From Pokkaliibacter plantistimulans (GTDB lineage: Bacteria; Pseudomonadota; Gammaproteobacteria; Pseudomonadales; Balneatricaceae), in NCBI RefSeq assembly GCF_003194385.1, contig NZ_LAPT01000055.1, positions 1 through 64,000 on the forward strand: 64,000 nt of DNA. The letters run 5' to 3'. Below, piece by piece: positions 1-64,000 of this stretch (its first letter is position 1; the number at the start of each line of letters is the position of its first letter). The notes under the pieces were generated by a model. That model saw only the letters and a program-made list of their open reading frames with translations, made no database searches and was not told the origin of the DNA. The position numbers and the translations under genes were made by a program.

Positions 1-58
1 TCAGGCCATCCTGCCAGAGGGTTTATTGTTGCTGGAGTAGTCCGGTAGCGATGCGTTT

Positions 59-257
59 TAACAGGTCGTTGAAAATCTATCTGCGTTGCCGAATACCGCG
101 TCAAAAACAGGCTCACAGCCAAAGGCTGAACGTGCTTTAGCACGGCCCCGAAGGGGCGAGCGGAGCGAGTCAAATGCTCATTTAGTTCACTAAACTCCGC
201 TTTTCTGCCTGTGTATTCCTTGTCTCGACTGCCTCGCTCATGTTTTTCAACGGTCCG
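59..257. repeat. Fold-back repeat family 1, copy 1
   Basis: First of three copies of an element in this window (others start at 4058 and 30805). It opens with TAACAGGTCGTTGAAAA and closes with TTTTTCAACGGTCCG, a diverged inverted form of the opening end. Inside, at about 115-157, are three short hairpins in a row: AGCC-AAA-GGCT, CGTGC-TTTA-GCACG and GCCCC-GAA-GGGGC. It lies just beyond the stop codon of the binding-protein gene at 280. No ORF of its own is credible. It resembles a non-autonomous MITE-like or REP-like intergenic element; this is inferred from structure only. Confidence 0.8.
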
Positions 258-279
258 CAAAGGTCAGTTCAGCAGAAGC

Positions 280-1200
280 TTAGTTCTTCATGAACTGCTT
301 GTAGTTCTCGGGGGTAACCAGCTGGAAGGGGATCCAGTTCCACTGCTCCACATTCTCACCCTTGGCCATTTTCAGAGCCACATCTACCGAGCCTGCACCC
401 TGACCAGCAGCGTCCTGGAATACCGTTACATCCAGGTTGCCTTTTTCGATTTCGGTCAGTGCATCAGGGGTAGCGTCAACGCCACCGATGAAGTAGGGCT
501 TGGGATCAACGCCCGCCTGCTGCAACGCCATGATGGCACCGATGGCCATTTCATCGTTGTTCGCGGCAATGACGTCGATCTTGGTGCCGTTGGTCAGCCA
601 GTTGGTCATCAGGTCGATGGCTTCGTTACGTGACCAGTTGGCTACCTGCTTCTCAACGATTTTCATATCAGGGTGTTTGGCGACGACGTCTTCAACGTCC
701 TTGGTACGCAACTGGGCCGCATTGGTGCCCAGTTCACCGACCATAATGGCCACGTTGCCTTTCTCACCGGCCAGCTTGGCCAGCTCCTGCATTTCCAGGG
801 TGCCGGAATCCAGCTCGTTGGAGCCAACAAAGGCAACGCCTTCAGGCAGCTTGTCGGAATCGGGCTTGCGGTTGACGAATACCAGAGGAATCTTGGCCTC
901 GGTAGCCAGCTTGATCATCTTGCCGGTGGCGGCGCTGTCTACAGGGTTGACGATGATGGCGTCAACACCGGAGGCAATGAAGTTCTGGATCTGACTGACC
1001 TGACGGCCGATGTCACCCTGAGCATCTTCAAAGTTGATCTCGGTACTTTGCTTTTTCGCCTCATCAGACATGTTGTTGCGAACGATGGTCAGGAAGTTGT
1101 CATCAAAATACGCCATGGAAACCCCAAGGGTGCTGGCCATGGCTGAGGTGCTGCTGATTGCGGAGATGGAAAGCGCCAGTAGCAGTTTTTTGGTATTCAT
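280..1200 (-). CDS. Rhizopine/inositol-type sugar ABC transporter substrate-binding protein
   Basis: Encodes 306 aa. Residues 1-22 are a Sec signal peptide ending near SAMA, so the mature protein is periplasmic. The rest is a two-lobed type I periplasmic binding fold of the RbsB family: an N-lobe starting LGVSMAYFDDNFLT, the hinge-type VNPVDSAATGKMI segment, and AANNDEMAIGAIMALQQAG with GGVDATPDAL in the C-lobe. Such proteins capture a sugar or polyol and pass it to an ABC permease. The neighbouring IolG/IolH/IolI-type genes suggest an inositol or related cyclitol as ligand; ribose-like sugars remain possible. The ATPase and permease genes are not visible and should lie left of position 1. 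Two operator-like sites lie in its long upstream region. Confidence 0.88.
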   Translation of the reverse strand: MNTKKLLLALSISAISSTSAMASTLGVSMAYFDDNFLTIVRNNMSDEAKKQSTEINFEDAQGDIGRQVSQIQNFIASGVDAIIVNPVDSAATGKMIKLATEAKIPLVFVNRKPDSDKLPEGVAFVGSNELDSGTLEMQELAKLAGEKGNVAIMVGELGTNAAQLRTKDVEDVVAKHPDMKIVEKQVANWSRNEAIDLMTNWLTNGTKIDVIAANNDEMAIGAIMALQQAGVDPKPYFIGGVDATPDALTEIEKGNLDVTVFQDAAGQGAGSVDVALKMAKGENVEQWNWIPFQLVTPENYKQFMKN

Positions 1201-1376
1201 TGTCGAGTCACTCCAGTTACGTTCTTTGTTGTATTTATGCTCACCAGGAGATCCCAGCAGTCACTTCGAGTGAGTGAAGTTGCTGGATGGCAACATCGCT
1301 GACGATAAGACGGTCAACCGTTGACAGGCATAAAGGTGCGCCTGAAATGGAAAATTGTCAATGTTTTTTTTGATTG

Positions 1377-1394
1377 ATGGAATTTTTATTCCAT
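1377..1394. promoter_or_regulatory. Operator-like inverted repeat, IolR-type GGAA-N6-TTCC
   Basis: ATGGAAT-TTTT-ATTCCAT is a perfect 7-4-7 inverted repeat lying about 180 bp upstream of the binding-protein start. Its core is GGAA-N6-TTCC, the motif I recall for the RpiR-family inositol repressor IolR of alphaproteobacteria. No RpiR-type gene is in the window, so the regulator is inferred. Confidence 0.5.
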
Positions 1395-1567
1395 TGCGCG
1401 AGTGACGTCTTTCCAGAATCAGCTTGCGCGGCTGAAACCTGCGTCATTACTGACTTTTGATCGGTGTGGTCAGGTCGGTGTCGAGGTCAAGACAAGCATA
1501 GACGCCGGCTGACTATAGGGAAAGTTTGACCTGAATTGATGGGTGTTGGCTGCGAATATCAGTGGAA

Positions 1568-1585
1568 ATGGAATAGATATTTCAT
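1568..1585. promoter_or_regulatory. Second IolR-type operator-like inverted repeat
   Basis: ATGGAAT-AGAT-ATTTCAT has the same 7-4-7 layout as the site at 1377, with one mismatch in the right arm. The two sites are 191 bp apart, which would suit DNA looping upstream of the binding-protein gene. Function is inferred. Confidence 0.4.
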
Positions 1586-1663
1586 TTTGATTTTGCGCTG
1601 GATTAACGGGCATGAGTGCACACTGTAGCCACATTGTGTGGCTGAGGTGCCGCAGACCGAACG

Positions 1664-1711
1664 CATGCTGTCAAAGGATACATGCTGTCAAAGGATACAT
1701 GCTGTCAAAGA
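1664..1711. repeat. 17-bp tandem repeat (about 2.8 units)
   Basis: CATGCTGTCAAAGGATA occurs twice back to back (1664-1680, 1681-1697) and is followed by a truncated third unit. It lies in the 700-bp gap between the IolG-type gene and the binding-protein gene. A short ORF that crosses it has no ribosome site or recognisable domain and is not called. Confidence 0.85.
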
Positions 1712-1784
1712 ACTGGTGTCGCCGGGCAAGCTGTGCCGGTCAACACTGATGGCAGTGATCTGCGCTGCTCCGCGCAGAGAAGGT

Positions 1785-1817
1785 AAAAACAACCGGCAGG
1801 AGCCGCCTGCCGGTTGT
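1785..1817 (-). terminator. Rho-independent terminator after iolG
   Basis: ACAACCGGCAGG and CCTGCCGGTTGT form a 12-bp stem around a 5-nt loop. Read on the minus strand it is followed by a run of T, about 80 nt beyond the IolG-type stop codon. It should separate the dehydrogenase transcript from the binding-protein promoter region. Confidence 0.85.
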
Positions 1818-1898
1818 GAAAGTGATCAGGCAGGTGCCCGCGCCTGATCAATATGGGTAACAGGAGAAAACACAGAGCGTGATGGGTTACCGCCCCCC

Positions 1899-3894
<1,996 letters not shown>

Positions 3895-4006
3895 TGTTGT
3901 AGTCCTCACTCGACGGTCTGTGGCCTGTTACTTGTTACCTGTGGCAACGGCCAGATTAGGGTATCCGCAACCGGCAGCCAGTAAATTCTGGCAAGCCAAT
4001 CCCTAT

Positions 4007-4029
4007 CCTGCTCATCGGTGATGAGCAGG
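4007..4029. other. Perfect hairpin upstream of iolH
   Basis: CCTGCTCATC-GGT-GATGAGCAGG is a perfect 10-bp stem with a 3-nt loop. It has no T-run on either side, so it is not a classical terminator. It lies between the IolH-type start and the fold-back repeat at 4058 and could be an operator or an mRNA structure. Confidence 0.5.
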
Positions 4030-4057
4030 AGGGAAGCGCAAATACGGTTACATCACA

Positions 4058-4278
4058 TAACAGGTCGTTGAAAATCTATCTGCGTTGCCGAATACCGCGT
4101 CAAAAACAGGCTCACAGCCAAAGGCTGAACGTGCTTTAGCACGGCCCCGAAGGGGCGAGCGGAGCGAGTCAAATGCTCATTTAGTCCACTAAACTCCGCT
4201 TTTTCGCCTGTTTCTTGTGCCCTCGGGGTATTTCCTTGTCTCGGCTGCCTCGATAACGTTTTTCAACAGCCTGTTAAA
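4058..4278. repeat. Fold-back repeat family 1, copy 2
   Basis: Best-preserved copy. It starts TAACAGGTCGTTGAAAA and ends TTTTTCAACAGCCTGTTA, and the two ends are imperfect inverted repeats. It keeps the three-hairpin module (about 4114-4156) and has an extra ~16 nt near 4217 that copies 1 and 3 lack. It sits 7 bp beyond the stop codon of the IolI-type gene and inside what would otherwise be a continuous iol operon. Confidence 0.85.
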
Positions 4279-4285
4279 TAAGGGG

Positions 4286-5101
4286 TTATTCGGCCAGGCG
4301 GGCGCGAATGTAGTCCATGCTGTCCTTGACGGCGGCGATGGGGTCGGGCAGATCCCAGACTTCGGCAGAGAACGGCTCGAACGAGAAGTAGCCGGTGTAG
4401 CCGGTGGCCAGCAGCTGCTTGATCTGGCCGATGTTATCCAGACGGTCTTGCGGGCCAACCAGCACGCGGTGGGCATCCAGCATGTCGTTGAAGGAAATGG
4501 CCGGATCCTCAACACCGGAAATGTGTACCAGACCGGTCAGGGCGGGGAACATTTCCTGTTCTGCGGCACCCTTGTGGTGGAAGGTGTCGTGCACCAGACC
4601 AAAGCGGCCCTGTGCTTTCAGCCCTTCAATGGCGTCCACAGCAACACGCTTGGTGCGCATGGACGAGAAGGGGAAGCCCAGTGCTTCGACAAAACCCTGC
4701 AGGCCGTGTCTTTCCAGAATGGGCTGCAGGCCGGTAAGGGCCGTCTTGATGTCATCCACGCTGGCGAACGGGCCATTTTCGTTGAACGGGCACATGACCA
4801 GACCGATGGCACCGGCGGCGTTGGCCAGCTGCGCCTGTTTCTCCGCTTTGGCGGCCATCTCGTCATTCCAGACGTTGAAGGGATACAGCGCATTGATGCT
4901 CAGTACCCTGATGCCTCTGGCACGAGCGTATTCGCCGATCGCCGTGGCGCGCTGCAGTTCGGTGACACTGTTTTCCTGCACGTCGTTGCGCAGTTCAACC
5001 GCATCCACACCGAGACCTGCGGCGGCGTCAATCAGCTGTTCAGCTGTCAGGCCGGGGCAGATCATGTGGTTCAGCGAAAACCTGATGGCGATATCGGACA
5101 T
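4286..5101 (-). CDS. IolI-type TIM-barrel isomerase (2-keto-myo-inositol isomerase-like)
   Basis: Encodes 271 aa with an AAGGAG ribosome site before the ATG at 5101. It is a xylose-isomerase-like TIM barrel of the hydroxypyruvate isomerase/IolI group. Likely metal ligands are the Glu in GFVEALGF, the Asp and His in LVHDTFHHKG, and the Glu in YFSFEPFS. In inositol loci such proteins interconvert inososes (IolI) or act as IolE-like dehydratases. The IolG-type neighbour makes inosose isomerase the best guess, but the exact reaction is not readable from sequence. It lies 117 bp downstream of the LacI-type gene on the same strand. Confidence 0.65.
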   Translation of the reverse strand: MSDIAIRFSLNHMICPGLTAEQLIDAAAGLGVDAVELRNDVQENSVTELQRATAIGEYARARGIRVLSINALYPFNVWNDEMAAKAEKQAQLANAAGAIGLVMCPFNENGPFASVDDIKTALTGLQPILERHGLQGFVEALGFPFSSMRTKRVAVDAIEGLKAQGRFGLVHDTFHHKGAAEQEMFPALTGLVHISGVEDPAISFNDMLDAHRVLVGPQDRLDNIGQIKQLLATGYTGYFSFEPFSAEVWDLPDPIAAVKDSMDYIRARLAE

Positions 5102-5218
5102 GTGCGGCTCCTTCAGATAGCTAAGCCTGATGTTGAAGTTTGTTGTTATTGCCCTGTCAGATACTGGCTGGCAGGTATCCCGTTTGCCTTCCGCTGGCGG
5201 TGCTATCTGTCCGAAGAG

Positions 5219-6247
5219 TCAGATATTCGCCGCGGTGTAGGTAAAAAACGGCAAGGTATGCTGCAGCGAACCCTGACCCTGATGACGGGTGGCTTCTTTC
5301 ATCGCCTTGAGCAGGCGGCCAGCAGCCAGTTCCAGTGGGTGTGAAAGCACCACATCAATGGTGCCATCCGCCAGCGCGACGCGAGTCGCTGCCGTCAGCT
5401 CCATGCAGATCACAATCAGCTGTTGCGGGAGCTGATATTCACGCAGAGCCTCGCACACCCCTTCAATACCGCCTCCGGCGATATAGATCGCACCAAGGTC
5501 AGGATGCATCTCCAGCATTTCCACTGTTGACGCCTTGGCCAGCGGAATGTCTTCCAGACTGATCACGGTCTCCAGTACCTGTACCTCAGGAGCAAACTCG
5601 CGCAGGTAGGCGCGAAAGCTCATCTCGTTCTGTTCCTGATTCTGATAGCGGTGGCTGCCGATCATCAGCCCGATCTTGCTGCTATCCGGGCCGAGCTTGG
5701 TCAGGGTCCAGGCGGCCATCCTGCCCACCTTGCGGTAGTCCAGTCCGACGTAGCCTGCACAGTGTTCCGCCGTCAGGTCAGAAATCAGCGCTATCACCGG
5801 AATACCCTGCTGTGAAAGCTGGTCGATAGCCTGACTGATCAGCGGGTGGTCTGCTGCCACGATAGCCAGTACGTCGCATTCCTGCGCCAGCCGGTGCATC
5901 TGTTCAATGATCTGCCGCGGCACCAGCTCCTCCAGAAACACCACTCTGACATTGTCGTTGCGGTATTCGTGGGCGGTTGCCGTGGTCACAATGGCTTCCC
6001 CCAGATCGGCGTAAAACTGCGTTGAACGCTTCTGCAGAATAATGCCCATCCGGCATCCCTGAGCAGGTTCTTCCGCACGTCGCCGAATCAGATTGGTGCG
6101 TCTGAAGCCGATACGTTCCGCCGCTTCCAGTACCCGCTGCAGGGTGGCGGGCTTGACCGCTGCGCGTTTATTGATAACGCGGTCAACGGTAGCGACACCG
6201 ACACCTGCCTCGCGGGCGACATCGGTCATGGTGGGTGTTATGGACAT
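5219..6247 (-). CDS. LacI-family transcriptional regulator
   Basis: Encodes 342 aa. Residues 7-50 are a LacI helix-turn-helix (MTDVAREAGVGVATVDRVI, then RVLEAAERIGF), followed by a periplasmic-binding-protein-like sensor domain that begins MGIILQKRSTQFYADLGEAI. It is the first gene of the minus-strand inositol group, so it probably senses an inositol-related sugar and controls this locus; this is inferred from position. The ATG at 6247 has AAAGGA 11 nt upstream, whereas the internal ATG at 6229 has no ribosome site. Its upstream region contains CTATC/GATAG dyads that could be its own operators. Confidence 0.85.
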   Translation of the reverse strand: MSITPTMTDVAREAGVGVATVDRVINKRAAVKPATLQRVLEAAERIGFRRTNLIRRRAEEPAQGCRMGIILQKRSTQFYADLGEAIVTTATAHEYRNDNVRVVFLEELVPRQIIEQMHRLAQECDVLAIVAADHPLISQAIDQLSQQGIPVIALISDLTAEHCAGYVGLDYRKVGRMAAWTLTKLGPDSSKIGLMIGSHRYQNQEQNEMSFRAYLREFAPEVQVLETVISLEDIPLAKASTVEMLEMHPDLGAIYIAGGGIEGVCEALREYQLPQQLIVICMELTAATRVALADGTIDVVLSHPLELAAGRLLKAMKEATRHQGQGSLQHTLPFFTYTAANI

Positions 6248-6354
6248 CGTTGCTGGCGTCCTTTGACGTTAGGGCGGTGAGTGCTGATGGCAATGCGGGC
6301 TCTCATGGAGCATGCGCACTGAGATCACACCTTGGTCGTCGCCATATTCAATGT

Positions 6355-6371
6355 CTATCGATTTTTGATAG
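6355..6371. promoter_or_regulatory. CTATC-N7-GATAG dyad upstream of the LacI-type gene
   Basis: This inverted repeat lies about 110 bp upstream of the LacI-type start. It shares half-sites with the palindrome at 6532 and with the tandem CTATCAA copies at 6501-6520, which suggests a multi-site regulatory region. The regulator is not known; autoregulation is one possibility. Confidence 0.4.
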
Positions 6372-6531
6372 CTGAATTGCCTTTGAGAGGGGGCAGCTAT
6401 CAGAGTGCTGAGGTTCAGCTTCTTACTGTTTTTATTCACTGATGTTGTGGGGTGAGAGTCTAATCAGTGCACTCTGAGGTGCAATATGAGGGGATTGGTC
6501 GCTATCAAAACTATCAATTTGGTGCGGATTT

Positions 6532-6551
6532 TTTTGATAGATCTATCAAAA
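6532..6551. promoter_or_regulatory. Perfect 20-bp palindrome TTTTGATAGATCTATCAAAA
   Basis: The sequence equals its own reverse complement over 20 bp. Two further CTATCAA half-sites lie just left of it (6502-6508, 6511-6517). It lies between the 5' end of the LacI-type gene and the 3' end of the next minus-strand gene. It could be an operator; no T-run or loop supports a terminator. Confidence 0.55.
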
Positions 6552-6579
6552 GTAGGGGTGATGCAAGCGATGATTTCCT

Positions 6580-7221
6580 TCAGGGAGTAATGCGGTAAAT
6601 ACAGCGACTGCCGTTACTCAGCAAATGCTGGCTGCGCTCTACCCGGGCGGGAGCCAGCAGGCGTCTGAACAGCTCCAGTTCGGAGCGGCAGAACTGCTGG
6701 CAGCGGCTGGCCGCGGCGCAGATCGGGCAGTGATGCTCAGTCAGAAGATAGCTGCCGTCCGGCTCGACCTGCCATTGCGCCATATAGCCTTCTTCGCTGC
6801 GCCGCTGTGCCAGAGCCTGCAAACGTGCTTCCAGATCGGTGCACTCTGCCAGCGCCTTAACGTAGTCGGCTTCACTGTCCTTCTCACGCTGGCTGATCAG
6901 CTGATCCAGACCGGCTTCGCCGAACAGCTGACTGATACTGTCCAGCAAGGTGACGGTCAGCTGGGCATGCCGGTCAGGAAAGCGCTGCCAGGCGGCATCG
7001 GTCAGAAACCAGCAGCGGCGCGGGCGACCGCGGCCTTCCGCCCGGTCTGTATAGGTCACCAGCCCCTGTTGTTCCAGTGCCTGCAGATGCTGTCGTGCGC
7101 CCATGGACGTCATCGACAGCCGTTCGGCCAGCTCAGCTGCACTCATTTCCCCCTGCGTTTTCAGCAGATAGATGATTTTTTCGTCGCTGGCCTGAGGGGG
7201 CAGGGCATGGTCTGTACTCAT
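6580..7221 (-). CDS. COG2345-type winged-helix regulator with cysteine cluster (SufR-like)
   Basis: Encodes 213 aa from the ATG at 7221; an earlier in-frame start would overlap the upstream gene heavily. An N-terminal winged helix (IIYLLKTQGEMSAAELAERL, then MGARQHLQALEQQGLV, with a GRGRPRRCW wing) is followed by a helical linker. The C-terminal domain has Cys165, Cys168, Cys174, Cys178 and Cys207, and the first four form CPIC-x5-C-x3-C. This layout resembles SufR-type regulators that bind an Fe-S cluster or metal. It starts 35 bp beyond the TPR gene stop and the two are likely co-transcribed. The ligand and target genes are not known. Confidence 0.75.
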   Translation of the reverse strand: MSTDHALPPQASDEKIIYLLKTQGEMSAAELAERLSMTSMGARQHLQALEQQGLVTYTDRAEGRGRPRRCWFLTDAAWQRFPDRHAQLTVTLLDSISQLFGEAGLDQLISQREKDSEADYVKALAECTDLEARLQALAQRRSEEGYMAQWQVEPDGSYLLTEHHCPICAAASRCQQFCRSELELFRRLLAPARVERSQHLLSNGSRCIYRITP

Positions 7222-7255
7222 GGGGTTCGCTTTCCAGTGTGATGGGTGGGTTGCA

Positions 7256-7603
7256 TCAGGACGGTGTAGTGGCATCAGCGATCGCTTTGCGCACACGTTT
7301 CAGGCGTACCGTCAGTTCTTTCTCCAGCTGCTTGTCACCGCGCTGGGCGGCGGCCTCCAGCCCGGTGCTGAAGGCCTGTTCAGCGGCCGGATGGTCCTGC
7401 TGTTCCATGGCCAGCAGGCCAAGCAGTCGCCAGGCGGCAGCGTACTGCGGATCGGCGTCGAGTGCGGCCTGCAGATGCTGACGGGCAAGGTTCAGGTCAC
7501 CTTGCTGTTGCAGTGCCAGCGCAATGCTCATGCGTAACAGCGGCGAGTCACGGCCACTGTCGAGCATCTTCAGTAAGGGTTCCAGCTTGAGGGTAGCGGA
7601 CAT
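7256..7603 (-). CDS. Small TPR-repeat protein
   Basis: Encodes 115 aa from the ATG at 7603, which has a GGGAG ribosome site. It contains about two tetratricopeptide-type helical repeats (LRMSIALALQQQGDLNLARQ, then AAWRLLGLLAMEQQDHPAAE) and a charged C-terminal helix rich in Lys and Arg. There is no signal peptide, so it should be cytosolic. TPR proteins act as protein-binding scaffolds; the partner is not known. It precedes the Cys-rich regulator and is divergent from the MFS gene across an AT-rich spacer. Confidence 0.7.
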   Translation of the reverse strand: MSATLKLEPLLKMLDSGRDSPLLRMSIALALQQQGDLNLARQHLQAALDADPQYAAAWRLLGLLAMEQQDHPAAEQAFSTGLEAAAQRGDKQLEKELTVRLKRVRKAIADATTPS

Positions 7604-7636
7604 GATGGGCTCCCGTGCGGTGGTGGATGAAGGCAT

Positions 7637-7811
7637 TATGGTGATCAGGAAGTATTAAAGCAATAAAACGCTTTACTTAATGGCGGGTGCTGGCTCTAAT
7701 AAATAAACAATTTACTTTATTTAATTGGAGGGTTTCCGCTGTCGGGCCAGAATGGCCCAGACGATGAGCGGGTAACCATGATCTGTCAGTACTGGATGAA
7801 GGAGTCCATCC
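7637..7811. promoter_or_regulatory. AT-rich divergent promoter region
   Basis: This spacer separates the TPR/regulator pair (minus) from the MFS gene (plus). It is markedly AT-rich at about 7650-7730 and contains the dyad TAAAGC-N8-GCTTTA and a run of TTTA/TAAA motifs. It probably holds both promoters and a regulator site, perhaps for the Cys-rich regulator. Confidence 0.45.
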
Positions 7812-9167
7812 ATGTCAGCACCACAATCAGCGTCATCGCCTGCCAATGAGCCTGTACGCGGGTATCGGCGCCTGTTGATCTCGCCCACCATGGCCGTGCT
7901 GTTTGTCACGGTATTTCTGTCCGTAGCGGGTTTCAGCCTGCCTTCCCCGGTCTTTGCACCGCTGTTACTGGAGCCGCAATCCGGCTTCTTTCCGCTGTCG
8001 GTGACGGATGTGGAGAGGAAAATCTGGCTGGGCGTGCTGATCGCTGTCTATCCGCTGTTGCAGCTGTTTGGTGCCCCCTGGCTGGGGCGAATGTCCGACC
8101 GCTATGGACGCAAATCCATGCTGCTGCTGTCTTTGCTGGGCGTCGCGGCGGGCTATCTGGTCATGGCGCTGGGGATGGCTCAGGACTCGCTGCTGGTGAT
8201 GCTGCTGGGCCGCATGATCGAAGGCTGGTTCTGTGGCAATGTGGCCATTGCTCAGGCCATGGCTGCGGATATCAGCAGTCATGAGGAAAGGCCGCGTCAT
8301 TTTGCCCTGCTCAGTATTGCGATGAATCTGGGCTGGGTGGTCGGCCCCATTATTGGCGGCTATGTGGCGAGCTGGACCGGTGAGTTCAGCATGGTGGGCT
8401 GGCTTGCCGCCGGGCTGGTGTTACTGAATGCGCTCTTTGCGCAGCTGGCGTTGCAGGAAGGTCAGCGTACTGTCGTCAGCAGCGACCCGGACATTACGCC
8501 GTCAGTGCCCCAGCAAGGTAACTGGCAGCTGCTGGTGGCCGCCCACCTGCGCCCGCTGTTTATCCTCACGGTGCTGAGCTATGCCACGGTGCAGCTGTAT
8601 TTCACGTACTTCAACATGTGGCTGGTTGATCGCTTCACCTATTCACCGGTAGAGCTGGCTCACTGCGCCGTGCTGGTCAGCATGCCGATGATGCTCGGCT
8701 CCTGGCTTGGCAGCCGCATGGCCAGTCGCTTTGACAACACCACGCTGGGTATTGTCGGGCACAGTGTGATGGCGCTCGGTGTGTTGCTGTTTATCTTCCC
8801 TGAACAGCTGTGGGGGCTGGCACTTACGTTTCTGCCTGCCGGTATCGGCATGACGATTGGCGAGCTGGCGACGGCGGTGGCGGTTTCCAAAGCCGCTTCG
8901 GCCCGGCAGCAGGGGCAGGCGATGGGGCTGTATCGTGGCTTGACCGTCGCCTGTGAAATTCTCGCCGTCGCTCTGGGAAGTCTGCTGGTGATCTTCAATG
9001 TTGCCCTGACTTTTGTGCTGGCGGCACTTTTCAGTGCCCTGTGTGCGCTGGGCTTTCTGCGGCTGCGGCGACAACAGGCTCAGCAGCAGGTCAGTGAGCT
9101 CCTGCTGCGTCGGCATATCCCCAGAGTGTTGTGGAAGGACGTAGGGCTGGAGCAGAAGGGAGAGTAA
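7812..9167 (+). CDS. MFS transporter (DHA1, TetA-like)
   Basis: Encodes 451 aa with an AAGGAG ribosome site before ATG 7812. About 12 hydrophobic segments are visible. The major-facilitator motif A appears as GRMSDRYGRKS after the second segment, and the fifth segment has NLGWVVGPIIGGYVASW, a motif C-like stretch typical of drug/H+ antiporters. It probably exports a drug or metabolite through the inner membrane; the substrate cannot be read. It is divergent from the TPR/HTH pair, which may control it, and is followed by a terminator. Confidence 0.85.
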   Translation: MSAPQSASSPANEPVRGYRRLLISPTMAVLFVTVFLSVAGFSLPSPVFAPLLLEPQSGFFPLSVTDVERKIWLGVLIAVYPLLQLFGAPWLGRMSDRYGRKSMLLLSLLGVAAGYLVMALGMAQDSLLVMLLGRMIEGWFCGNVAIAQAMAADISSHEERPRHFALLSIAMNLGWVVGPIIGGYVASWTGEFSMVGWLAAGLVLLNALFAQLALQEGQRTVVSSDPDITPSVPQQGNWQLLVAAHLRPLFILTVLSYATVQLYFTYFNMWLVDRFTYSPVELAHCAVLVSMPMMLGSWLGSRMASRFDNTTLGIVGHSVMALGVLLFIFPEQLWGLALTFLPAGIGMTIGELATAVAVSKAASARQQGQAMGLYRGLTVACEILAVALGSLLVIFNVALTFVLAALFSALCALGFLRLRRQQAQQQVSELLLRRHIPRVLWKDVGLEQKGE

Positions 9168-9203
9168 TTCTATAAAACGCGAAGACAGGGCAGAGATGAA
9201 GTC

Positions 9204-9243
9204 AGGCAGAGAAGAATACCGATGTGTACCTCTCTGCCTTTTG
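9204..9243 (+). terminator. Terminator after the MFS gene
   Basis: AGGCAGAGA and TCTCTGCCT form a 9-bp stem around an 18-nt loop, followed by TTTT. It lies between two converging genes and may serve both. Confidence 0.7.
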
Positions 9244-9256
9244 TCATCATCGCCAG

Positions 9257-11125
9257 TCAGATGAGACGACTGCCCGCGACTTTTTTGAGTTGTTTGGCAA
9301 AGGCTTTGTTGTCACCTTCGACATTGATCAGGATGGCCTCGCCGGGAAAGTCCATGACTTGCAGATGCTGTAGTACCGACAGTGCCAGCTTCTTATCGAA
9401 GAGGCCAAACTTGGTAGCAACCTTGTATCCCAGTACGAAGCAAGGGCGCTCAGGGAAGAAGTACACCTTTTTACGGACCAGAAAGGCGTTGGTCAGACCT
9501 TCAATTTTACGTAGTCGTTGCTGAAGGTCGGCAATGCTGGCCTCCCCCAGTTCATGGGGCAGGAAGGTGCTGCTGACATGCAGCTGGTTTCGCTCCTTGT
9601 GGGCGAAATACTCATCATGTTCACGCTGTCTAACCTTGTCATACAGATCGGCAGCAACCTCATGCTGACCCAATTGCCAGAAGTACTGCGCCAACTGTCG
9701 GTAGCCACCGATCATGAACTCCGGATCCTTGTTGATGACCTCATGCATCAGTTCAACACCCTGTTCCTCGGTGTTGCGCAACAATAATTGAGCAAGGGCG
9801 AAAGCGACTTGCAGGTCATCAGGCAGTTGCTCATTCAGGGCACGCAGTTGTGCAGTCGCACTTGCCAGATCGTTTTCATAATGAGCAGTCAGCTGGGCGC
9901 GATCATAAAGTTCCTGAGGGCTCAGAGTTTCGCCATCACTCACACGCTGATTTAGTGTGGCCAGCTGTTGTCTGGCCTCCTGAACTGTCTCAAAGCGTTC
10001 TTTCCAATGCTCTGCTACATCGGCGCTCCATTGCTGGTCAAAGTGATCCAGTAACGGCTGTTTCATTGCCCCAAGCAGTTCGAGGGCACTGTTTCCGGAT
10101 GCCGGCGGGATCCACTGGGCTGTCGCCTGAAAAGCCTGAAGTCGGTCCTGCAGACTAGGATGGGTATCGTCGAACGTAGTTTGCTGGCGCAAATTGTCCG
10201 CAATCCAACCTTCATAGTCTGAAGTCAGCTGCTGCCTGATGCTCAAGCCAAACTCGCTGAAAGGCTGTGCCGCAGGACAGGCGGTATGCTCAGCCTGGCG
10301 GTGGATGTCTGGCCAGAATCGTTCACGCATATAACTATTGGCGACTTGTACACCTGTCAGCGCCTGAGCCAGGGCGGCAGGTGAGGTCAGTCGGGCGGCA
10401 ACTGCATCAGCTTCGTACTCATTGGCCCGAGCCAGCGGAAAGGAATAGGCGTTGAAGCGGGGAATAAACCAGGACAGGAAAGGCTTGAACAAGTAGGTTA
10501 CCCAGCCTTCCACACCTTCCAGCTGGCTTAGCAGCTGACTCCAGCGCAACCTTAGCCGATAAAGCCAATTACCCAGACGGCCGTGGCCACCTGATAAATG
10601 GCCATATTCGTGGGCCAGAACTGCCTTGAATTGTTCCGGCGTGAGCGTATGCATCAGTGGCAACCCAAGAATCAGGTAATTGCGATACCAGCCAAAAATG
10701 CCCAGACGGGGAGATTGCACAACGGCTGCATTCAGATCATCAGTGACCAGCACGTGGTCAAAGCGAGGGGCACGCAGTGCGGTGCGAATGCTATCAATCA
10801 TTGCGAACAGCTCTGGTGCATCTGCCGCACTGATTTCCATTCCCTGAGGGCGAGGTACCTTGATATACATGGCCTTCAGCGTCAGCCATAACAGTGGCAC
10901 GACAATAATCAGCAGTTTCACTCCGATCAGATGCAGTTTGGCAACTGACAGGGCCACAGCCAGAGTCATTACCAGCAGGAGCGCTAAAATGGCCAGCAAG
11001 TAGGCATTGCCTGCCAGTGCCAGCAAAAATACACGCAGTTTGTAGCTTGTCGGGTTGGCTTGAGCTTGCTTTTCCAGCGCGGTAACGCGTCGCTCAAATT
11101 CATCTTGAGTCATTGCAGCATCCAT
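9257..11125 (-). CDS. M48-family membrane metallopeptidase
   Basis: Encodes 622 aa. Two or three membrane segments lie at about residues 32-85. The zinc motif HEYGH is at 172-176, and the third zinc ligand is Glu236 in ANEYEADAVAARL, so all catalytic residues are present. The remaining ~380 residues are helical, with TPR-like segments around residues 410-530 and a C-terminal region that may bind partners. M48 peptidases of the HtpX/Ste24 type degrade membrane or periplasmic proteins. The large C-terminal extension sets it apart from HtpX. It has its own promoter region upstream and is convergent with the MFS gene. Confidence 0.88.
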   Translation of the reverse strand: MDAAMTQDEFERRVTALEKQAQANPTSYKLRVFLLALAGNAYLLAILALLLVMTLAVALSVAKLHLIGVKLLIIVVPLLWLTLKAMYIKVPRPQGMEISAADAPELFAMIDSIRTALRAPRFDHVLVTDDLNAAVVQSPRLGIFGWYRNYLILGLPLMHTLTPEQFKAVLAHEYGHLSGGHGRLGNWLYRLRLRWSQLLSQLEGVEGWVTYLFKPFLSWFIPRFNAYSFPLARANEYEADAVAARLTSPAALAQALTGVQVANSYMRERFWPDIHRQAEHTACPAAQPFSEFGLSIRQQLTSDYEGWIADNLRQQTTFDDTHPSLQDRLQAFQATAQWIPPASGNSALELLGAMKQPLLDHFDQQWSADVAEHWKERFETVQEARQQLATLNQRVSDGETLSPQELYDRAQLTAHYENDLASATAQLRALNEQLPDDLQVAFALAQLLLRNTEEQGVELMHEVINKDPEFMIGGYRQLAQYFWQLGQHEVAADLYDKVRQREHDEYFAHKERNQLHVSSTFLPHELGEASIADLQQRLRKIEGLTNAFLVRKKVYFFPERPCFVLGYKVATKFGLFDKKLALSVLQHLQVMDFPGEAILINVEGDNKAFAKQLKKVAGSRLI

Positions 11126-11374
11126 GTGTCAGAAGAGAGCCGGTTCTCAGCTCGGTGTCGCGAGTATAAAGAGTGTCAATTTGTAAGTCTTTTGTAATTG
11201 GCGGAAATATTTTGAATTTTATTGGCCGATATGAGTTGCCCCGAGCATCGCATCTGAAGGCGCGGTGTCGTGATCACTGACAACCTCCCGTCACAACCGT
11301 TTGCCAGATTACCTCTGCACTTTTTATGTCAAAGGCGGGTGTTAGGATGAGTACCGAGCTAAGGAGGCATCTCA

Positions 11375-12523
11375 ATGAGACGTGAATCACGCAGTGCTAA
11401 ACGGATACCTGTTGTCTCAAGGCTGGTCAGTGGCGTTTCACTCAGCCTGCTGCTGGTGGCCTCCTGTGCGCAGGCGGCCAGTATTACCTCTATCACGCCG
11501 TTGGGGCAGGCCCATGTGCCTTATCTGACGCAATTTCAGGGCACCACCATTGGAGGGCTGTCCGGCCTGAGCTGGTCTGCCGAGCAGCAGCATTTTGTTG
11601 CTATCAGTGATGACCGCAGTGAGCGCCAGCCAGCGCGCTTCTATACTTTCACGGTGCAGCTGTTCAATGGCAGGCTGACGGATGCCAGTGTGCAGTGGCA
11701 GCGCTTTACCACCTTGCTTGATCGTGACGGTAAGCCTTATGCAGAAAATGCGCTGGACCCGGAGGGCATCGCGCTGACCGGTAGTGATCGCGTTTATGTG
11801 TCCTCAGAGGGGGATGGCATCCGCCAGATTGCTCCCTTTATTAACGGTTACGACCTGCAGGGGCGCTGGCAGCAGTCACTGCCGATGCCCACGACGTTCT
11901 GGCCGGCGTCGGTGTTTGACCGCCTTAATCAGGGGATTCGTAATAATGACGCCTTTGAAAGCCTGACGGTAACACCAGACCGCGCCACCCTGTATTCCGC
12001 AACCGAAACAGCGCTCAAACAGGACGGCGAGGAGTCTACCCAGACGCATGGCAGCCCGGCGCGCATTCTGCAATACGCTCTGGCCGATGGCCGTTTGCTG
12101 CATCAATACCGTTACGACATCGATCCGGTGATTCCGCCCACGGGGACTTCGGTATCCGGTGGCTCTATCGGTCTTGCCGACATGCTGGCACTGGACAATC
12201 AGGGTACCTTACTGGCATTGGAACGCACTTACGTCAAAGGCGCGGGCAACCGGATTCGTCTGTACGAGGTGTCTCTGGCGGGGGCGACCGACATCAATAC
12301 GCTGAAAAGCATCAGGGGCAACCAGCAAATTGTGCCAGCCAGTAAGAGACTAGTGGCTGATCTGGCAGACGATCTCAACGTGCCGCTGGACAACTTTGAA
12401 GGGCTGGCACTGGGCCCGAGGCTGGATGAGGGTCAGTACCTGTTGCTGCTGATCTCCGATGATAACTTCTCTGATAAGCAGCGGACTCTGATCGCAGGAT
12501 TTGCCGTGACCATTTTGCCGTGA
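11375..12523 (+). CDS. Secreted phytase-like esterase domain protein (PF13449 type)
   Basis: Encodes 382 aa; a strong AAGGAGG precedes the ATG. The N-terminus is a long signal peptide ending near CAQAA. The mature part is a predicted beta-propeller of the 'esterase-like activity of phytase' family, recognisable by GGLSGLSWSAEQQHFVAISD, LDPEGIAL, VSSEGD and the late DNFEGLALGP. The acidic DPEG and FEG motifs are the conserved family positions. It is probably periplasmic. The natural substrate is unknown and phytase activity should not be assumed. Confidence 0.8.
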   Translation: MRRESRSAKRIPVVSRLVSGVSLSLLLVASCAQAASITSITPLGQAHVPYLTQFQGTTIGGLSGLSWSAEQQHFVAISDDRSERQPARFYTFTVQLFNGRLTDASVQWQRFTTLLDRDGKPYAENALDPEGIALTGSDRVYVSSEGDGIRQIAPFINGYDLQGRWQQSLPMPTTFWPASVFDRLNQGIRNNDAFESLTVTPDRATLYSATETALKQDGEESTQTHGSPARILQYALADGRLLHQYRYDIDPVIPPTGTSVSGGSIGLADMLALDNQGTLLALERTYVKGAGNRIRLYEVSLAGATDINTLKSIRGNQQIVPASKRLVADLADDLNVPLDNFEGLALGPRLDEGQYLLLLISDDNFSDKQRTLIAGFAVTILP

Positions 12524-12581
12524 CTATAAAGCATAGCTGTCGGGTTGCGTGTTGTGTTTGCACCCTGGCCGTATTAGGGAT

Positions 12582-12620
12582 AGTTTTACGCGAAACTAAA
12601 AATAAGTTTTAAGTGAAACT
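12582..12620. promoter_or_regulatory. Tandem AGTTT-N6-AAACT operator-like dyads upstream of maiA
   Basis: Two dyads of the same form (12582-12597 and 12605-12620) start 23 bp apart, about two helical turns, in an AT-rich stretch just upstream of the GST-type gene. The repeated form and spacing suggest two operator copies for one dimeric regulator. The regulator is not identified. Confidence 0.55.
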
Positions 12621-12641
12621 AATTATAGGGAGATCGGTTAC

Positions 12642-13292
12642 ATGCAGACCGTGGCTGCTGACCTAGAGCTGTTCAGCTATTTCCGCTCATCGACGGCATA
12701 TCGCCTGCGCATCGCGCTGAATCTGAAAGGCATTGACTACCGCATCACCCCGATCAACCTGCTCAAGGGCGAGCAGCGCAGCGAGGCCTATCTGCAGGTC
12801 AATCCACAGGGGCTGGTACCGGCCCTGCGGCTAGGGGATGGCCGCGTCCTGACCCAGTCCATGGCGATTCTGGAATGGCTGGAGGTGACCTATCCGCAGG
12901 CACCGTTATATCCCGACGATAGCTGGCAGCAGGCGCAGGTGCGCAGCCTGTGTATGGAGATCAGCTGTGATATCCATCCGCTGAACAACCTGCGTATTCT
13001 CAAGTATCTGGTCGGGCCGCTGGGGCGCAGCGATGAAGAAAAAACGGCCTGGTATCACCACTGGTTACATCAGGGATTCAGGGTGCTGGAAGCCCAGTTA
13101 CCTGACTCGACCTACGCCGGCGGTGAACAGCCCAATATGGTGGACGTCTGCCTGATCCCGCAACTATACAACGCTTACCGGTTCGGACTGGACATGACGT
13201 CTTACCCGCGTATGCAGAACATCTATCACCACTGCAATCAGCTGGATGCCTTTATTCAGGCGGCACCGGAGCAGCAGCCTGACGCCGTGTAG
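12642..13292 (+). CDS. maiA: Maleylacetoacetate isomerase (zeta-class glutathione transferase)
   Basis: Encodes 216 aa. The N-terminal thioredoxin-like domain has the zeta-class motif SYFRSSTAYRLRIALNLKG with the catalytic serines, then VNPQGLVPAL and LTQSMAILEWLE, which bind glutathione. The helical C-terminal domain includes MEISCDIHPLNNLRILKYL and PNMVDVCLIPQLYNAYRF. The family isomerises maleylacetoacetate to fumarylacetoacetate in tyrosine/homogentisate breakdown. No other gene of that pathway is adjacent. A GGGAG ribosome site precedes the start. Two operator-like dyads lie just upstream. Confidence 0.88.
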   Translation: MQTVAADLELFSYFRSSTAYRLRIALNLKGIDYRITPINLLKGEQRSEAYLQVNPQGLVPALRLGDGRVLTQSMAILEWLEVTYPQAPLYPDDSWQQAQVRSLCMEISCDIHPLNNLRILKYLVGPLGRSDEEKTAWYHHWLHQGFRVLEAQLPDSTYAGGEQPNMVDVCLIPQLYNAYRFGLDMTSYPRMQNIYHHCNQLDAFIQAAPEQQPDAV

Positions 13293-13303
13293 TCTGCCCT
13301 CTG

Positions 13304-13594
13304 CTAAAACTGGCAGACACTGCCTGCCAGTCGCACGCGCCCAAATCCGGCATTGGCAGCCTGCGGTGTGATGGCGGCAAGCCGATCCAGACGAATATCC
13401 TGATCACCCGTGGCGCCGCGCAGGCGCAAGAATTCTTCCTTGTCGGCATTGACGAGGGTGGTAATGGCTTTGGCCTCAAAACGGCTGCCATCGGTCAGCT
13501 CGACCAGCAGCACGTAGCCGCGCATGCAGGCGATTTCCAGATAGTCGTGCAGATCACAGGAGATAGGCTGGTAGTGTGCTGATGAGTCAGACAT
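13304..13594 (-). CDS. rof: Rho-binding antiterminator (Rof/YaeO family)
   Basis: Encodes 96 aa from the ATG at 13594. The longer open frame upstream has no family similarity. The family hallmark YQPISCDLHDYLEIACMRGY is followed by VLLVELTDGSRFEAKAITT and EEFLRLRG. Rof folds as a small beta-barrel, binds the primary RNA site of Rho and inhibits termination. The acidic residues that contact Rho (the DLHDYLE segment) are present. It is convergent with maiA; their stop codons are about 11 bp apart. Confidence 0.85.
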   Translation of the reverse strand: MSDSSAHYQPISCDLHDYLEIACMRGYVLLVELTDGSRFEAKAITTLVNADKEEFLRLRGATGDQDIRLDRLAAITPQAANAGFGRVRLAGSVCQF

Positions 13595-13765
13595 GGCGTA
13601 GTGCTCGATTAACAGAGGTGGTTTTTCTTTGCCTGCTGCGGTGATGGCAAGCAAGAGCTGCCGATGAGGAAATGACAGGAATGAGCAAGCTGCAGTGCTG
13701 TTTGAGGTCGTCACTATGGGCGACAGCAAGGTGCTTGCCGCCCAATCGATCCCAGGGGGAGCTGA

Positions 13766-14215
13766 CTACTTCAGTTTGACGATATCGCCCTTTAACGCGA
13801 CCCCTGCCATGATTCCACCAGCATGGCACTCGAATTCTGAAGGACTGTTGACTTCATTCTTCTTGTAATAGCTATGAATGTTGACAATCGCGTTACCGCC
13901 CTCTTTTTTGGCGCGATCCTGCAATGATATCAAGGCTGACAACAACGCCCATTGGCAGGCCGCCTCATCGGTTTTACCTACGGCATTGGTCTTTTTATTG
14001 GTAACCACTCCCTCCAGTAGCTGCTTGGTCACCTGGCCGTGTTTCTGGTTGCCAAAGTAGAGCTGAATACTGGGATCCAACTTGGTTTTGAAGTCGGCGC
14101 TTTGCATGGCGCTGGCCAGAGGCAGCATATGCTTGGTATCGCGGGCCATGGCAATTGGAGAGGAGACAATGAGAGCCGACATGGCCAGTGGGGTAATAAA
14201 GTGGGCAAGTTTCAC
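13766..14215 (-). CDS. Small secreted protein of the family often labelled 'excinuclease ATPase subunit'
   Basis: Encodes 149 aa from a GTG at 14215, chosen because an AAAGGATG ribosome site precedes it and it gives a clean signal peptide (residues 1-24, ending IAMA). The mature protein contains TNKKTNAVGKTDEAACQWALLSAL and KKEGGNAIVNIHSYYKKNEV, motifs of a conserved proteobacterial family that databases sometimes mislabel as an excinuclease subunit. No ATPase motif is present, so that label should not be used. Two cysteines (ACQW, FECHAGG) could form a disulfide. It is probably periplasmic and its function is unknown. Confidence 0.65.
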   Translation of the reverse strand: MKLAHFITPLAMSALIVSSPIAMARDTKHMLPLASAMQSADFKTKLDPSIQLYFGNQKHGQVTKQLLEGVVTNKKTNAVGKTDEAACQWALLSALISLQDRAKKEGGNAIVNIHSYYKKNEVNSPSEFECHAGGIMAGVALKGDIVKLK

Positions 14216-14314
14216 CGCAGCATCCTTTCTCGTATTAGCTTGGAGGCCCCGGATTATAAGGAACTCACAGAGTTCGAACAATCTGAAACTCTTTTATGTA
14301 ATTTTGTTTCAATA

Positions 14315-14336
14315 GATTGTAAAAGTGGTTACAATC
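14315..14336. promoter_or_regulatory. GATTGTAA-N6-TTACAATC dyad at the APE operon promoter region
   Basis: This perfect 8-bp-arm inverted repeat lies in the AT-rich gap between the divergent small secreted protein gene and the polyene operon. It is about 140 bp upstream of the operon's first codon and is the only clear dyad in the gap. It is a candidate operator for either side; there is no T-run to suggest a terminator. Confidence 0.5.
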
Positions 14337-14475
14337 GCGCTCCGCAAAAATACTCCGCCTGGATTCTTTACTAAAGCTAGGCTTGCTTTTCTATTTCTTA
14401 CTCTTTTGATCGCAGTTGCTGATTGCTGGGCGAGGGCCTAAGACAACAGGGACGTACAGGTTGGGGCCGTAAGTC

Positions 14476-15186
14476 TTGCTTGAATTCAATCTACATAGCT
14501 GGGCTGTGAATGTATCCGGCATCTGTGAGCTCAATAAGCCAGACTCCTGTACTCAAGAAGCGGGCTCCGGGCTTTTTCCTGCCATGCTGCGTCGTAGGTT
14601 GTCAGCCTTTGGAAGATTAGCCGCGACCACGTCGACTGAGCTGATCTCCCCTGACGAGTCAATACCGGTTGTGTTTGCCTCACGTCACGGTGATGCACAC
14701 CGAACTCTTGAGTTGCTGCAAGCTCTGGCCTCCGGTGGAGATGTGTCTCCTGCTTCGTTCAGTATGTCGGTACATAACGCAGTAGCAGGAATACTGTCGA
14801 TTGCTCGGGGCGACACAAGTGCTGTGACCGCTGTTGCAGCGGCAGACAATCTATTGCTGGCAGCGTTGTTAGAGGCATCTGCTCAACTGCAAGATGCACC
14901 ACGCGTGTTGTGTGTACTGTGTGATTTGCCGTTACCCGCTCTGTATCCAGCGATTGAGGATGCTCCCACGGACCCATGGGCCCTGGCGTTACTGTTGGAG
15001 CGACCTGAGATCTCTGGCACTTCAGGTGATCGATATCTGCTGCAGCAAGCTATGCAAGTTGCGCTTCCAGCATACTCATCAGGTCCTGCTTTACTGCCGC
15101 TATTGCAAGGTGTGGTCACTAGGCTGTCTCTGCAAGCTGGATCTCCCGGCTGGGTGCTGACGCGCCGAGAGGAGGGGTTGCCATGA
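14476..15186 (+). CDS. Ketosynthase-like chain-length factor (ApeC-type) of the aryl polyene operon
   Basis: Encodes 236 aa from a TTG start (LEFNLHSWAVN follows); there is no better start nearby. It resembles the N-terminal half of a beta-ketoacyl synthase, with FASRHGDAHRTLELLQAL and FSMSVHNAVAGILSIARG, but lacks the Cys-His-His triad. It fits the 'beta-ketoacyl synthase chain length factor' family, which pairs with a true ketosynthase to set polyene length. It is the first gene of an 18-gene plus-strand operon and overlaps the next gene by 4 bp. Confidence 0.75.
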   Translation: MLEFNLHSWAVNVSGICELNKPDSCTQEAGSGLFPAMLRRRLSAFGRLAATTSTELISPDESIPVVFASRHGDAHRTLELLQALASGGDVSPASFSMSVHNAVAGILSIARGDTSAVTAVAAADNLLLAALLEASAQLQDAPRVLCVLCDLPLPALYPAIEDAPTDPWALALLLERPEISGTSGDRYLLQQAMQVALPAYSSGPALLPLLQGVVTRLSLQAGSPGWVLTRREEGLP

Positions 15187-15989
15187 CCATGTTGGGACGC
15201 ATCTGGCGCTGGTGTGGGACGGCATTCAGCTTTCTGTTGTTTGGTGTTGGGGGGCTGCTGCTGAGTCTGGTGGTATTTCCTTTGCTCAGGTTGCTACCGG
15301 GTACTTCACAGCAACGCCAACGACGGGCTAAGTGTGTGATACACCGTACCTTTCGCTGTTACATCCTGATTATGCGTCTTTTAGGTGTTCTGACCTTTTC
15401 AGTAAAGGATCAGGAGCGTTTGCAAGGGGCCTCGTTGGTTCTGGCCAATCATCCATCGCTACTGGATGTCGTGTTTCTTATCGCCTTGATTCCCAATGCC
15501 AATTGTGTGGTTAAGGGGCGTCTGACTCGCCATCTTTGGACGCGTGGCCCAATTCAACAAGCCGGTTACATCCTCAATGAAGATGGCGAAGATGTCATCG
15601 AGACGGCCGCTCAGGCGATGGCAAGAGGCGACACACTGATTGTCTTCCCTGAAGGTACTCGTACTACGCCGGGAGCCTCACTGAGCCTGAAACGGGGTGC
15701 TGCACAGATTGCACTGCGTTGCCGAGCCGACATTACCCCGGTAATCATCCACTGCAGTCCGACCACCCTGACTAAGGAAGACCGGTGGTACGAGGTACCG
15801 GATGAGCGCGTGCATTTTACCTTGCAGATTAAACCCACTATTGCTGTCGCTCCCTATCTGGATGATGAAGTGACGTCGCGTTCTGCGCGTACTCTGGCAA
15901 GAGATTTAACCCACTATTTCAATCAAGAGGTTTCTGTCCATGAGCAGTCTGCACTTGGAACTGAAGAATATGATCATCGATGTGCTTGA
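15183..15989 (+). CDS. 1-acyl-glycerol-phosphate acyltransferase-like protein (PlsC family)
   Basis: Encodes 268 aa. A membrane segment lies at about residues 11-38. The acyltransferase motif I is NHPSLLD (His-x4-Asp), and FPEGTRTTPG is motif III. The family transfers acyl chains to phosphate-containing acceptors. In aryl polyene operons this gene is thought to help anchor the polyene to a lipid. The gene starts in an ATGA overlap with the chain-length factor gene. Its 3' end overlaps the first ACP gene by 50 bp, an unusually long overlap. Confidence 0.85.
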   Translation: MTMLGRIWRWCGTAFSFLLFGVGGLLLSLVVFPLLRLLPGTSQQRQRRAKCVIHRTFRCYILIMRLLGVLTFSVKDQERLQGASLVLANHPSLLDVVFLIALIPNANCVVKGRLTRHLWTRGPIQQAGYILNEDGEDVIETAAQAMARGDTLIVFPEGTRTTPGASLSLKRGAAQIALRCRADITPVIIHCSPTTLTKEDRWYEVPDERVHFTLQIKPTIAVAPYLDDEVTSRSARTLARDLTHYFNQEVSVHEQSALGTEEYDHRCA

Positions 15990-16197
15990 CCTGGAGGACA
16001 TCGCTCCGGCTGACATTATTGATGCTGAAGCTCTGTTCGGGGATGGCTTGGGATTGGATTCCATCGATGCACTGGAGTTGGGGCTGGCACTGCAAAAACG
16101 TTACGGCATAAAACTTAATGCCGATTCAGAAGATACCCGTAAGCATTTCGCTAGCGTCAATGCGCTGGTTGATCTGGTCTCCAGCCAACGCATCTAA
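15940..16197 (+). CDS. Acyl carrier protein 1 (ApeE-type)
   Basis: Encodes 85 aa. GLGLDSIDALELGL carries the phosphopantetheine serine (Ser41). The acidic helix pattern is typical of ACPs in aryl polyene operons, as is the N-terminal LKNMIIDVLDLEDI segment. That segment argues for the ATG at 15940 even though it makes a 50-bp overlap with the acyltransferase gene. It should carry growing polyene intermediates as thioesters. Confidence 0.9.
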   Translation: MSSLHLELKNMIIDVLDLEDIAPADIIDAEALFGDGLGLDSIDALELGLALQKRYGIKLNADSEDTRKHFASVNALVDLVSSQRI

Positions 16198-16206
16198 GGG
16201 CCAAGT

Positions 16207-16467
16207 GTGATGAATAGTCGTGAGGAAATTTTTGCGCGAATCAGTGCCATTCTGCAGGAGCTGTTTGAGGTCGATGCAGCAGATATTCACCTGCAGGCCA
16301 ATCTCTACAGTGATCTGGATATTGACAGCATTGACGCCGTTGATCTGGTGGTTGAGCTGCAGAAAATTACCGGCAAGCGCATCAAGCCAGAAGACTTCAA
16401 ATCTGTGCGTACTGTGCAGGATGTCGTGGTGGAGGTGGATAAGCTGGTGAACGGGACCACCGCCTAA
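16207..16467 (+). CDS. Acyl carrier protein 2 (ApeF-type)
   Basis: Encodes 86 aa with the motif DLDIDSIDAVDLVVELQ; Ser41 is the predicted phosphopantetheine site. Two ACPs in tandem are the rule in aryl polyene operons, where they are thought to serve the starter and elongation steps separately. It lies 9 bp after ACP 1 and one base before the next ATG. Confidence 0.9.
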   Translation: MMNSREEIFARISAILQELFEVDAADIHLQANLYSDLDIDSIDAVDLVVELQKITGKRIKPEDFKSVRTVQDVVVEVDKLVNGTTA

Positions 16468-16468
16468 A

Positions 16469-17011
16469 ATGCTCAAAACGCTGCTGATCATAGTGTCGCT
16501 GTGCTATCCGCTGCTGGTGTACTTCCTGCTGAGGCAGGTCACCGCTGCGTGGTTGCTGCCACTGATGTTCGCGTTGCTACTGTGGCGGGCATGCAGTAGT
16601 CGTGATGTCGTCGAGCGGCGAGTATTGCTGCTGGCCCTGGTTATCGCCGTAGCACTGGTGCTGTGGTTGTCCCCAACCCAGACGTTGAAGCTTTATCCGG
16701 TCCTGATGAATGTTTCGATGCTGATGCTGTTTGCGCTGAGCCTGCGCCAGAAGCACAGCATGATTGAGCGTATTGCCCGCCTCAAGGAGCCGAATCTATC
16801 TGCAGAGGGGGTGCGTTATACCCGATGTGTGACCTGGGTCTGGACTGGCTTCTTTGCGTGTAACGGGGTCGTCGCCCTGGCAACAGTATTCATGAGTGAC
16901 CAAATCTGGGGTGTGTATAACGGTGTGCTGGCCTATGCACTGATCGGCATTCTACTTGCCGGAGAGTGGCTGGTACGCAGAAGAATAAAGACCTCTGCGG
17001 TCAGCGAATAG
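16469..17011 (+). CDS. Inner-membrane protein of aryl polyene operons (COG4648-like)
   Basis: Encodes 180 aa with about five or six hydrophobic segments spanning most of the protein, and a positively charged C-terminal tail. No catalytic motif is visible. Proteins of this kind recur beside the two ACPs in aryl polyene operons, but their role is unknown. A contribution to membrane transfer of the product is a guess from context. Confidence 0.65.
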   Translation: MLKTLLIIVSLCYPLLVYFLLRQVTAAWLLPLMFALLLWRACSSRDVVERRVLLLALVIAVALVLWLSPTQTLKLYPVLMNVSMLMLFALSLRQKHSMIERIARLKEPNLSAEGVRYTRCVTWVWTGFFACNGVVALATVFMSDQIWGVYNGVLAYALIGILLAGEWLVRRRIKTSAVSE

Positions 17012-17025
17012 CTATAGATAGAGTG

Positions 17026-18771
17026 ATGACTGATAACTTTGCCACGACTTTAAAAATCGCCGATGACTGGCTGGCTGGTGTAATTCATGGTGAGCAGGAC
17101 CGGATTGTTGCCGTGGATCGCGGACAGGTATTGCGACGGGAGCAGTTGCTGACACGAGTCCGTTACTGGTGCGCTTGTATCCAGCAGCACGACAGTGGTT
17201 CATTGTGGGGCCTGTACAACCCGGATGCCTTTGAGTTTTCTGCACAGCTTCTGGCGCTATGGTTGAGTGGTAAAACCGCTTGTCTGCCGGGGGATAATTT
17301 GCCAGAAACCCGTGCTGCGCTGCTGGAGCGGGTCTCCGCTGTGCTAGGAGACTGGGAGGGGGCGGTAACTGATAGTGCGAATGGGCAAGGCGTGCCGAGT
17401 CTGAGCTTGCCCGCGGCCGACGCGCTGGTAGTTGAAGTTTATACGTCTGGCTCGACTGGAGCGCCCAAGGCGATAGGCAAGAAGCTGCGGCAGCTAACGG
17501 CTGAGCTTCAGGCTCATGCTCAGCACTGGCCTTATCAGCCTGACGAAGTCGTGTTATCCACCGTCAGCCATCAGCACATCTACGGCTTGTTGTTTCGTAT
17601 TCTCAGGCCTCTTGCCGAAGGGGTTCCCTTCGAACGCCGCCTCTGCCATTACCTGGAAGACCTGTACATCACGAGTCAATGCTATGGCCAGTCAACGCTG
17701 ATCAGTAGCCCATCACACCTTGAACGGTTACCGCAAACGCCAGAATGGCAGATGCTGGGGAGGCGCTGGCAGCGAGTATTTTCCTCGGCAGCACCGCTAT
17801 CACGGCAAACCAGTCTGCGTAACCAGACCTTCTTCGGCATGCCTATTGTTGAAATCTATGGCAGTTCGGAAACCGGCGGTATCGCATGGCGTATACAGCG
17901 TCCTGAACAGGAAGCCTGCTGGACACCGTTGGCCGGCGTAACGTTGCGCAGTGATCAGAATCAGTTGCTGGAGTTGCGTTCGCCGCATTTGCCAGATACA
18001 GGCTGGTACACCCAGCCAGATCGTATTGAATGGCAAGGAGAGGGCAGTGGCTTCCTGTTGTTGGGCCGTACAGATCGCATCGCCAAGATAGAAGGTAAAC
18101 GCTTGTCACTTACCGCAATGGAACAGGCGTTGAACTCCCTTGGCGAGGTTGAGAAAGCGCATGCACTGGTGCTTTCTGGACGCCGCGACGAGGTCGCCGT
18201 AGTGCTGCAGTTGAGCCGCTGGGGTCAGCAGCAACGTCAGGCACTGGGACAACATGAACTGTTACGGGGTCTGAAAGCGGCCTTGGCGAGGCAGTTTGAG
18301 GCGGTGGTCTTACCACGTCGTTGGCGCATCGTGGAAGTGCTGCCGTGGAACAGCCAGGGCAAGCTGACTCAGCAGGCACTGCAGGCACTTTTTGCCCATA
18401 CCGCCACTGCTCGACCTGCGTTGCCGCTGACAATCCAGTGTGATGTTACGGGCAATGAGGCGTGTTTGCAGTTGCAGATCCCCGATGAACTGCTCTATTT
18501 CGACGGGCACTTTGACCAGGCACCGATTCTGCCGGGGGTGGTGCAGGTGCACTGGGCTCAGTATTTTGCCAAAGAGTGCTTTGCTGAACAGTTCGGTACG
18601 CTGGGAGCCTTTGTCGGTCTTGAGCGCGTCAAATTCCAGCAACTGCTGCGGCCGTCCATGGCCCTGGAGTTGTTGCTGCAGCTGGAGCCTGACAAGGGCT
18701 ATTTAACCTTCCAATATCGTACGGCAACTGTACCGTTTTCTTCGGGTAGGTTTCGCTATGTCGTTGAGTAG
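17026..18771 (+). CDS. Acyl-ACP/CoA ligase fused to a FabZ-like hotdog dehydratase domain (ApeH-ApeI fusion)
   Basis: Encodes 581 aa from the ATG at 17026. Residues 1-460 are an AMP-forming ligase: the P-loop YTSGSTGAPK is at 139-148, the adenylation motif is YGSSETGG, and DRIAKIEGKRLSL precedes the C-terminal lid. Residues about 470-581 are a hotdog fold with DGHFDQAPILPGV, which provides the catalytic His (His495) of FabZ-type dehydratases. The matching Glu of FabZ is not at its usual place (QVHWAQ). The ligase should activate the aromatic starter acid onto an ACP. The fused dehydratase should act with the stand-alone hotdog protein at 28313. It overlaps the next gene by 14 bp. Confidence 0.85.
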   Translation: MTDNFATTLKIADDWLAGVIHGEQDRIVAVDRGQVLRREQLLTRVRYWCACIQQHDSGSLWGLYNPDAFEFSAQLLALWLSGKTACLPGDNLPETRAALLERVSAVLGDWEGAVTDSANGQGVPSLSLPAADALVVEVYTSGSTGAPKAIGKKLRQLTAELQAHAQHWPYQPDEVVLSTVSHQHIYGLLFRILRPLAEGVPFERRLCHYLEDLYITSQCYGQSTLISSPSHLERLPQTPEWQMLGRRWQRVFSSAAPLSRQTSLRNQTFFGMPIVEIYGSSETGGIAWRIQRPEQEACWTPLAGVTLRSDQNQLLELRSPHLPDTGWYTQPDRIEWQGEGSGFLLLGRTDRIAKIEGKRLSLTAMEQALNSLGEVEKAHALVLSGRRDEVAVVLQLSRWGQQQRQALGQHELLRGLKAALARQFEAVVLPRRWRIVEVLPWNSQGKLTQQALQALFAHTATARPALPLTIQCDVTGNEACLQLQIPDELLYFDGHFDQAPILPGVVQVHWAQYFAKECFAEQFGTLGAFVGLERVKFQQLLRPSMALELLLQLEPDKGYLTFQYRTATVPFSSGRFRYVVE

Positions 18772-19531
18772 TATGCGTACTGCCATTCTTATTCCTGTCT
18801 ACAACCACGAAGAGGCTATCGGTCTGACACTGCAGGCGGTGATGGCCTTTGGTTATCCGATCTTGCTGGTGGATGACGGTAGTCATCAGGGTTGCCAGCG
18901 AGTGCTGGAGTCCTTGCAACACGCTCATGCCGAGCAGGTGATGTTGCTGCGGCGTACTCACAACGGAGGTAAAGGTGCCGCGGTCAAGAGTGGTCTGCTT
19001 GAGTTGGAGCGACTTGGTTTCACTCATGCCGTGCAGGTCGATGCTGACGGTCAACATGACATTGAGCGACTACCGCAGTTACTGGCTGCTGCTGTTGATC
19101 ATCCCGGCGCGCTGGTCAGTGGCTATCCGGAGTATGACGACAGTGTGCCTAAAGGTCGCTATCTGGCGCGCTATCTGACCCACGTGTGGGTGTGGATCAA
19201 TACCTTGTCTCTGCAGATCAGAGATTCCATGTGTGGGTTTCGCGTTTATCCGGTACCTCAGGTCAATCAAATGCTGGCCAATGTCAAAACAGGGGATCGT
19301 ATGGAGTTTGATCCTGAGCTGCTGGTGCACTGGTGCTGGCAGGGAGGCAGGCTGATCAATATACCGGTCCGGGTACACTACCCACTCGATGGGGTGTCTC
19401 ATTTTCGTGTCCTGCATGACAACCTGCTGATTTCCCGGATGCATGCCAGCTTATTCTTCGGCATGTTGTGGCGTCTGCCACGTCTGTTACAGCGGCGGCT
19501 GCGCTCGGGCAAAGGAGCGCCCGGTGGCTAA
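18758..19531 (+). CDS. Family 2 glycosyltransferase
   Basis: Encodes 257 aa. The GT-A fold is shown by AILIPVYNHEEAI, ILLVDDGSHQGC, and QVDADGQHD, which contains the metal-binding D-x-D. It is similar to dolichol-phosphate-mannose synthase-like enzymes without the C-terminal membrane domain. In aryl polyene operons it probably attaches a sugar during anchoring. Its start overlaps the ligase gene and its 3' end overlaps the following acyltransferase gene by 8 bp. Confidence 0.85.
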   Translation: MSLSSMRTAILIPVYNHEEAIGLTLQAVMAFGYPILLVDDGSHQGCQRVLESLQHAHAEQVMLLRRTHNGGKGAAVKSGLLELERLGFTHAVQVDADGQHDIERLPQLLAAAVDHPGALVSGYPEYDDSVPKGRYLARYLTHVWVWINTLSLQIRDSMCGFRVYPVPQVNQMLANVKTGDRMEFDPELLVHWCWQGGRLINIPVRVHYPLDGVSHFRVLHDNLLISRMHASLFFGMLWRLPRLLQRRLRSGKGAPGG

Positions 19532-20504
19532 GTCAGAAAGTGCCAAAGCCGCTCACTGGGCACAGCTGAGCGAGTCCGGCACCGTATTGGGCATGCGTCT
19601 TCTGTTGCTCGTCTACCGCTTGTTTGGACGTAGTGCGTTCTATCTGATTCTTTATCCTGTGATGGTGTACTACTACTGGCGTACGCCTGTGGCACGGGCG
19701 GCATCGCAACAGTTTCTGGCCAGAATACGGGTCCTGGAGCCGCAGGCAGTTCCTCGGTACTGGGCTGGTCTACGCCATTTTATGGCCTTTGGCGATGCTA
19801 TCCTGGACAAGTTCCTGGCGTGGATGGGACGGATTCGCCGTGACGATGTGCAGTTCGACGAGCAGGCATCCATCGCACAGCTCGACCAGTCAGGCCGGGG
19901 GGGCGTCATTGTGGTGTCCCACCTGGGCAATATTGAAGTGTGCAGAGCCCTGGCGTATCGCCTGCCCGGCATTCGGCTGACCATTCTGGTACATACCCGG
20001 CATGCGGCGAAGTTTAATGCGTTGCTGTCCAGGCTGGCACCTGAATCACCGATCAATTTATTGCAGGTGACAGAGATGACGCCAGCGACTGCGATGTTGC
20101 TGGCTGAGAGGGTGGACGCGGGCGAATACGTGGTCATCGCCGGAGACAGGATTCCGGTATCGGGTGAGCTGCGCGTTTCTGGCGTCTCGTTCCTCGGTGC
20201 CAGGGCATTATTCCCTCAGGGGCCCTTTATTCTGGCTGCCCTGCTGCGCTGTCCAGTGATGCTGATGTTCTGCATAAAGCAGGGCAGCGGCTATCGTATC
20301 TATCTGGAACATTTTCTCGATGGTATCCACTTACCGCGCAAAAGCCGGCAACAAGCCCTGGATGCGGTGTTGCAGCAGTATGCGCAGCGCCTTGAGCACT
20401 ATTGCCGCATAGCGCCCATGCAGTGGTTCAATTTCTTCCCTTTCTGGTGTGGCAATGACCAGGTCGAACAGTCTGACACAGTGGTAGATCGTAACAATGG
20501 ATGA
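19524..20504 (+). CDS. LpxL/HtrB-like acyltransferase
   Basis: Encodes 326 aa from the GTG at 19524, with an AAGGAG ribosome site inside the upstream gene. It belongs to the lipid A biosynthesis acyltransferase superfamily: one N-terminal membrane segment, then VVSHLGNIEVCRAL (His-x4-Glu-like catalytic pair) and VIAGDRIPVSG. The operon context suggests it acylates the sugar-lipid anchor or transfers the aryl polyene itself. It overlaps the ammonia-lyase start by 8 bp. Confidence 0.8.
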   Translation: MAKSESAKAAHWAQLSESGTVLGMRLLLLVYRLFGRSAFYLILYPVMVYYYWRTPVARAASQQFLARIRVLEPQAVPRYWAGLRHFMAFGDAILDKFLAWMGRIRRDDVQFDEQASIAQLDQSGRGGVIVVSHLGNIEVCRALAYRLPGIRLTILVHTRHAAKFNALLSRLAPESPINLLQVTEMTPATAMLLAERVDAGEYVVIAGDRIPVSGELRVSGVSFLGARALFPQGPFILAALLRCPVMLMFCIKQGSGYRIYLEHFLDGIHLPRKSRQQALDAVLQQYAQRLEHYCRIAPMQWFNFFPFWCGNDQVEQSDTVVDRNNG

Positions 20505-22077
20505 AGTCGTAGTATTTGATGGAACCCCCCTGAGTATCGAGCAGATCGTGGCGGTGGCCGAGTTACGTGGTAAGGCTGTGCTCAGCAGAACGACTGCGTA
20601 TCAGCTCCGGATAGAAAAAGGGCCGGCGTTCTTGCAGCGACTGTTGGCTGAAGATGGCGAAATTTATGGCGTTACCACCGGCTACGGCGACTCCTGCACT
20701 ACCAGTATTCCGGCTGAGTTGGTGGCTGAACTGCCTACTCATCTATATACCTTTCATGGCTGTGGAAGCGGCCGCATGCTCAACGACGAGGAAAGTCGAG
20801 CGGTAGTGGCCGCCCGTCTTGCCTCCCTGGCACAAGGTCATTCCGGCGTGACCTGGGCATTATTGGAGCAGCTGGAGCGATTGCTGGAGCATGACATTCT
20901 GCCGCAGATTCCGGCTGAAGGGTCGGTGGGGGCCAGTGGTGATCTGACGCCGTTATCCTATCTGGCTGCGGTGCTGTGTGGCGAGCGGGAAGTCCGTTAC
21001 CGTGGCACCGTGCGTCCTACCGCCGAGGTGTTTGCCGAGCTGGACATTACGCCGTTACGACTAAAACCCAAGGAAGGCCTGGCACTGATGAATGGCACAG
21101 CAGTGATGACAGGTCTGGCCTGCCTGGCCTGGCATCGGGCCGACTATCTGGCGCGACTGGCGACCCGTATTACCGCTCTTAATACTCTGGTGCTGAAAGG
21201 CAATGCCCATCATTTCGATGAGCGTCTGTTTGCTGTCAAACCTCACCCAGGTCAGCAACAGATAGCACGCTGGCTGCGTGAGGACCTGCACTGCACGACG
21301 CCACCACGCAATTCGCAACGCTTGCAGGATCGCTACTCGTTACGCTGTGCACCGCATGTCATCGGTGTGCTGCAGGATGCGTTGTATTCGTTGCGAGGCT
21401 TTATCGAGAATGAACTCAACAGCGCCAATGACAATCCGATCATTGATGCTGAGGGTGAGCATGTGCTGCATGGCGGGCATTTCTACGGTGGCCATGTGGC
21501 CTTTGCTATGGATTCACTGAAGAACGCCATTGCCAATATCGCTGATCTGCTAGACCGGCAAATGGCGCAATTGATGGACATCCGCTACAACAATGGCCTG
21601 CCGTCCAATCTGTCTGGTGCCAGTGGCCCGCGCGCCGCCATTAATCACGGCCTCAAGGCCGTGCAGATCGCCGTCTCGGCCTGGACAGCCGAAGCCCTGA
21701 AACTGACTATGCCCGCCAGTGTCTTCTCGCGCTCAACTGAGTGCCACAATCAGGACAAAGTCAGCATGGGTACCATTGCCGCACGCGACTGTATCAGGGT
21801 TCTGCAACTGACTGAGCAGGTAGCAGCGGCGGTTTTGCTGGCGGCAACCCAGGGTTTGGAGCTGCGGCGTCGGCAGGGCGATCTGAGTGCCGAGGCATTA
21901 CCTCAGGCGCTGGCTGCCAGCCACGAAGATGTGCGCCAATACGCCGCCTTTATTAATGAAGATCGTCGTCTTGATGGCGAGTTGAGTGCTCTGGTGGGGG
22001 CGATTCAGCGTCGCGAATGGTCCTTGTATGTCTCCTCAGCGCCAGCCGTGCTGGCGGGGGAGAACAACCATGCATAA
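20497..22077 (+). CDS. Aromatic amino acid ammonia-lyase (HAL/PAL/TAL family)
   Basis: Encodes 526 aa. The Ala146-Ser147-Gly148 triad in GSVGASGDLTPLSYLAA would form the MIO cofactor. The catalytic Tyr lies in YGVTTGYG (Tyr57), and SANDNPIID and the late STECHNQDKVSMG motif are also present. These enzymes remove ammonia from His, Phe or Tyr. In aryl polyene operons the lyase is thought to supply a cinnamate- or coumarate-type precursor for the aromatic head group. Substrate choice cannot be settled by eye: the selectivity region reads YTFHGCGSG. It is not part of a histidine-use operon here. Confidence 0.88.
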   Translation: MDEVVVFDGTPLSIEQIVAVAELRGKAVLSRTTAYQLRIEKGPAFLQRLLAEDGEIYGVTTGYGDSCTTSIPAELVAELPTHLYTFHGCGSGRMLNDEESRAVVAARLASLAQGHSGVTWALLEQLERLLEHDILPQIPAEGSVGASGDLTPLSYLAAVLCGEREVRYRGTVRPTAEVFAELDITPLRLKPKEGLALMNGTAVMTGLACLAWHRADYLARLATRITALNTLVLKGNAHHFDERLFAVKPHPGQQQIARWLREDLHCTTPPRNSQRLQDRYSLRCAPHVIGVLQDALYSLRGFIENELNSANDNPIIDAEGEHVLHGGHFYGGHVAFAMDSLKNAIANIADLLDRQMAQLMDIRYNNGLPSNLSGASGPRAAINHGLKAVQIAVSAWTAEALKLTMPASVFSRSTECHNQDKVSMGTIAARDCIRVLQLTEQVAAAVLLAATQGLELRRRQGDLSAEALPQALAASHEDVRQYAAFINEDRRLDGELSALVGAIQRREWSLYVSSAPAVLAGENNHA

Positions 22078-22477
22078 GGCCGAAGTCGAGCTGGAAATTC
22101 CTTTTCATGATGTCGATATGATGGAAGTGGCCTGGCATGGGCATTATGTGCGCTATCTGGAACTGGCGCGCTGCAAACTGCTCGACAGCATCGATTACAA
22201 CTACCCGCAAATGAAGGCCTCGGGATATGCATGGCCGGTCATTGAGCTAAACCTGCGCTATGCCCGCCCTCTGCGTTTTCAGCAGCGCATTCGGGTAGAG
22301 GCACAGGTAGTGGAGTGGGAGAACCGTCTCAAGGTGGCCTATACCATTCGCGACGCGGTGACCAATGAGCGGTTGACCCGTGCCCATACGGTGCAGGTTG
22401 CGGTGGAGATAGCCAGTGGTGAAATGCTATTTGCCTCGCCAGCCGTATTGCTGCAGCAACTGGGGGTCACGCTATGA
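22070..22477 (+). CDS. 4HBT-family acyl thioesterase
   Basis: Encodes 135 aa from the ATG at 22070, which overlaps the lyase stop. The hotdog thioesterase motif is IPFHDVDMMEVAWHGHYVRYLE, with the catalytic Asp in HDVD. YbgC/FcbC-type enzymes cleave acyl-CoA or acyl-ACP thioesters. Here it may release the finished chain or clear misloaded ACPs. It ends in an ATGA overlap with the next gene. Confidence 0.85.
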   Translation: MHKAEVELEIPFHDVDMMEVAWHGHYVRYLELARCKLLDSIDYNYPQMKASGYAWPVIELNLRYARPLRFQQRIRVEAQVVEWENRLKVAYTIRDAVTNERLTRAHTVQVAVEIASGEMLFASPAVLLQQLGVTL

Positions 22478-23037
22478 CCGGCCTGCGTTATTTTTGGTTG
22501 CTGCTGTTGTCACTTTCACCCCTCCTGGCCCAGGCATTGACCTTTACTGATCTGAGCCGATTGACACAGACTCCGGCGACGTTGTCCGGCCAGTTTCAGC
22601 AGCACAAGTACTTACAGGCGCTGGACACCACCATCGACTCCAATGGGCAGTTCAGCTATCGCCGCGATAAAGAAATTCGCTGGCAAACGCTGGCTCCGGT
22701 CGCTGATTTGCTGGTGATGACACCGCAGGGGTTGAGTGGCAGCAATACGGCCGCTGCTATGGCGGGGAATACGGATAGTAATCCCACTCTGGCCCTGGTG
22801 GGCACCCTGTTCTTTGCGGTGATGAGTGCCGACTGGCAGGTGCTGCAGCAGCATTTCAGTTTGACGGGCTCAGAGCAGGGGAAGGAGTGGAAGGCGACGT
22901 TGATTCCCCTTGATGATGACATCCGACTGGCAGTACAGCGTATAGAGCTGCAGGGGGATGCGTATCTGCATCATCTGGAGCTGTATGAAGTCAGTGGTGA
23001 TCAGGTTCGGATCGAGTTTACAGATCTGACACCATGA
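22474..23037 (+). CDS. LolA-like outer-membrane lipoprotein carrier protein
   Basis: Encodes 187 aa with a signal peptide ending near AQA. The LolA-type half-barrel is recognisable from the LSGQFQQHKYLQALDTTIDSNG and RDKEIRWQTLAPVADLLVMTP stretches. LolA shuttles lipidated molecules through the periplasm. This paralogue probably escorts the aryl polyene lipid or its anchor to the outer membrane, together with the MMPL protein encoded next. It is not the housekeeping lolA gene, which would sit near ftsK or serS. Confidence 0.8.
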   Translation: MTGLRYFWLLLLSLSPLLAQALTFTDLSRLTQTPATLSGQFQQHKYLQALDTTIDSNGQFSYRRDKEIRWQTLAPVADLLVMTPQGLSGSNTAAAMAGNTDSNPTLALVGTLFFAVMSADWQVLQQHFSLTGSEQGKEWKATLIPLDDDIRLAVQRIELQGDAYLHHLELYEVSGDQVRIEFTDLTP

Positions 23038-25400
23038 CTTCAGCGCAGTCCATAAACAACAAGCCTGTATTGGGGGCACTGCTCTGGGCGGTGGTGCTGG
23101 TGGTTGTTGTCATCCTGGCCTGGCTGCGTGAGCCGCAGCTGGACTCGAGCATCCTGGCCTTGTTGCCGAAGGAGAGCAGACAGCCTCTGCAACAGCAGGC
23201 CATTGATCAACTGGGGCAGGAATTTTCCAGGCGTCTGCTACTGCTTGTCCAGGCCGACAGTGCAGAGCAGGGCCGACACTTGGCCACCCAATTAGCGCAG
23301 CAACTTCAGCATGATCCCGGTATTGCTGAGCTGCAATGGCAGATTACCGCACAGCGGCTGCAGCAGCTCAGCCAGTTTTATCAACCATGGCGTTATCAGG
23401 TACTGGCACCGGCTCTTCAGCAGCCATTGCAGCAGGGGCAGTTTCATGACGTTGAGCAGCAGGCGCTGCGTCGGCTGCTAAGCCCCATCAGTGGCACGGC
23501 TGTCGATCTGATCAAGGACCCCTTTGCTTTGTTGCCTGCGTTACTCGACAGCTATCGGAATGAGCAGATTGCCGCTGATCATGGCCTGTTGCGGTTGGTT
23601 ATGGCGGACAAACCGACCTATCTGCTGCTGGCTACTCTGTCTGGCGATGGTTTTGCCATGCCATTGCAGCAAACCTTGGTGCCTAAGTTGCTGCAGCTGC
23701 AGCAGCATGTACGTGAGCAAGGTGGACAGCTGTATCTCTCCGGCATGTTAATGCATGCCGCAGCCGGTGCGGCGCAGGCGCGAGGGGAAATATCAACCAT
23801 CGGGCTGGTCTCGACGCTGGGTATCATTCTGTTGGTGCTGATCGCCTTTCGTCGCTGGTATATGCCGCTAATTGTATTGTTGCCGGTGGTGGTGGGATGT
23901 ATTTTTGCTGTTGCCGTGACCGCTTTGTTCTTTGGTCGCCTGCATCTGATAACGCTGGCGTTTGGGGCGGGGCTGGTTGGGGTGTCGGTGGACTATGCCT
24001 TGCACTATCTGGCGGCTCATGGCCAGCCTGACGAGCGAAGCGTATTGCGGCGGATCCTGCCAGGGCTGCTGCTAGGGGGGGGCTCGAGCGTGCTGGCTTA
24101 CGCAGCACAGGCGCTGGCGCCATTTCCCGGGCTGCGGCAGATGGCTTGTTTTGCCGTGGCAGGCCTGACGGGGGCCTGGTTGTCAGTTGTGCTGTGGTAC
24201 CCCTGTTTGCTGGCGACTTTGCCGGTATCAGCCAGCCCAGTCGCTGCGACAGTAAAGCGAATGGTGCAGCGTATTCCCGCATTGCCAGCTGGTAAAGCGT
24301 CCACCCTGCTTGGTCTGCTGGCTGTTGTTGCCGTTGCACTGCTGGCATCAGGTCAGGCCAAAGACGACCTGCGGTTATTGCAGACTTCGCCGCAGCGTTT
24401 GCTGGATCAGGACATCAAGGTGGGAAAATTACTGGGGCAGAGCAGCAGCACACGTTTTCTGCTGGTGATGGCTCCAGACAATGAAACCTTGCTGCAGCGT
24501 GAAGAGCAACTGCTTGTCGGACTGCAAACGTTGCAGCAGCGTTATCCACGCCTGACGTTTGCCAGCCTTAGTCACTGGGTGCCCTCACAACGTGCTCAGG
24601 CTGCGAATCTGCAGCTGGTACGGCGACTCTATGCAGAGCAGGCCATGCTCTTCTTTCAGCAGTTATCTCGTCCCGAGCTGGCTAACCAGGCCAATGCTGC
24701 CCTTCTGGGTGATGGCGAGGCCTATTTGACGGTCGATGCCTGGCTGCGTTCGCCCTTGCAAGCCTGGGCTCCCGGCTTGTGGCTGCAAGGCGAGAGCGGG
24801 CAGGTCGCTGGTGTCATTCGTCTGGCGGCAGCCGAAGAGGTGGATGCTGATGCATTGAGCTCACTGGCCTCGACCGTGCCAGATACACAGTATGTGGATC
24901 ATGTCAGGGACATCTCCGCGGTGCTGAACCACTATCGTCAGCAGATCAGTTTCTGGGTGGCGGGGGCCTATCTGCTGGTGTTGCTGTTACTGGTCTGGCG
25001 CTATGGCCGTCAGAGCTGGTTGGTGGTGGGGCCTCCTTTGGTCGCGGCACTGCTGGTGGCGGGGGTGTTGAGTCATATGGCTAATGGGCTGAACCTTTTC
25101 CACCTTTTGGCTTTGCTGCTGGTGCTGGGTCTGGGTCTGGATATGGGCATCTTTTTGCAGGAGGGCGAGAGCGAGGCTCATGTCTGGCTGGCAGTGAGTC
25201 TGTCGATGCTGACCTCGTTGCTGGCTTTTGGTTTGCTCGTGTTAAGTACTACTCCCTTGTTGCATGACTTTGGTTTGACGGTTCTGCTCGGACTGGGGGG
25301 GATATGGATGATGTCCATCGTTACGCGCAGTACGGCGCGCGATATATCGGTTGAAAACAGGAGTTTGTCACTGAATGAAAACTACGAACGGAATCGTTGA
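23034..25400 (+). CDS. MMPL/RND-superfamily exporter
   Basis: Encodes 788 aa. It has the two-fold MMPL layout: one N-terminal membrane segment, a large periplasmic loop, five membrane segments (about residues 255-410), then the same pattern repeated and ending near residue 770. Charged residues within the membrane (GVSVDYALHYLAA and LDMGIFLQEGE) match the proton-relay positions of RND pumps. It should move the polyene lipid across or out of the inner membrane. It overlaps the LolA-like gene by 4 bp and the flavoprotein gene by 26 bp. Confidence 0.87.
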   Translation: MTSAQSINNKPVLGALLWAVVLVVVVILAWLREPQLDSSILALLPKESRQPLQQQAIDQLGQEFSRRLLLLVQADSAEQGRHLATQLAQQLQHDPGIAELQWQITAQRLQQLSQFYQPWRYQVLAPALQQPLQQGQFHDVEQQALRRLLSPISGTAVDLIKDPFALLPALLDSYRNEQIAADHGLLRLVMADKPTYLLLATLSGDGFAMPLQQTLVPKLLQLQQHVREQGGQLYLSGMLMHAAAGAAQARGEISTIGLVSTLGIILLVLIAFRRWYMPLIVLLPVVVGCIFAVAVTALFFGRLHLITLAFGAGLVGVSVDYALHYLAAHGQPDERSVLRRILPGLLLGGGSSVLAYAAQALAPFPGLRQMACFAVAGLTGAWLSVVLWYPCLLATLPVSASPVAATVKRMVQRIPALPAGKASTLLGLLAVVAVALLASGQAKDDLRLLQTSPQRLLDQDIKVGKLLGQSSSTRFLLVMAPDNETLLQREEQLLVGLQTLQQRYPRLTFASLSHWVPSQRAQAANLQLVRRLYAEQAMLFFQQLSRPELANQANAALLGDGEAYLTVDAWLRSPLQAWAPGLWLQGESGQVAGVIRLAAAEEVDADALSSLASTVPDTQYVDHVRDISAVLNHYRQQISFWVAGAYLLVLLLLVWRYGRQSWLVVGPPLVAALLVAGVLSHMANGLNLFHLLALLLVLGLGLDMGIFLQEGESEAHVWLAVSLSMLTSLLAFGLLVLSTTPLLHDFGLTVLLGLGGIWMMSIVTRSTARDISVENRSLSLNENYERNR

Positions 25401-26613
25401 TGCGTTGGTGATTGGCGCAGGACCGGCCGGGGTGCTGGTGTCGACGCTACTGCATCGCCTTGGCCATCGGGTGCAGGTGGTGGAGCAGAATCACTTTCCG
25501 CGCTTCTCCATTGGTGAAAGTCTGCTGCCTCAGTGCATGGCATTTCTTGCACAGGCAGACATGCTGGCCGCTGTCAGTCGTCAGGGCTATCAGTTTAAGA
25601 ACGGCGCCGCCTTCGCTAAGACGGGGGAATATGAAGCGTTTGATTTCACCGACAAGTTCAGTGATGGGCCTGGTACCACTTTTCAAGTACCGCGGGCACC
25701 TTTCGATCAGGTGCTGGCTCAAGAGGCACAGCGTCAGGGGGTGCTGATCCGCTTTGGTCAGCGGGTTGAGTCTATTAGCCGTGACCAGGGCATCTCTCAG
25801 GTACAGGTCACCGATAAAGATGGCAATGTCGATACGATTGCTGCGCGTTTTGTGCTGGATGCCAGTGGCTTTGGGCGGGTGTTGCCACGATTGCTGGGAT
25901 TGGAGGTGCCTTCGGATTTTCCGGCACGCAAGTCGGTAATGACCCATATCGAAGATGGTATTGATGATCCGGCCTATGACCGTCACAAGATTCTGATTAC
26001 TGTGCATCCGCAGCACGCGGACGTGTGGTTCTGGCTGATACCATTCAGCAATGGCCGATGCTCCGTGGGGGTGGTGGGAGAGGTTGAGTTCTTCAAGGGT
26101 TACCACTGCGATGATGAGCAGCTGCTCAGGCAATTGATTGGTGAGGCTGGTTCACTGGCCACCTTGCTGCGTCATGCCCGTTTCGATACACCCTGCCGCT
26201 CCCATACTGGCTATGCCGCTAATGTCAGCCGCTTATTTGGTGAGGGCTTTGCCTTGTTGGGTAATGCCGGTGAATTCCTCGATCCGGTATTCTCCTCGGG
26301 CGTCACCATTGCCATGAAATCTGCCACCCTGGCGGCTGAGGCGTTGGATCGTCAGCTACGCGGTGAAGACGTGGACTGGCAAGCGGTCTACGCCGACCCG
26401 CTAAAGCAGGGGGTCGACACCTTCCGTGAGTTTGTGACTGCCTGGTATGACGGGCGTTTGCAGCATGTCATTTTTTCACGCAATAAAAATCCTGAAATTC
26501 GTCGGATGATCAGCGCTGTGCTGGCCGGTTATGCCTGGGATGAGAGCAACCCTTACGTGAAGGAGCCGGGGCGCTTGAGTACGCTGGCAGAATTGTGTCG
26601 GGAGCATCCATGA
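25375..26613 (+). CDS. FAD-dependent oxidoreductase, flavin-halogenase-like
   Basis: Encodes 412 aa. The FAD site is VIGAGPAGVLVSTLLHRLG at the N-terminus; LDASGFGRVL and LLGNAGEFLDPVFSSG are the further flavin-contact motifs. It also carries W218-F-W-L-I-P223, matching the WxWxIP motif of flavin-dependent halogenases, and Lys75 in FKNGAAF lies where the halogenase lysine is expected. It could halogenate or hydroxylate the aromatic head group. Related aryl polyene flavoproteins without proven halogenation also exist, so the reaction is not certain. No flavin reductase gene is adjacent. Confidence 0.8.
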   Translation: MKTTNGIVDALVIGAGPAGVLVSTLLHRLGHRVQVVEQNHFPRFSIGESLLPQCMAFLAQADMLAAVSRQGYQFKNGAAFAKTGEYEAFDFTDKFSDGPGTTFQVPRAPFDQVLAQEAQRQGVLIRFGQRVESISRDQGISQVQVTDKDGNVDTIAARFVLDASGFGRVLPRLLGLEVPSDFPARKSVMTHIEDGIDDPAYDRHKILITVHPQHADVWFWLIPFSNGRCSVGVVGEVEFFKGYHCDDEQLLRQLIGEAGSLATLLRHARFDTPCRSHTGYAANVSRLFGEGFALLGNAGEFLDPVFSSGVTIAMKSATLAAEALDRQLRGEDVDWQAVYADPLKQGVDTFREFVTAWYDGRLQHVIFSRNKNPEIRRMISAVLAGYAWDESNPYVKEPGRLSTLAELCREHP

Positions 26614-27125
26614 GCAAATGGTGGGTGCTGACAGTCATGCTGTGGCTTGGAGGGTGCGCCGTGCGTCCTTCGGCGCCACCGCCGTTACAGCTGTTGTCCA
26701 TGGCGGGTGCCCCTCATGAAACAGGGGTGCTCAAACAAAAGGTGACACTGCAAAAGACCCGGGCTGTTCACTTCATCAGTGTTCTTCGTTTTGATCGGCA
26801 GGGGCTGCAAGGGGTTATTCTGCTGCCAACCGGGCAGACCGTGCTGAACTATCGCTATGCTGAACAACTGCAAACCACGCCAGCACATCCCCAACTTCCT
26901 GTGCAGGACATGCTGGCGCTGCTGCAGTTTGCGCTATGGCCAGCCACCGCTTTGCAAGCGTACCCGGAAGCCAATGCAGGCTGGCGTCTGCAACTGAGCG
27001 AAACCCAGCGTCAACTGTTCTGGTATGAGCAGCCGGTCTTGAGGGTGCGCTATGAGCATGAGCAGATTGATATCGATAACTATCAGAAAGGTTATTCACT
27101 GCACGTTGAGAATCTAGGGTCGTAG
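26610..27125 (+). CDS. DUF3261-type lipoprotein
   Basis: Encodes 171 aa from the ATG at 26610 (ATGA overlap with the flavoprotein stop). The lipobox LGGC predicts lipidation at Cys17 or nearby, after a short hydrophobic signal. The mature part is a small beta-rich domain with KTRAVHFISVLRFDRQGLQGVILLP. Such lipoproteins recur in aryl polyene operons and are probably outer-membrane acceptors or assembly factors; the role is inferred from context. Confidence 0.7.
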   Translation: MSKWWVLTVMLWLGGCAVRPSAPPPLQLLSMAGAPHETGVLKQKVTLQKTRAVHFISVLRFDRQGLQGVILLPTGQTVLNYRYAEQLQTTPAHPQLPVQDMLALLQFALWPATALQAYPEANAGWRLQLSETQRQLFWYEQPVLRVRYEHEQIDIDNYQKGYSLHVENLGS

Positions 27126-27126
27126 T

Positions 27127-28329
27127 GTGAGCGAAGTACATTGTTATATACAGGCCGTAGGCATGGTATCGGCTGCAGGCGACTCGTCGGCAACAGCGCT
27201 ACAGAATGCGTGTGCGGGAAAGGAGTGTCTGACCTGGGAAGACCTGCCTGGTCGGAAAGGGCTGTTACCTGTGGGGCGGGTCAAAGGTGAGTTGCCTTGC
27301 GTTGAGGCTGAACAGGCACACTGGCATAGCCGCAACAACCAGCTGGCTTTGGCTGCCCTGCAGCAGATGTCGTCTCAGGTAGCTACGGCAATCGCGCGCT
27401 TTGGTCAGACACGTATTGGTGTTGTGATAGGTACCAGCACATCGGGTGTGGCAGACAACGAGGTGGCATTACAGGATTGGCGGGACGATTCTGCGTTGCC
27501 TGCTCACTTTGACTATCGACGTCAGGAGCTGGGGGCACCGGCTGCTTTTATTGCTCAGCACCTGCAGCTGGAGGGGCCGGCCTACGTGATTTCCACTGCC
27601 TGTTCATCGGGTGCCAAAGCCCTGGCATCGGCCAGAAGGTTACTGCGTGCCGGAGTCTGTGATGCGGTGATAGCTGGAGGTGTGGACAGCTTGTCGCAGC
27701 TGACCATCGCTGGCTTTAGTGCACTGGAGTCAGTAAGTGAACAGCGCTGCAACCCATTCAGCCAGCGGCGTGCAGGCATCAATATCGGTGAAGGTGCGGG
27801 GCTGTTTCTGCTCAGTCGTGAGCCTGCCAGAGTGGCGTTGCTGGGGGTAGGTGAGGGATCGGATGCCCATCATATTTCTGCCCCGGATCCCAGTGGCGCT
27901 GGCGCTGAACGGGTGATGCGGGCTGCTTTGGCTGATGCCGGGCTGCAGGCAGCGCAGATCGGCTACATCAATCTGCATGGTACGGCGACGCCGCTGAATG
28001 ACAGCATGGAGGCCAAAGCCGTAAATCGAGTATTTGGCGCACACGTGCCTTGCAGTTCGACCAAACCCTTAACCGGCCATGCGTTAGGGGCAGCGGGTGC
28101 CATTGAGGCCGCCTTGTGCTGGCAGTTGCTCCAGCAAGGCAGGGCTGGGCAAACAGTAGCGCTGCCGGTGCATTTGTGGGATGGCGTAAGCGATCCGGAG
28201 ATGGCAGCGATCAGGCTGGTCGAGCAGGGGGATCGTGGTGTAGTGGACTTTGTGTTGAGCTCATCTTTCGCCTTTGGTGGTAACAACATCGCTTTGATTC
28301 TGGGGAGAGTCAATGAAGCCGACCTTTAG
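27127..28329 (+). CDS. Beta-ketoacyl-ACP synthase (ApeO-type)
   Basis: Encodes 400 aa from a GTG start at 27127. The triad is complete: Cys159 in STACSSGAKAL, His284 in NLHGTATPLND and His318 in LTGHALGAAGA. It should condense malonyl-ACP with the growing chain, probably paired with the chain-length factor encoded first in the operon. Its 3' end overlaps the dehydratase gene by 17 bp. Confidence 0.88.
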   Translation: MSEVHCYIQAVGMVSAAGDSSATALQNACAGKECLTWEDLPGRKGLLPVGRVKGELPCVEAEQAHWHSRNNQLALAALQQMSSQVATAIARFGQTRIGVVIGTSTSGVADNEVALQDWRDDSALPAHFDYRRQELGAPAAFIAQHLQLEGPAYVISTACSSGAKALASARRLLRAGVCDAVIAGGVDSLSQLTIAGFSALESVSEQRCNPFSQRRAGINIGEGAGLFLLSREPARVALLGVGEGSDAHHISAPDPSGAGAERVMRAALADAGLQAAQIGYINLHGTATPLNDSMEAKAVNRVFGAHVPCSSTKPLTGHALGAAGAIEAALCWQLLQQGRAGQTVALPVHLWDGVSDPEMAAIRLVEQGDRGVVDFVLSSSFAFGGNNIALILGRVNEADL

Positions 28330-28783
28330 TGTCACAGAAGTCGTCCCCCAGTCAGCAACCATGAGCCTGTTATCGGAGCTGGCTGACTATGGCGATGGCT
28401 GGTTGGAAACGCGGGTACATATCAATCCTTCCACCTTATTTTTGCAGGCAGAAGGTGTGCCTGGGTGGATTGGTATCGAATACATGGCACAGACGATCGG
28501 CGCACACGCCGGACTGTTGGAGCGTCAGCAAGGAAGAGCGCCTGAGATAGGCTTTCTGGTGGGTACCCGTCGCTATCTTTGCTCCAAGCCCTGGTTTTTG
28601 CTGGGAGAGACTCTGACCATTAGGGCTGAACAGAGCTATCGGGCAGATAATGGTCTGATGGTATTTGAATGTGAGATCAGAATTGATGATGCCCAGGTGG
28701 CATCAGCAGCACTTAATGTATACCAACCCGATGACGTGGCAGGCTACGTAGCGGGAGAGGTGTCTGGAGAAGTAAACGAATGA
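28313..28783 (+). CDS. Hotdog 3-hydroxyacyl-ACP dehydratase (ApeP-type)
   Basis: Encodes 156 aa. VPGWIGIEYMAQTIGAHAG has the Glu (Glu56) that FabZ-type dehydratases use, but the GHF-type catalytic His segment is missing. The fused hotdog domain at the end of the ligase gene has the His and not this Glu, so the two may form a heterodimer with a shared site. It should form the double bonds of the polyene. It overlaps its neighbours on both sides. Confidence 0.82.
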   Translation: MKPTFSVTEVVPQSATMSLLSELADYGDGWLETRVHINPSTLFLQAEGVPGWIGIEYMAQTIGAHAGLLERQQGRAPEIGFLVGTRRYLCSKPWFLLGETLTIRAEQSYRADNGLMVFECEIRIDDAQVASAALNVYQPDDVAGYVAGEVSGEVNE

Positions 28784-29505
28784 GTAACACGATACTGGTG
28801 ACCGGTGCTAGCCGCGGTATCGGCGCTGCTATTGCAGAGCAATTGGCAAACGATGGTTTTGATCTTGTACTGCATTGCCGTTCCAGTATGGCAGAGCTCG
28901 CAGAGATGGCGGAAAAGATACGGGCGCAGGGCCGACGGGTACGTACTCTGCAGTTTGACGTGGCAGACCGCGCGGCCTGCCGCACGCAGCTGGAACAGGA
29001 TATTGAGCTGCATGGTGCTTACTACGGAGTGGTATGTAATGCCGGGCTGACCCGTGACAATGCCTTTCCGGCCCTGACCGATGATGACTGGGATCAGGTA
29101 CTGCGTACCAATCTGGATGGTCTTTACAATGTGCTGCATCCGGTCATCATGCCGATGATTCGTCGTCGCCAACCAGGGCGTATCGTGGCGTTATCCTCGG
29201 TATCCGGCATCATCGGCAATCGTGGTCAGGTCAATTACAGCGCCTCAAAGGCAGGTATCATCGGTGCCTGCAAGGCTCTGGCGGTGGAGTTGGGTAAGCG
29301 CAAGATCACGGTTAATTGTGTCGCTCCGGGCCTGGTCGATACCGGTATGACTGCCGAACTGCCCGTGGAGGAAATCCTCAAGGCAGTGCCTATGCAGCGA
29401 ATGGGAAGGCCTGAAGAAGTCGCCGCCGCGGTCTCCTTTCTTTGCTCTGCTCAGGCGGGATATATCACCCGGCAAGTATTAGCTGTTAATGGGGGGCTGT
29501 GCTGA
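28780..29505 (+). CDS. 3-oxoacyl-ACP reductase (FabG-like, ApeQ-type)
   Basis: Encodes 241 aa. It is a classical short-chain dehydrogenase: VTGASRGIGAAIAEQ binds NADP(H), CNAGLTRDN follows, and the active site includes SSVSGI and NYSASKAG (Tyr-x3-Lys). It should reduce each 3-keto group before dehydration, leaving conjugated double bonds because no enoyl reductase is encoded. It shares an ATGA with the dehydratase gene and a TGATG with the next ketosynthase gene. Confidence 0.9.
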   Translation: MSNTILVTGASRGIGAAIAEQLANDGFDLVLHCRSSMAELAEMAEKIRAQGRRVRTLQFDVADRAACRTQLEQDIELHGAYYGVVCNAGLTRDNAFPALTDDDWDQVLRTNLDGLYNVLHPVIMPMIRRRQPGRIVALSSVSGIIGNRGQVNYSASKAGIIGACKALAVELGKRKITVNCVAPGLVDTGMTAELPVEEILKAVPMQRMGRPEEVAAAVSFLCSAQAGYITRQVLAVNGGLC

Positions 29506-30734
29506 TGAAGCGTGTTGTTATCACGGGCATGGCCGGTCTTTCTCCTATTGGCCATGACTGGAGCAGCATCCGCCAGCGGCTGAATGATCTGCAAACGGGC
29601 ATTGAGCACATGTCCGACTGGGCGGCCTATGAGGGGTTGAATACGCGCCTTGCTGCACCGATCAGAGACTTCGTGATGCCAGCGCACTACAACCGTAAAG
29701 CCTTGCGCAGCATGGGACGTATTGCGCAGATGGCGACATTGGCAACAGAGCGCGCCCTGCAAGATGCCCATCTGCTTAATGATCCTGTTTTGCAGTCAGG
29801 GCAGGTGGGAGTGGCCTATGGTTCATCGGCAGGCTCCTGCAAGGCGATTGCCGAGTTCGGTAACATGCTGCTCAACTATTCTACCGGCGGCCTGAATGCC
29901 AACTCTTATATCAAGATGATGGCGCATACCGCACCGGTGAATATTGGCGTGCATTTTGGTCTGCGTGGTCGGGTCATCACCACTTCCAGTGCCTGTACCT
30001 CTGGTAGCCAGGGGATTGGGTATGCCTATGAGACGATTAAATATGGCCTGCAGAAGGTGATGGTGGCAGGGGGGGCTGAGGAACTGTCGCCTACGGAAGC
30101 AGCGGTTTTTGACACCCTCTATGCCACCAGCGTGCGCAATGATGAGCCAAGCATGACGCCACGCCCGTTTGATGCCGGACGTGATGGATTGGTCATCGGT
30201 GAAGGGGCAGGAACTCTGATATTGGAGGAGCTGGAACATGCCCAGGCGCGTGGCGCCCGGATCTACGCCGAAGTGGTGGGATTTGGCACCAACTCTGACG
30301 GTATGCATGTTACGCAGCCATCCAGTGACACCATGGAGGCGGCAATACGCCTGGCATTGGCCGATGCCGGTGTCGAGGCTGGCCAGATTGGCTACGTTAG
30401 TGCACATGGTACGGCCACAGACCGTGGTGACGTCGCAGAAAGCCATGCCACCCATGCTGTCTTTGGTCAGCAGGCTGCAATCAGCGCGTTTAAAAGTTTT
30501 ACCGGCCATACACTCGGTGCCTGTGGTGCACTGGAAGCATGGGTTGCCATTGAAATGATGAATAGTGGCTGGTTCCATGCCACGGCCAATCTGCTCTCGG
30601 TTGATCCGCAGTGTGCCGATCTTGATTACATTGTTGCAGCCGGGCGCCGGTTAGAGACTGAGTACGTGATGAGCAACAACTTCGCCTTCGGTGGCATCAA
30701 TACCTCGCTGATTTTCAAGCGTTGGCACGGTTAG
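29505..30734 (+). CDS. Beta-ketoacyl-ACP synthase II-like (ApeR-type)
   Basis: Encodes 409 aa from the ATG at 29505, which overlaps the FabG stop. The catalytic residues are Cys164 in TSSACTSGSQGIG, His301 in SAHGTATDRGD and His335 in FTGHTLGACGALEAW. It is the second complete ketosynthase of the operon, perhaps used for the first condensation on the aromatic starter. It is the last gene; hairpins (about 30744-30799, no T-run) and a fold-back repeat follow. Confidence 0.88.
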   Translation: MKRVVITGMAGLSPIGHDWSSIRQRLNDLQTGIEHMSDWAAYEGLNTRLAAPIRDFVMPAHYNRKALRSMGRIAQMATLATERALQDAHLLNDPVLQSGQVGVAYGSSAGSCKAIAEFGNMLLNYSTGGLNANSYIKMMAHTAPVNIGVHFGLRGRVITTSSACTSGSQGIGYAYETIKYGLQKVMVAGGAEELSPTEAAVFDTLYATSVRNDEPSMTPRPFDAGRDGLVIGEGAGTLILEELEHAQARGARIYAEVVGFGTNSDGMHVTQPSSDTMEAAIRLALADAGVEAGQIGYVSAHGTATDRGDVAESHATHAVFGQQAAISAFKSFTGHTLGACGALEAWVAIEMMNSGWFHATANLLSVDPQCADLDYIVAAGRRLETEYVMSNNFAFGGINTSLIFKRWHG

Positions 30735-30743
30735 ATAGCTATA

Positions 30744-30799
30744 GGGCACAGTCATTGACCGCTGTGCCCCGGCTCCTCGTCTGGATTACTTCGCCGGGG
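30744..30799 (+). other. Paired hairpins at the end of the APE operon
   Basis: GGGCACAG pairs with CTGTGCCC (30744-30769), and an overlapping CCCCGGC pairs with GCCGGGG ending at 30799. Neither is followed by a T-run, so this is not a standard Rho-independent terminator, though its place suggests transcript-end protection or attenuation. Confidence 0.4.
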
Positions 30800-30804
30800 A
30801 GTCC

Positions 30805-30950
30805 TAACAGGTCGTTGAAAATCTATCTGCGTTGCCGAATACCGCGTCAAAAACAGGCTCAAAATGCTCATTTAGTTCACTAAACTCCGCTTTTTCGCCT
30901 GTTCTTTCCTTGTCTCGGCTGCCTCGATAACGTTTTTCAACAGCCTGCTA
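30805..30950. repeat. Fold-back repeat family 1, copy 3 (short form)
   Basis: It has the same ends as copies 1 and 2 (TAACAGGTCGTTGAAAA and TTTTTCAACAGCCTGCTA) but lacks the ~57-bp three-hairpin module. It fills the gap between the polyene operon and the converging START-domain gene. Its last bases provide that gene's stop codon (CTA at 30948-30950, TAG on the minus strand). Confidence 0.85.
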
Positions 30951-31646
30951 AGGCTCGGTGATAAATGGCAGATGAGCGTGCTGGTAGCGTGGCAGTTTTA
31001 TCTGCTGACGCAGGTGGATGAAGGTTTCGAGCACTACCTGCAAGCCATGCTGGCGTACCAACCAGCCGGGGATCATGCCATCGGGGTCGATGCTACCCTG
31101 ATAACGGATCTGTACTTTCCCATTTGCCAGTGGGGTCAAGGTCCAACGTGCTTGTAGATAGCGTATCTGTATCCCTGTTTCACTGGCCTGTGGATCGTAA
31201 CGGTTATGTATACTCAGCGTCAGCACCTGATGGCTGTCCTGGCTGAGTATGGAGCGGGTGACGGCCCAGCGCTCATGCACCAGCAGCGTTCCTTTAAAGC
31301 GGGTTTTGACTACATCTTCCTGATCTGAGTCGTGTTGCAGCAGGGTGACGGACTTTACCTGACTGATCCAGTCGCTGGCATGCTCGGTATCTTGCAGCAT
31401 TGCTACGAAAGCGGCCAGGCTGGTGGTGAGCTCGGTTTCAGCGCGAACGTTAAAACGATGCTGGTTGTCCTGACGATACTGCACCGTCACGTTGTTTGTT
31501 GTACGCCACAATGTCCATGGTTCGGCACGTGCTGTTGATATTCCACAAAGTAGAATCAGTGCGAGCCACGATGAAACCTGCCGTAGTTGCTGCAGGTGTG
31601 CTGGAGTTTTTAGCTTTCCATTTGGCTGGCATACCTGCCTATCCAT
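30948..31646 (-). CDS. Secreted START/polyketide-cyclase-like lipid-binding protein
   Basis: Encodes 232 aa from the ATG at 31646, which has a GGAAGAAG ribosome site; the longer frame upstream has none. A hydrophobic segment ending ISTARA is a signal peptide, so the domain is periplasmic. The SRPBCC/START-like fold shows in FVAMLQDTEHASDWISQVKS, RWAVTRSILSQDSHQ and GMIPGWLVRQHGLQVVLETF. Such domains bind hydrophobic ligands. Its place facing the polyene operon might be meaningful but could be chance. The stop codon lies within the fold-back repeat. Confidence 0.75.
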   Translation of the reverse strand: MDRQVCQPNGKLKTPAHLQQLRQVSSWLALILLCGISTARAEPWTLWRTTNNVTVQYRQDNQHRFNVRAETELTTSLAAFVAMLQDTEHASDWISQVKSVTLLQHDSDQEDVVKTRFKGTLLVHERWAVTRSILSQDSHQVLTLSIHNRYDPQASETGIQIRYLQARWTLTPLANGKVQIRYQGSIDPDGMIPGWLVRQHGLQVVLETFIHLRQQIKLPRYQHAHLPFITEP

Positions 31647-31924
31647 GTTCTTCTTCCCTGCTAGTGATCCACACATTCCTAAAATGTTGGCTGTTACCAT
31701 CTGTTATTGCTGATGGCAGTATAGCCTACGCTTAAAAATCAACGATCTACATTGCCTTCTGGTGCGTGCCTGAGCGCTATGAACAGGTTCCTGGCTAAAC
31801 CTGTGGGTTTGCGCTGCTGACTGTTCAGTTCCCTCGGCACCAGCACATCCTTAGCAAGCAGGATGGAACAAGCTGGCCACAACCCATTCCTGCAGGGAAT
31901 CAGTCTTGTGCCTTCTTTTCGTTT

Positions 31925-31940
31925 TTGTCCGCCCGGACAA
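31925..31940. promoter_or_regulatory. TTGTCCG-CC-CGGACAA dyad upstream of the TauE/SafE gene
   Basis: This perfect 7-bp-arm inverted repeat is 40 bp upstream of the start of the TauE/SafE gene, a typical place for a repressor operator. The binding protein is not known. Confidence 0.45.
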
Positions 31941-31980
31941 GTTGTTAAGCTTGCCGCCGTTCTGAACCTGGACGGCAATA

Positions 31981-32787
31981 ATGGAACTGGAAATTACCAC
32001 CCTGATCGTACTCGCGCTGGTTGCCCTGGTGGCTGGCTTTATTGACTCCATGGCTGGTGGCGGCGGGCTGATCACCATTCCGGCATTGCTGGCGGCAGGG
32101 GTGCCACCGACCATGGCGCTGGCGACCAACAAACTGCAAAGCAGTTTTGGCTCGTTTGCGGCCACGCTGTACTTCCTCAAACGCGGCATGATTGATCTGG
32201 CGTCGATGAAGTGGGCCGTCATCTGCACCTTCGTTGGCAGCGCACTGGGCACATTGCTGGTGCAGCAGATTGATTCCAGCCAGCTGAGCCGGATTCTGCC
32301 TTATCTGCTGGTGGGCTTTGCCTGCTATTTCCTGTTTTCCCCCCGTATCAGTGACAGCGACAGCCATCGCCGCCTGAGCTACAACGCCTTTGCGCTGCTG
32401 GTGGGAACAGGGGTGGGTTTCTACGATGGTTTCTTTGGCCCCGGAACCGGTTCCTTCTTCGCCATGGCCTTTGTGGCACTGGCCGGGCTGGGGATGGCGA
32501 AAGCGACGGCGCATACCAAGTTACTGAATTTCACCTCCAACATGGCCTCGCTGCTGTTCTTTATCATCGGTGGCAAAGTGTTGTGGACGGTAGGTCTGAC
32601 CATGGCCATTGGGCAGATTCTGGGCGCGCGTCTGGGGTCGCGGATGGTGGTGGCCAAAGGGGTGAAGCTGATTCGTCCGCTACTGGTGACTGTCTCGCTG
32701 GTGATGTGTGGCCGCCTGTTGTGGCAGGGGCATCCTGAATGGTTTGCCTGGATCGGTGCCGGTCTGAAAGCAGTACTGCCGGTGTAG
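31981..32787 (+). CDS. TauE/SafE-family (DUF81) membrane transporter
   Basis: Encodes 268 aa with about eight hydrophobic segments. The family signature GFIDSMAGGGGLITIPALLAAG is near the N-terminus, and the second half repeats it as GTGVGFYDGFFGPGTGSFFAMAF. Members are thought to export sulfite, sulfoacetate or other organosulfur anions. No sulfonate genes are adjacent, so the substrate is open. It is convergent with a LysR gene. Confidence 0.85.
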   Translation: MELEITTLIVLALVALVAGFIDSMAGGGGLITIPALLAAGVPPTMALATNKLQSSFGSFAATLYFLKRGMIDLASMKWAVICTFVGSALGTLLVQQIDSSQLSRILPYLLVGFACYFLFSPRISDSDSHRRLSYNAFALLVGTGVGFYDGFFGPGTGSFFAMAFVALAGLGMAKATAHTKLLNFTSNMASLLFFIIGGKVLWTVGLTMAIGQILGARLGSRMVVAKGVKLIRPLLVTVSLVMCGRLLWQGHPEWFAWIGAGLKAVLPV

Positions 32788-32868
32788 AAAACGGGGCTGG
32801 CTGCAGCGGGGAGTGCTTGCTGCAGCCATACGCACTTCAGTTATACGCTCAGCGGTCAATTCTGGTTG

Positions 32869-33735
32869 TTATATCCCTTCTTTTAACTGAGACGGTTGGC
32901 TGCGGGCAAAGTGGGCCTGCAGACAATCGATCAGACGTTGTACCCGCGGGCGCTCATAGACACTGGGTCGAAACAGCAGATTGATGGGGCGCTCAATCAC
33001 AATAGGCAACGCAAAACGCTGGCTGGCCGGGATTTGCATGATGTCGGCCACTCCCAGTGGAATCACCGCAGGCATCAGGCCCAGCCGGCCTATATGGGCC
33101 ACAGCAAAGAACGAGTTCATCTGCATCACCGGGTCCAGCCCTGCCTCTAGTAACAGCGGTTCCAGATGGCGATTGCTGGGAATACTCAGATCAATGCTCA
33201 GGCAGGCCAGTCGCTGACGATAATCCGGTGGCTGGTGATGCACCAGAATCAGCGGCTCCTGCATCAGGGTGCGATGGCTCAGACCCGGTGGAATCTTGAT
33301 CTGTCCTGCACCGATACCGACCACGGCATCGCCGCTGCGCACTCGCTCAACGATGATGGGGGTGTGGTGGCTGGCAAAACTGAGGTGGGCATCCTGGCGC
33401 ACGTAATCCTGCAGGAAGGGGCCGATATAGGCCGTCAGGATCGTCTCCGATGCGGCAATCTGCAGTGCGGTGGTATCGACGGTGCTGAGCTGGTCAAACA
33501 GCAGTCCTTTCAGTTCTCCCAGTGTCGGTGCCACAGTGAGCAGCAAGGCACGGGCATCCGCAGTCAGGCGTACCTGCCGGCCATCCGGCTCAATCAGCTT
33601 CTTGCCGAGACGATGCTCAAGATTGGCAATACGCTTGCTCACCGCCGACTGGGTTATGAACAACCGGCTGGCAGCACGGCTCATGGTGCCCTCACGCGCC
33701 AGCACTTCCAGTGTTTCCAGGCCTTCCAGCAGCAT
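32869..33735 (-). CDS. LysR-family transcriptional regulator (divergent from sulP)
   Basis: Encodes 288 aa. The N-terminal winged helix is LETLEVLAREGTMSRAASRL then ITQSAVSKRIANLEHRLGKKLI; residues about 90-285 are the effector-binding domain. It is divergent from the SulP transporter gene, so that gene is its likely target. A TGATAAG/CTTATCA dyad lies between them. Confidence 0.85.
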   Translation of the reverse strand: MLLEGLETLEVLAREGTMSRAASRLFITQSAVSKRIANLEHRLGKKLIEPDGRQVRLTADARALLLTVAPTLGELKGLLFDQLSTVDTTALQIAASETILTAYIGPFLQDYVRQDAHLSFASHHTPIIVERVRSGDAVVGIGAGQIKIPPGLSHRTLMQEPLILVHHQPPDYRQRLACLSIDLSIPSNRHLEPLLLEAGLDPVMQMNSFFAVAHIGRLGLMPAVIPLGVADIMQIPASQRFALPIVIERPINLLFRPSVYERPRVQRLIDCLQAHFARSQPSQLKEGI

Positions 33736-33813
33736 GGGGATTACCTATTCCTGAGGGGAATCAGAAGGGTAGTGAGGTGGCCGGTCCACGGTCAAGATGG
33801 AAAGGCTATGGAT

Positions 33814-33828
33814 TGATAAGGCTTATCA
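33814..33828. promoter_or_regulatory. LysR-type dyad TGATAAG-G-CTTATCA
   Basis: This perfect 7-1-7 inverted repeat lies in the gap between the divergent LysR and SulP genes and contains T-N11-A, as expected for a LysR box. It is the best candidate operator for this pair. Confidence 0.55.
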
Positions 33829-33979
33829 GGATTTCTCAACCATTTTCTCTTCTGGCTGTTTATACTGCCCCTGCCTCTTTGGTTATAACCTTATGTCTAT
33901 ATAGATCTGGTAGTGATTGCCAGAGGCTTCCGGTAATAGCCCGTTCCCCGTCAGTCGTGCCACTGCATAGGTTAAAAGC

Positions 33980-35665
33980 ATGTCGTTAGCGCGTTACTTT
34001 CCCTTTTTGCGCTGGGCCAGACCCACGCCCAGGGCGATGTTTGCCGATGCCAGAGCGGGTTTCAGTGTCGGGCTGGTGTTGGTGCCGCAGGCGGTTGCCT
34101 ACGCCACGCTGGCGGGAATGCCACCGGAAACTGGGCTCTATGCGGCCATGATCCCCTCCATCATCGGTGTGCTGTGGGGCTCGTCGTCGTTACTGGCGGC
34201 GGGGCCGGTCGCCCTGACCGGGCTGCTGACCTTTGGCTCATTGCAGAATATGGGCACGCCGGGCTCGGCAGAGTGGGTGACGGCAGCCATGTGGCTGGCC
34301 ATCTATTCCGGTCTGATTCAGTTTGCCCTGGGGGCCTTCAAGCTAGGGGCCATTGCCAACTTTGTCTCATTCCCGGCGCTGAAGGGGTTTATCAACGCTG
34401 CTGCGCTGATCATCATCTCGTCCCAGTTACCGGCATTGTTGGGTATCGAAGGGGGATGGAGCCTGCCTCATGTGCAGCAATGGGCATCCAGCCTGCTGAT
34501 GCTGGACCTGACGACCATAACGACGCTCGCCATCGGCGCAGGGTCATTTGTCTTTCTGCTGGGTTTCAAGAAATGGATGCCGCAGCAACCGGCGGTGCTC
34601 TATGTCTGTCTGCTGGGCATTCTGATCAGTTATCTGACCGGCTTTGTTGGCGAGGGTGGCGCCGTTGTCGGTGCCTTGCCCAGCGGCTTGCCATCGCTGG
34701 TCATGCCGCAGGTGCTGACCTTTGATCAGCATCGCATGCTGCTGCCTGCAGCCCTGATTGTAGCGCTGGTGAGCTTTACCGAAGCCATGTCCAGTGCCCG
34801 CACCCTGTCGCGCAAGCGGGGCGAGCGATGGGATGAGAATCAGGAGCTGATCGGCCAGGGGCTGGCCAAGGTGGCCAGTGGCTTTTTCGGCGCTTTTCCT
34901 ATCAGTGGCTCGTTTTCCCGTTCTGCGCTGAATCTGTACGTGGGGGCGACCAGCGGCTGGTCGTCGATCTATGCCGCGCTCTGTGTAGCCATCAGCCTGA
35001 TGTTTTTCACCGGGCAACTGGCCCTGCTCCCCAAAGCAGTGCTGGCCGCGGTCATCATTGTGCCGGTACTGAACCTGCTGGATTTTGGTGTTTTCCTGAA
35101 GCTGGGCAAGAGCAGCCCTGAGGATGCACTGACGGCAGGCGTCACCTTTGTCACCACCCTGATCTCTGTGCCTCATTTACACTGGGGCGTGCTGTCTGGC
35201 TTTCTGCTGGCCATGCTTATCTCGGTTTACCGTCGCAGCCGTCCACGCATCATGGAAGTGGGCCTGCATGCGGAAGACCGGGTTTTCAGAGACAGGCAGC
35301 GCTGCGATCTGCCCCGGCTGCAGCGGCAGGTGCTGATGGTGCGTATCGACTCGGCGCTGATCTACACCACGGCACCGGCGCTGGAAAGTTTTGTACTGGA
35401 TCATCTTGATGCCGAAACCCGGGAGGTGGTGATCCTCTGTGGCGGGATCAACGACATTGATGCCACCGGCATCGAGATGCTGACGGAGCTGTACCATTAT
35501 CTCGACAAGCGACAGATTCGGCTGCGGCTGGCATCGGTAAAGCTGCAGGTCTGGCAGCGACTGGAGCGGGCGGGGTTCACCACGCTGATTGGCAGCAAGC
35601 AATGCTTCCTGACTGATGCGGATGTGATCCGCAGTTATGCCCCCGCACTCGCTCAAGTGTCCTAG
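33980..35665 (+). CDS. SulP-family anion transporter with C-terminal STAS domain
   Basis: Encodes 561 aa. The membrane domain (residues about 20-415) begins with the SulP signature: GFSVGLVLVPQAVAYATLAG, then PPETGLYAAMIPSIIGVLWG. A STAS domain follows (about 450-555, including VVILCGGINDIDATGIEMLTEL with the conserved DATG loop). SulP proteins carry sulfate, bicarbonate, chloride or dicarboxylates; the substrate is not readable. The stop codon TAG lies in the terminal CTAG of the MITE-like element, so the original C-terminus may have been altered by insertion. Confidence 0.88.
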   Translation: MSLARYFPFLRWARPTPRAMFADARAGFSVGLVLVPQAVAYATLAGMPPETGLYAAMIPSIIGVLWGSSSLLAAGPVALTGLLTFGSLQNMGTPGSAEWVTAAMWLAIYSGLIQFALGAFKLGAIANFVSFPALKGFINAAALIIISSQLPALLGIEGGWSLPHVQQWASSLLMLDLTTITTLAIGAGSFVFLLGFKKWMPQQPAVLYVCLLGILISYLTGFVGEGGAVVGALPSGLPSLVMPQVLTFDQHRMLLPAALIVALVSFTEAMSSARTLSRKRGERWDENQELIGQGLAKVASGFFGAFPISGSFSRSALNLYVGATSGWSSIYAALCVAISLMFFTGQLALLPKAVLAAVIIVPVLNLLDFGVFLKLGKSSPEDALTAGVTFVTTLISVPHLHWGVLSGFLLAMLISVYRRSRPRIMEVGLHAEDRVFRDRQRCDLPRLQRQVLMVRIDSALIYTTAPALESFVLDHLDAETREVVILCGGINDIDATGIEMLTELYHYLDKRQIRLRLASVKLQVWQRLERAGFTTLIGSKQCFLTDADVIRSYAPALAQVS

Positions 35666-35831
35666 GAGCCTGTCGGACTTAACACTAGTCTTACTGCGAC
35701 AAAGCCGATTTTGGGCATTTTGCCCCCTCTCTTTCGTTAAATAGAATCACTATTCGCCTCAAGAGAGTGGACAAACTGCCTCAAATCGGACTTTGCCTCA
35801 TGACAGCCGGTCAAGTCCGACAGGCTCCTAG
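35662..35831. mobile_element. MITE-like element with perfect 19-bp terminal inverted repeats
   Basis: The 170-bp element begins CTAGGAGCCTGTCGGACTT and ends with the exact reverse complement of that sequence. The outermost CTAG at each end is itself palindromic and could be a 4-bp target duplication, as made by IS5-group transposases (YTAR targets); the inverted repeats proper would then be 15 bp. There is no transposase inside, so it would be non-autonomous. The left end overlaps the SulP stop codon. Confidence 0.75.
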
Positions 35832-35856
35832 CGGCAGCGTATTTCTCCCGGCGTTA

Positions 35857-35893
35857 AAACAACAACAGCCTCATTGCGAGGCTGTTGTTGTTT
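35857..35893 (-). terminator. Strong Rho-independent terminator after uppP
   Basis: AAACAACAACAGCCTC and its reverse complement form a 16-bp stem around a 5-nt loop, with TTTT on the minus-strand side. It lies 13 bp beyond the UppP stop and may work on both strands. Confidence 0.85.
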
Positions 35894-35905
35894 GTGCGGT
35901 GAGTG

Positions 35906-36670
35906 TTACATCACCAGCAGCAGGAGGGCGCCGAACAGGATGCGGTAGATACCAAAGGCCACGAACGTGAAGTGCGCCAGAAAGCGGATAAACAGCTTCA
36001 TCACGATATAGGCGCTGATAAAGGCCACGATAAAACCGACAAGCAGCGGCATAAAGGACTCACCGGCAAACTCATGGTAGTGCTTGAGCAGATCGTAACC
36101 GCTGGCCGCCAGCATCACCGGCAAGGCCAGCAGGAAAGAAAACTCGGCACTGGCCTTGCGACTGAGGCCCACCAGCATGGCTCCGATAATGGTTGAGCCG
36201 GCACGGCTGGTGCCGGGGATCAGCGCAAACACCTGCGCAATGCCTATCCACAGGGCCTGTTTGTAGCTGAGGTTTTCCACATCGGTCACCGTGGCACGTT
36301 CCTCCTTGTAGAAGCGTTCAACGATAAGAAAAACGATACCACCGACGATAAACATGATGGCAACGATTTCGGGTGAGAACAGGGCCTTGATCTGCTTGCT
36401 GAACAGGAAGCCCACGGCACCTACCGGAATGAACGCCAGTATGACCTTCTTCCATAGCTCAACGTGTCTGAAGGTGAACTTGTCCGCGTAGTTGGCGGTC
36501 ACGGCCAGAATGGCCGCCAGCTGGATAATCACCTCAAAGGCTTTGTTTTCGGCATTCTGATCCATGCCCAGCCATTGGCTGGCAATAATCAGGTGGCCGG
36601 TGGAAGAAATAGGCAGAAATTCAGTGATGCCTTCAACAAGGCCAAGCACCAGGGCTTGCAATATATCCAT
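35906..36670 (-). CDS. uppP: Undecaprenyl-diphosphate phosphatase
   Basis: Encodes 254 aa. The BacA/UppP signature is clear: [20 protein letters not shown] with the catalytic Glu-rich motif, and [16 protein letters not shown], the phosphate-binding PGxSRSG-like motif. About eight membrane segments are seen. The enzyme recycles undecaprenyl diphosphate for cell-wall synthesis and gives bacitracin resistance when abundant. Confidence 0.93.
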
Positions 36671-36926
36671 ATCGACGATCCGTAGCAGAGTCGCGGAGGG
36701 AATTGAGAAGGCGGCTATCTTGGCATAACAAAATGTTTCCGCAAACCAGAGGGTGGGAAGGGATCAAGGAATATCGACTACCCTTAGAACTTGCCCCATT
36801 CTGACGTGCGCTGCATATAACAGCGTCAAGTGCGCCTTTACGGTTCTGCAGTCAGTGGCTGTGTGACGTCGTTCGCCACTGTTGAACAGCCAGTTATTGT
36901 TGGCCTCCGGGCCACAGGAGCGTCTT

Positions 36927-37048
36927 CACAATCTGCTGCGCGTCGGCTACCGGGCGTTGAAGAGACCGTCGGAATGCACCTTTACCCACCGTAAACGCCG
37001 CTTCCTCAGCTCTTTCTGCCTTGACTGGCTTTGGCTCGCGAGATCGTG
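36927..37048. repeat. Fold-back repeat family 2, copy A
   Basis: This 122-bp element starts CACAATCTGCTGCGC and ends GCGAGATCGTG, near-complementary ends. It matches the 121-bp element at 60359 most strongly in the right half (ACGCCGCTTCCTCAGCTC, then TGCCTTGACTGGC). It lies directly upstream of the degenerate response-regulator gene and forms most of its leader. The remaining stretch, 36671-36926, shows no gene. Confidence 0.7.
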
Positions 37049-37078
37049 AACACGGTCCGGGAGCGGCAGGAACCTGAT

Positions 37079-37750
37079 ATGAAACTACTGATTGGTGAAA
37101 ACCACAGCTGCTTTGACATGTACACCCTGCAGGGGCTGATGGCCGCGGGGATGTGTATCGTCCGCGCCAGCTCAGGGGTGGAGCTGATGCAGAAACTGCA
37201 GCGTGATCGCTTTGATGTGGTGGTACTGGAGTCGGGGGACCTGGGGGGGATGACCAGCCGCGATATCTTTCTCGGCGTCCGCAGTGCTGGTCTGCAGGTG
37301 CCGGTGCTGTTCCTCTACAACGAAGCCCAGCGACCGCCCCTGCCTGCGCCTGTACCGGGTACTGACCAGCTCTGTTGTCCCATTTCCCTGAGTGTATTGC
37401 TGAGCCACCTGCAGACGCTTGAAAAGGGTCTGCCGACACCGGCGACTGATCAGCATTTCCGTCTGGCTGATCTGGATGTGGATCTGGATCGTCACTGTGC
37501 CAGCCGTGCAGGCTGCCCGCTCAGTCTGACCGAGCAGGAGTTTCGTCTGCTGGCGTTGCTGATCAGGCATCAGGGCCGCCCGGTGTCGCTGGCGGCCATC
37601 GGGCTGGCATTGCAGGACACCAGCCCGGATAGTGCACCTGAACGGCTGGAGCTGGCCATCCGTCAGTTGCGGGAAAAGGTGGATGAAGCGCACAAGGTGC
37701 ACCTCATCCATAGCACGCCGGACAGGGGATATGTTCTCGAAGTCTCATAG
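37079..37750 (+). CDS. OmpR-family response regulator with a degenerate receiver
   Basis: Encodes 223 aa from the ATG at 37079, which has a GGCAGGA ribosome site. Residues 1-115 align with a receiver domain, but its active site is lost: the acidic pair is Asn8-His9, the phospho-acceptor position is Glu51 (VVVLESGDLGG), the Thr/Ser position is Tyr80 and the Lys position is Cys100. Residues about 125-223 are an intact winged helix (LSLTEQEFRLLALLIRHQG and IRQLREKV...DRGYVLEV). It probably binds DNA without phosphorylation. No sensor kinase gene is adjacent. Confidence 0.82.
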   Translation: MKLLIGENHSCFDMYTLQGLMAAGMCIVRASSGVELMQKLQRDRFDVVVLESGDLGGMTSRDIFLGVRSAGLQVPVLFLYNEAQRPPLPAPVPGTDQLCCPISLSVLLSHLQTLEKGLPTPATDQHFRLADLDVDLDRHCASRAGCPLSLTEQEFRLLALLIRHQGRPVSLAAIGLALQDTSPDSAPERLELAIRQLREKVDEAHKVHLIHSTPDRGYVLEVS

Positions 37751-37760
37751 AGCGGACAGG

Positions 37761-37781
37761 GCCCGGCATGCGATGCCGGGC
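37761..37781. terminator. Hairpin between converging genes
   Basis: GCCCGGCAT-GCG-ATGCCGGGC is a perfect 9-bp stem between the response-regulator stop and the MFS stop. It has no T-run, so termination is likely only partly intrinsic. Confidence 0.5.
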
Positions 37782-37788
37782 AGCGTCG

Positions 37789-39051
37789 TTATGGCTGTAC
37801 AGGAGGCTGCTGCGCAGCAGGCTGCCCGGGAATACGGGTGATTTCGCCTGCCTTCAGCGTTTGCCGATGGGTCAGTAACGGGAACAGTTTCATCCACAGT
37901 GCGACAACGGCCAGGGTGCCGAGCCCGCCTACCACAATGGCGGGCACCACGCCGAGCCAGGCGGCAGTCACACCGGATTCAAATTCCCCCAGCTGGTTGG
38001 AGGTGCCGATAAAAATGGAGTTGGCGGCACTGACGCGGCCGCGCATTTCGTCTGGCGTTTCCAGCTGTACCAGCGTAGAGCGGATGACCACGCTGATCAT
38101 GTCCGACGCCCCCAGCACCCAGAGTGCCAGCAGTGACAGCAACAGGTGGGTAGACAGACCAAAAGCAATGGTGGCCAGCCCGAACATCGCCACCGCGGCG
38201 AACATGATCTTGCCTACATTGCGTCGCAGCGGGCGGCGGGCCAGATACACGGACATCATCACTGCTCCCAGCGCGGGTGCACAGCGTAGCAGACCGAGCC
38301 CCCACGGGCCGGTGTGCAGAATATCTTTGGCAACGATGGGCAGCAGGGCCGTGGCACCGCCAAGCAGGACGGCAAACATATCCAGAGAGATGGAGCCGAG
38401 GATCATCGGATTACGGCGAATAAAGACCATCCCGCCCAGCAGTGATTCCATGCTGACCGGCGCTTTGGCGGGCGCCTTGTACTCATACTGCAGGTTGAGC
38501 AGAAAGATCGCTGAAATCAGGAAGCACACCACACTGCTGCCATACAGGGCGGTCGGGCCAATCAGGTAGATCAGGCCGCCCAGGGCCGGGCCTGCAATTA
38601 CAGTGGCTTCGCGGGCAGAAGCCATAAGAGCCACCGCACGTGACAGCAGATCAGGCGTTATCAGGTTGGGCAGCAGTGCCTGCGTGGCGGGCATCTCAAA
38701 GGCACGGGTCGCTCCCAGTGCGGCGGCACAGGCATAGATCATGGTGGCGCTGATGGAGTGGGTGAGATTGCCCAGCACCAGCACCGATACCGTGATGGCC
38801 ATCACCAGCCGACAGATCAGCACGATGATGCGGCGGTTGTACTGATCAACCATATGGCCAGCCACCAGTGTCAGCGCCAGTTGTGGCAGAAACTGGGCCA
38901 GACCGACCAGACCCAGATTGAGGGCGCTGTTGGTGAGGTCGTACATCTGCCAGCCGATGCCCACGGCGAGCATCTGGAAGGCAAAGGAGGATGCGATCTG
39001 GCCAATCCAGAAGCGCATGAAAGCTTGGTGTTTCAGCAGGGACGTTTCCAC
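37789..39051 (-). CDS. MFS transporter (EntS/DHA3-like)
   Basis: Encodes 420 aa with about 12 membrane segments. FWIGQIASSFAFQMLAVGIGW and LAGHMVDQYNRRIIVL (a motif A variant) near the N-terminus place it with the EntS-like MFS_3 group, which exports siderophores, macrolides or other hydrophobic molecules. A Pro/Gln-rich C-terminal tail (QPAAQQPPVQP) is unusual. No siderophore genes are near, so the substrate is open. Confidence 0.85.
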   Translation of the reverse strand: METSLLKHQAFMRFWIGQIASSFAFQMLAVGIGWQMYDLTNSALNLGLVGLAQFLPQLALTLVAGHMVDQYNRRIIVLICRLVMAITVSVLVLGNLTHSISATMIYACAAALGATRAFEMPATQALLPNLITPDLLSRAVALMASAREATVIAGPALGGLIYLIGPTALYGSSVVCFLISAIFLLNLQYEYKAPAKAPVSMESLLGGMVFIRRNPMILGSISLDMFAVLLGGATALLPIVAKDILHTGPWGLGLLRCAPALGAVMMSVYLARRPLRRNVGKIMFAAVAMFGLATIAFGLSTHLLLSLLALWVLGASDMISVVIRSTLVQLETPDEMRGRVSAANSIFIGTSNQLGEFESGVTAAWLGVVPAIVVGGLGTLAVVALWMKLFPLLTHRQTLKAGEITRIPGQPAAQQPPVQP

Positions 39052-39224
39052 TGTGTTGATCCGGGTGCGGTAGTGCGGAAGGGAAAGGTCCAGTAGTGTA
39101 CCCGACTTGATTTTTATTTAAACAAACGATTAAACAACGTTGGTCGGCCAGGCCGGAACAATCCGCTGACGGAGTGCCCGGCTCAGCCAGCGATCATTGC
39201 TGACCGCTGTATCCGGAGGAAGGG

Positions 39225-39983
39225 TTACAGGAACATACCGCCTGATGCTTCAATTCTCTGCGCATTGATCCAGCGGTTGTCGTCGGAGAGCAGTGAGGCA
39301 ATCACGCCGCCAATATCATCGGGCAGGCCAACCCGGCCGAGGGCCGTCTGTGAGGCGACAAAGTTGTTCACCTGCTCGTTGTCGCGTACCACACCACCGC
39401 CAAAGTCGGTCTCGATGGCACCGGGTGCCACCACGTTGACGGCAATCCCCCGTGCTCCCAGTTCCTTGGCCATGTAGCGGGTCAGCACTTCGATGCCGCC
39501 TTTCATCGCTGCATAGGCGGCGTATCCGGGCAGGGCAAAGCGGGCCAGACCGGTCGACAGGTTGACGATACGACCGCCATCCGCCATCAGTGGCAGCAGG
39601 GCCTGAGTCAGGAAGAAGGTGCCCTTGAGATGGATATTCATCAGGGTATCGAACTGTTCTTCAGTGGTTTCCATAAAGCTGGCGTGAATGCCGATACCGG
39701 CATTGTTGACCAGAAAATCGAAATGCTCGCGCTGCCAGTGCTGTGCCAGTGTCTGTTTTACCGTTGCGGCAAACGCGGGGAAGCTGCTGGCAACGGCCAC
39801 ATCCAGCTGCAGGGCCATGGCTCTGGCACCGGCTGCCGCGACCGCCGCGACGACTTCTTCCGCCTCAGCCTGCTGGCTGCGATAGGTGAAAATCACATCC
39901 ACCCCTTTGCGGGCCAGATGCATGACGGTATTCCTGCCCAGACCACGGCTGCCGCCGGTTACGATTGCGATTTTGTTGCTCAT
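39225..39983 (-). CDS. Short-chain dehydrogenase/reductase
   Basis: Encodes 252 aa from the ATG at 39983. It is a classical SDR: VTGGSRGLGRNTVMHLA for NAD(P), NNAGIG, the Ser in NLSTGLARF, and YAAYAAMKGG with the Tyr-x3-Lys (the sequence reads Y-A-A-M-K). It is divergent from a LysR gene that probably controls it. Such pairs are common and often respond to electrophiles or small carbonyls; the substrate is not known. Confidence 0.87.
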   Translation of the reverse strand: MSNKIAIVTGGSRGLGRNTVMHLARKGVDVIFTYRSQQAEAEEVVAAVAAAGARAMALQLDVAVASSFPAFAATVKQTLAQHWQREHFDFLVNNAGIGIHASFMETTEEQFDTLMNIHLKGTFFLTQALLPLMADGGRIVNLSTGLARFALPGYAAYAAMKGGIEVLTRYMAKELGARGIAVNVVAPGAIETDFGGGVVRDNEQVNNFVASQTALGRVGLPDDIGGVIASLLSDDNRWINAQRIEASGGMFL

Positions 39984-40000
39984 GCTGTGCTCCATCTTTT

Positions 40001-40042
40001 GCTGGTGAAGGGCTGCTGGTGAAGAGCTGCCGGTGAAAGGCT
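40001..40042. repeat. 14-bp tandem repeat in the SDR leader
   Basis: Three near-identical units, GCTGGTGAAGGGCT, GCTGGTGAAGAGCT and GCCGGTGAAAGGCT, lie head to tail, and a decayed fourth follows. They are directly upstream of the SDR start on its leader side. Confidence 0.75.
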
Positions 40043-40170
40043 GCGGGTGCGCTGACGCAGTGGAATGCAGCTCAATGCAGATCAGAACGGGCTCTTTGTC
40101 TGTGCCTGAATGCAGGCTGGTGTGACGGGAGCCTGATCTGTTGAAAGGCAGTCTATATTTCGTATCTGAC

Positions 40171-40219
40171 CGGATAAATCAGCTATCCGTGTTTATACTG
40201 TTCGCCATGTCCGAACAGT
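40171..40219. promoter_or_regulatory. Two dyads in the SDR/LysR divergent promoter
   Basis: CGGATA-N7-TATCCG (40171-40189) and ACTGTTCG-N7-CGAACAGT (40197-40219) share the same 7-nt spacer. Their centres are 28 bp apart. The second ends 10 bp before the LysR ATG and would block its ribosome site or promoter when bound, as expected for autoregulation. Confidence 0.55.
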
Positions 40220-40229
40220 AGGTGAGCTG

Positions 40230-41138
40230 ATGAAAGAGCTGGATGCCATGCAAATCTTTATAAGGGTAGCTGAGCTGGCCAGTTTTACTGCTGCCGCTGA
40301 CAGCCTGCGGCTACCCAAGTCCAGCGTTTCCACGGCGATCCAGCAGCTGGAAGAAATGCTCGATACCCGCCTGCTGCACCGGACTACCCGCCGTGTCAGC
40401 ATGACGCCGGACGGTCAGGTGTTCTATGAACGCAGCAAGGACCTGCTGGCGGATATGGATGACCTGCGCACGCTGTTTCGGCATGAACAATCACAGCTGC
40501 AGGGGCGGCTGCGGGTGGATATGCCACTGGCGGTGGCACGTGACGTGGTGTTACCCAGACTGTCTGAGTTTCTGCAGCAGCATCCGGCTCTGAATATCGA
40601 AGTATGCAGCACCGACCGGCGTGTCGATCTGGTACGCGAGGGCTTTGACTGCGTTTTGCGCGCCGGGCATCTGGGCGACAGCAATCTGATCGCCGTGCCG
40701 GTCGGCCAGTATTACAACGTCAATTGCATCAGTGCCGGTTACGCCGCACGTTTCGGCATTCCTCAGACTCTGGATGATCTGGCCGGGCACCGGCTGGTGC
40801 ATTACGTGGTCGAGCTGGGTGGCCGCCCCGATGACTTTGAATACCATGACCCTGCTCTGCCGCAGCAAACGGGCTATGTCCCGATGGCCGGTGCGGTAAC
40901 CGTCAATAACTCCGAAGCCTATCTCAGCGCCTGTCTGGCCGGGCTTGGTATTATCCAGACCCCGCTGACCGGGGTGAAATCCTACCTTGCCTCCGGCGCA
41001 TTGATTGAGGTGCTGCCTGAGTTTCGTCTGGCGCCGATGCCACTCTCTTTCGTTTATGCCAATCGTCGCCATTTGCCACGGCGGGTGAGGGTATTTATGG
41101 ACTGGGTCAGGGAGATCATGGGCGAGAAGCTGCTTTAA
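40230..41138 (+). CDS. LysR-family transcriptional regulator (divergent from SDR)
   Basis: Encodes 302 aa with an AGGTGA ribosome site. The winged helix is MQIFIRVAELASFTAAADSL then LPKSSVSTAIQQLEEMLDTRLLHRTTRRV. The effector domain (residues about 95-300) matches the CrgA/AaeR-like group with LREGFDCVLRAG-type wording. It probably controls the SDR gene and itself. Confidence 0.88.
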   Translation: MKELDAMQIFIRVAELASFTAAADSLRLPKSSVSTAIQQLEEMLDTRLLHRTTRRVSMTPDGQVFYERSKDLLADMDDLRTLFRHEQSQLQGRLRVDMPLAVARDVVLPRLSEFLQQHPALNIEVCSTDRRVDLVREGFDCVLRAGHLGDSNLIAVPVGQYYNVNCISAGYAARFGIPQTLDDLAGHRLVHYVVELGGRPDDFEYHDPALPQQTGYVPMAGAVTVNNSEAYLSACLAGLGIIQTPLTGVKSYLASGALIEVLPEFRLAPMPLSFVYANRRHLPRRVRVFMDWVREIMGEKLL

Positions 41139-41379
41139 TTGCCTTTAAAACTACCTTTTACAGCCAGGCTGGAAGGGCTTGTTCCCCGCACATGTCATAC
41201 GGGCTGATGGCAGAGTCGATGATTGTTTTTATTTCGTGAAGACATCTTTTGGAATTTTTGCGCTCTTTTTTCGTTGTCTGCCTCCTCATCGCCAGATAAA
41301 AACAAGGTCCTGACACCACACTCTCGCAGCGCCCGGCGCTGCCGATGGATGCGTGGACTAACAAGAAAAGGAGGTGGGA

Positions 41380-42549
41380 ATGAGTAGCTTCAATGTCGGC
41401 GTTATCGGCATCGGTGATATCAGCGATGTCTATTTCGATAACCTGAAACTGTTCGATATTGTCAGGGTGCTGGGCTGTGCCGGACGTGATCTGGGCAAGG
41501 CCGAGGCCAAGGCGGCACAGCATGGCATTCCGCGAGCCTACCGCGATGCGATGGCGCTGATTGCAGACCCCGACATCGACATCATCCTTAACCTCACTCA
41601 TCCCGCGGTACATGCCGAACTGAATCTGGCCGCACTGGCCGCAGGCAAGCATGTGTACAGTGAGAAGCCACTGGCCGCCAGCTTTGCCGATGGTCAGCGG
41701 ATCATGGCTCTGGCGAAAGACAAAGGCCTGCGCGTGGGGTGTGCGCCGGATACCTTTCTCGGTGGCCGCTTGCAGGCCTGTCGCAAACTGATTGATGACG
41801 GCGTTATTGGTCAGGTTACCGCTGCCAGTGCCTTTGCTGTCAGCCATGGCATGGAGTGGTTTCATCCCAATCCTGCCTTTGTTTATCAGCAGGACTGCGG
41901 CCCGCTGCTGGATATCGGGCCCTATTATGTGACGGCACTCTTGTCTCTGCTCGGAACGGTCGAAAGTGGCTGTGCCCTGTCCAACCGCGCTTTTGCACAA
42001 CGCACCATGCACTACGGCCCGCAGCAGGGGGAAACCTTCGAGGTCGGGGTAGATACCCATATCTCGGGCAATCTGGCGTTCAGCAACGGTGCAGTTGCTA
42101 CTATCGTGACCAGTTTTGATGTCTGGGATTCGGAGCTGCCACGGTTGGAAATCTACGGCACCAAAGGCACGCTGTGCTTGCGGGATGTGGACCCTTGCGA
42201 CGGTCCGAACCTGTTTGGTGGCACCTTGCTGCTCAGGACCGAGAGTAACTATCGCTGGAAAAACATGCCGCGCCAGACGCCCGGCAGTGACTGGATTGAG
42301 GTGGAAAGCCGCCATCCGTTTAACTCCGTCAGCCATGCCCGGAACAGCCGTGGTATCGGGCTGGTCGACATGGCCTACGCCATTCGCGATCAGCGCCCGG
42401 AGCGCGCCAGTGGGGCGATGGCACTGCATGCGCTGGAGGTGATGGATAAGCTGATCAACTCCGCCAGAAGCCGGACATTCTTTACCACCGAGACCCGCTT
42501 TGAGCGCCCGGCTGCGTTACCGATCGACTTTCCGGCCAGCGAGGGCTGA
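41380..42549 (+). CDS. Gfo/Idh/MocA-family oxidoreductase
   Basis: Encodes 389 aa from the ATG at 41380, preceded by a very strong AAGGAGGTG ribosome site. The Rossmann fold starts FNVGVIGIGDISDVYFDNL, and SEKPLA has the catalytic-pocket lysine. DCGPLLDIGPYYVTALLSLLG is the C-terminal substrate-side motif. The family oxidises or reduces sugars and cyclitols with NAD(P). It is preceded by its own ~240-bp spacer and stands apart from the inositol locus. The substrate is unknown. Confidence 0.85.
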   Translation: MSSFNVGVIGIGDISDVYFDNLKLFDIVRVLGCAGRDLGKAEAKAAQHGIPRAYRDAMALIADPDIDIILNLTHPAVHAELNLAALAAGKHVYSEKPLAASFADGQRIMALAKDKGLRVGCAPDTFLGGRLQACRKLIDDGVIGQVTAASAFAVSHGMEWFHPNPAFVYQQDCGPLLDIGPYYVTALLSLLGTVESGCALSNRAFAQRTMHYGPQQGETFEVGVDTHISGNLAFSNGAVATIVTSFDVWDSELPRLEIYGTKGTLCLRDVDPCDGPNLFGGTLLLRTESNYRWKNMPRQTPGSDWIEVESRHPFNSVSHARNSRGIGLVDMAYAIRDQRPERASGAMALHALEVMDKLINSARSRTFFTTETRFERPAALPIDFPASEG

Positions 42550-42575
42550 GCAGCGCTGATGAGGCAGCGGCTGCG

Positions 42576-43019
42576 TTACTGTTCCTGCAGGCGCAGCAGC
42601 TGCTCGAAGTCTTCCGCGCCCGGCCCCAGCGGCTGACCGAAACTGAACTCTACATAGTTACCGTTAGGGTCACGCAGGCCACAGTAATACCCCACCGGGA
42701 ATGCCTCCTGACGGGGTGCCCAGACCAGACAACCGGCCGCCTCTGCGCGCGCGGCCAGTTTGTCCACCTCGGCTCTGGAGCCGAGGGCAAAGCCAAAATG
42801 ACGGTAATCATTACCGGCCAGCTGCAAGTCTTGCCCACCGTTCATCAGTACAAAGATAAAATCGCTTTCCCGCCCGGGTTCGGCCATCCAGACAATCTGT
42901 TTGGCACCATGGCGCCGCTCGTGAATGGTGTACATGCCACAGTAGTCGGCGTAGAACGACACGCAGGCATCAAGATCGACCACATGCAGCGCAATATGGG
43001 TTATCCGCGGGCTGGGCAT
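42576..43019 (-). CDS. VOC-family (glyoxalase/bleomycin-resistance) protein
   Basis: Encodes 147 aa from the ATG at 43019, with a GAGGTG ribosome site. It has paired beta-alpha-beta-beta-beta modules: ITHIALHVVDLDACVSFYADYCGM and RDPNGNYVEFSFG. His9 and the C-terminal Glu are the expected metal ligands. Members include glyoxalase I, dioxygenases and antibiotic-binding proteins; the substrate cannot be told. It converges on the Gfo/Idh/MocA gene. Confidence 0.82.
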   Translation of the reverse strand: MPSPRITHIALHVVDLDACVSFYADYCGMYTIHERRHGAKQIVWMAEPGRESDFIFVLMNGGQDLQLAGNDYRHFGFALGSRAEVDKLAARAEAAGCLVWAPRQEAFPVGYYCGLRDPNGNYVEFSFGQPLGPGAEDFEQLLRLQEQ

Positions 43020-43062
43020 AGGCACCTCACTGATGGCGCTGGCTGACAGAACAATGAGCTGT

Positions 43063-43278
43063 TTATGGCCCCCGCAGGGGGGATTTCAACGCATTCACGT
43101 GCAGGAACCGGTTCTTACTCTTCACCACTACAAAACCGTTGTCGCTTTTAGCTACTACCAAATCGTTGTCACTCTTCACCAATACAAAACCGTTATCACT
43201 CTGAACAGGCCAAATAACCGTGACCCTGCTACCCTTGCCGACAGCGATCGCGATGGTCTGTAACAGGCCATCACACAT
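43063..43278 (-). CDS. Possible small repeat protein (9-residue repeats)
   Basis: This 71-aa open frame contains four 9-residue repeats: SDNGFVLVK, SDNDLVVAK, SDNGFVVVK and the decayed SKNRFLHVN. They alternate hydrophobic and polar residues, as in a beta-solenoid or amyloid-like strand. There is no clear ribosome site, and the plus strand is also open here, so coding is unproven. It lies between the VOC gene and the MOSC gene. Confidence 0.25.
   Translation of the reverse strand: MCDGLLQTIAIAVGKGSRVTVIWPVQSDNGFVLVKSDNDLVVAKSDNGFVVVKSKNRFLHVNALKSPLRGP
43093..43200. repeat. 27-bp tandem repeat, four units
   Basis: Units are at 43093-43119, 43120-43146, 43147-43173 and 43174-43200. The second and fourth are most alike (CTTCACCA, then TACAAAACCGTT in each). 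The unit length is a multiple of three and both strands stay open, so it could be a coding repeat or a plain minisatellite. Confidence 0.8.
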
Positions 43279-43296
43279 CAGGGAAAAGGAAACTCC

Positions 43297-43836
43297 ATGG
43301 CACAGGTAGTCGCAGTCAGCTGTTCAGAGCAGCACACATTTTCCAAACAGCCCGCCCGTCAGATTGAGCTGATCAAGGGCGAAGGGGTGGTGGGCGATGC
43401 CCATCGCGGCGTCACCGTACAGCATCGCTCCCGCGTCGCCAAAGATCCCAATCAGCCTAATTTGCGCCAGGTTCATCTGATCCAGCAGGAGCTGATCGAA
43501 GAGCTGCAGGGCAGAGGGTTTGCGGTCGAAGCGGGGACCATGGGCGAAAATATCACGACCTGTGGTCTTGATCTGCTGGCGCTGCCCACTGGCAGTGTGC
43601 TGACAATCGGGGAAACGGTGCGCATCGAGGTGACGGGATTACGCAACCCCTGTGCTCAGCTTGACCGCTATCAGCAGGGGCTGACCGCTGCAGTACTGGA
43701 TCGGGATGAGCATGGTCAGCTGATCCGGCGCGCCGGTGTCATGGGTGTTGTGCTGCATGGCGGACCGGTGCAGGCGGGGGATAGTATTGCGATTAGCCTG
43801 CCTGCGTTACCCCATGCCCCTCTGGCGCCAGTATAA
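43297..43836 (+). CDS. MOSC-domain protein
   Basis: Encodes 179 aa with an AAGGAAA ribosome site. MOSC features are GEGVVGDAHRGVTVQHRSRV, GTMGENITTCGLDLLALP and LRNPCAQLDRY; the Cys in the last motif is the conserved cysteine thought to handle sulfur from molybdenum cofactor sulfurase. It is a stand-alone MOSC protein, like YiiM, and may act with molybdenum hydroxylases that reduce N-hydroxylated compounds. A tandem repeat lies upstream. Confidence 0.88.
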   Translation: MAQVVAVSCSEQHTFSKQPARQIELIKGEGVVGDAHRGVTVQHRSRVAKDPNQPNLRQVHLIQQELIEELQGRGFAVEAGTMGENITTCGLDLLALPTGSVLTIGETVRIEVTGLRNPCAQLDRYQQGLTAAVLDRDEHGQLIRRAGVMGVVLHGGPVQAGDSIAISLPALPHAPLAPV

Positions 43837-43906
43837 GAGTGCGGCGGAGCGAGCATACCCGATGGTGGGGCAAGCAAGATCGCTTGCCCGAACAGGAGTT
43901 ACACGG

Positions 43907-44935
43907 ATGAAACTGACCAGAAAGTCACTGGATCAGGCCGTTGAACAGCAGATTATCAGTGCTGATCAGGCCGAGCGGTTATGGGGGTTCTGGCGTAGCC
44001 AGCATGCCAATACGCCGCAATTCGACTTTACCCATGTGCTGTATTATCTCGGCGGCATGATCGCCATCGGCGCCATGACGCTGTTTATGAACCTCGGCTG
44101 GGAGGAGTTCGGTGGCTGGGGGGTGTTCTTTATTTCGTTGCTGTATGCCGGAGTGGGCCTGTGGTTTTCCCGCCATTTTGCCGACAGGGGGCTGATGATA
44201 CCGGCGGGCATTTGCGCCACCTTCGCTGTTGCCCTGACGCCGCTGGCCATCTATGGCCTGCAGCAGGCACTGGGGGTCTGGCCTGATGACTCACCTTACC
44301 GCGATTACCATCGCTATATTCGCTGGCACTGGCTGTATATGGAGCTGGGAACGCTGGCGGTGGGGTGCATGGTGCTGTGGCGCTACCGTTATCCTTTTCT
44401 GGTGATGCCGATTGCCGTCACCCTCTGGTACATGTCCATGGACCTGACCACCATGCTTAACGGTGGGGACTATTCGTGGGAGCTGCGCAAGCTGGTGTCG
44501 CTTTATTGCGGTGCGCTGATGATCGGGCTGGCGCTGTGGGTGGATATCCGTTCACGCTTCAGTGCCGACTATGCGTTCTGGATCTACCTGTTTGGCGTGA
44601 TGGCATTTTGGGGCGGCATGACGCTGCAGCATTCCGACAGTGAACTGAACAAGTTTATTTACTGCTGTATCAACCTGCTGATGATCGTTGTCGGAGTGGT
44701 GCTGATGCGCCGGGTGTTTGTGGTCTTTGGGGCTATTGGTGCCTGTCTGTACCTGGGGCATCTGGCGCAGGATGTGTTTGAAGACAGCTGGCTGTTTCCC
44801 GTCGCCCTGACCGCCATCGGCCTGCTGGTGATCTACCTCGGTGTACTCTGGCAAACGCAGGAACAGGCGCTGACTCAGCGTGCCCGCCAGCTGTTACCGA
44901 CTGCCTTGCGGGAACTGCTGGAGCACCGTCAGTGA
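43907..44935 (+). CDS. DUF2157-like multi-pass membrane protein
   Basis: Encodes 342 aa from the ATG at 43907, with an AGGAG ribosome site; the much longer open frame has no support. A soluble N-terminus (LDQAVEQQIISADQAERLWGFW) is followed by about ten membrane segments from residue 40 on. This matches the DUF2157 pattern: a short helical domain, then many membrane helices. Its function is not known. Its stop overlaps the start of the next gene. Confidence 0.7.
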   Translation: MKLTRKSLDQAVEQQIISADQAERLWGFWRSQHANTPQFDFTHVLYYLGGMIAIGAMTLFMNLGWEEFGGWGVFFISLLYAGVGLWFSRHFADRGLMIPAGICATFAVALTPLAIYGLQQALGVWPDDSPYRDYHRYIRWHWLYMELGTLAVGCMVLWRYRYPFLVMPIAVTLWYMSMDLTTMLNGGDYSWELRKLVSLYCGALMIGLALWVDIRSRFSADYAFWIYLFGVMAFWGGMTLQHSDSELNKFIYCCINLLMIVVGVVLMRRVFVVFGAIGACLYLGHLAQDVFEDSWLFPVALTAIGLLVIYLGVLWQTQEQALTQRARQLLPTALRELLEHRQ

Positions 44936-45351
44936 TGGATATCTCAACCGCGCTGCGCCGGGGTGTTCATCGTTTTGTCGGCCTGGTGGTGATGGTGCCG
45001 AGCACGCTGATCGCCCTGTATCTGTCGATGACAGGGATTGGCTTTGAGCTGGGAGCCTATCAGCACCAGTCATCGCTGTATGCGGCGATGGCGGTACTGG
45101 TGGTCTTTGTAACGGGCTGGAGTGGCCTTTGTGCACTCTGGCTTTTGTACTTTTCCGTCAACCAGCAACGCCAGCTGCTCAAGCCGAAAACCGCAAGAAT
45201 CGGAATGGGCTTACTGCTGTTCAGTTGCATTGCACTGATGCTGCTGTCTGGCGGTAACGTGCGTGTGCGGATTCTGCTCCATGGCTGGCCACTCTGGGCC
45301 GTGGCCTACTTCTATCTTGCCCATCGTGAGCTGCTGGCCAGCAAACCATAG
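44935..45351 (+). CDS. Small membrane protein coupled to the DUF2157-like gene
   Basis: Encodes 138 aa; its ATG overlaps the stop of the gene before it (TGATG). Four hydrophobic segments are visible (residues about 14-34, 44-72, 86-104 and 112-128). No family was recognised. The tight coupling suggests it acts with the DUF2157-like protein. Confidence 0.65.
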   Translation: MDISTALRRGVHRFVGLVVMVPSTLIALYLSMTGIGFELGAYQHQSSLYAAMAVLVVFVTGWSGLCALWLLYFSVNQQRQLLKPKTARIGMGLLLFSCIALMLLSGGNVRVRILLHGWPLWAVAYFYLAHRELLASKP

Positions 45352-45395
45352 CGAGCTGCCATAGCAGGGAAAATTGTAGGAAAACTGGTATCAAA

Positions 45396-45413
45396 GTGTC
45401 ACAGCGCAGTCAT
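45396..45413 (+). promoter_or_regulatory. Pho-box-like site upstream of the PiT gene
   Basis: GTGTCAC-AGCG-CAGTCAT has the 7-4-7 direct-repeat layout of a PhoB site (consensus halves CTGTCAT). It matches 5 of 7 and 6 of 7 positions, and lies about 57-74 bp upstream of the PiT start. It could place the gene under phosphate control. Confidence 0.4.
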
Positions 45414-45469
45414 CCGCCCTTCGTACGCTCAGGTCTCCACATGACTTGGCACAGAGGATGGATAGTCAG

Positions 45470-47077
45470 ATGGCACATATGGAAAACACATCGGGTGCTA
45501 TGCCATCAGGAGGGGTGGGCGGGATCTCTCGTATCAGCTGGTTCTTCGCCGCGCTGTTTCTGATCACCACCCTGTATTTTCTCAACTGGGGCCTGGGTTA
45601 TACCCAGCACAACGCTCCCCTGATCTTCGTTCTTGCCTGCCTGTTCGGGCTGTTCATGGCGTTCAATATTGGCGGCAACGATGTCGCCAACTCCTTTGGT
45701 ACCAGCGTCGGTGCCGGCACGCTCAGCATCAAACAGGCGCTGGTGATTGCGGCCATTTTCGAGGTCAGCGGCGCGATGATTGCCGGTGGTGAAGTCACCA
45801 AGACCATTCGTGACGGTATCGTCGATCTGTCACGGATGACCATCGCCCCCATGCAGTTTGTCTACATCATGATGTCGGCCTTGCTGGCCGCGGCACTGTG
45901 GCTGCTGTTTGCCACCAAAAAGGGCTACCCGGTTTCCACGACCCATTCCATCGTCGGCGGTATCGTCGGCAGCTCCATTACGCTGGGGATTCTGCTGAGC
46001 GGCACTGACTCGGCGCTGGCCTTGGTGCAGTGGGGCAAGATCGGCACGATTGCCCTGTCCTGGGTGATCTCACCGGTGCTGGGCGGCGCAGTGGCCTACG
46101 CGCTGTTCTACCTGATCAAGAAGCACATTCTCAACTACAACGACGATGCTGACCGGCAGCTGAAAAATATCAAACTGCAGAAGAAAGAGCTGAAGAAGGA
46201 GCACAAGAAAGCCTTCGAGCGCATGAGCGAGATTCAGCAGATTGCCTACACCTCGGCCATGGCGCGTGATGCCCATGCACGGGAAGACGATGACTTCGAC
46301 CCGGCCGAGTTTGAGACGGACTACTACCGCAAGCAGCATGAGCTGGAAAGCCAGAAAGGCGATGTGCGTGCCAATCAGGCGCTGGAAATGTACGTCCCTG
46401 CGGTGGCCGCGCTGGGGGTGATGATCATCTCTGCCATGCTGATCTTCAAAGGCCTGAAGAACATGCATCTGGGCCTGTCGACCATCGACAACGTGCTGAT
46501 CATGCTGATGGTCGCGGCAGCAGTGTGGATGGTGGTGTATATCTTTACCCGCACCCTGAAGGGCAAGTCGCTGGATACTTCTACCTTCCTGCTGTTCAGC
46601 TGGATGCAGGTGTTTACCGCCTCGGGCTTTGCGTTCAGCCACGGTGCCAATGATATCGCCAACGCTATCGGCCCCTTTGCTGCCATCATGGATGTGCTGC
46701 GTACCGGCGAAGTCGGCTCACAGGCAGCGGTCCCTCCTGCGGCGATGCTGACGTTCGGTGTCGCACTGATTGTCGGGCTCTGGTTTATCGGTAAGGAAGT
46801 GATCGCCACCGTTGGTCATAACCTGACCAAGATGCATCCCGCATCAGGCTTCTCGGCGGAGCTGGGGGCGGCCATTGTGGTGCTGCTGGCGTCCACCTTC
46901 GGCATTCCGGTATCCAGCACTCATATCCTGATCGGTGCCGTACTGGGTATTGGTCTGGTCAATCACCAGACCAACTGGGGCATGATGAAACCTATCGCTC
47001 TGGCCTGGATCATCACCCTGCCTGCAGCAGCGATACTCAGCGCCGTTATTTTTCTGGGGCTGCAGGCCGCGTTTTAA
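45470..47077 (+). CDS. PiT-family inorganic phosphate transporter
   Basis: Encodes about 535 aa. Starts at 45458, 45470 and 45479 are all possible; 45470 leaves the best spacing to GAGGA. The inverted PiT repeats are clear: [20 protein letters not shown] in the first half and [17 protein letters not shown] in the second, with [12 protein letters not shown] and [15 protein letters not shown] charged cytoplasmic loop of about 110 residues ([20 protein letters not shown] onward) joins the halves. It imports phosphate, probably as a metal-phosphate complex, with protons or sodium. A terminator follows. Confidence 0.9.
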
Positions 47078-47154
47078 CCGGTACACAACAACGTTTTAAC
47101 GGTTACACATAAACTGTTAATGGGTGAAAAACTGTTAATGGGTACATAAAAACC

Positions 47155-47180
47155 AAGGGCCGGATAATTCGGCCCTTAGT
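47155..47180. terminator. Bidirectional terminator between PiT and glutathione peroxidase genes
   Basis: AAGGGCCG and CGGCCCTT form an 8-bp stem with a 7-nt loop; T-rich tracts lie on both sides (AGTTTATT on plus, GGTTTTTATG on minus). Before it, the motif AAACTGTTAATGGGT occurs twice (47110-47148). Confidence 0.8.
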
Positions 47181-47204
47181 TTATTCAGCAAGGCTGATCA
47201 GGGA

Positions 47205-47750
47205 TCACGCCTTGGCCAGCTCAGCCTCGACCGCCTCAGAGATGGCGGCGGAATCCGGGGTGATACCGGGTGCCAGACGGGCCGCGATCTGGCCATCACG
47301 GCCAATTACGAACTTCTCGAAATTCCACACCACTTCAGGGGCCGCAGTCGGCTCGATCTGATAACCGCGCAGCATGGTTTCCATGGCTTCACGCTGGACA
47401 GTGGTGGGTTCAGCGCTGGTCAGATGGGCATACAGCGGATGCTTGTCTGCCCCCGTCACTACGATCTTGCTGAACATGGGAAAGGTTACATCGTAGGTGG
47501 AAGTGCAGAACTGCTGGATTTCCTCGTCAGTGCCCGGCTCCTGTCCCTTGAAGTCATTGGCGGGGAAGCCCAGCACCTCAAAACCGCGTTCCTGATAGGT
47601 CTTGTAGAGCTTCTCCAGCCCTTCGTACTGTTTGGTCAGGCCACACTTGGAGGCCACATTCACCACCAGCAGCACTTTGCCTTTGTAGCTTTCCAGCGTT
47701 GTTGCTTCACCTTTGATGGTGTTGACCGGGATAGTGTAGAAATCGGACAT
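47205..47750 (-). CDS. Glutathione peroxidase (Cys-type)
   Basis: Encodes 181 aa with an AAGGAAAC ribosome site. VNVASKCGLTKQYEGLEKL has the peroxidatic Cys36 in place of selenocysteine. GFPANDFKGQEPGT is the second motif, where many family members have NQF rather than NDF. VVWNFEKFVIGRDG supplies the conserved Trp-Asn pair. It reduces peroxides with thiols, probably thioredoxin as in most bacterial members. Confidence 0.9.
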   Translation of the reverse strand: MSDFYTIPVNTIKGEATTLESYKGKVLLVVNVASKCGLTKQYEGLEKLYKTYQERGFEVLGFPANDFKGQEPGTDEEIQQFCTSTYDVTFPMFSKIVVTGADKHPLYAHLTSAEPTTVQREAMETMLRGYQIEPTAAPEVVWNFEKFVIGRDGQIAARLAPGITPDSAAISEAVEAELAKA

Positions 47751-47942
47751 GAGGTTTCCTTAGGGTTCGTTTGGTCTTGAGAAAGCCGTTACTCGGGGTC
47801 AGCAACCAGAGCGCTGATCAGCTCTCCATATTGCTGCTGCAGGGGGAGATCAAGCCTTATCCAAGGTTGTTTGTCATGTCATAAGAGTGTTTCAGCACTA
47901 CGAATATTTGTACTCTGTGACTTTCGCCTGGCACTTGAGTGA

Positions 47943-47957
47943 ACTGCACTTTGCAGT
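47943..47957. promoter_or_regulatory. ACTGCA-CTT-TGCAGT dyad upstream of mdcR
   Basis: This perfect 6-bp-arm dyad is 30 bp upstream of the LysR-type start. It may be an autoregulatory site or an mRNA leader hairpin. Confidence 0.35.
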
Positions 47958-47986
47958 AGGCCACCATAAAAACAACAGGAACCCTC

Positions 47987-48916
47987 ATGCTCGATGACGC
48001 TATCACCCTGAAAAAGCTGGAAGTCTTTCTAACCTTTATGCAGACCGGCACGTTGGCGGAGGCAGCATCGGCGCTGGGGATGAGCACCGTTAGTATCCAT
48101 CGTGCCATTCACTCGCTGGAGGAAGGGCTGAAGTGTCCGCTGTTCCGGCAGGAAGGGCGCCTGCTGACACCGCTGCCCAGTGCCCGGGTGCTGGAGGAGC
48201 AGGGGCGACAGGTGCTGGCTGCGCTGGAAGAAGCCGTCAAGGCGACCCGCGAGACAGCAGGTATCCACTCCAATCAGTTCAAACTGGGAGCGCTGTATTC
48301 CCTGACGCTGGCGACGGTGCCCAAGCTGATTGCCGGCCTCAAGTTACGCAAGGGCGATCTCAATATCGAGCTGACCCTCGATTCCAATCAGGTGCTGTTC
48401 CGTAAACTGCGTTCACTGGAGCTGGATGCCATTCTGGTGTCGCTGGACCGTGATTTCAGCGAGCCGGACTGTCTGGCGCTGCCGCTATTCAGTGATGACA
48501 TCTTTCTCGCTGCGCCGCTGGGATCACCCTATGCCGACAGTCAGGAGGTGGGGCTGCCCGAGCTGAAAGATGCCACCTTCGTCACCCTGACGCAGGGGTT
48601 TGCCACCTACACCGACAGCTTTCGTGCCTTTGAGCGGGCCGGGTTTACTCCCAATGTGGTCATGCAGGTCAGTGATATTTTCTCGCTGATCAGCATGGTC
48701 AGCGCCGGGATGGGTTATGCCCTGTTACCGGGGCGCGTAGAGGCGGTGTTTGAAAACAAGATTCAGCTGATTCCCCTCAAGGACCCGTGCCGGATGCAGC
48801 AGCATATTGCCATGGTGTGTCTGGCCAGCCGTGAGCGCGATCCGCGTATCCTGCACTGTATCGCCGAGTGTCGGGCTTATGCCCGGCAGTATCTGCAGGA
48901 GAAGCAGGGTGTGTAG
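47987..48916 (+). CDS. mdcR: LysR-family malonate regulator (MdcR-type)
   Basis: Encodes 309 aa. The winged helix LKKLEVFLTFMQTGTLAEAASAL, then STVSIHRAIHSLEEGLKCPLF, and the following GALYSLTLATVPKLIAGLKLRKGDL segment match what I recall of MdcR, the activator of malonate genes. It converges on the minus-strand mdc/mad genes, with one acetyltransferase gene between. It probably senses malonate and activates mdcA onward. Confidence 0.78.
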   Translation: MLDDAITLKKLEVFLTFMQTGTLAEAASALGMSTVSIHRAIHSLEEGLKCPLFRQEGRLLTPLPSARVLEEQGRQVLAALEEAVKATRETAGIHSNQFKLGALYSLTLATVPKLIAGLKLRKGDLNIELTLDSNQVLFRKLRSLELDAILVSLDRDFSEPDCLALPLFSDDIFLAAPLGSPYADSQEVGLPELKDATFVTLTQGFATYTDSFRAFERAGFTPNVVMQVSDIFSLISMVSAGMGYALLPGRVEAVFENKIQLIPLKDPCRMQQHIAMVCLASRERDPRILHCIAECRAYARQYLQEKQGV

Positions 48917-48996
48917 GCCATCCTTTTCGGCTATTGATAGAAGCGCGGTGGCCAACAGTGGCTGCCTGACTTTCCCACTGGTAATGGAATCCCATC

Positions 48997-49455
48997 ATGC
49001 ATGTTGCGCTCGAATCCCCTAATCAACCCGATGTTATCGCCCTGATCAGCGAGCTGGATGCCTATCAGGACACGCTCTACCCGCCCGAAGCACGCTACGC
49101 CCTTGATCTCTCCTCCCTGCAGCAGCCCAACGTGATATTCGCCGTGGCACGCAATGATGAAGGTGCGGCGCTTGGTTGTGGTGCGGTGGTGTTGCAACAG
49201 GGCTTCGGCGAAATCAAACGGATGTATGTCCGTTCCGCCGTAAGGGGGCAGGGCACGGCGCGGCAGATTATCGAAACGCTGGAAGCAGCCGCGCTGGATC
49301 GTGACTGCACCTTGCTGATGCTGGAGACCGGTCCGTATCAGACCGAAGCGTTGGCGTTTTACAGCAGGCAGGGGTATGCACGCTGTGCGCCCTTTGGGGA
49401 TTATCCTGATCATCCGTTGAGTGTTTTTATGCAGCGTTTGTTGGTAAAGCAGTGA
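48997..49455 (+). CDS. GNAT-family N-acetyltransferase
   Basis: Encodes 152 aa. The acetyl-CoA loop is VRSAVRGQGTARQIIETLE (the R/Q-x-x-G-x-A form), after GEIKRMYV; the last strand has EALAFYSRQGYARCAPFGDYP. It resembles YiiD/PaiA-like acetyltransferases acting on small amines. Its link to malonate use is only positional. A terminator follows. Confidence 0.82.
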   Translation: MHVALESPNQPDVIALISELDAYQDTLYPPEARYALDLSSLQQPNVIFAVARNDEGAALGCGAVVLQQGFGEIKRMYVRSAVRGQGTARQIIETLEAAALDRDCTLLMLETGPYQTEALAFYSRQGYARCAPFGDYPDHPLSVFMQRLLVKQ

Positions 49456-49480
49456 TCCACACTCACTTCCACTCTTACCA

Positions 49481-49505
49481 AAAAGCCCCGTCCTCAGGAC
49501 GGGGC
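49481..49505 (-). terminator. Terminator of the mdc-mad operon
   Basis: GCCCCGTCC-TCA-GGACGGGGC is a perfect 9-bp stem followed by TTTTT on the minus strand, 22 bp beyond the madM stop. Confidence 0.9.
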
Positions 49506-49526
49506 AAACGCTATGACGCGGGTAAA

Positions 49527-50291
49527 TCAGGCGGCAATGCCGCGGACGATAAAGAACAGGAGTGACGGGCCAAGCAGGCAGCCAAGGGCGGTGTAGAACG
49601 CCGCGGTGAGGCAGCCGTAAGGCACCAGTTTGGGATCGGTGGCGGCAAGGCCTGCGGCGACACCGCTGGACGTGCCCATCAGGCCGCCGAAGATAACAGC
49701 GGTACGCGGGTTGTTAAGGCCGATATAGGGCGCAACAAAGGGCGTGGCGATCATCACCAGAATGGCTTTGACCAGACCGGCTGCGATGGAGAGCGCCATC
49801 ACCTCGGAGCTGGCACCAATGGCCGCCCCCGTGACCGGGCCGACGATGTAGGTCACGGCACCTGCGCCGATGGTGGTCAGGCTGACCGCATCGGTATAGC
49901 CAAAGGCCAGCGCCACCACCACACCGGCGACGAACGAGGAGCCAATCCCGAACAGCAGGGAAATCACGCCGGGCACACCTGCGCGTTTCAGCTCATCGAT
50001 GTTCACCCCGAAGGCCGTGGCGACAATGGCGAAATCGCGCAGCATCGCACCCCCCATCAGACCAATGCCGGACAGCACGGAAATATCCACCAGCCCCTTC
50101 TTACCGCCGGTAAACAGGCCACCGAAGTAGGCCAGCAGCAAGCCAAGAAAAATAGCGATGGCGGAGCCGTGCAGGCGGCCTTGGGTAAAGCGTTGGGAAA
50201 TCCAGTAGGACAGCCACATGGTGGCACCGATCACGGCAAAGCCACTGACCAGACCGTAACTGCTGATGACTTTTTGCAGAGCTTCGTACAT
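49527..50291 (-). CDS. madM: Malonate transporter subunit MadM
   Basis: Encodes 254 aa with about seven or eight membrane segments. LFTGGKKGLVDISVLSGIGLMGGAML and GLMGTSSGVAAGLAATDPKLVPYG are characteristic of MadM. Together with MadL it imports malonate with sodium or protons. It lies 9 bp after madL and is last in the operon. Confidence 0.88.
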   Translation of the reverse strand: MYEALQKVISSYGLVSGFAVIGATMWLSYWISQRFTQGRLHGSAIAIFLGLLLAYFGGLFTGGKKGLVDISVLSGIGLMGGAMLRDFAIVATAFGVNIDELKRAGVPGVISLLFGIGSSFVAGVVVALAFGYTDAVSLTTIGAGAVTYIVGPVTGAAIGASSEVMALSIAAGLVKAILVMIATPFVAPYIGLNNPRTAVIFGGLMGTSSGVAAGLAATDPKLVPYGCLTAAFYTALGCLLGPSLLFFIVRGIAA

Positions 50292-50300
50292 GGCGGCACC

Positions 50301-50705
50301 TTAGGCTTGAGAAGTGGCAGATTCGGCTTTGACGCTGTTAGCGGTGGCGACGGGCTTTCCCATTTTGTCGAGCAGTGGTACCAGCGCGAACCCCGCAATC
50401 ACGGCCACCACCCCGGCGGTAATGGCCATCGGGCCGCCGCTCAGTGCGCCGTACACATTTTGCTGGGCGGCCATGGCGACCACCACGGGGATATACACCG
50501 CGCTCCAGAACTCGATGCCCTGTTCCGTCTTGGGGTTCATCAAACCGCGCTTTTGCAGATAGGTGCCGGCAAAGATCAGCAGGATCATGGCGATCCCGAC
50601 GCCGCCGACGTTGGCCGGTACGCCGATGGCAATACCGAGTAGTTGACCGATATAGATACCCGCCAGGGTACAGATGGACAGTAGTGCGACTCCGTAAATG
50701 ATCAT
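50301..50705 (-). CDS. madL: Malonate transporter subunit MadL
   Basis: Encodes 134 aa with four membrane segments and the MadL hallmark GVPANVGGVGIAMILLI. It is the small partner of MadM. It lies about 200 bp downstream of mdcH, in a gap with short repeats, so it may have its own promoter as well as readthrough from mdc. Confidence 0.88.
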   Translation of the reverse strand: MIIYGVALLSICTLAGIYIGQLLGIAIGVPANVGGVGIAMILLIFAGTYLQKRGLMNPKTEQGIEFWSAVYIPVVVAMAAQQNVYGALSGGPMAITAGVVAVIAGFALVPLLDKMGKPVATANSVKAESATSQA

Positions 50706-50860
50706 GGTGTGTCTCCAGCTTGGCTATTGTTTTTATTGCCTGTTAGAACGCGTTTACGGTCTTGCTTTACCTTTTCAGATTAAAAAGGCGGTACTGCAGT
50801 TTTCGTTGCTTTGTGGTCCTCATCGTCAGGGGGAGGCTATCCCGCTCATACCCGTACATC

Positions 50861-50919
50861 TCAGTGCTCTTTGGTTCTTTTCAGTGCTCTTCAGTTCTCT
50901 TCTGCTCGTCTTCAGTTCT
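50861..50919. repeat. 10-bp-period repeat at the mdcH 3' end
   Basis: TCAGTGCTCT, TTGGTTCTTT, TCAGTGCTCT, TCAGTTCTCT and two further related decamers run head to tail. They cover the last codons of mdcH and the start of the gap before madL. There is no known function. Confidence 0.6.
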
Positions 50920-51817
50920 CCGCCCGAAAGCCGTGCTGGCTGCTGACAGCAAGGCACTGACCCTGTGGCAGCAGACGCCTGAACAGGCTGGTCAGCGTGG
51001 CGCCCGGCGGCATTTCCAGCACCCGTTCGATGCCACGTTCCACCAGCATCTGGCTGGCAGCATGCCACCTTACCTGCCGGGCCATATTCCAGGCCAGATC
51101 ATCAGCGATGTCCTCCGCCTTGCGGATAACTCTGGCCCGTGCCGCGCTGATATAGGCGCAGCGCGGCGGGCTGAATTCGACGCTGGCCACGGCATGTTGC
51201 AACGCTGCTGCAGGCTCCTGCAGCAGCGGGCAGTGAGATGGCACACTGACTTCCAGCAGGCGGGCGGCGCAGCTTTCCTGCTGCTGTACCAGTGTTGCCG
51301 CGGCCTGCAGGGCGTCAGAGCGACCGGCCAGTACCCACTGGTTCCCTGCATTCAGATTGGCCAGCCAGACGGGCTGCTGCTGTGCCTGCAGTTGCGCCAC
51401 ACTGCGTTCGACACAATCCAGACTGGCACCGACCAGTGCCAGCATGCCGTACCCCTGTGGAAAGGCCTGCTGCATCAGCTCGCCGCGCAGGCGGACCAGC
51501 CTGATCGCATCGGCAAAACTCAGGCTGTCAGCGATGACGGCTGCAGCATAGGCGCCAATGGACAAGCCCATCACGTAATCGGCCGTGATGTCCTGATGAC
51601 GCAGCCAGCGCGCCCAGGCCACCCCGCTGATCAGCAGTGCCAGTTGCACATTACGGCTGTGCAGCAGTGCTTCAGCGCTGTCCAGATCGCTGAGAGGCTG
51701 CGCCAGCAGGCTTTCTGCCTCCTCCTGCACCTGATGAAACACCCCATGATCCGGCCAGCCCTGCAGCATGCCCGGTTGCTGTGCACCCTGACCGGGGAAG
51801 GTGAACGCCGTCAGCAT
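50912..51817 (-). CDS. mdcH: Malonate decarboxylase epsilon subunit (malonyl-CoA:ACP transacylase)
   Basis: Encodes 301 aa from the ATG at 51817; the longer frame into mdcG is not used. FTFPGQGAQQPGML and GLSIGAYAAAVIADSLSF give the oxyanion loop and the nucleophile Ser (GLSIG, like GHSxGE of FabD). It loads malonyl groups onto the MdcC prosthetic group to start the cycle. It overlaps mdcG by 7 bp. Confidence 0.88.
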   Translation of the reverse strand: MLTAFTFPGQGAQQPGMLQGWPDHGVFHQVQEEAESLLAQPLSDLDSAEALLHSRNVQLALLISGVAWARWLRHQDITADYVMGLSIGAYAAAVIADSLSFADAIRLVRLRGELMQQAFPQGYGMLALVGASLDCVERSVAQLQAQQQPVWLANLNAGNQWVLAGRSDALQAAATLVQQQESCAARLLEVSVPSHCPLLQEPAAALQHAVASVEFSPPRCAYISAARARVIRKAEDIADDLAWNMARQVRWHAASQMLVERGIERVLEMPPGATLTSLFRRLLPQGQCLAVSSQHGFRAEN

Positions 51818-52581
51818 GGGCTTGTCTCTGCGGGCGTTGCCGATTCGGCCGGGCAGGCGTGTGGCCTTGCCTGCCAGGGATCGGTCACCAGCTGCGGGCC
51901 AGCATTGCTCTTGAGCAAAATGCCTTGGCGCAATACCGGGCCCGGCCGGTTGTCGCTTTGCGCTGCCCACTCCGCCAGAGCGACGGCGCCCAGTGGCGTT
52001 TCCAGCTGAATATCCACCCGGCACAGTGGCGACAGGCCGAGCAGCTGCGACTGCCATTCTTGCGCCAGTGCCGGGCTGATGTGCGAAGGCGTGCGGATCA
52101 GCAGATCCAGATCACTGTCGTCATGCAGCAGTGGCTGTCCGCTGGCCAGTTCATAACCGAGACTGCCGGTAATGCCCCAGCGCAGGCCAAGCTCAGCCGC
52201 CCGCCCGGCAAGCTGATCGAGCATGCGCAATACCGGATGCGTCAGGCGCAGCGGGTGTCGGCACCAGCGCTGTTCGCTCACCAGCTGCTCCGGTGTCAGG
52301 CGCTCCAGCACTGCCGCACGCGGCAGGTAAGCGGCATAACGTTCAGCTTTGCTGGCACCTCGTACTCCGACGGGCAGCAGGTTGGCCGACGGAGGCTGGT
52401 CCCGGCGGATCACCACCGGACCCTGCACCTGTGCCAGCCACGCAGGAAGAGGGGTGATGCTTTCTGCTCCCGGCTGGGGGGCGGGCAGTAGTGCCGAGCG
52501 CGCCGCCCACAGCAGGTCATGCGCGGTCCAGTCACTCTCCTGCGCTGTGCCGGGCTGCCCAGCGGAGACGGCACGCTGCAT
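51811..52581 (-). CDS. mdcG: Phosphoribosyl-dephospho-CoA transferase
   Basis: Encodes 256 aa from the ATG at 52581, which overlaps the stop of the gene before it (TGATG). WGITGSLGYELASG and HDDSDLDLLIR form the nucleotidyltransferase metal site. MdcG attaches the 2'-(5''-triphosphoribosyl)-3'-dephospho-CoA group to the MdcC serine. mdcH follows with a 7-bp overlap. Confidence 0.87.
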   Translation of the reverse strand: MQRAVSAGQPGTAQESDWTAHDLLWAARSALLPAPQPGAESITPLPAWLAQVQGPVVIRRDQPPSANLLPVGVRGASKAERYAAYLPRAAVLERLTPEQLVSEQRWCRHPLRLTHPVLRMLDQLAGRAAELGLRWGITGSLGYELASGQPLLHDDSDLDLLIRTPSHISPALAQEWQSQLLGLSPLCRVDIQLETPLGAVALAEWAAQSDNRPGPVLRQGILLKSNAGPQLVTDPWQARPHACPAESATPAETSPC

Positions 52582-54290
52582 CAGTGTGACTCCGGCTGCC
52601 AGCTCTGGCGCAAGCACTGTCTGACTTGCCGCGAGGCACCGCGATGTTCGCCCTGCAGGCGGCACTGCAGATGGCGATCATCAGCAGGCAGTTGCTGCAA
52701 AGCCTGCGTCAGCGCCTGCCGAACCCGCTCAATGTCCGCTTTATCGGGGTCGTCGGCATGCTGCACCGGAATCAGGCCTTCAATCAGCCCAAGGCTGGCG
52801 AAACTGTGTACGTCGTAGGCCATCGGCGGAATGCTGGCGGCCAGCTCATCCAGCTCGGCTTCACTGCGCAGGGTGACCCGTGCCGCTGAAGCCTTACCCA
52901 TGGCGTGGATCAGTACCTTGCTGTCATCCAGCGCGAAGATGCGGTTGGCCTGATAACCGTGGGCGAGGAAGGCGCCCGACATGGCCTTGCCGACCAGCAG
53001 CGACAGCAGCGGATGGCCAGCCAGCCGTGCTCCGGCATAGGCAGCAGCGGCAGCGGCCAGCGCCTGATGGATACCCAGTGCTTCTTCGCGGCGGCCATAG
53101 GCCTGACTGGGCACATCGACGATGGCGATCAGTGCGCGTTTGACGGGCAGTTCAGCGTCAGCCCGTTGCGTCTCTTCAATCAGACTGGCCAGCGCCCAGC
53201 CTTCCAGCAGGCCGACTTCACCCTGACGGGCGCGGGGGAAGTGATTGCTGGCGTCAGGCCGGATAAGGATAAAACGACAGGCACGTCCGCCCAGCTCGCC
53301 ATCGGCATAGCACACCGAGGGCACGGCGGCGCAGCGCCAGTCCGTTGCTGCGATCAGTGCCTGGCTCCATTGCTCACCCCGGCTGCTGCCCCAGTGCAGG
53401 TGGCCTGCCTCTGGCTGCGGTGCCGAAGCAGCAGGCTGTTGCAGGGCGAAGGCCAGCAATGTGCGGGCCTGCAAAGCGCTGATCTGGGTGTCGGTGTCGA
53501 GCTGCTGCAGGGCGGCCAGCATGGAGTCGGCACGGTCAGTGCGGTGGCTGGCGGGCAGGCCCTGTTGCAGCAGGCGGAGGGTCGCAGCACGCACAGCATC
53601 AGCATCATCACTGACAAAGGCATCCACCAGCGTACTGGCTACGCGCTGCTCGCCACCGGTCAGGCTCCAGATAAACGGGCGGTCGCGGGAGTCGTATTCG
53701 GCCACGCCGGCTTCCTGCTCGATGACCTGCGGGCCATTCAGGCCCAGACGGCCTTCCCGCGTCATCAGCAGATAGCTGCACAAGCCTGCTGCGATACCCA
53801 TGCCGCCAAAGCAGCCGACCGGGCCGGTAATGATGCCAATAACGGGCTGATACTGGCGCAGCTCCACCACTGCCGCATGGATTTCAGCAATAGCCGCCAA
53901 ACCCAGATTGGCCTCCTGCAGGCGCACTCCGCCGGTTTCCAGCACCAGTACCGCGCAGGTGGGAATACCCTGACGGTTGTCTTCAATCGCCAGCTCCAGT
54001 GCACCCGCTATCTTGGCCCCGGCCACTTCACCGAGGCTACCGCCCTGAAAGGCACCTTCGATGGCGGCCACCACGGCAGGCTGGCCATTCAGCCGCCCCT
54101 TGCCGATCACCACGCCGTCATCAAACTGGGTGACGATGCCTTGTTTCGGCAACCAAGGTGACGTCAGTCGGGCGAAGGGGTCCAGCAGTTCGGTAAAACT
54201 GCCGGGGTCGAGCAGGGCGGCGACCCGTTCACGGGCGCTGAGTTCAATAAAGTTGGCAGGTTGCCATCCTGTTGCGACGGGCTCAGCCAT
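52581..54290 (-). CDS. mdcDE: Fused malonate decarboxylase beta-gamma subunit (MdcD-MdcE)
   Basis: Encodes 569 aa. Residues 1-290 are MdcD: FIELSARERVAALLDPGSF, then GIITGPVGCFGGMGIAAGL and a crotonase/carboxyltransferase fold. Residues about 300-550 are MdcE: RALIAIVDVPSQAYGRREEALGIHQALAAAA and LLVGKAMSGAFLAHGYQANRIFALDDS. A Gln/Ala-rich linker (about 285-300) joins them. In Klebsiella and Pseudomonas the two are separate genes. The complex decarboxylates malonyl-ACP to acetyl-ACP without biotin. The stop overlaps the mdcG start; the start overlaps the mdcC end. Confidence 0.88.
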   Translation of the reverse strand: MAEPVATGWQPANFIELSARERVAALLDPGSFTELLDPFARLTSPWLPKQGIVTQFDDGVVIGKGRLNGQPAVVAAIEGAFQGGSLGEVAGAKIAGALELAIEDNRQGIPTCAVLVLETGGVRLQEANLGLAAIAEIHAAVVELRQYQPVIGIITGPVGCFGGMGIAAGLCSYLLMTREGRLGLNGPQVIEQEAGVAEYDSRDRPFIWSLTGGEQRVASTLVDAFVSDDADAVRAATLRLLQQGLPASHRTDRADSMLAALQQLDTDTQISALQARTLLAFALQQPAASAPQPEAGHLHWGSSRGEQWSQALIAATDWRCAAVPSVCYADGELGGRACRFILIRPDASNHFPRARQGEVGLLEGWALASLIEETQRADAELPVKRALIAIVDVPSQAYGRREEALGIHQALAAAAAAYAGARLAGHPLLSLLVGKAMSGAFLAHGYQANRIFALDDSKVLIHAMGKASAARVTLRSEAELDELAASIPPMAYDVHSFASLGLIEGLIPVQHADDPDKADIERVRQALTQALQQLPADDRHLQCRLQGEHRGASRQVRQCLRQSWQPESH

Positions 54291-54600
54291 GGCTCACCTC
54301 CTGATCCTGCAGGGCCAGCTCCAGCGCCTGCTCAATGCGCAGACGAATGACACCGGGAGTAGCGGCGAAGTCGTGAATATCCATGCGCATGGCAGGGAAG
54401 GGCTGCACCGCTTCGATGCGCTCCAGCACCTGACGCCAGCGCGTTTCGCTGCTGGGGCTGGAGGTGAGGATATGAATATCGGCCTGTGCGGTGGTGCAGG
54501 GCTCGATCATCACTTCAAGATCACCGGAGCCGACGTAACCGACGAGGGCCCGGCGTTTGACGCCTGTATGGGCAGGGCGTTGAAAATGCAGGTTTTCCAT
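54283..54600 (-). CDS. mdcC: Malonate decarboxylase acyl carrier protein (delta subunit)
   Basis: Encodes 105 aa from the ATG at 54600 (TGATG overlap with mdcB). Ser25 in GYVGSGDLEVMIEP is the site for the phosphoribosyl-dephospho-CoA group. It carries malonyl and acetyl thioesters between MdcA/H and MdcDE. Unlike fatty-acid ACPs it has no DSL motif. Confidence 0.9.
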   Translation of the reverse strand: MENLHFQRPAHTGVKRRALVGYVGSGDLEVMIEPCTTAQADIHILTSSPSSETRWRQVLERIEAVQPFPAMRMDIHDFAATPGVIRLRIEQALELALQDQEVSHG

Positions 54601-55502
54601 CACTGCTCCTTATCGTTGTTGTTATCTGCACAGAGACTGTCGACGAACAGGGTGGCGGCCAGCAGATCAGCGGCACCTCCGGCGGAAGCGTTCAGTGCCA
54701 GCAGCTGCTGTTCCAGTTGCAGCAGTGCCCGGCGGCCAGCCAGTGCGCCACAGCCTCCCAGCGCCAGCACCTGCTGCGCGCCGGTTTGCAGAGTACGCAA
54801 CCCGGCCATGCCTGCACGCGAGAGCACGCAGGTATCACTGAGGTGAGTCATGATCGCCAGCAGCGCATTGAGGCGGGCAATGGTTTCGCTGTCGCCGCGC
54901 TGACGGCTGCTGCGTAACTGCGGCAATGCCTGTTGCTGAATCTGCGGGAAGCCTTGCTGCGCCTGCTCCCGCGCACCGCTGACAGCATAGCGCTGGCAGG
55001 CCGTGCTGCCCTTGCTGGCAGAGCGCTGATGCAGCAGCGCCGGGTCAGGTAAGCGGGCCAGACGGGCGGCACCGTGCAGCAGCTGATCACTGTGAGTGCG
55101 GGTAATCAGGCCATCGGCGCTGTGTTGCGCGGCGGCGGCAGTCAGCAGACCCAGTGCCCAGATCGCGCCCCGATGTGTGTTTACACCGCCGGTGGTGGCC
55201 AGCATCGCCGCTTCCGCTTCACGCCCCAGCAGACCCAGCCGGGCCCGCAGATACAGTGGGTTATCGCTGTGCTGAGCGGCGGCGGCCATCTGCGCAAAAT
55301 AGGGCTCCAGACAGCGTGCCGAATCCAGCATCAGCTGCAGATGCATATCGCTGTGCACGCCCTGACCACGCTGATCCACCAGTGCCGGTTTGGGGCTGAG
55401 CAGGGCTTCCTGTTCCAGCGCCCAGCGCGCGCTGGCGGCCAGTTGTCGGGCGCTGTCATGGGGAGTGAGCCTGCTGACAGGCTGCAATGAGGGGAGTGAC
55501 AT
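54600..55502 (-). CDS. mdcB: Triphosphoribosyl-dephospho-CoA synthase
   Basis: Encodes 300 aa. The CitG/MdcB family motif is TTGGVNTHRGAIWALGLL, with an earlier STSARWALEQEALLSPKPALVD-like segment that reads LAASARWALEQEALLSPKPA here. It joins dephospho-CoA and ATP to form the precursor of the MdcC prosthetic group. It lies between mdcA (12-bp gap) and mdcC (overlap). Confidence 0.9.
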   Translation of the reverse strand: MSLPSLQPVSRLTPHDSARQLAASARWALEQEALLSPKPALVDQRGQGVHSDMHLQLMLDSARCLEPYFAQMAAAAQHSDNPLYLRARLGLLGREAEAAMLATTGGVNTHRGAIWALGLLTAAAAQHSADGLITRTHSDQLLHGAARLARLPDPALLHQRSASKGSTACQRYAVSGAREQAQQGFPQIQQQALPQLRSSRQRGDSETIARLNALLAIMTHLSDTCVLSRAGMAGLRTLQTGAQQVLALGGCGALAGRRALLQLEQQLLALNASAGGAADLLAATLFVDSLCADNNNDKEQ

Positions 55503-55514
55503 CGCTCAGCCTCC

Positions 55515-57176
55515 TTACCAGCTGCGGAATTTGGCGGGCGGCTGATACAGGCCACCGGACCAGTTTTGCAGCTCACCGATGCTTTTGGCTGCCAGCAGAT
55601 TGCGGCTGGCATCGGCACGGCGAATACCAAGATCTTCGGGGTAGGCCACCAGCCCTTCCTCACGCAGGCGGGCGGTTTCCTTCGCATCCTGTTGCAAGCC
55701 AATGGGGGTTATCCCGGCCACGGCGGCAATCATGGCGCGGCGCTCATCCGAGCTGCTGGCCTTGTAGAGGTAGGCGATGCCGTCTTCGGTCAGCACGTGG
55801 GTGACGTCCTGCGCATAGATCATCACTGGTGCCAGTGGCATCTGATAATCACGGGCCATGGCCAGCGCATCCAGCTCTTGCACAAAGGTGGGCTTGTTGC
55901 TGTCCTGAAAGGTTTCCACCATCTGCACCACCAGCTTGCGGCCTTTGCTCAGCAGCGAGTTGTCGGTGACCATATCCAGCCAGGCTTTGGAGGCATGACG
56001 GCGGCCACCGGGGTCATGGCCCATGTTCGGCGCGCCGCCAAATCCGGCCAGACGGCCACGGGTGACGGTAGAGGAATGGCCTTCGCCATCCACCTGCAGG
56101 GTCGAGCCGATAAACATATCGACGGCGTACTGACCGGCCAGCTGACAGAAGGCGCGATTGGAGCGCATGGAGCCGTCGCGGCCGGTGAAAAACACATCCG
56201 GGCGGGCGGCGATATAGTCTTCCATCCCCAGTTCCGTGCCGAAGCAGTGCACGCTCTCGACCCAGCCTGACTCAATGGCCGGGATCAGGGTGGGATGGGG
56301 GTTCAGTGTCCAGTGGCGGCAGATCTTGCCTTTCAGCCCCAGTTGCTCGCCGTAGGTGGGTAACAGCAGCTCGATGGCGGCGGTATTGAAGCCGATGCCG
56401 TGGTTGAGCGACTGCACCTGATGGCGGGCATAGATACCGCGAATGGCCATCATCCCCATCAGCACATGCAGCGGAGTGATCAGGCGTGGGTCACGGGTAA
56501 ACAGCGGCTCGATAAAGAAGGGCTTGTCGGCCTGTACGATAAAGTCGACCCAGGAGGCGGGCACATCGACGCGCGGCAGATCGCTGACATCATCGACAAT
56601 CTCGTTGACCTGAAAGATCACGATGCCATCACGGAAGGCGGTCGCTTCCACCAGTGCCGGAGTGTCTTCGGTGCTGGGGCCAGTGTAGATATTGCCCTGA
56701 CGATCCGCCTTGAAGCCTGCCAGCAGCGCCACCTGCGGGTTGAGATCGACAAACAGGCGGGCATACAGCTCGATATAGGTGTGGATGGCGCCGATCTCCA
56801 GCAGATCATCTTCCAGCAGCTGGCCGATGCGCAGGCTTTGCGGGCCGGAGAAGGAGAAGTCGAGCTTGCGGGCGATGCCTTTCTCGAACAGATCGAGATG
56901 CTCAGGGCGGCCGACGCTGGGCATGATCAGATGCAGATGGTTAACCACTGCCGGGCTGACCTCTGCCAGCGAGCGGGAGAGAAAGTCCGCCTGCTTCTGG
57001 TTGTTGCCTTCCAGCACCACCTTGTCACCGGGGCAGATCAGACGTTCCAGCGCCGTGACAATATCGGCCGTGGGGATAATCGGGCCACTGGCCAGATCGC
57101 TGAGGCGTTGCAGGCGTCGGTTCTTCTCCTGACGCCGGGTTTGCCAGTTGACTGGCGAAGCCATGGAGGCGTGCAT
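55515..57176 (-). CDS. mdcA: Malonate decarboxylase alpha subunit (acetyl-S-ACP:malonate ACP transferase)
   Basis: Encodes 553 aa with GAGGA about 9 nt before the ATG. The N-terminus reads CPGDKVVLEGNNQKQADFLSR, a motif of the CoA-transferase-like MdcA, with SWVDFIVQADKPFFIEPLF and TLQVDGEGHSSTVTRGRLAGFGGAPNMGHDPGG further on. MdcA swaps acetyl for malonyl on MdcC. It is the first gene of the operon. Confidence 0.92.
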   Translation of the reverse strand: MHASMASPVNWQTRRQEKNRRLQRLSDLASGPIIPTADIVTALERLICPGDKVVLEGNNQKQADFLSRSLAEVSPAVVNHLHLIMPSVGRPEHLDLFEKGIARKLDFSFSGPQSLRIGQLLEDDLLEIGAIHTYIELYARLFVDLNPQVALLAGFKADRQGNIYTGPSTEDTPALVEATAFRDGIVIFQVNEIVDDVSDLPRVDVPASWVDFIVQADKPFFIEPLFTRDPRLITPLHVLMGMMAIRGIYARHQVQSLNHGIGFNTAAIELLLPTYGEQLGLKGKICRHWTLNPHPTLIPAIESGWVESVHCFGTELGMEDYIAARPDVFFTGRDGSMRSNRAFCQLAGQYAVDMFIGSTLQVDGEGHSSTVTRGRLAGFGGAPNMGHDPGGRRHASKAWLDMVTDNSLLSKGRKLVVQMVETFQDSNKPTFVQELDALAMARDYQMPLAPVMIYAQDVTHVLTEDGIAYLYKASSSDERRAMIAAVAGITPIGLQQDAKETARLREEGLVAYPEDLGIRRADASRNLLAAKSIGELQNWSGGLYQPPAKFRSW

Positions 57177-57261
57177 GGTGTGTCCTCAAGTAGGGTTATT
57201 GTTTTTTCCAACACCCTAGGCCTGCGGAGCAGGGGCATCAATCAAGCTTGAGGATAGATCG

Positions 57262-57276
57262 TTACTCTGAGGGTAA
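57262..57276. promoter_or_regulatory. LysR-type dyad TTAC-N7-GTAA upstream of mdcA
   Basis: TTACTCTGAGGGTAA fits the T-N11-A LysR box and is about 86 bp upstream of the mdcA start, in the right place for activation by MdcR. The arms are only 4 bp, so the match could be chance. Confidence 0.4.
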
Positions 57277-57350
57277 TGGTTGGGGGAGAGGAAGCGGTAA
57301 TAGTGTTGTAATGTGGGCTAAAATGTTTTTCGAACACGGAGGAGGGATAC

Positions 57351-57701
57351 ATGAGTCAAGTTTGGAGAGAAGTCGCTGACCCAAGAAAGCATAGAGATTA
57401 CATGTCTACCCGGAATGAGGGCGGAATCTCAATAGAGGTTCCTAAAGATAATTTGCTTAAACAGTGGGTATATTTCGCTCATGTGTGTAATTTCACTTTT
57501 CAGTTTTCCAGTATTGAACAAGTGAAAATGTGCAGGGAATATTTTTTAAAAAAGACCCATCCCTCGACAAGAGAAATAGGGCATGATCTTGAACACTATT
57601 GGCACTTTTGGTTTTCTAAATTACCCAAAGGAATAAAAAGAAAAAAACAAAGAGAGATGATTGTCAGAGCACTGGATGTAATTCTTGCTAATTGGAGTTA
57701 G
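57351..57701 (+). CDS. Hypothetical protein in AT-rich patch
   Basis: Encodes 116 aa, with a strong GGAGGAGGG ribosome site. No family was recognised. It is rich in Lys, His and aromatic residues (KQWVYFAHVCNFTFQFSSIEQ; HDLEHYWHFWFSKLPKGIKRK) and has no signal or membrane segment, so it is probably a small basic cytosolic protein. It and the next two genes use AT-rich codons unlike the flanking mdc and ABC genes, which suggests recent transfer. A fold-back resembling an integron attC lies 73 bp downstream. Confidence 0.6.
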   Translation: MSQVWREVADPRKHRDYMSTRNEGGISIEVPKDNLLKQWVYFAHVCNFTFQFSSIEQVKMCREYFLKKTHPSTREIGHDLEHYWHFWFSKLPKGIKRKKQREMIVRALDVILANWS

Positions 57702-57773
57702 CAAATATTTTTATTTTAGATTTTGAATCATGGTTTTAATTAATGGACTGCTTTTTTCTGATGATTAATACTT

Positions 57774-57827
57774 CGCTCAAACCTCGCTTTTGACACCGCT
57801 AAGCAGGTAAAAGTGTTGGGTTGAGCG
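57774..57827. other. attC-like imperfect fold-back
   Basis: CGCTCAA at the left pairs with TTGAGCG at the right, enclosing further weaker pairing (CC/GG, CTTTT/AAAAG) around an 8-nt loop. The right end contains GTTGAGC, which fits the attC core GTTRRRY. The left end GCTCAAA misses the complementary RYYYAAC by one base. The 54-bp length is slightly short for an attC. No integrase gene is visible. Confidence 0.25.
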
Positions 57828-57891
57828 ATTTGGAGGAGGCTGCATTGTTTTGCTGCTGTAGTAAATTTTAAGCAACTTGTTATATGTTTTC

Positions 57892-58167
57892 TTACCTTTT
57901 TCGCGTTTTAAAAGCCGATACTATGCAGTTCCATAGTCTTGGGTTGTTAGATTCTGTCTTTTCTTTAAGCTCTGCCTTCAATTTTCCGATTGCTTTGTTT
58001 TTTCTATCAATGTCTTTTCTTTGCTCCCGTAGCTTGCCCACTCTTTTTTTCTTGTCAAGTATTAAATTTCGGTATCTATTCTGAAGCTCCCTGATTAAAG
58101 TTCGTAGTTCGTCGTTTGTTAAAGTATCGTCAGGATTTTTAAGTAGAGGATCTTTATCTATGCTCAT
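57892..58167 (-). CDS. Hypothetical small coiled-coil protein
   Basis: Encodes 91 aa. Residues about 18-70 are a highly charged predicted coiled coil (ELRTLIRELQNRYRNLIL, then KRVGKLREQRKDIDRKNKAIG), and the tail is basic (FKTRKR). No family was recognised. The ribosome site is weak. AT-rich codon use matches the neighbouring genes rather than the chromosome around it. Confidence 0.5.
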   Translation of the reverse strand: MSIDKDPLLKNPDDTLTNDELRTLIRELQNRYRNLILDKKKRVGKLREQRKDIDRKNKAIGKLKAELKEKTESNNPRLWNCIVSAFKTRKR

Positions 58168-58256
58168 CTGAAAGCTCTATATTATGGCAACGCTAATGAA
58201 AGACAAAAGAGCAGCTTGCGAGCTCTCACTTGCAGCAGAATTGCTGAGTCTCATTT

Positions 58257-59129
58257 CTAAGGTACCTGTGGAACGCCAGCTGCTTTGGCAATGCTCTGTA
58301 TAGCCTGCTCAAGGGAGCTTTTTTGTTTTCGTAAATCTCCGTTATCTTGTCTCCCGTAAGCCATCACACAAGCAGCAACCGCATCAACGAAAAACGTGGA
58401 AGCAATGCGGGTCATCATCGTTGAGTAGGCCCATGCTTCTGAAGCCATTTTGTGCTTTTGGGAAGGAGATGCATCCAAAGCCAAAAGCCAAAGTAAGGTG
58501 TCTTCACCAGTAAGGTGACTAGCGCCACTTAGACGGTGGTAACTCTCGTAGTAGTCCGTCTTTCGGCCCATTGCCTCGAAACGGTAAAAGAGTGCTTTTG
58601 GCCATTCTGTATTTTTTTCGATTGGTTCGATGGAACATTGACTTTCGATGTGATCTACGTATAGGTGTAGCGTGCGAATTAATTCACTCCTCTCGTTAAT
58701 CATTACAGAAATATTCTCTGCATAAGATTTGCTTTGAATTGCGCCCTTCCATTCCTTTAACTTTCGCTCATGTTCGTTTAACCAAGAGCGAAAAAAATGA
58801 AGGAGCGTACTCGACGTACCGAATGTTGCGAGGTACATAACATTTATTGAGCCCTCAACAACGGTCCTTGCAAGTACTTCAGCGCTTGCAGGAGATCCTG
58901 TGGCCATGGCAACAAGCATACCCTCTGAATGTTCAAAGACTCGTCCCAGAAGGTTGAGAAGGCTATGAATTCGAAATCCCGACTTTTTATCAGCGGGATC
59001 CAGTTCCCCAAGGTAGCCAATGGCAATGCGCTCTGCATCGTAGATAGCATCGGCGGCCACGAATACGTCACGAAGATCTGCCTTAGGAGCGATTTTAAAT
59101 TTTTTTCTGAAATATGCCAAGTTGTTCAT
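58257..59129 (-). CDS. Hypothetical protein, DUF5677-like
   Basis: Encodes 290 aa with GGGGGAA upstream. It is all-helical in appearance. The segment AEVLARTVVEGSINVMYLATFG, followed by a later RFEAMGRKTDYYESYHRLSGASHLTGED, resembles the DUF5677 family of unknown function, whose Arg/Glu/His residues recur at such positions; this is by eye only. It is AT-rich like its neighbours. DUF5677 genes are often found on genomic islands, so a role in defence or stress is possible but not shown. Confidence 0.5.
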   Translation of the reverse strand: MNNLAYFRKKFKIAPKADLRDVFVAADAIYDAERIAIGYLGELDPADKKSGFRIHSLLNLLGRVFEHSEGMLVAMATGSPASAEVLARTVVEGSINVMYLATFGTSSTLLHFFRSWLNEHERKLKEWKGAIQSKSYAENISVMINERSELIRTLHLYVDHIESQCSIEPIEKNTEWPKALFYRFEAMGRKTDYYESYHRLSGASHLTGEDTLLWLLALDASPSQKHKMASEAWAYSTMMTRIASTFFVDAVAACVMAYGRQDNGDLRKQKSSLEQAIQSIAKAAGVPQVP

Positions 59130-59390
59130 GTAGTTGTAATTCCCCCTGTGCTTACATTTTATTCTTGACTGAATGCGACTTATTATATTTCACCTCTATA
59201 GAAGGCATGGCTCTAGTAATGGAAGTTATATTGTATTTTTCCAAATTTGATTTTTTCAGATTTTGTATTCTTGATTTTTATTTTTGGTAAATATTCTAAT
59301 AAAAGATTTTTCTATAATGAAGAAACACAACTAGAAAATGATAAATATGGCCAGCGTTAGTGTATTCGCATACTTTTTCCATTTCGGCCC

Positions 59391-60317
59391 CTAACTCCCC
59401 TCATCCTCCTTCCCCGGCATATGGGTAATCAGATAATCCAGAAAGGCTTTAACAGCGTGGGGCAGGGTGCGGCCGCTTAAGGTTTGCACTTCGATATTGC
59501 GCACATCCATACCACGGTCGCGAATACGCACGGCGCTGACCTGACCGCTGGCAATCATATGGCGCATGGAGATTTCGCCCGCCAGTGACACGCCGCCGTC
59601 AAAGGCGGAGAAGCGGTTCAGGGCCGCCATGTAGTTACTGACCAGGGCGGGCTCAAACAGCAGGCGCTGGCGGCTGCAGCAGATGTCAAACAGCTGGCGC
59701 ACGGTGGTGTCCTGCTCGGGGACGGCGATGGGGTAGGGCTGCAGTTGCGCCAGTGACACCGTCTTACGTCTGGCCAGCGGATGCTGCGGGTGCAGCACCG
59801 CGTAGATCGGCGAGGGCTGGCGGTAGGCGACGTGAATATCCTTGGCCGGGGTGAGGCTGAAGGTAATGCCGATATCGGCGTCACCATGGCGAACGCGGCG
59901 CGATACTTCCGCCGGTGCGCTGACGTTGATATGAAAATGGATCCCTTCGTGCTCACGGCGGAAGTCGGCAATGCTGAAGGGCAGGAACTCCATGGCGAAG
60001 CCCTCCGAGCACGACACTCTGACATGGCCGCGATGCAGCCCCTCCAGCGCCTTGATTTCCGCCACTACCCGGTCTGATTCCAGCGCGGTCTTGCGGGCAT
60101 GGGCGGCGAGCAGTTCACCGGCGGCGCTCAGCATCATGCCGCGCGGGCGGCGCTCAAACAGCACGGTGCCGAGTAAATCTTCAAGGCTGGCAATCTGTCG
60201 GCTGATGGCGCTGGGCGCCACATTGAGACGGGTTGAGGCCTCGCTGATGGAGCCGGTGCGCGCCACTTCGAGGAAGTAGCGCATGGCGGTATCTTGCAGC
60301 TGGGAGGCTTTGTTCAT
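59391..60317 (-). CDS. LysR-family transcriptional regulator (divergent from peptide ABC operon)
   Basis: Encodes 308 aa. The winged helix is AMRYFLEVARTGSISEASTRL then VAPSAISRQIASLEDLLGTVLF; the effector domain covers about residues 95-300. It is divergent from the peptide-type ABC importer genes across a 344-bp gap that contains a family 2 repeat, so that operon is the likely target. It is not MdcR, which is at 47987. Confidence 0.85.
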   Translation of the reverse strand: MNKASQLQDTAMRYFLEVARTGSISEASTRLNVAPSAISRQIASLEDLLGTVLFERRPRGMMLSAAGELLAAHARKTALESDRVVAEIKALEGLHRGHVRVSCSEGFAMEFLPFSIADFRREHEGIHFHINVSAPAEVSRRVRHGDADIGITFSLTPAKDIHVAYRQPSPIYAVLHPQHPLARRKTVSLAQLQPYPIAVPEQDTTVRQLFDICCSRQRLLFEPALVSNYMAALNRFSAFDGGVSLAGEISMRHMIASGQVSAVRIRDRGMDVRNIEVQTLSGRTLPHAVKAFLDYLITHMPGKEDEGS

Positions 60318-60358
60318 GGCATCTGCACACCTTTTTCAGGCTGTTGTAATCACATTTT

Positions 60359-60479
60359 CACAATCTGCGCGGGTTGCTCTCACCGCGTTAAACAGTCCTT
60401 CGGACGGCTGCTTCAGGCAATCAAGACGCCGCTTTCTCCGCTCTTTTCGCCTTGTCTGGCCTCGGTTTGCGCGATTGTG
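60359..60479. repeat. Fold-back repeat family 2, copy B
   Basis: This 121-bp element starts CACAATCTGCGC and ends GCGCGATTGTG; the ends are inverted repeats apart from one extra T. It is homologous to copy A at 36927, especially over ACGCCGCTTTCTCCGCTC and the CCTTGTCTGGC stretch. It lies between the divergent LysR and ABC genes. Confidence 0.75.
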
Positions 60480-60661
60480 TACAGGTTTGAGGGCGGGCAC
60501 GACGGCCCATTTATACCCTGCTTTATCACGCCATAGCTTTGCTTTTTCGGCAACGACAGTTTGCGAATATTATTATTGTGGCAATGATTTTCTTGGCATA
60601 GGTTGAAAAGCAGTTGCAGTACTTCGCTTGCTTTTGGATCCGGTAAAAAAGGAAATGCCTT

Positions 60662-62212
60662 ATGCCTACGCCATGCTTTGCCTTGTCCCGTCCGCGCCTC
60701 GCTTTACTCAACACCCTGCTGGCCTGTTCCCTGACGGCACTGTCAGGCGCTGCGCTGGCCAACAAGGCTGACGATACCCTGGTCTACGCCTCTGACAGCG
60801 AGCCTGAAAACGTCAGCCCCTATCACAACAACCTGCGCGAAGGGGTCATTCTGGCCCATCTGGCATGGGATACCCTGCTGTACCGCGATCCTGCTTCCGG
60901 CGACTACAAGCCCATGCTGGCCACCGACTGGCAATGGGAAGACCCGACTCATCTGCTGCTGCATCTGCGCAAGGGCGTGACCTTCCATAACGGCGATCCG
61001 TTCACTGCCGACGATGTGGTGTTTACCTTCAACTACGTCACCTCGCCCGATTCCAAGGTGGTAACCCGCCAGAACACTGACTGGATCGACCATGCCGAAA
61101 AGGTGGATGACTTTACCGTGCGACTGGTGCTGAAGAAGCCATTCCCGGCGGCGTTTGAATATCTGTCTGGCCCGACGCCGATCTACCCGGCCAAGTACTT
61201 CCAGAAAGTGGGTCTTGAAGGGTTCAGTAAGGCGCCCATCGGCACCGGCCCTTACAAGATCACAGCCGTGCTCAGCGGTCAGGGCGTCAATCTGGAGCGC
61301 AATGACAACTACTTTGCCGACAGCCCCATCGGCAAGCCTGCCATTGGCAAGCTGAAGTTTGAGGTGATTCCCGATGCGGATACCCGCATTGCCCAGCTGA
61401 TGACCGGCGCGGTGGACTGGATCTGGCGTGTGCCGTCGGATCAGGCTGACTCGATGAAGAGCATGCCCAATCTTGAGGTGCTGAGTGGCGAGACCATGCG
61501 TGTCGGCTATCTGGCGCTGGATGACCGTGGCACCTCGTCGCCTGATTCACCGTTCAAGAACGTGAAAGTGCGTGAGGCGATCAACTACGCCATCAACCGT
61601 GATGCGCTGGCGAATGAGCTGATTCGCGGTGGCAGCCAGCCGCTCTATACCCCCTGTTTCCCGCAGCAGTTTGGCTGTGATACCGAGGCGGCGGTGAAGT
61701 ACCCCTATGATCCGGCCAAAGCCAAGGAGCTGCTGAAGGAAGCGGGCTACCCCAAAGGCTTTGAGACTGACATCTATGCCTATCGCGAGCGTGATCTGGC
61801 CGAGGCGATGATCGGTGATCTGCGCAAGGTGGGCATCACCGCCAAGCTGCATTACCTGACCTATGCGGCGCTGCGTACCGAGCAGCGTGCAGGCAAGACG
61901 CCCATCGTATTCCAGACCTGGGGCTCGTTCTCGGTGAATGATGTGTCGGCCTTTACCTCGGTCTACTTCAACGGTGGCGCCGATGATCAGGCGCAGGACC
62001 CGCAAGTGCAGCAGTGGCTGGCAGCGGCGGATACCTCCATCGACCCGGCGGTGCGCAAGGAAAACTACAGCAAGGCCATTGCACGCATCACCAAGGAGGC
62101 CTACTGGGCACCGATGTTCTCCTACTCCAGTAACTACGCCTTCAATAACGAGCTGAACTTCAAGGCCTATGCCGACGAGTTGCCACGCTTCTATGAGGCC
62201 AGCTGGAAGTAA
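60662..62212 (+). CDS. ABC transporter substrate-binding protein, family 5 (peptide/opine type)
   Basis: Encodes 516 aa with an AAGGAAA ribosome site. The signal peptide ends near GAALA. The SBP_bac_5 signature LRKGVTFHNGDPFTADDVVFTFNYV is at about residue 105, and NYAINRDALANELIRGG at about 310. It binds a peptide, opine or similar ligand for the permeases encoded next. A 10-bp-stem hairpin follows it, which may keep its mRNA abundant. Confidence 0.9.
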   Translation: MPTPCFALSRPRLALLNTLLACSLTALSGAALANKADDTLVYASDSEPENVSPYHNNLREGVILAHLAWDTLLYRDPASGDYKPMLATDWQWEDPTHLLLHLRKGVTFHNGDPFTADDVVFTFNYVTSPDSKVVTRQNTDWIDHAEKVDDFTVRLVLKKPFPAAFEYLSGPTPIYPAKYFQKVGLEGFSKAPIGTGPYKITAVLSGQGVNLERNDNYFADSPIGKPAIGKLKFEVIPDADTRIAQLMTGAVDWIWRVPSDQADSMKSMPNLEVLSGETMRVGYLALDDRGTSSPDSPFKNVKVREAINYAINRDALANELIRGGSQPLYTPCFPQQFGCDTEAAVKYPYDPAKAKELLKEAGYPKGFETDIYAYRERDLAEAMIGDLRKVGITAKLHYLTYAALRTEQRAGKTPIVFQTWGSFSVNDVSAFTSVYFNGGADDQAQDPQVQQWLAAADTSIDPAVRKENYSKAIARITKEAYWAPMFSYSSNYAFNNELNFKAYADELPRFYEASWK

Positions 62213-62245
62213 CAACCTGCTTCGCGAGTGATTAGCGGAGCGATG

Positions 62246-62287
62246 GCACAAGACCTGCTGAGAGGTTGATGCAGCGTGGTCTTGTGC
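62246..62287 (+). other. Intergenic mRNA hairpin in the ABC operon
   Basis: GCACAAGACC pairs with GGTCTTGTGC around a 22-nt loop, between the binding-protein gene and the first permease gene. There is no T-run, so RNA stabilisation or partial termination is more likely than full termination. This would suit the usual excess of binding protein over permease. Confidence 0.6.
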
Positions 62288-62386
62288 GGTGACTGGCACC
62301 CAGCCCCACTCTGACAAGAGGAAACTGAGCCGGATACGAGGCGGTAGTGATACGGCCTCAGTACCCGCAGGTAAAGGAGTGAATCT

Positions 62387-63304
62387 ATGTTGGCGTTTGT
62401 TGTGCGTCGATTGTTGGTGGCGCTGAGTGTCGCCTTCACGGTATCCGTGGTCAGCTTTATGCTGCTGCACCTTTCTGGTGATCTGGCGACGTCCATTGCC
62501 GGTCCCGAGGCCACCGCTGAGCAGGTGGAAGACATCCGCAAACAGTTCGGGCTCGATCAGCCTATCGTCATGCAGTATCTGCACTGGCTGTGGGATGCAC
62601 TGCACTTTGATTTTGGCCGTTCCTACTACTTTCAGGACACGGTGATGGGGCTGATCGGCGAGCGCCTGCCCATTACCCTCACTCTGGGCGGCATTGCGCT
62701 GGCCGTCGCCACTCTGATTGCCATCCCGCTTGGTGTGCTGGCAGCCATCAAACAGGACACCTGGATCGACCGGCTGGCACTGCTGATCGCGGTGATTGGT
62801 CAGGCCATGCCCAGCTTCTGGTTTGGTCTGGCGCTGATCGTCATCTTCGCTGTCAATCTGCACTGGCTGCCCGCGGGCGGCAACGCTACCTGGCAGCACT
62901 TTATCCTCCCCGCCATTGCACTGGGGTATTACGCCACCCCGGCGATGATGCGTCTGACCCGTACCGGCATGCTGGAAGTGCTGGGCTCTGACTATATCCG
63001 TACCGCCCGGGCCAAGGGCCTGAATGAGCGCACGGTGATCTTCAAGCATGCGCTGCGCAATGCGGTGATCCCTGTGGTGGCACTGATGGCTGTGGAGCTG
63101 GGCTTTATGCTCGGTGGCTCGGTGGTAATCGAGTCGGTGTTTTCCCTCAAGGGGCTGGGCCAGCTGGCCTGGGATGCCATCGCCCGCAATGACTATCCGG
63201 TGGTGCAGGCCGTGGTGCTGATTATCGCCGTGTTCTATATCGCCCTGACTTTCCTCGCCGACGTGATCAACGCCATGCTTGATCCACGCCTGCGTGTTCG
63301 CTAG
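62387..63304 (+). CDS. ABC transporter permease (DppB-like)
   Basis: Encodes 305 aa with six membrane segments. FVVRRLLVALSVAFTVSVVSFMLLHLSGD at the N-terminus is written here only as its start; this is the DppB/OppB pattern (the sequence itself reads FVVRRLLVALSVAFTVS). The EAA loop is YIRTARAKGLNERTVIFKHA. It pairs with the second permease 11 bp downstream. Confidence 0.9.
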   Translation: MLAFVVRRLLVALSVAFTVSVVSFMLLHLSGDLATSIAGPEATAEQVEDIRKQFGLDQPIVMQYLHWLWDALHFDFGRSYYFQDTVMGLIGERLPITLTLGGIALAVATLIAIPLGVLAAIKQDTWIDRLALLIAVIGQAMPSFWFGLALIVIFAVNLHWLPAGGNATWQHFILPAIALGYYATPAMMRLTRTGMLEVLGSDYIRTARAKGLNERTVIFKHALRNAVIPVVALMAVELGFMLGGSVVIESVFSLKGLGQLAWDAIARNDYPVVQAVVLIIAVFYIALTFLADVINAMLDPRLRVR

Positions 63305-63315
63305 GAGGACTGACC

Positions 63316-64000
63316 ATGTCACAGCCTGCTGTATCTCTGTCGCCTGCGACCTCCCTGTTACCCGTCGTTCCCGAGTGGCGGCGCATGCTGAACCGGGTGC
63401 TGGGCCATCATGGCCTGACTCTGGGCGCTGCCGTACTGGGCCTGATTGTGCTGGCGGCGCTGTTCGCCCCCTGGCTGGCACCTCATGACCCTTATGCGCA
63501 GGACGTCAGCCAGCGCATGATTCCGCCGATCTGGCACGACAAGGGCACCTGGGATCATGTTCTCGGTACCGATAAGCTCGGTCGCGATTACCTCAGTCGC
63601 CTGCTTTATGGTGCACGGATTTCCCTCACCATCGGCTTGGTGGCGGCCCTGATCTCCGGTCTGATCGGCACCACGCTGGGCGTGCTGGCCGGTTACTTCG
63701 GTGGCCGGGTTGATGCGGTCATCAGCTACATCATTACAACCCGACTGGCCCTGCCGGTGATTCTGGTGGCACTGGCCATGGCTTCGCTGGTGGGTGGCTC
63801 GCTGCAGGTGGTGATCATCCTGCTGGGGCTGCTGCTGTGGGACCGCTTTGCCGTGGTGGCACGCTCAACCACCCAGCAGCTGCGCGATGCCGAATTTATC
63901 GCCTCGGCCAAGGTGCTCGGTGCGTCTACGCCCTACATTCTGGTGCGTGAGCTGCTGCCCAACATCCTCAGCTCGCTGATTGTGGTGGTTACGCTGGAAA
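63316..64000 (+). CDS. ABC transporter permease (DppC-like), partial
   Basis: The ATG at 63316 follows AGGAGGA at 63304-63310. About 228 codons are visible before the window ends. The sequence begins MSQPAVSLSPATSLLPVVPE and includes APWLAPHDPYAQD, the DppC-type N-terminal motif, VLGTDKLGRDYLSRLLYGAR, and the start of the EAA loop (FIASAKVLGASTPYILVREL). It is incomplete at its 3' end. The ATPase genes should follow. Confidence 0.88.
   Translation, partial: MSQPAVSLSPATSLLPVVPEWRRMLNRVLGHHGLTLGAAVLGLIVLAALFAPWLAPHDPYAQDVSQRMIPPIWHDKGTWDHVLGTDKLGRDYLSRLLYGARISLTIGLVAALISGLIGTTLGVLAGYFGGRVDAVISYIITTRLALPVILVALAMASLVGGSLQVVIILLGLLLWDRFAVVARSTTQQLRDAEFIASAKVLGASTPYILVRELLPNILSSLIVVVTLE

Follow-up and report, generated by a model that had tools for sequence, protein, structure and literature searches.

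The gene at positions 37079–37750 (forward strand) of the window, i.e., of the 64,000-nucleotide stretch of the Pokkaliibacter plantistimulans genome that was analyzed, raises the question of how a response regulator might operate when all active-site residues of its receiver have been replaced. The answer to which the analyses point, and to which we assign a probability of about 60%, is that it encodes an orphan pseudo-response regulator of CusR/CopR descent, which is uncoupled from kinases, in which Glu51 is no phosphate mimic, and in which DNA binding is altered and probably weaker. The frame runs from ATG to stop and encodes a protein of the OmpR/PhoB type with 223 amino acids. Its N-terminus MKLLI matches the start of the relatives in the alignment, and a likely ribosome-binding site, AGGA, was read directly at 37068–37071 (forward strand), 7 bases 5′ of the ATG. 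A winged-helix DNA-binding domain (residues 126–222; 37454–37744, forward strand) was recovered by the Pfam profile PF00486 with 48.3 bits (cut-off 26.2) and in the predicted fold. The pseudo-receiver domain (residues 1–117; 37079–37429, forward strand) was apparent from its predicted receiver fold, while the receiver profile PF00072 (Response_reg) found only a trace of it (13.4 bits, E 0.09, cut-off 30.2). The best whole-length families were CusR (PRK09836, 83.4 bits, cut-off 420) and the CusR/CzcR/SilR family TIGR01387 (82.3 bits, cut-off 279.2). It is therefore likely, judged from these profiles, that the protein descends from the CusR/CopR heavy-metal branch, although with 82.3 against 279.2 bits it falls outside TIGR01387 itself. 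Two long antisense frames cross the gene (36894–37439 and 37172–37711, both on the reverse strand); the family matches lie on the forward frame. Two Rfam matches at 37564–37736 scored far below their gathering scores, and an RNA element inside the gene was rejected.

The initial annotation had stated that all receiver active-site residues are replaced, and this was confirmed by comparison with 72 relatives. The acidic pair has become N8-H9 (37100–37105), the phospho-accepting Asp E51 (37229–37231), the conserved Thr/Ser Y80 (37316–37318), and the conserved Lys C100 (37376–37378; C99 lies immediately N-terminal), all on the forward strand. The Asp at position 51, the Lys at position 100, and a Thr or Ser at position 80 were each found in 72 of 72 relatives, and Glu51 in none of the 72. 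The Asp at position 8 was present in 71 (one gap), and an acidic residue at position 9 in 70 (one gap, one His). The 72 relatives are best-match loci from the searches, i.e., a subset of all matches, and some of the rows are nearly the same (L008 and L039 do not differ at all). Of the 73 loci that were tried, L003 was left out; the same gene, read as L122, has DD, D, T, and K. A further locus outside the 72, L135, has ED E, D, T, and K by eye. How Y80 is paired varies between alignments, as others put it into a gap and the Thr/Ser of the relatives opposite A83, but the Thr/Ser is absent from the window regulator under either alignment; in the structure model Y80 ends strand beta4.

The genome contains 19 proteins with a Trans_reg_C domain, which, besides the window regulator, comprise two without a receiver and 16 with one. 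In all 16 of these OmpR-type regulators D8, D51, T/S, and K are present, and 14 of the 16 have an acidic residue at position 9. Two loci on one contig (G000:C189) carry Gln (L129) and Asn (L130) at the second acidic position, and both have kept D8, D51, T/S, and K. Among the proteins that were read, the full loss is thus peculiar to the window regulator. The residue set of a phosphorylatable receiver (DD, D, T/S, K) is missing from it, and, when the definition of pseudo-receivers in the available text of a review (PMC12632262) is applied, active-site positions are lost at five of five. According to the initial annotation, an Asp retained by orthologues would reduce the case to an isolated mutation; retention was found for paralogues and distant homologues only. 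The change in the receiver is, however, wholesale and comprises more than one mutation.

The changes extend beyond the active site. At K-3, Gln97 has replaced the switch aromatic, a Tyr. From the end of beta4 to Pro101 the protein has 22 residues compared to 24 in the relatives, and this part is rich in proline (PPLPAPVPG). The Pro-rich segment (residues 85–94; 37331–37360, forward strand) lies at the place of helix alpha4 in the alignment, and this helix is missing from the structure model, which has a turn at residues 82–84 followed by coil at 85–94. The loop between beta3 and alpha3 is one residue longer, and the conserved Pro and Gly after the Asp are replaced (P56G, G60S). R91, E106, R110, and R117, each found in 90% or more of the 23 relatives in alignment A1, have been exchanged to P, V, H, and G, at positions which we take to belong to the dimer face of the OmpR family. 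The usual alpha4-beta5-alpha5 dimer face thus appears to be lost, with alpha4 absent from the monomer model and the conserved residues gone. The overall fold seems to have been kept, because the modelled receiver superimposed within about 2 Å on many solved receivers (1mvo: Z 17.3, 2.0 Å over 117 residues), and the whole modelled protein was most similar to OmpR/PhoB regulators in the structure comparison; in these match lists the absence of a family was not counted as evidence. The mean pLDDT of the model was 85.2, with about 66 for residues 81–90, and the pTM of 0.54, obtained with an alignment of nine rows, makes the relative placement of the domains unsure.

The receiver has diverged further than the output domain, with identities to six compared relatives of 29–32% vs. 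38–45%. The DNA-binding domain had been described as intact by the initial annotation. This holds for its fold and its recognition by PF00486, but not for its residues, as W179, N188, R196, R214, and G215 are lost, and among the 19 domains of this kind in the genome this one has the lowest PF00486 score. For PhoP of M. tuberculosis, DNA contacts are given in the available text of PMC4832192, and these were transferred by hand via the alignment. At seven of 16 contact positions the window regulator has the residue that is usual in the 23 A1 relatives, and at nine it differs. The latter include the phosphate-clasping Trp and Phe, the minor-groove Arg of the wing, and the adjacent Gly; among the nine, T212S is conservative and position 199 is variable in the relatives. 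The net charge of residues 124–223 is −4, compared to about 0 for the C-terminal 105 residues of the relatives. With nine of 16 contacts changed and this net charge, DNA binding may even be lost.

Regulators of the TIGR01387 type usually, although not strictly, have the gene of their partner histidine kinase adjacent. The claim that this gene has no kinase partner was borne out, since the 91-kb contig C168 yielded no HisKA or HATPase_c match, compared to 43 HisKA and 62 HATPase_c matches in the genome. The neighbors are uppP (BacA; 35906–36670, reverse strand), which is divergent from the regulator gene, and the gene for an MFS transporter (37789–39051, reverse strand), which is convergent with it. 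None of the 10 neighboring proteins that were scanned belongs by name to a metal-resistance or oxidative-stress family. The nearest paralogue is CopR-like (36% identity), its gene overlaps a kinase gene with a HisKA match, and it is divergent from a gene whose product is, by eye, a putative multicopper oxidase. This putative oxidase (L105:6875-8896) contains a long tandem Met/His-rich stretch (MDHSKMDHSQM...). Relatives of uppP (E ≤1e-40, 66–69%) were found in just two other genomes among the 114 family genomes searched, a patchiness that hints at gain or patchy loss. No OmpR-type regulator was present in the 1.5-kb flanks of uppP in these two genomes. Upstream of uppP an NtrC-type regulator was seen by eye in L134 (a receiver with the Asp in LDLTMP, followed by an ATPase domain), and, likewise by eye, an AraC-type regulator at this place in L133.

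The leader of the gene had been described as mostly a repeat. The repeat copy (about 36917–37061, forward strand) extends over only about 145 bases of the 408-base intergenic region, but it does occupy the greater part of the 160 bases that precede the ATG. It belongs to a dispersed, roughly 140-bp repeat that occurs at no fewer than 38 places in the genome (40 of 70 candidates were scored). The ends of the repeat are mutual inverted repeats (like AGAACGTGTTCACGATCT), copies longer than 60 bp are 69–83% alike, and from its sequence the repeat resembles a non-autonomous element of the MITE type. Its copy L083 (G000:C182:9516-9658) is found near the kinase gene that adjoins the CopR-like paralogue, about 13 bp beyond the stop codon of this kinase gene. 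A second repeat family is present at 59–217, 4058–4216, and 30805–30953, with the pieces TAACAGGTCGTTGAAAA and TTTTTCAAC; in L062 and L076 some of its parts directly adjoin first-family copies, indicating common insertion neighborhoods. A scan for sigma-70 promoters upstream of the regulator gene found none (0.5 expected), and a terminator scan also found none. With a repeat copy so close to the gene, a nearby promoter would be located within or upstream of the repeat.

No orthologue was found in 37 relatives, 116 family genomes, or the samples of the order (390), class (369), and phylum (398), which overlap and were searched with an E cut-off of 1e-28 or 1e-29, the first 7 or 8 candidates per genome being scored; the search of the own genus covered one genome, that of the regulator itself. 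The collection genome_contigs yielded one locus with 31% identity and viral_contigs none, and among 3476 plasmid records all matches were below 60%, with 36.1% for the best one listed. The top match by identity was L089 of the order sample (39%), and by E-value L098 of the class sample (36%, 3.6e-32); both are canonical at the active site. In the tree the window regulator sits on a branch with a length of about 8 changes per column, placement within the CusR branch fails, and the bootstrap is not settled. Duplication of the own CopR and gain from elsewhere are equally open.

Since no orthologue was found, drift nulls were used in place of a direct dN/dS analysis. To this end, the 23 A1 regulators were drifted neutrally until 55 of 111 conserved columns had changed, as in the window regulator, with stops allowed and with two base compositions. 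The frame stayed open in 10/920 and 28/920 of these runs (frameshifts were left out of the count), and in 4/900 runs when the paralogue was drifted to 36% identity. The codon score of 0.23 falls within the span covered by 15 window genes (0.03–0.30; the same genes define the scale) and exceeds all 40 neutral runs from the paralogue with each of the two base compositions. The indels are small and in-frame, and the gene has no stop or frameshift. The open frame and the native codon usage argue against a pseudogene. Synonymous sites are near saturation vs. the paralogue, as 39 of 76 codons for shared residues are identical and 35.8 are expected from codon usage alone. This indicates that the split from the sampled relatives is old, while the onset of a decay could be later. 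Only for the conserved polar columns of the receiver did the loss exceed drift: 5 of 21 are kept, compared to about 10 in the drift runs (P 0.009 and 0.012; the most extreme among six groups, uncorrected), while in the DNA-binding domain the figure is 12 of 24, compared to about 11.4. We read this as a receiver freed from its role in phosphate signalling, with the gene itself apparently still, or until recently, in use. Of the conserved hydrophobic columns, 39 of 53 have stayed hydrophobic, vs. 39.5 and 40.3 in drift runs that forbade only stops. For the core, purifying selection had been considered on the basis of a Fisher test (39/53 vs. 17/45, P 0.0005), which compared class with identity; a like-for-like test of identity (hydrophobic 29/53 vs. 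polar 17/45) gave P 0.11, the drift null equals the class figure, and the argument was dropped.

These results bear on the main alternative, namely that selection has been relaxed and the gene is heading toward a pseudogene: after loss of the kinase both domains would drift, and the protein would have little or no function. The extent of change in the conserved columns, the drift-like behavior of the hydrophobic columns and of the DNA-binding domain as a whole, the empty promoter scan, the lack of an orthologue in the sampled genomes, and the length of the terminal branch all fit this scenario, and so does the composition, since 6 Cys, 8 His, and 14 Pro are near the drift means of 3.8–3.9, 6.0–6.2, and 10.7–12.8. 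The rarity of open frames in the neutral runs, the absence of stops and frameshifts, the native codon usage, the restriction to small in-frame indels, and the presence of a ribosome-binding site speak against it, and we consider decay unlikely, albeit with an appreciable chance of being correct. Much less probable is the proposal of the initial annotation that Glu51 mimics the phosphorylated Asp, so that the regulator would be constitutively active as a dimer. It can draw on the Glu at the Asp position, on Ile102 at K+2, which is of a residue class reported to bias CheY toward active forms (available text of PMC12632262), and on the PhoB double mutant D10A/D53E, which according to the title of its entry (2jb9, a structure match) is constitutively active. 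However, the part of the same review that deals with such mimics holds that a Glu perhaps acts via the conserved Thr and Lys (PMC12632262), and both partners are gone. In addition, Glu is the commonest replacement in receivers without the Asp (26%), so that Glu51 alone says little, and exchange of the Glu of ChxR to Asp or Ala is reported not to have abolished DNA binding (both from the available text of PMC4395418). Because Thr, Lys, the switch Tyr (now Gln97), and, by model and sequence, alpha4 and the dimer face with its charges are gone, the mimic was rejected as the likely mode of action.

The least probable reading, which we regard as a long shot, is that His9, Glu51, and Cys100, in the vicinity of Cys99 and Cys11, form a pocket that directly senses thiols or metals, somewhat like RitR. 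The three residues occupy positions that presumably line the canonical Mg-phosphate pocket of receivers, and the protein has 6 Cys, compared to a mean of 0.6 and a maximum of 5 in the 72 relatives. With RitR, a Cys switch is already known in a regulator without the Asp (PMC5965902, as far as available), but the linker of the window regulator (residues 118–125) is devoid of Cys, unlike that of RitR. In the HP1021-type Cys switch, the Cys belongs to the alpha1-beta2 loop and occupies DD+19; C26 of the window regulator is located 17 or 18 residues past the pair, where beta2 begins in the model. The neighboring proteins, none of them of a metal-resistance or oxidative-stress family by name, do not favor sensing either. 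Moreover, at least 6 Cys were found in 17–19% of drift runs in which only stops were forbidden; the Cys enrichment, which had been considered an indication of sensing, was thus reduced to a lead. If this reading were true, kinase, phosphate, and alpha4 would have been dropped together, and a two-component regulator would have turned into a one-component metal or redox regulator.

The reading as a kinase-uncoupled pseudo-response regulator of CusR/CopR descent can be compared with several known systems. CusR, CopR, and CzcR (TIGR01387, PRK09836) are the best family and have the same two-domain layout, and the identity to the best matches of the order and class samples is 34–39%. In contrast to them, the window regulator lacks the active site, a kinase gene on its contig, and the Arg and Gly of the wing, and its model is devoid of alpha4. 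ChxR, HP1043, RitR, and GlnR are, like the window regulator, orphans without a phospho-accepting Asp and with an OmpR/PhoB output domain (described in the available parts of PMC4395418 and PMC12632262), and in ChxR and HP1043, too, some of the secondary structure of the pocket region is missing (PMC4395418). The window regulator differs from these four in having lost all five positions together with the K-3 aromatic, in its other lineage, and in the loss of half of the DNA-contact set. In the accessible text on ALRs (PMC4395418), 70% have a basic residue at the Lys position and 44.5% have both Y/T residues, whereas the window regulator has neither. SsoR of Shewanella oneidensis is an orphan OmpR/PhoB regulator whose action is reported to be independent of phosphorylation and dependent on dose; unlike the window regulator, it has kept D8, D9, D52, S77, F96, and K99 (both in the available text of PMC11045786). 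The same text calls the cluster that holds HP1043 'CusRs' (PMC11045786). A literature search, with most subscription journals outside its scope, found no pseudo-receiver of the CusR type.

If the preferred reading is correct, the receiver would have lost the phosphorylation chemistry, the Y-T coupling, and the usual dimer face, and no kinase would switch the regulator. The two-domain fold would have been kept, and the protein is probably still made. Its activity might be set mainly by the amount that is made, or by a partner or ligand; by analogy, kinase-free action that is set by dose, as described for SsoR in the consulted part of PMC11045786, or alternatively by a partner or ligand, is likely. 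The changed and probably weaker DNA surface could direct the regulator to sites other than those of CopR, or its contacts might chiefly be with proteins.

Pseudo-receiver regulators are a known class, to which the window regulator adds a case that is notable for the completeness of the loss. In the available text of a 2025 review one count puts pseudo-receivers at about 6% of bacterial receivers, orphans account for 18 of the 20 bacterial cases described there, and the activation and inactivation of pseudo-receivers are termed a mystery (PMC12632262). With 13.4 bits for PF00072, a score below the cut-off, the window regulator would probably be missed by published pseudo-receiver sets. For now, with neither orthologues nor a known target, it is a weak case for comparison. 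Its dead receiver shares the genome with a live CopR-like paralogue and the kinase of the latter, and this would permit a comparison within one branch.
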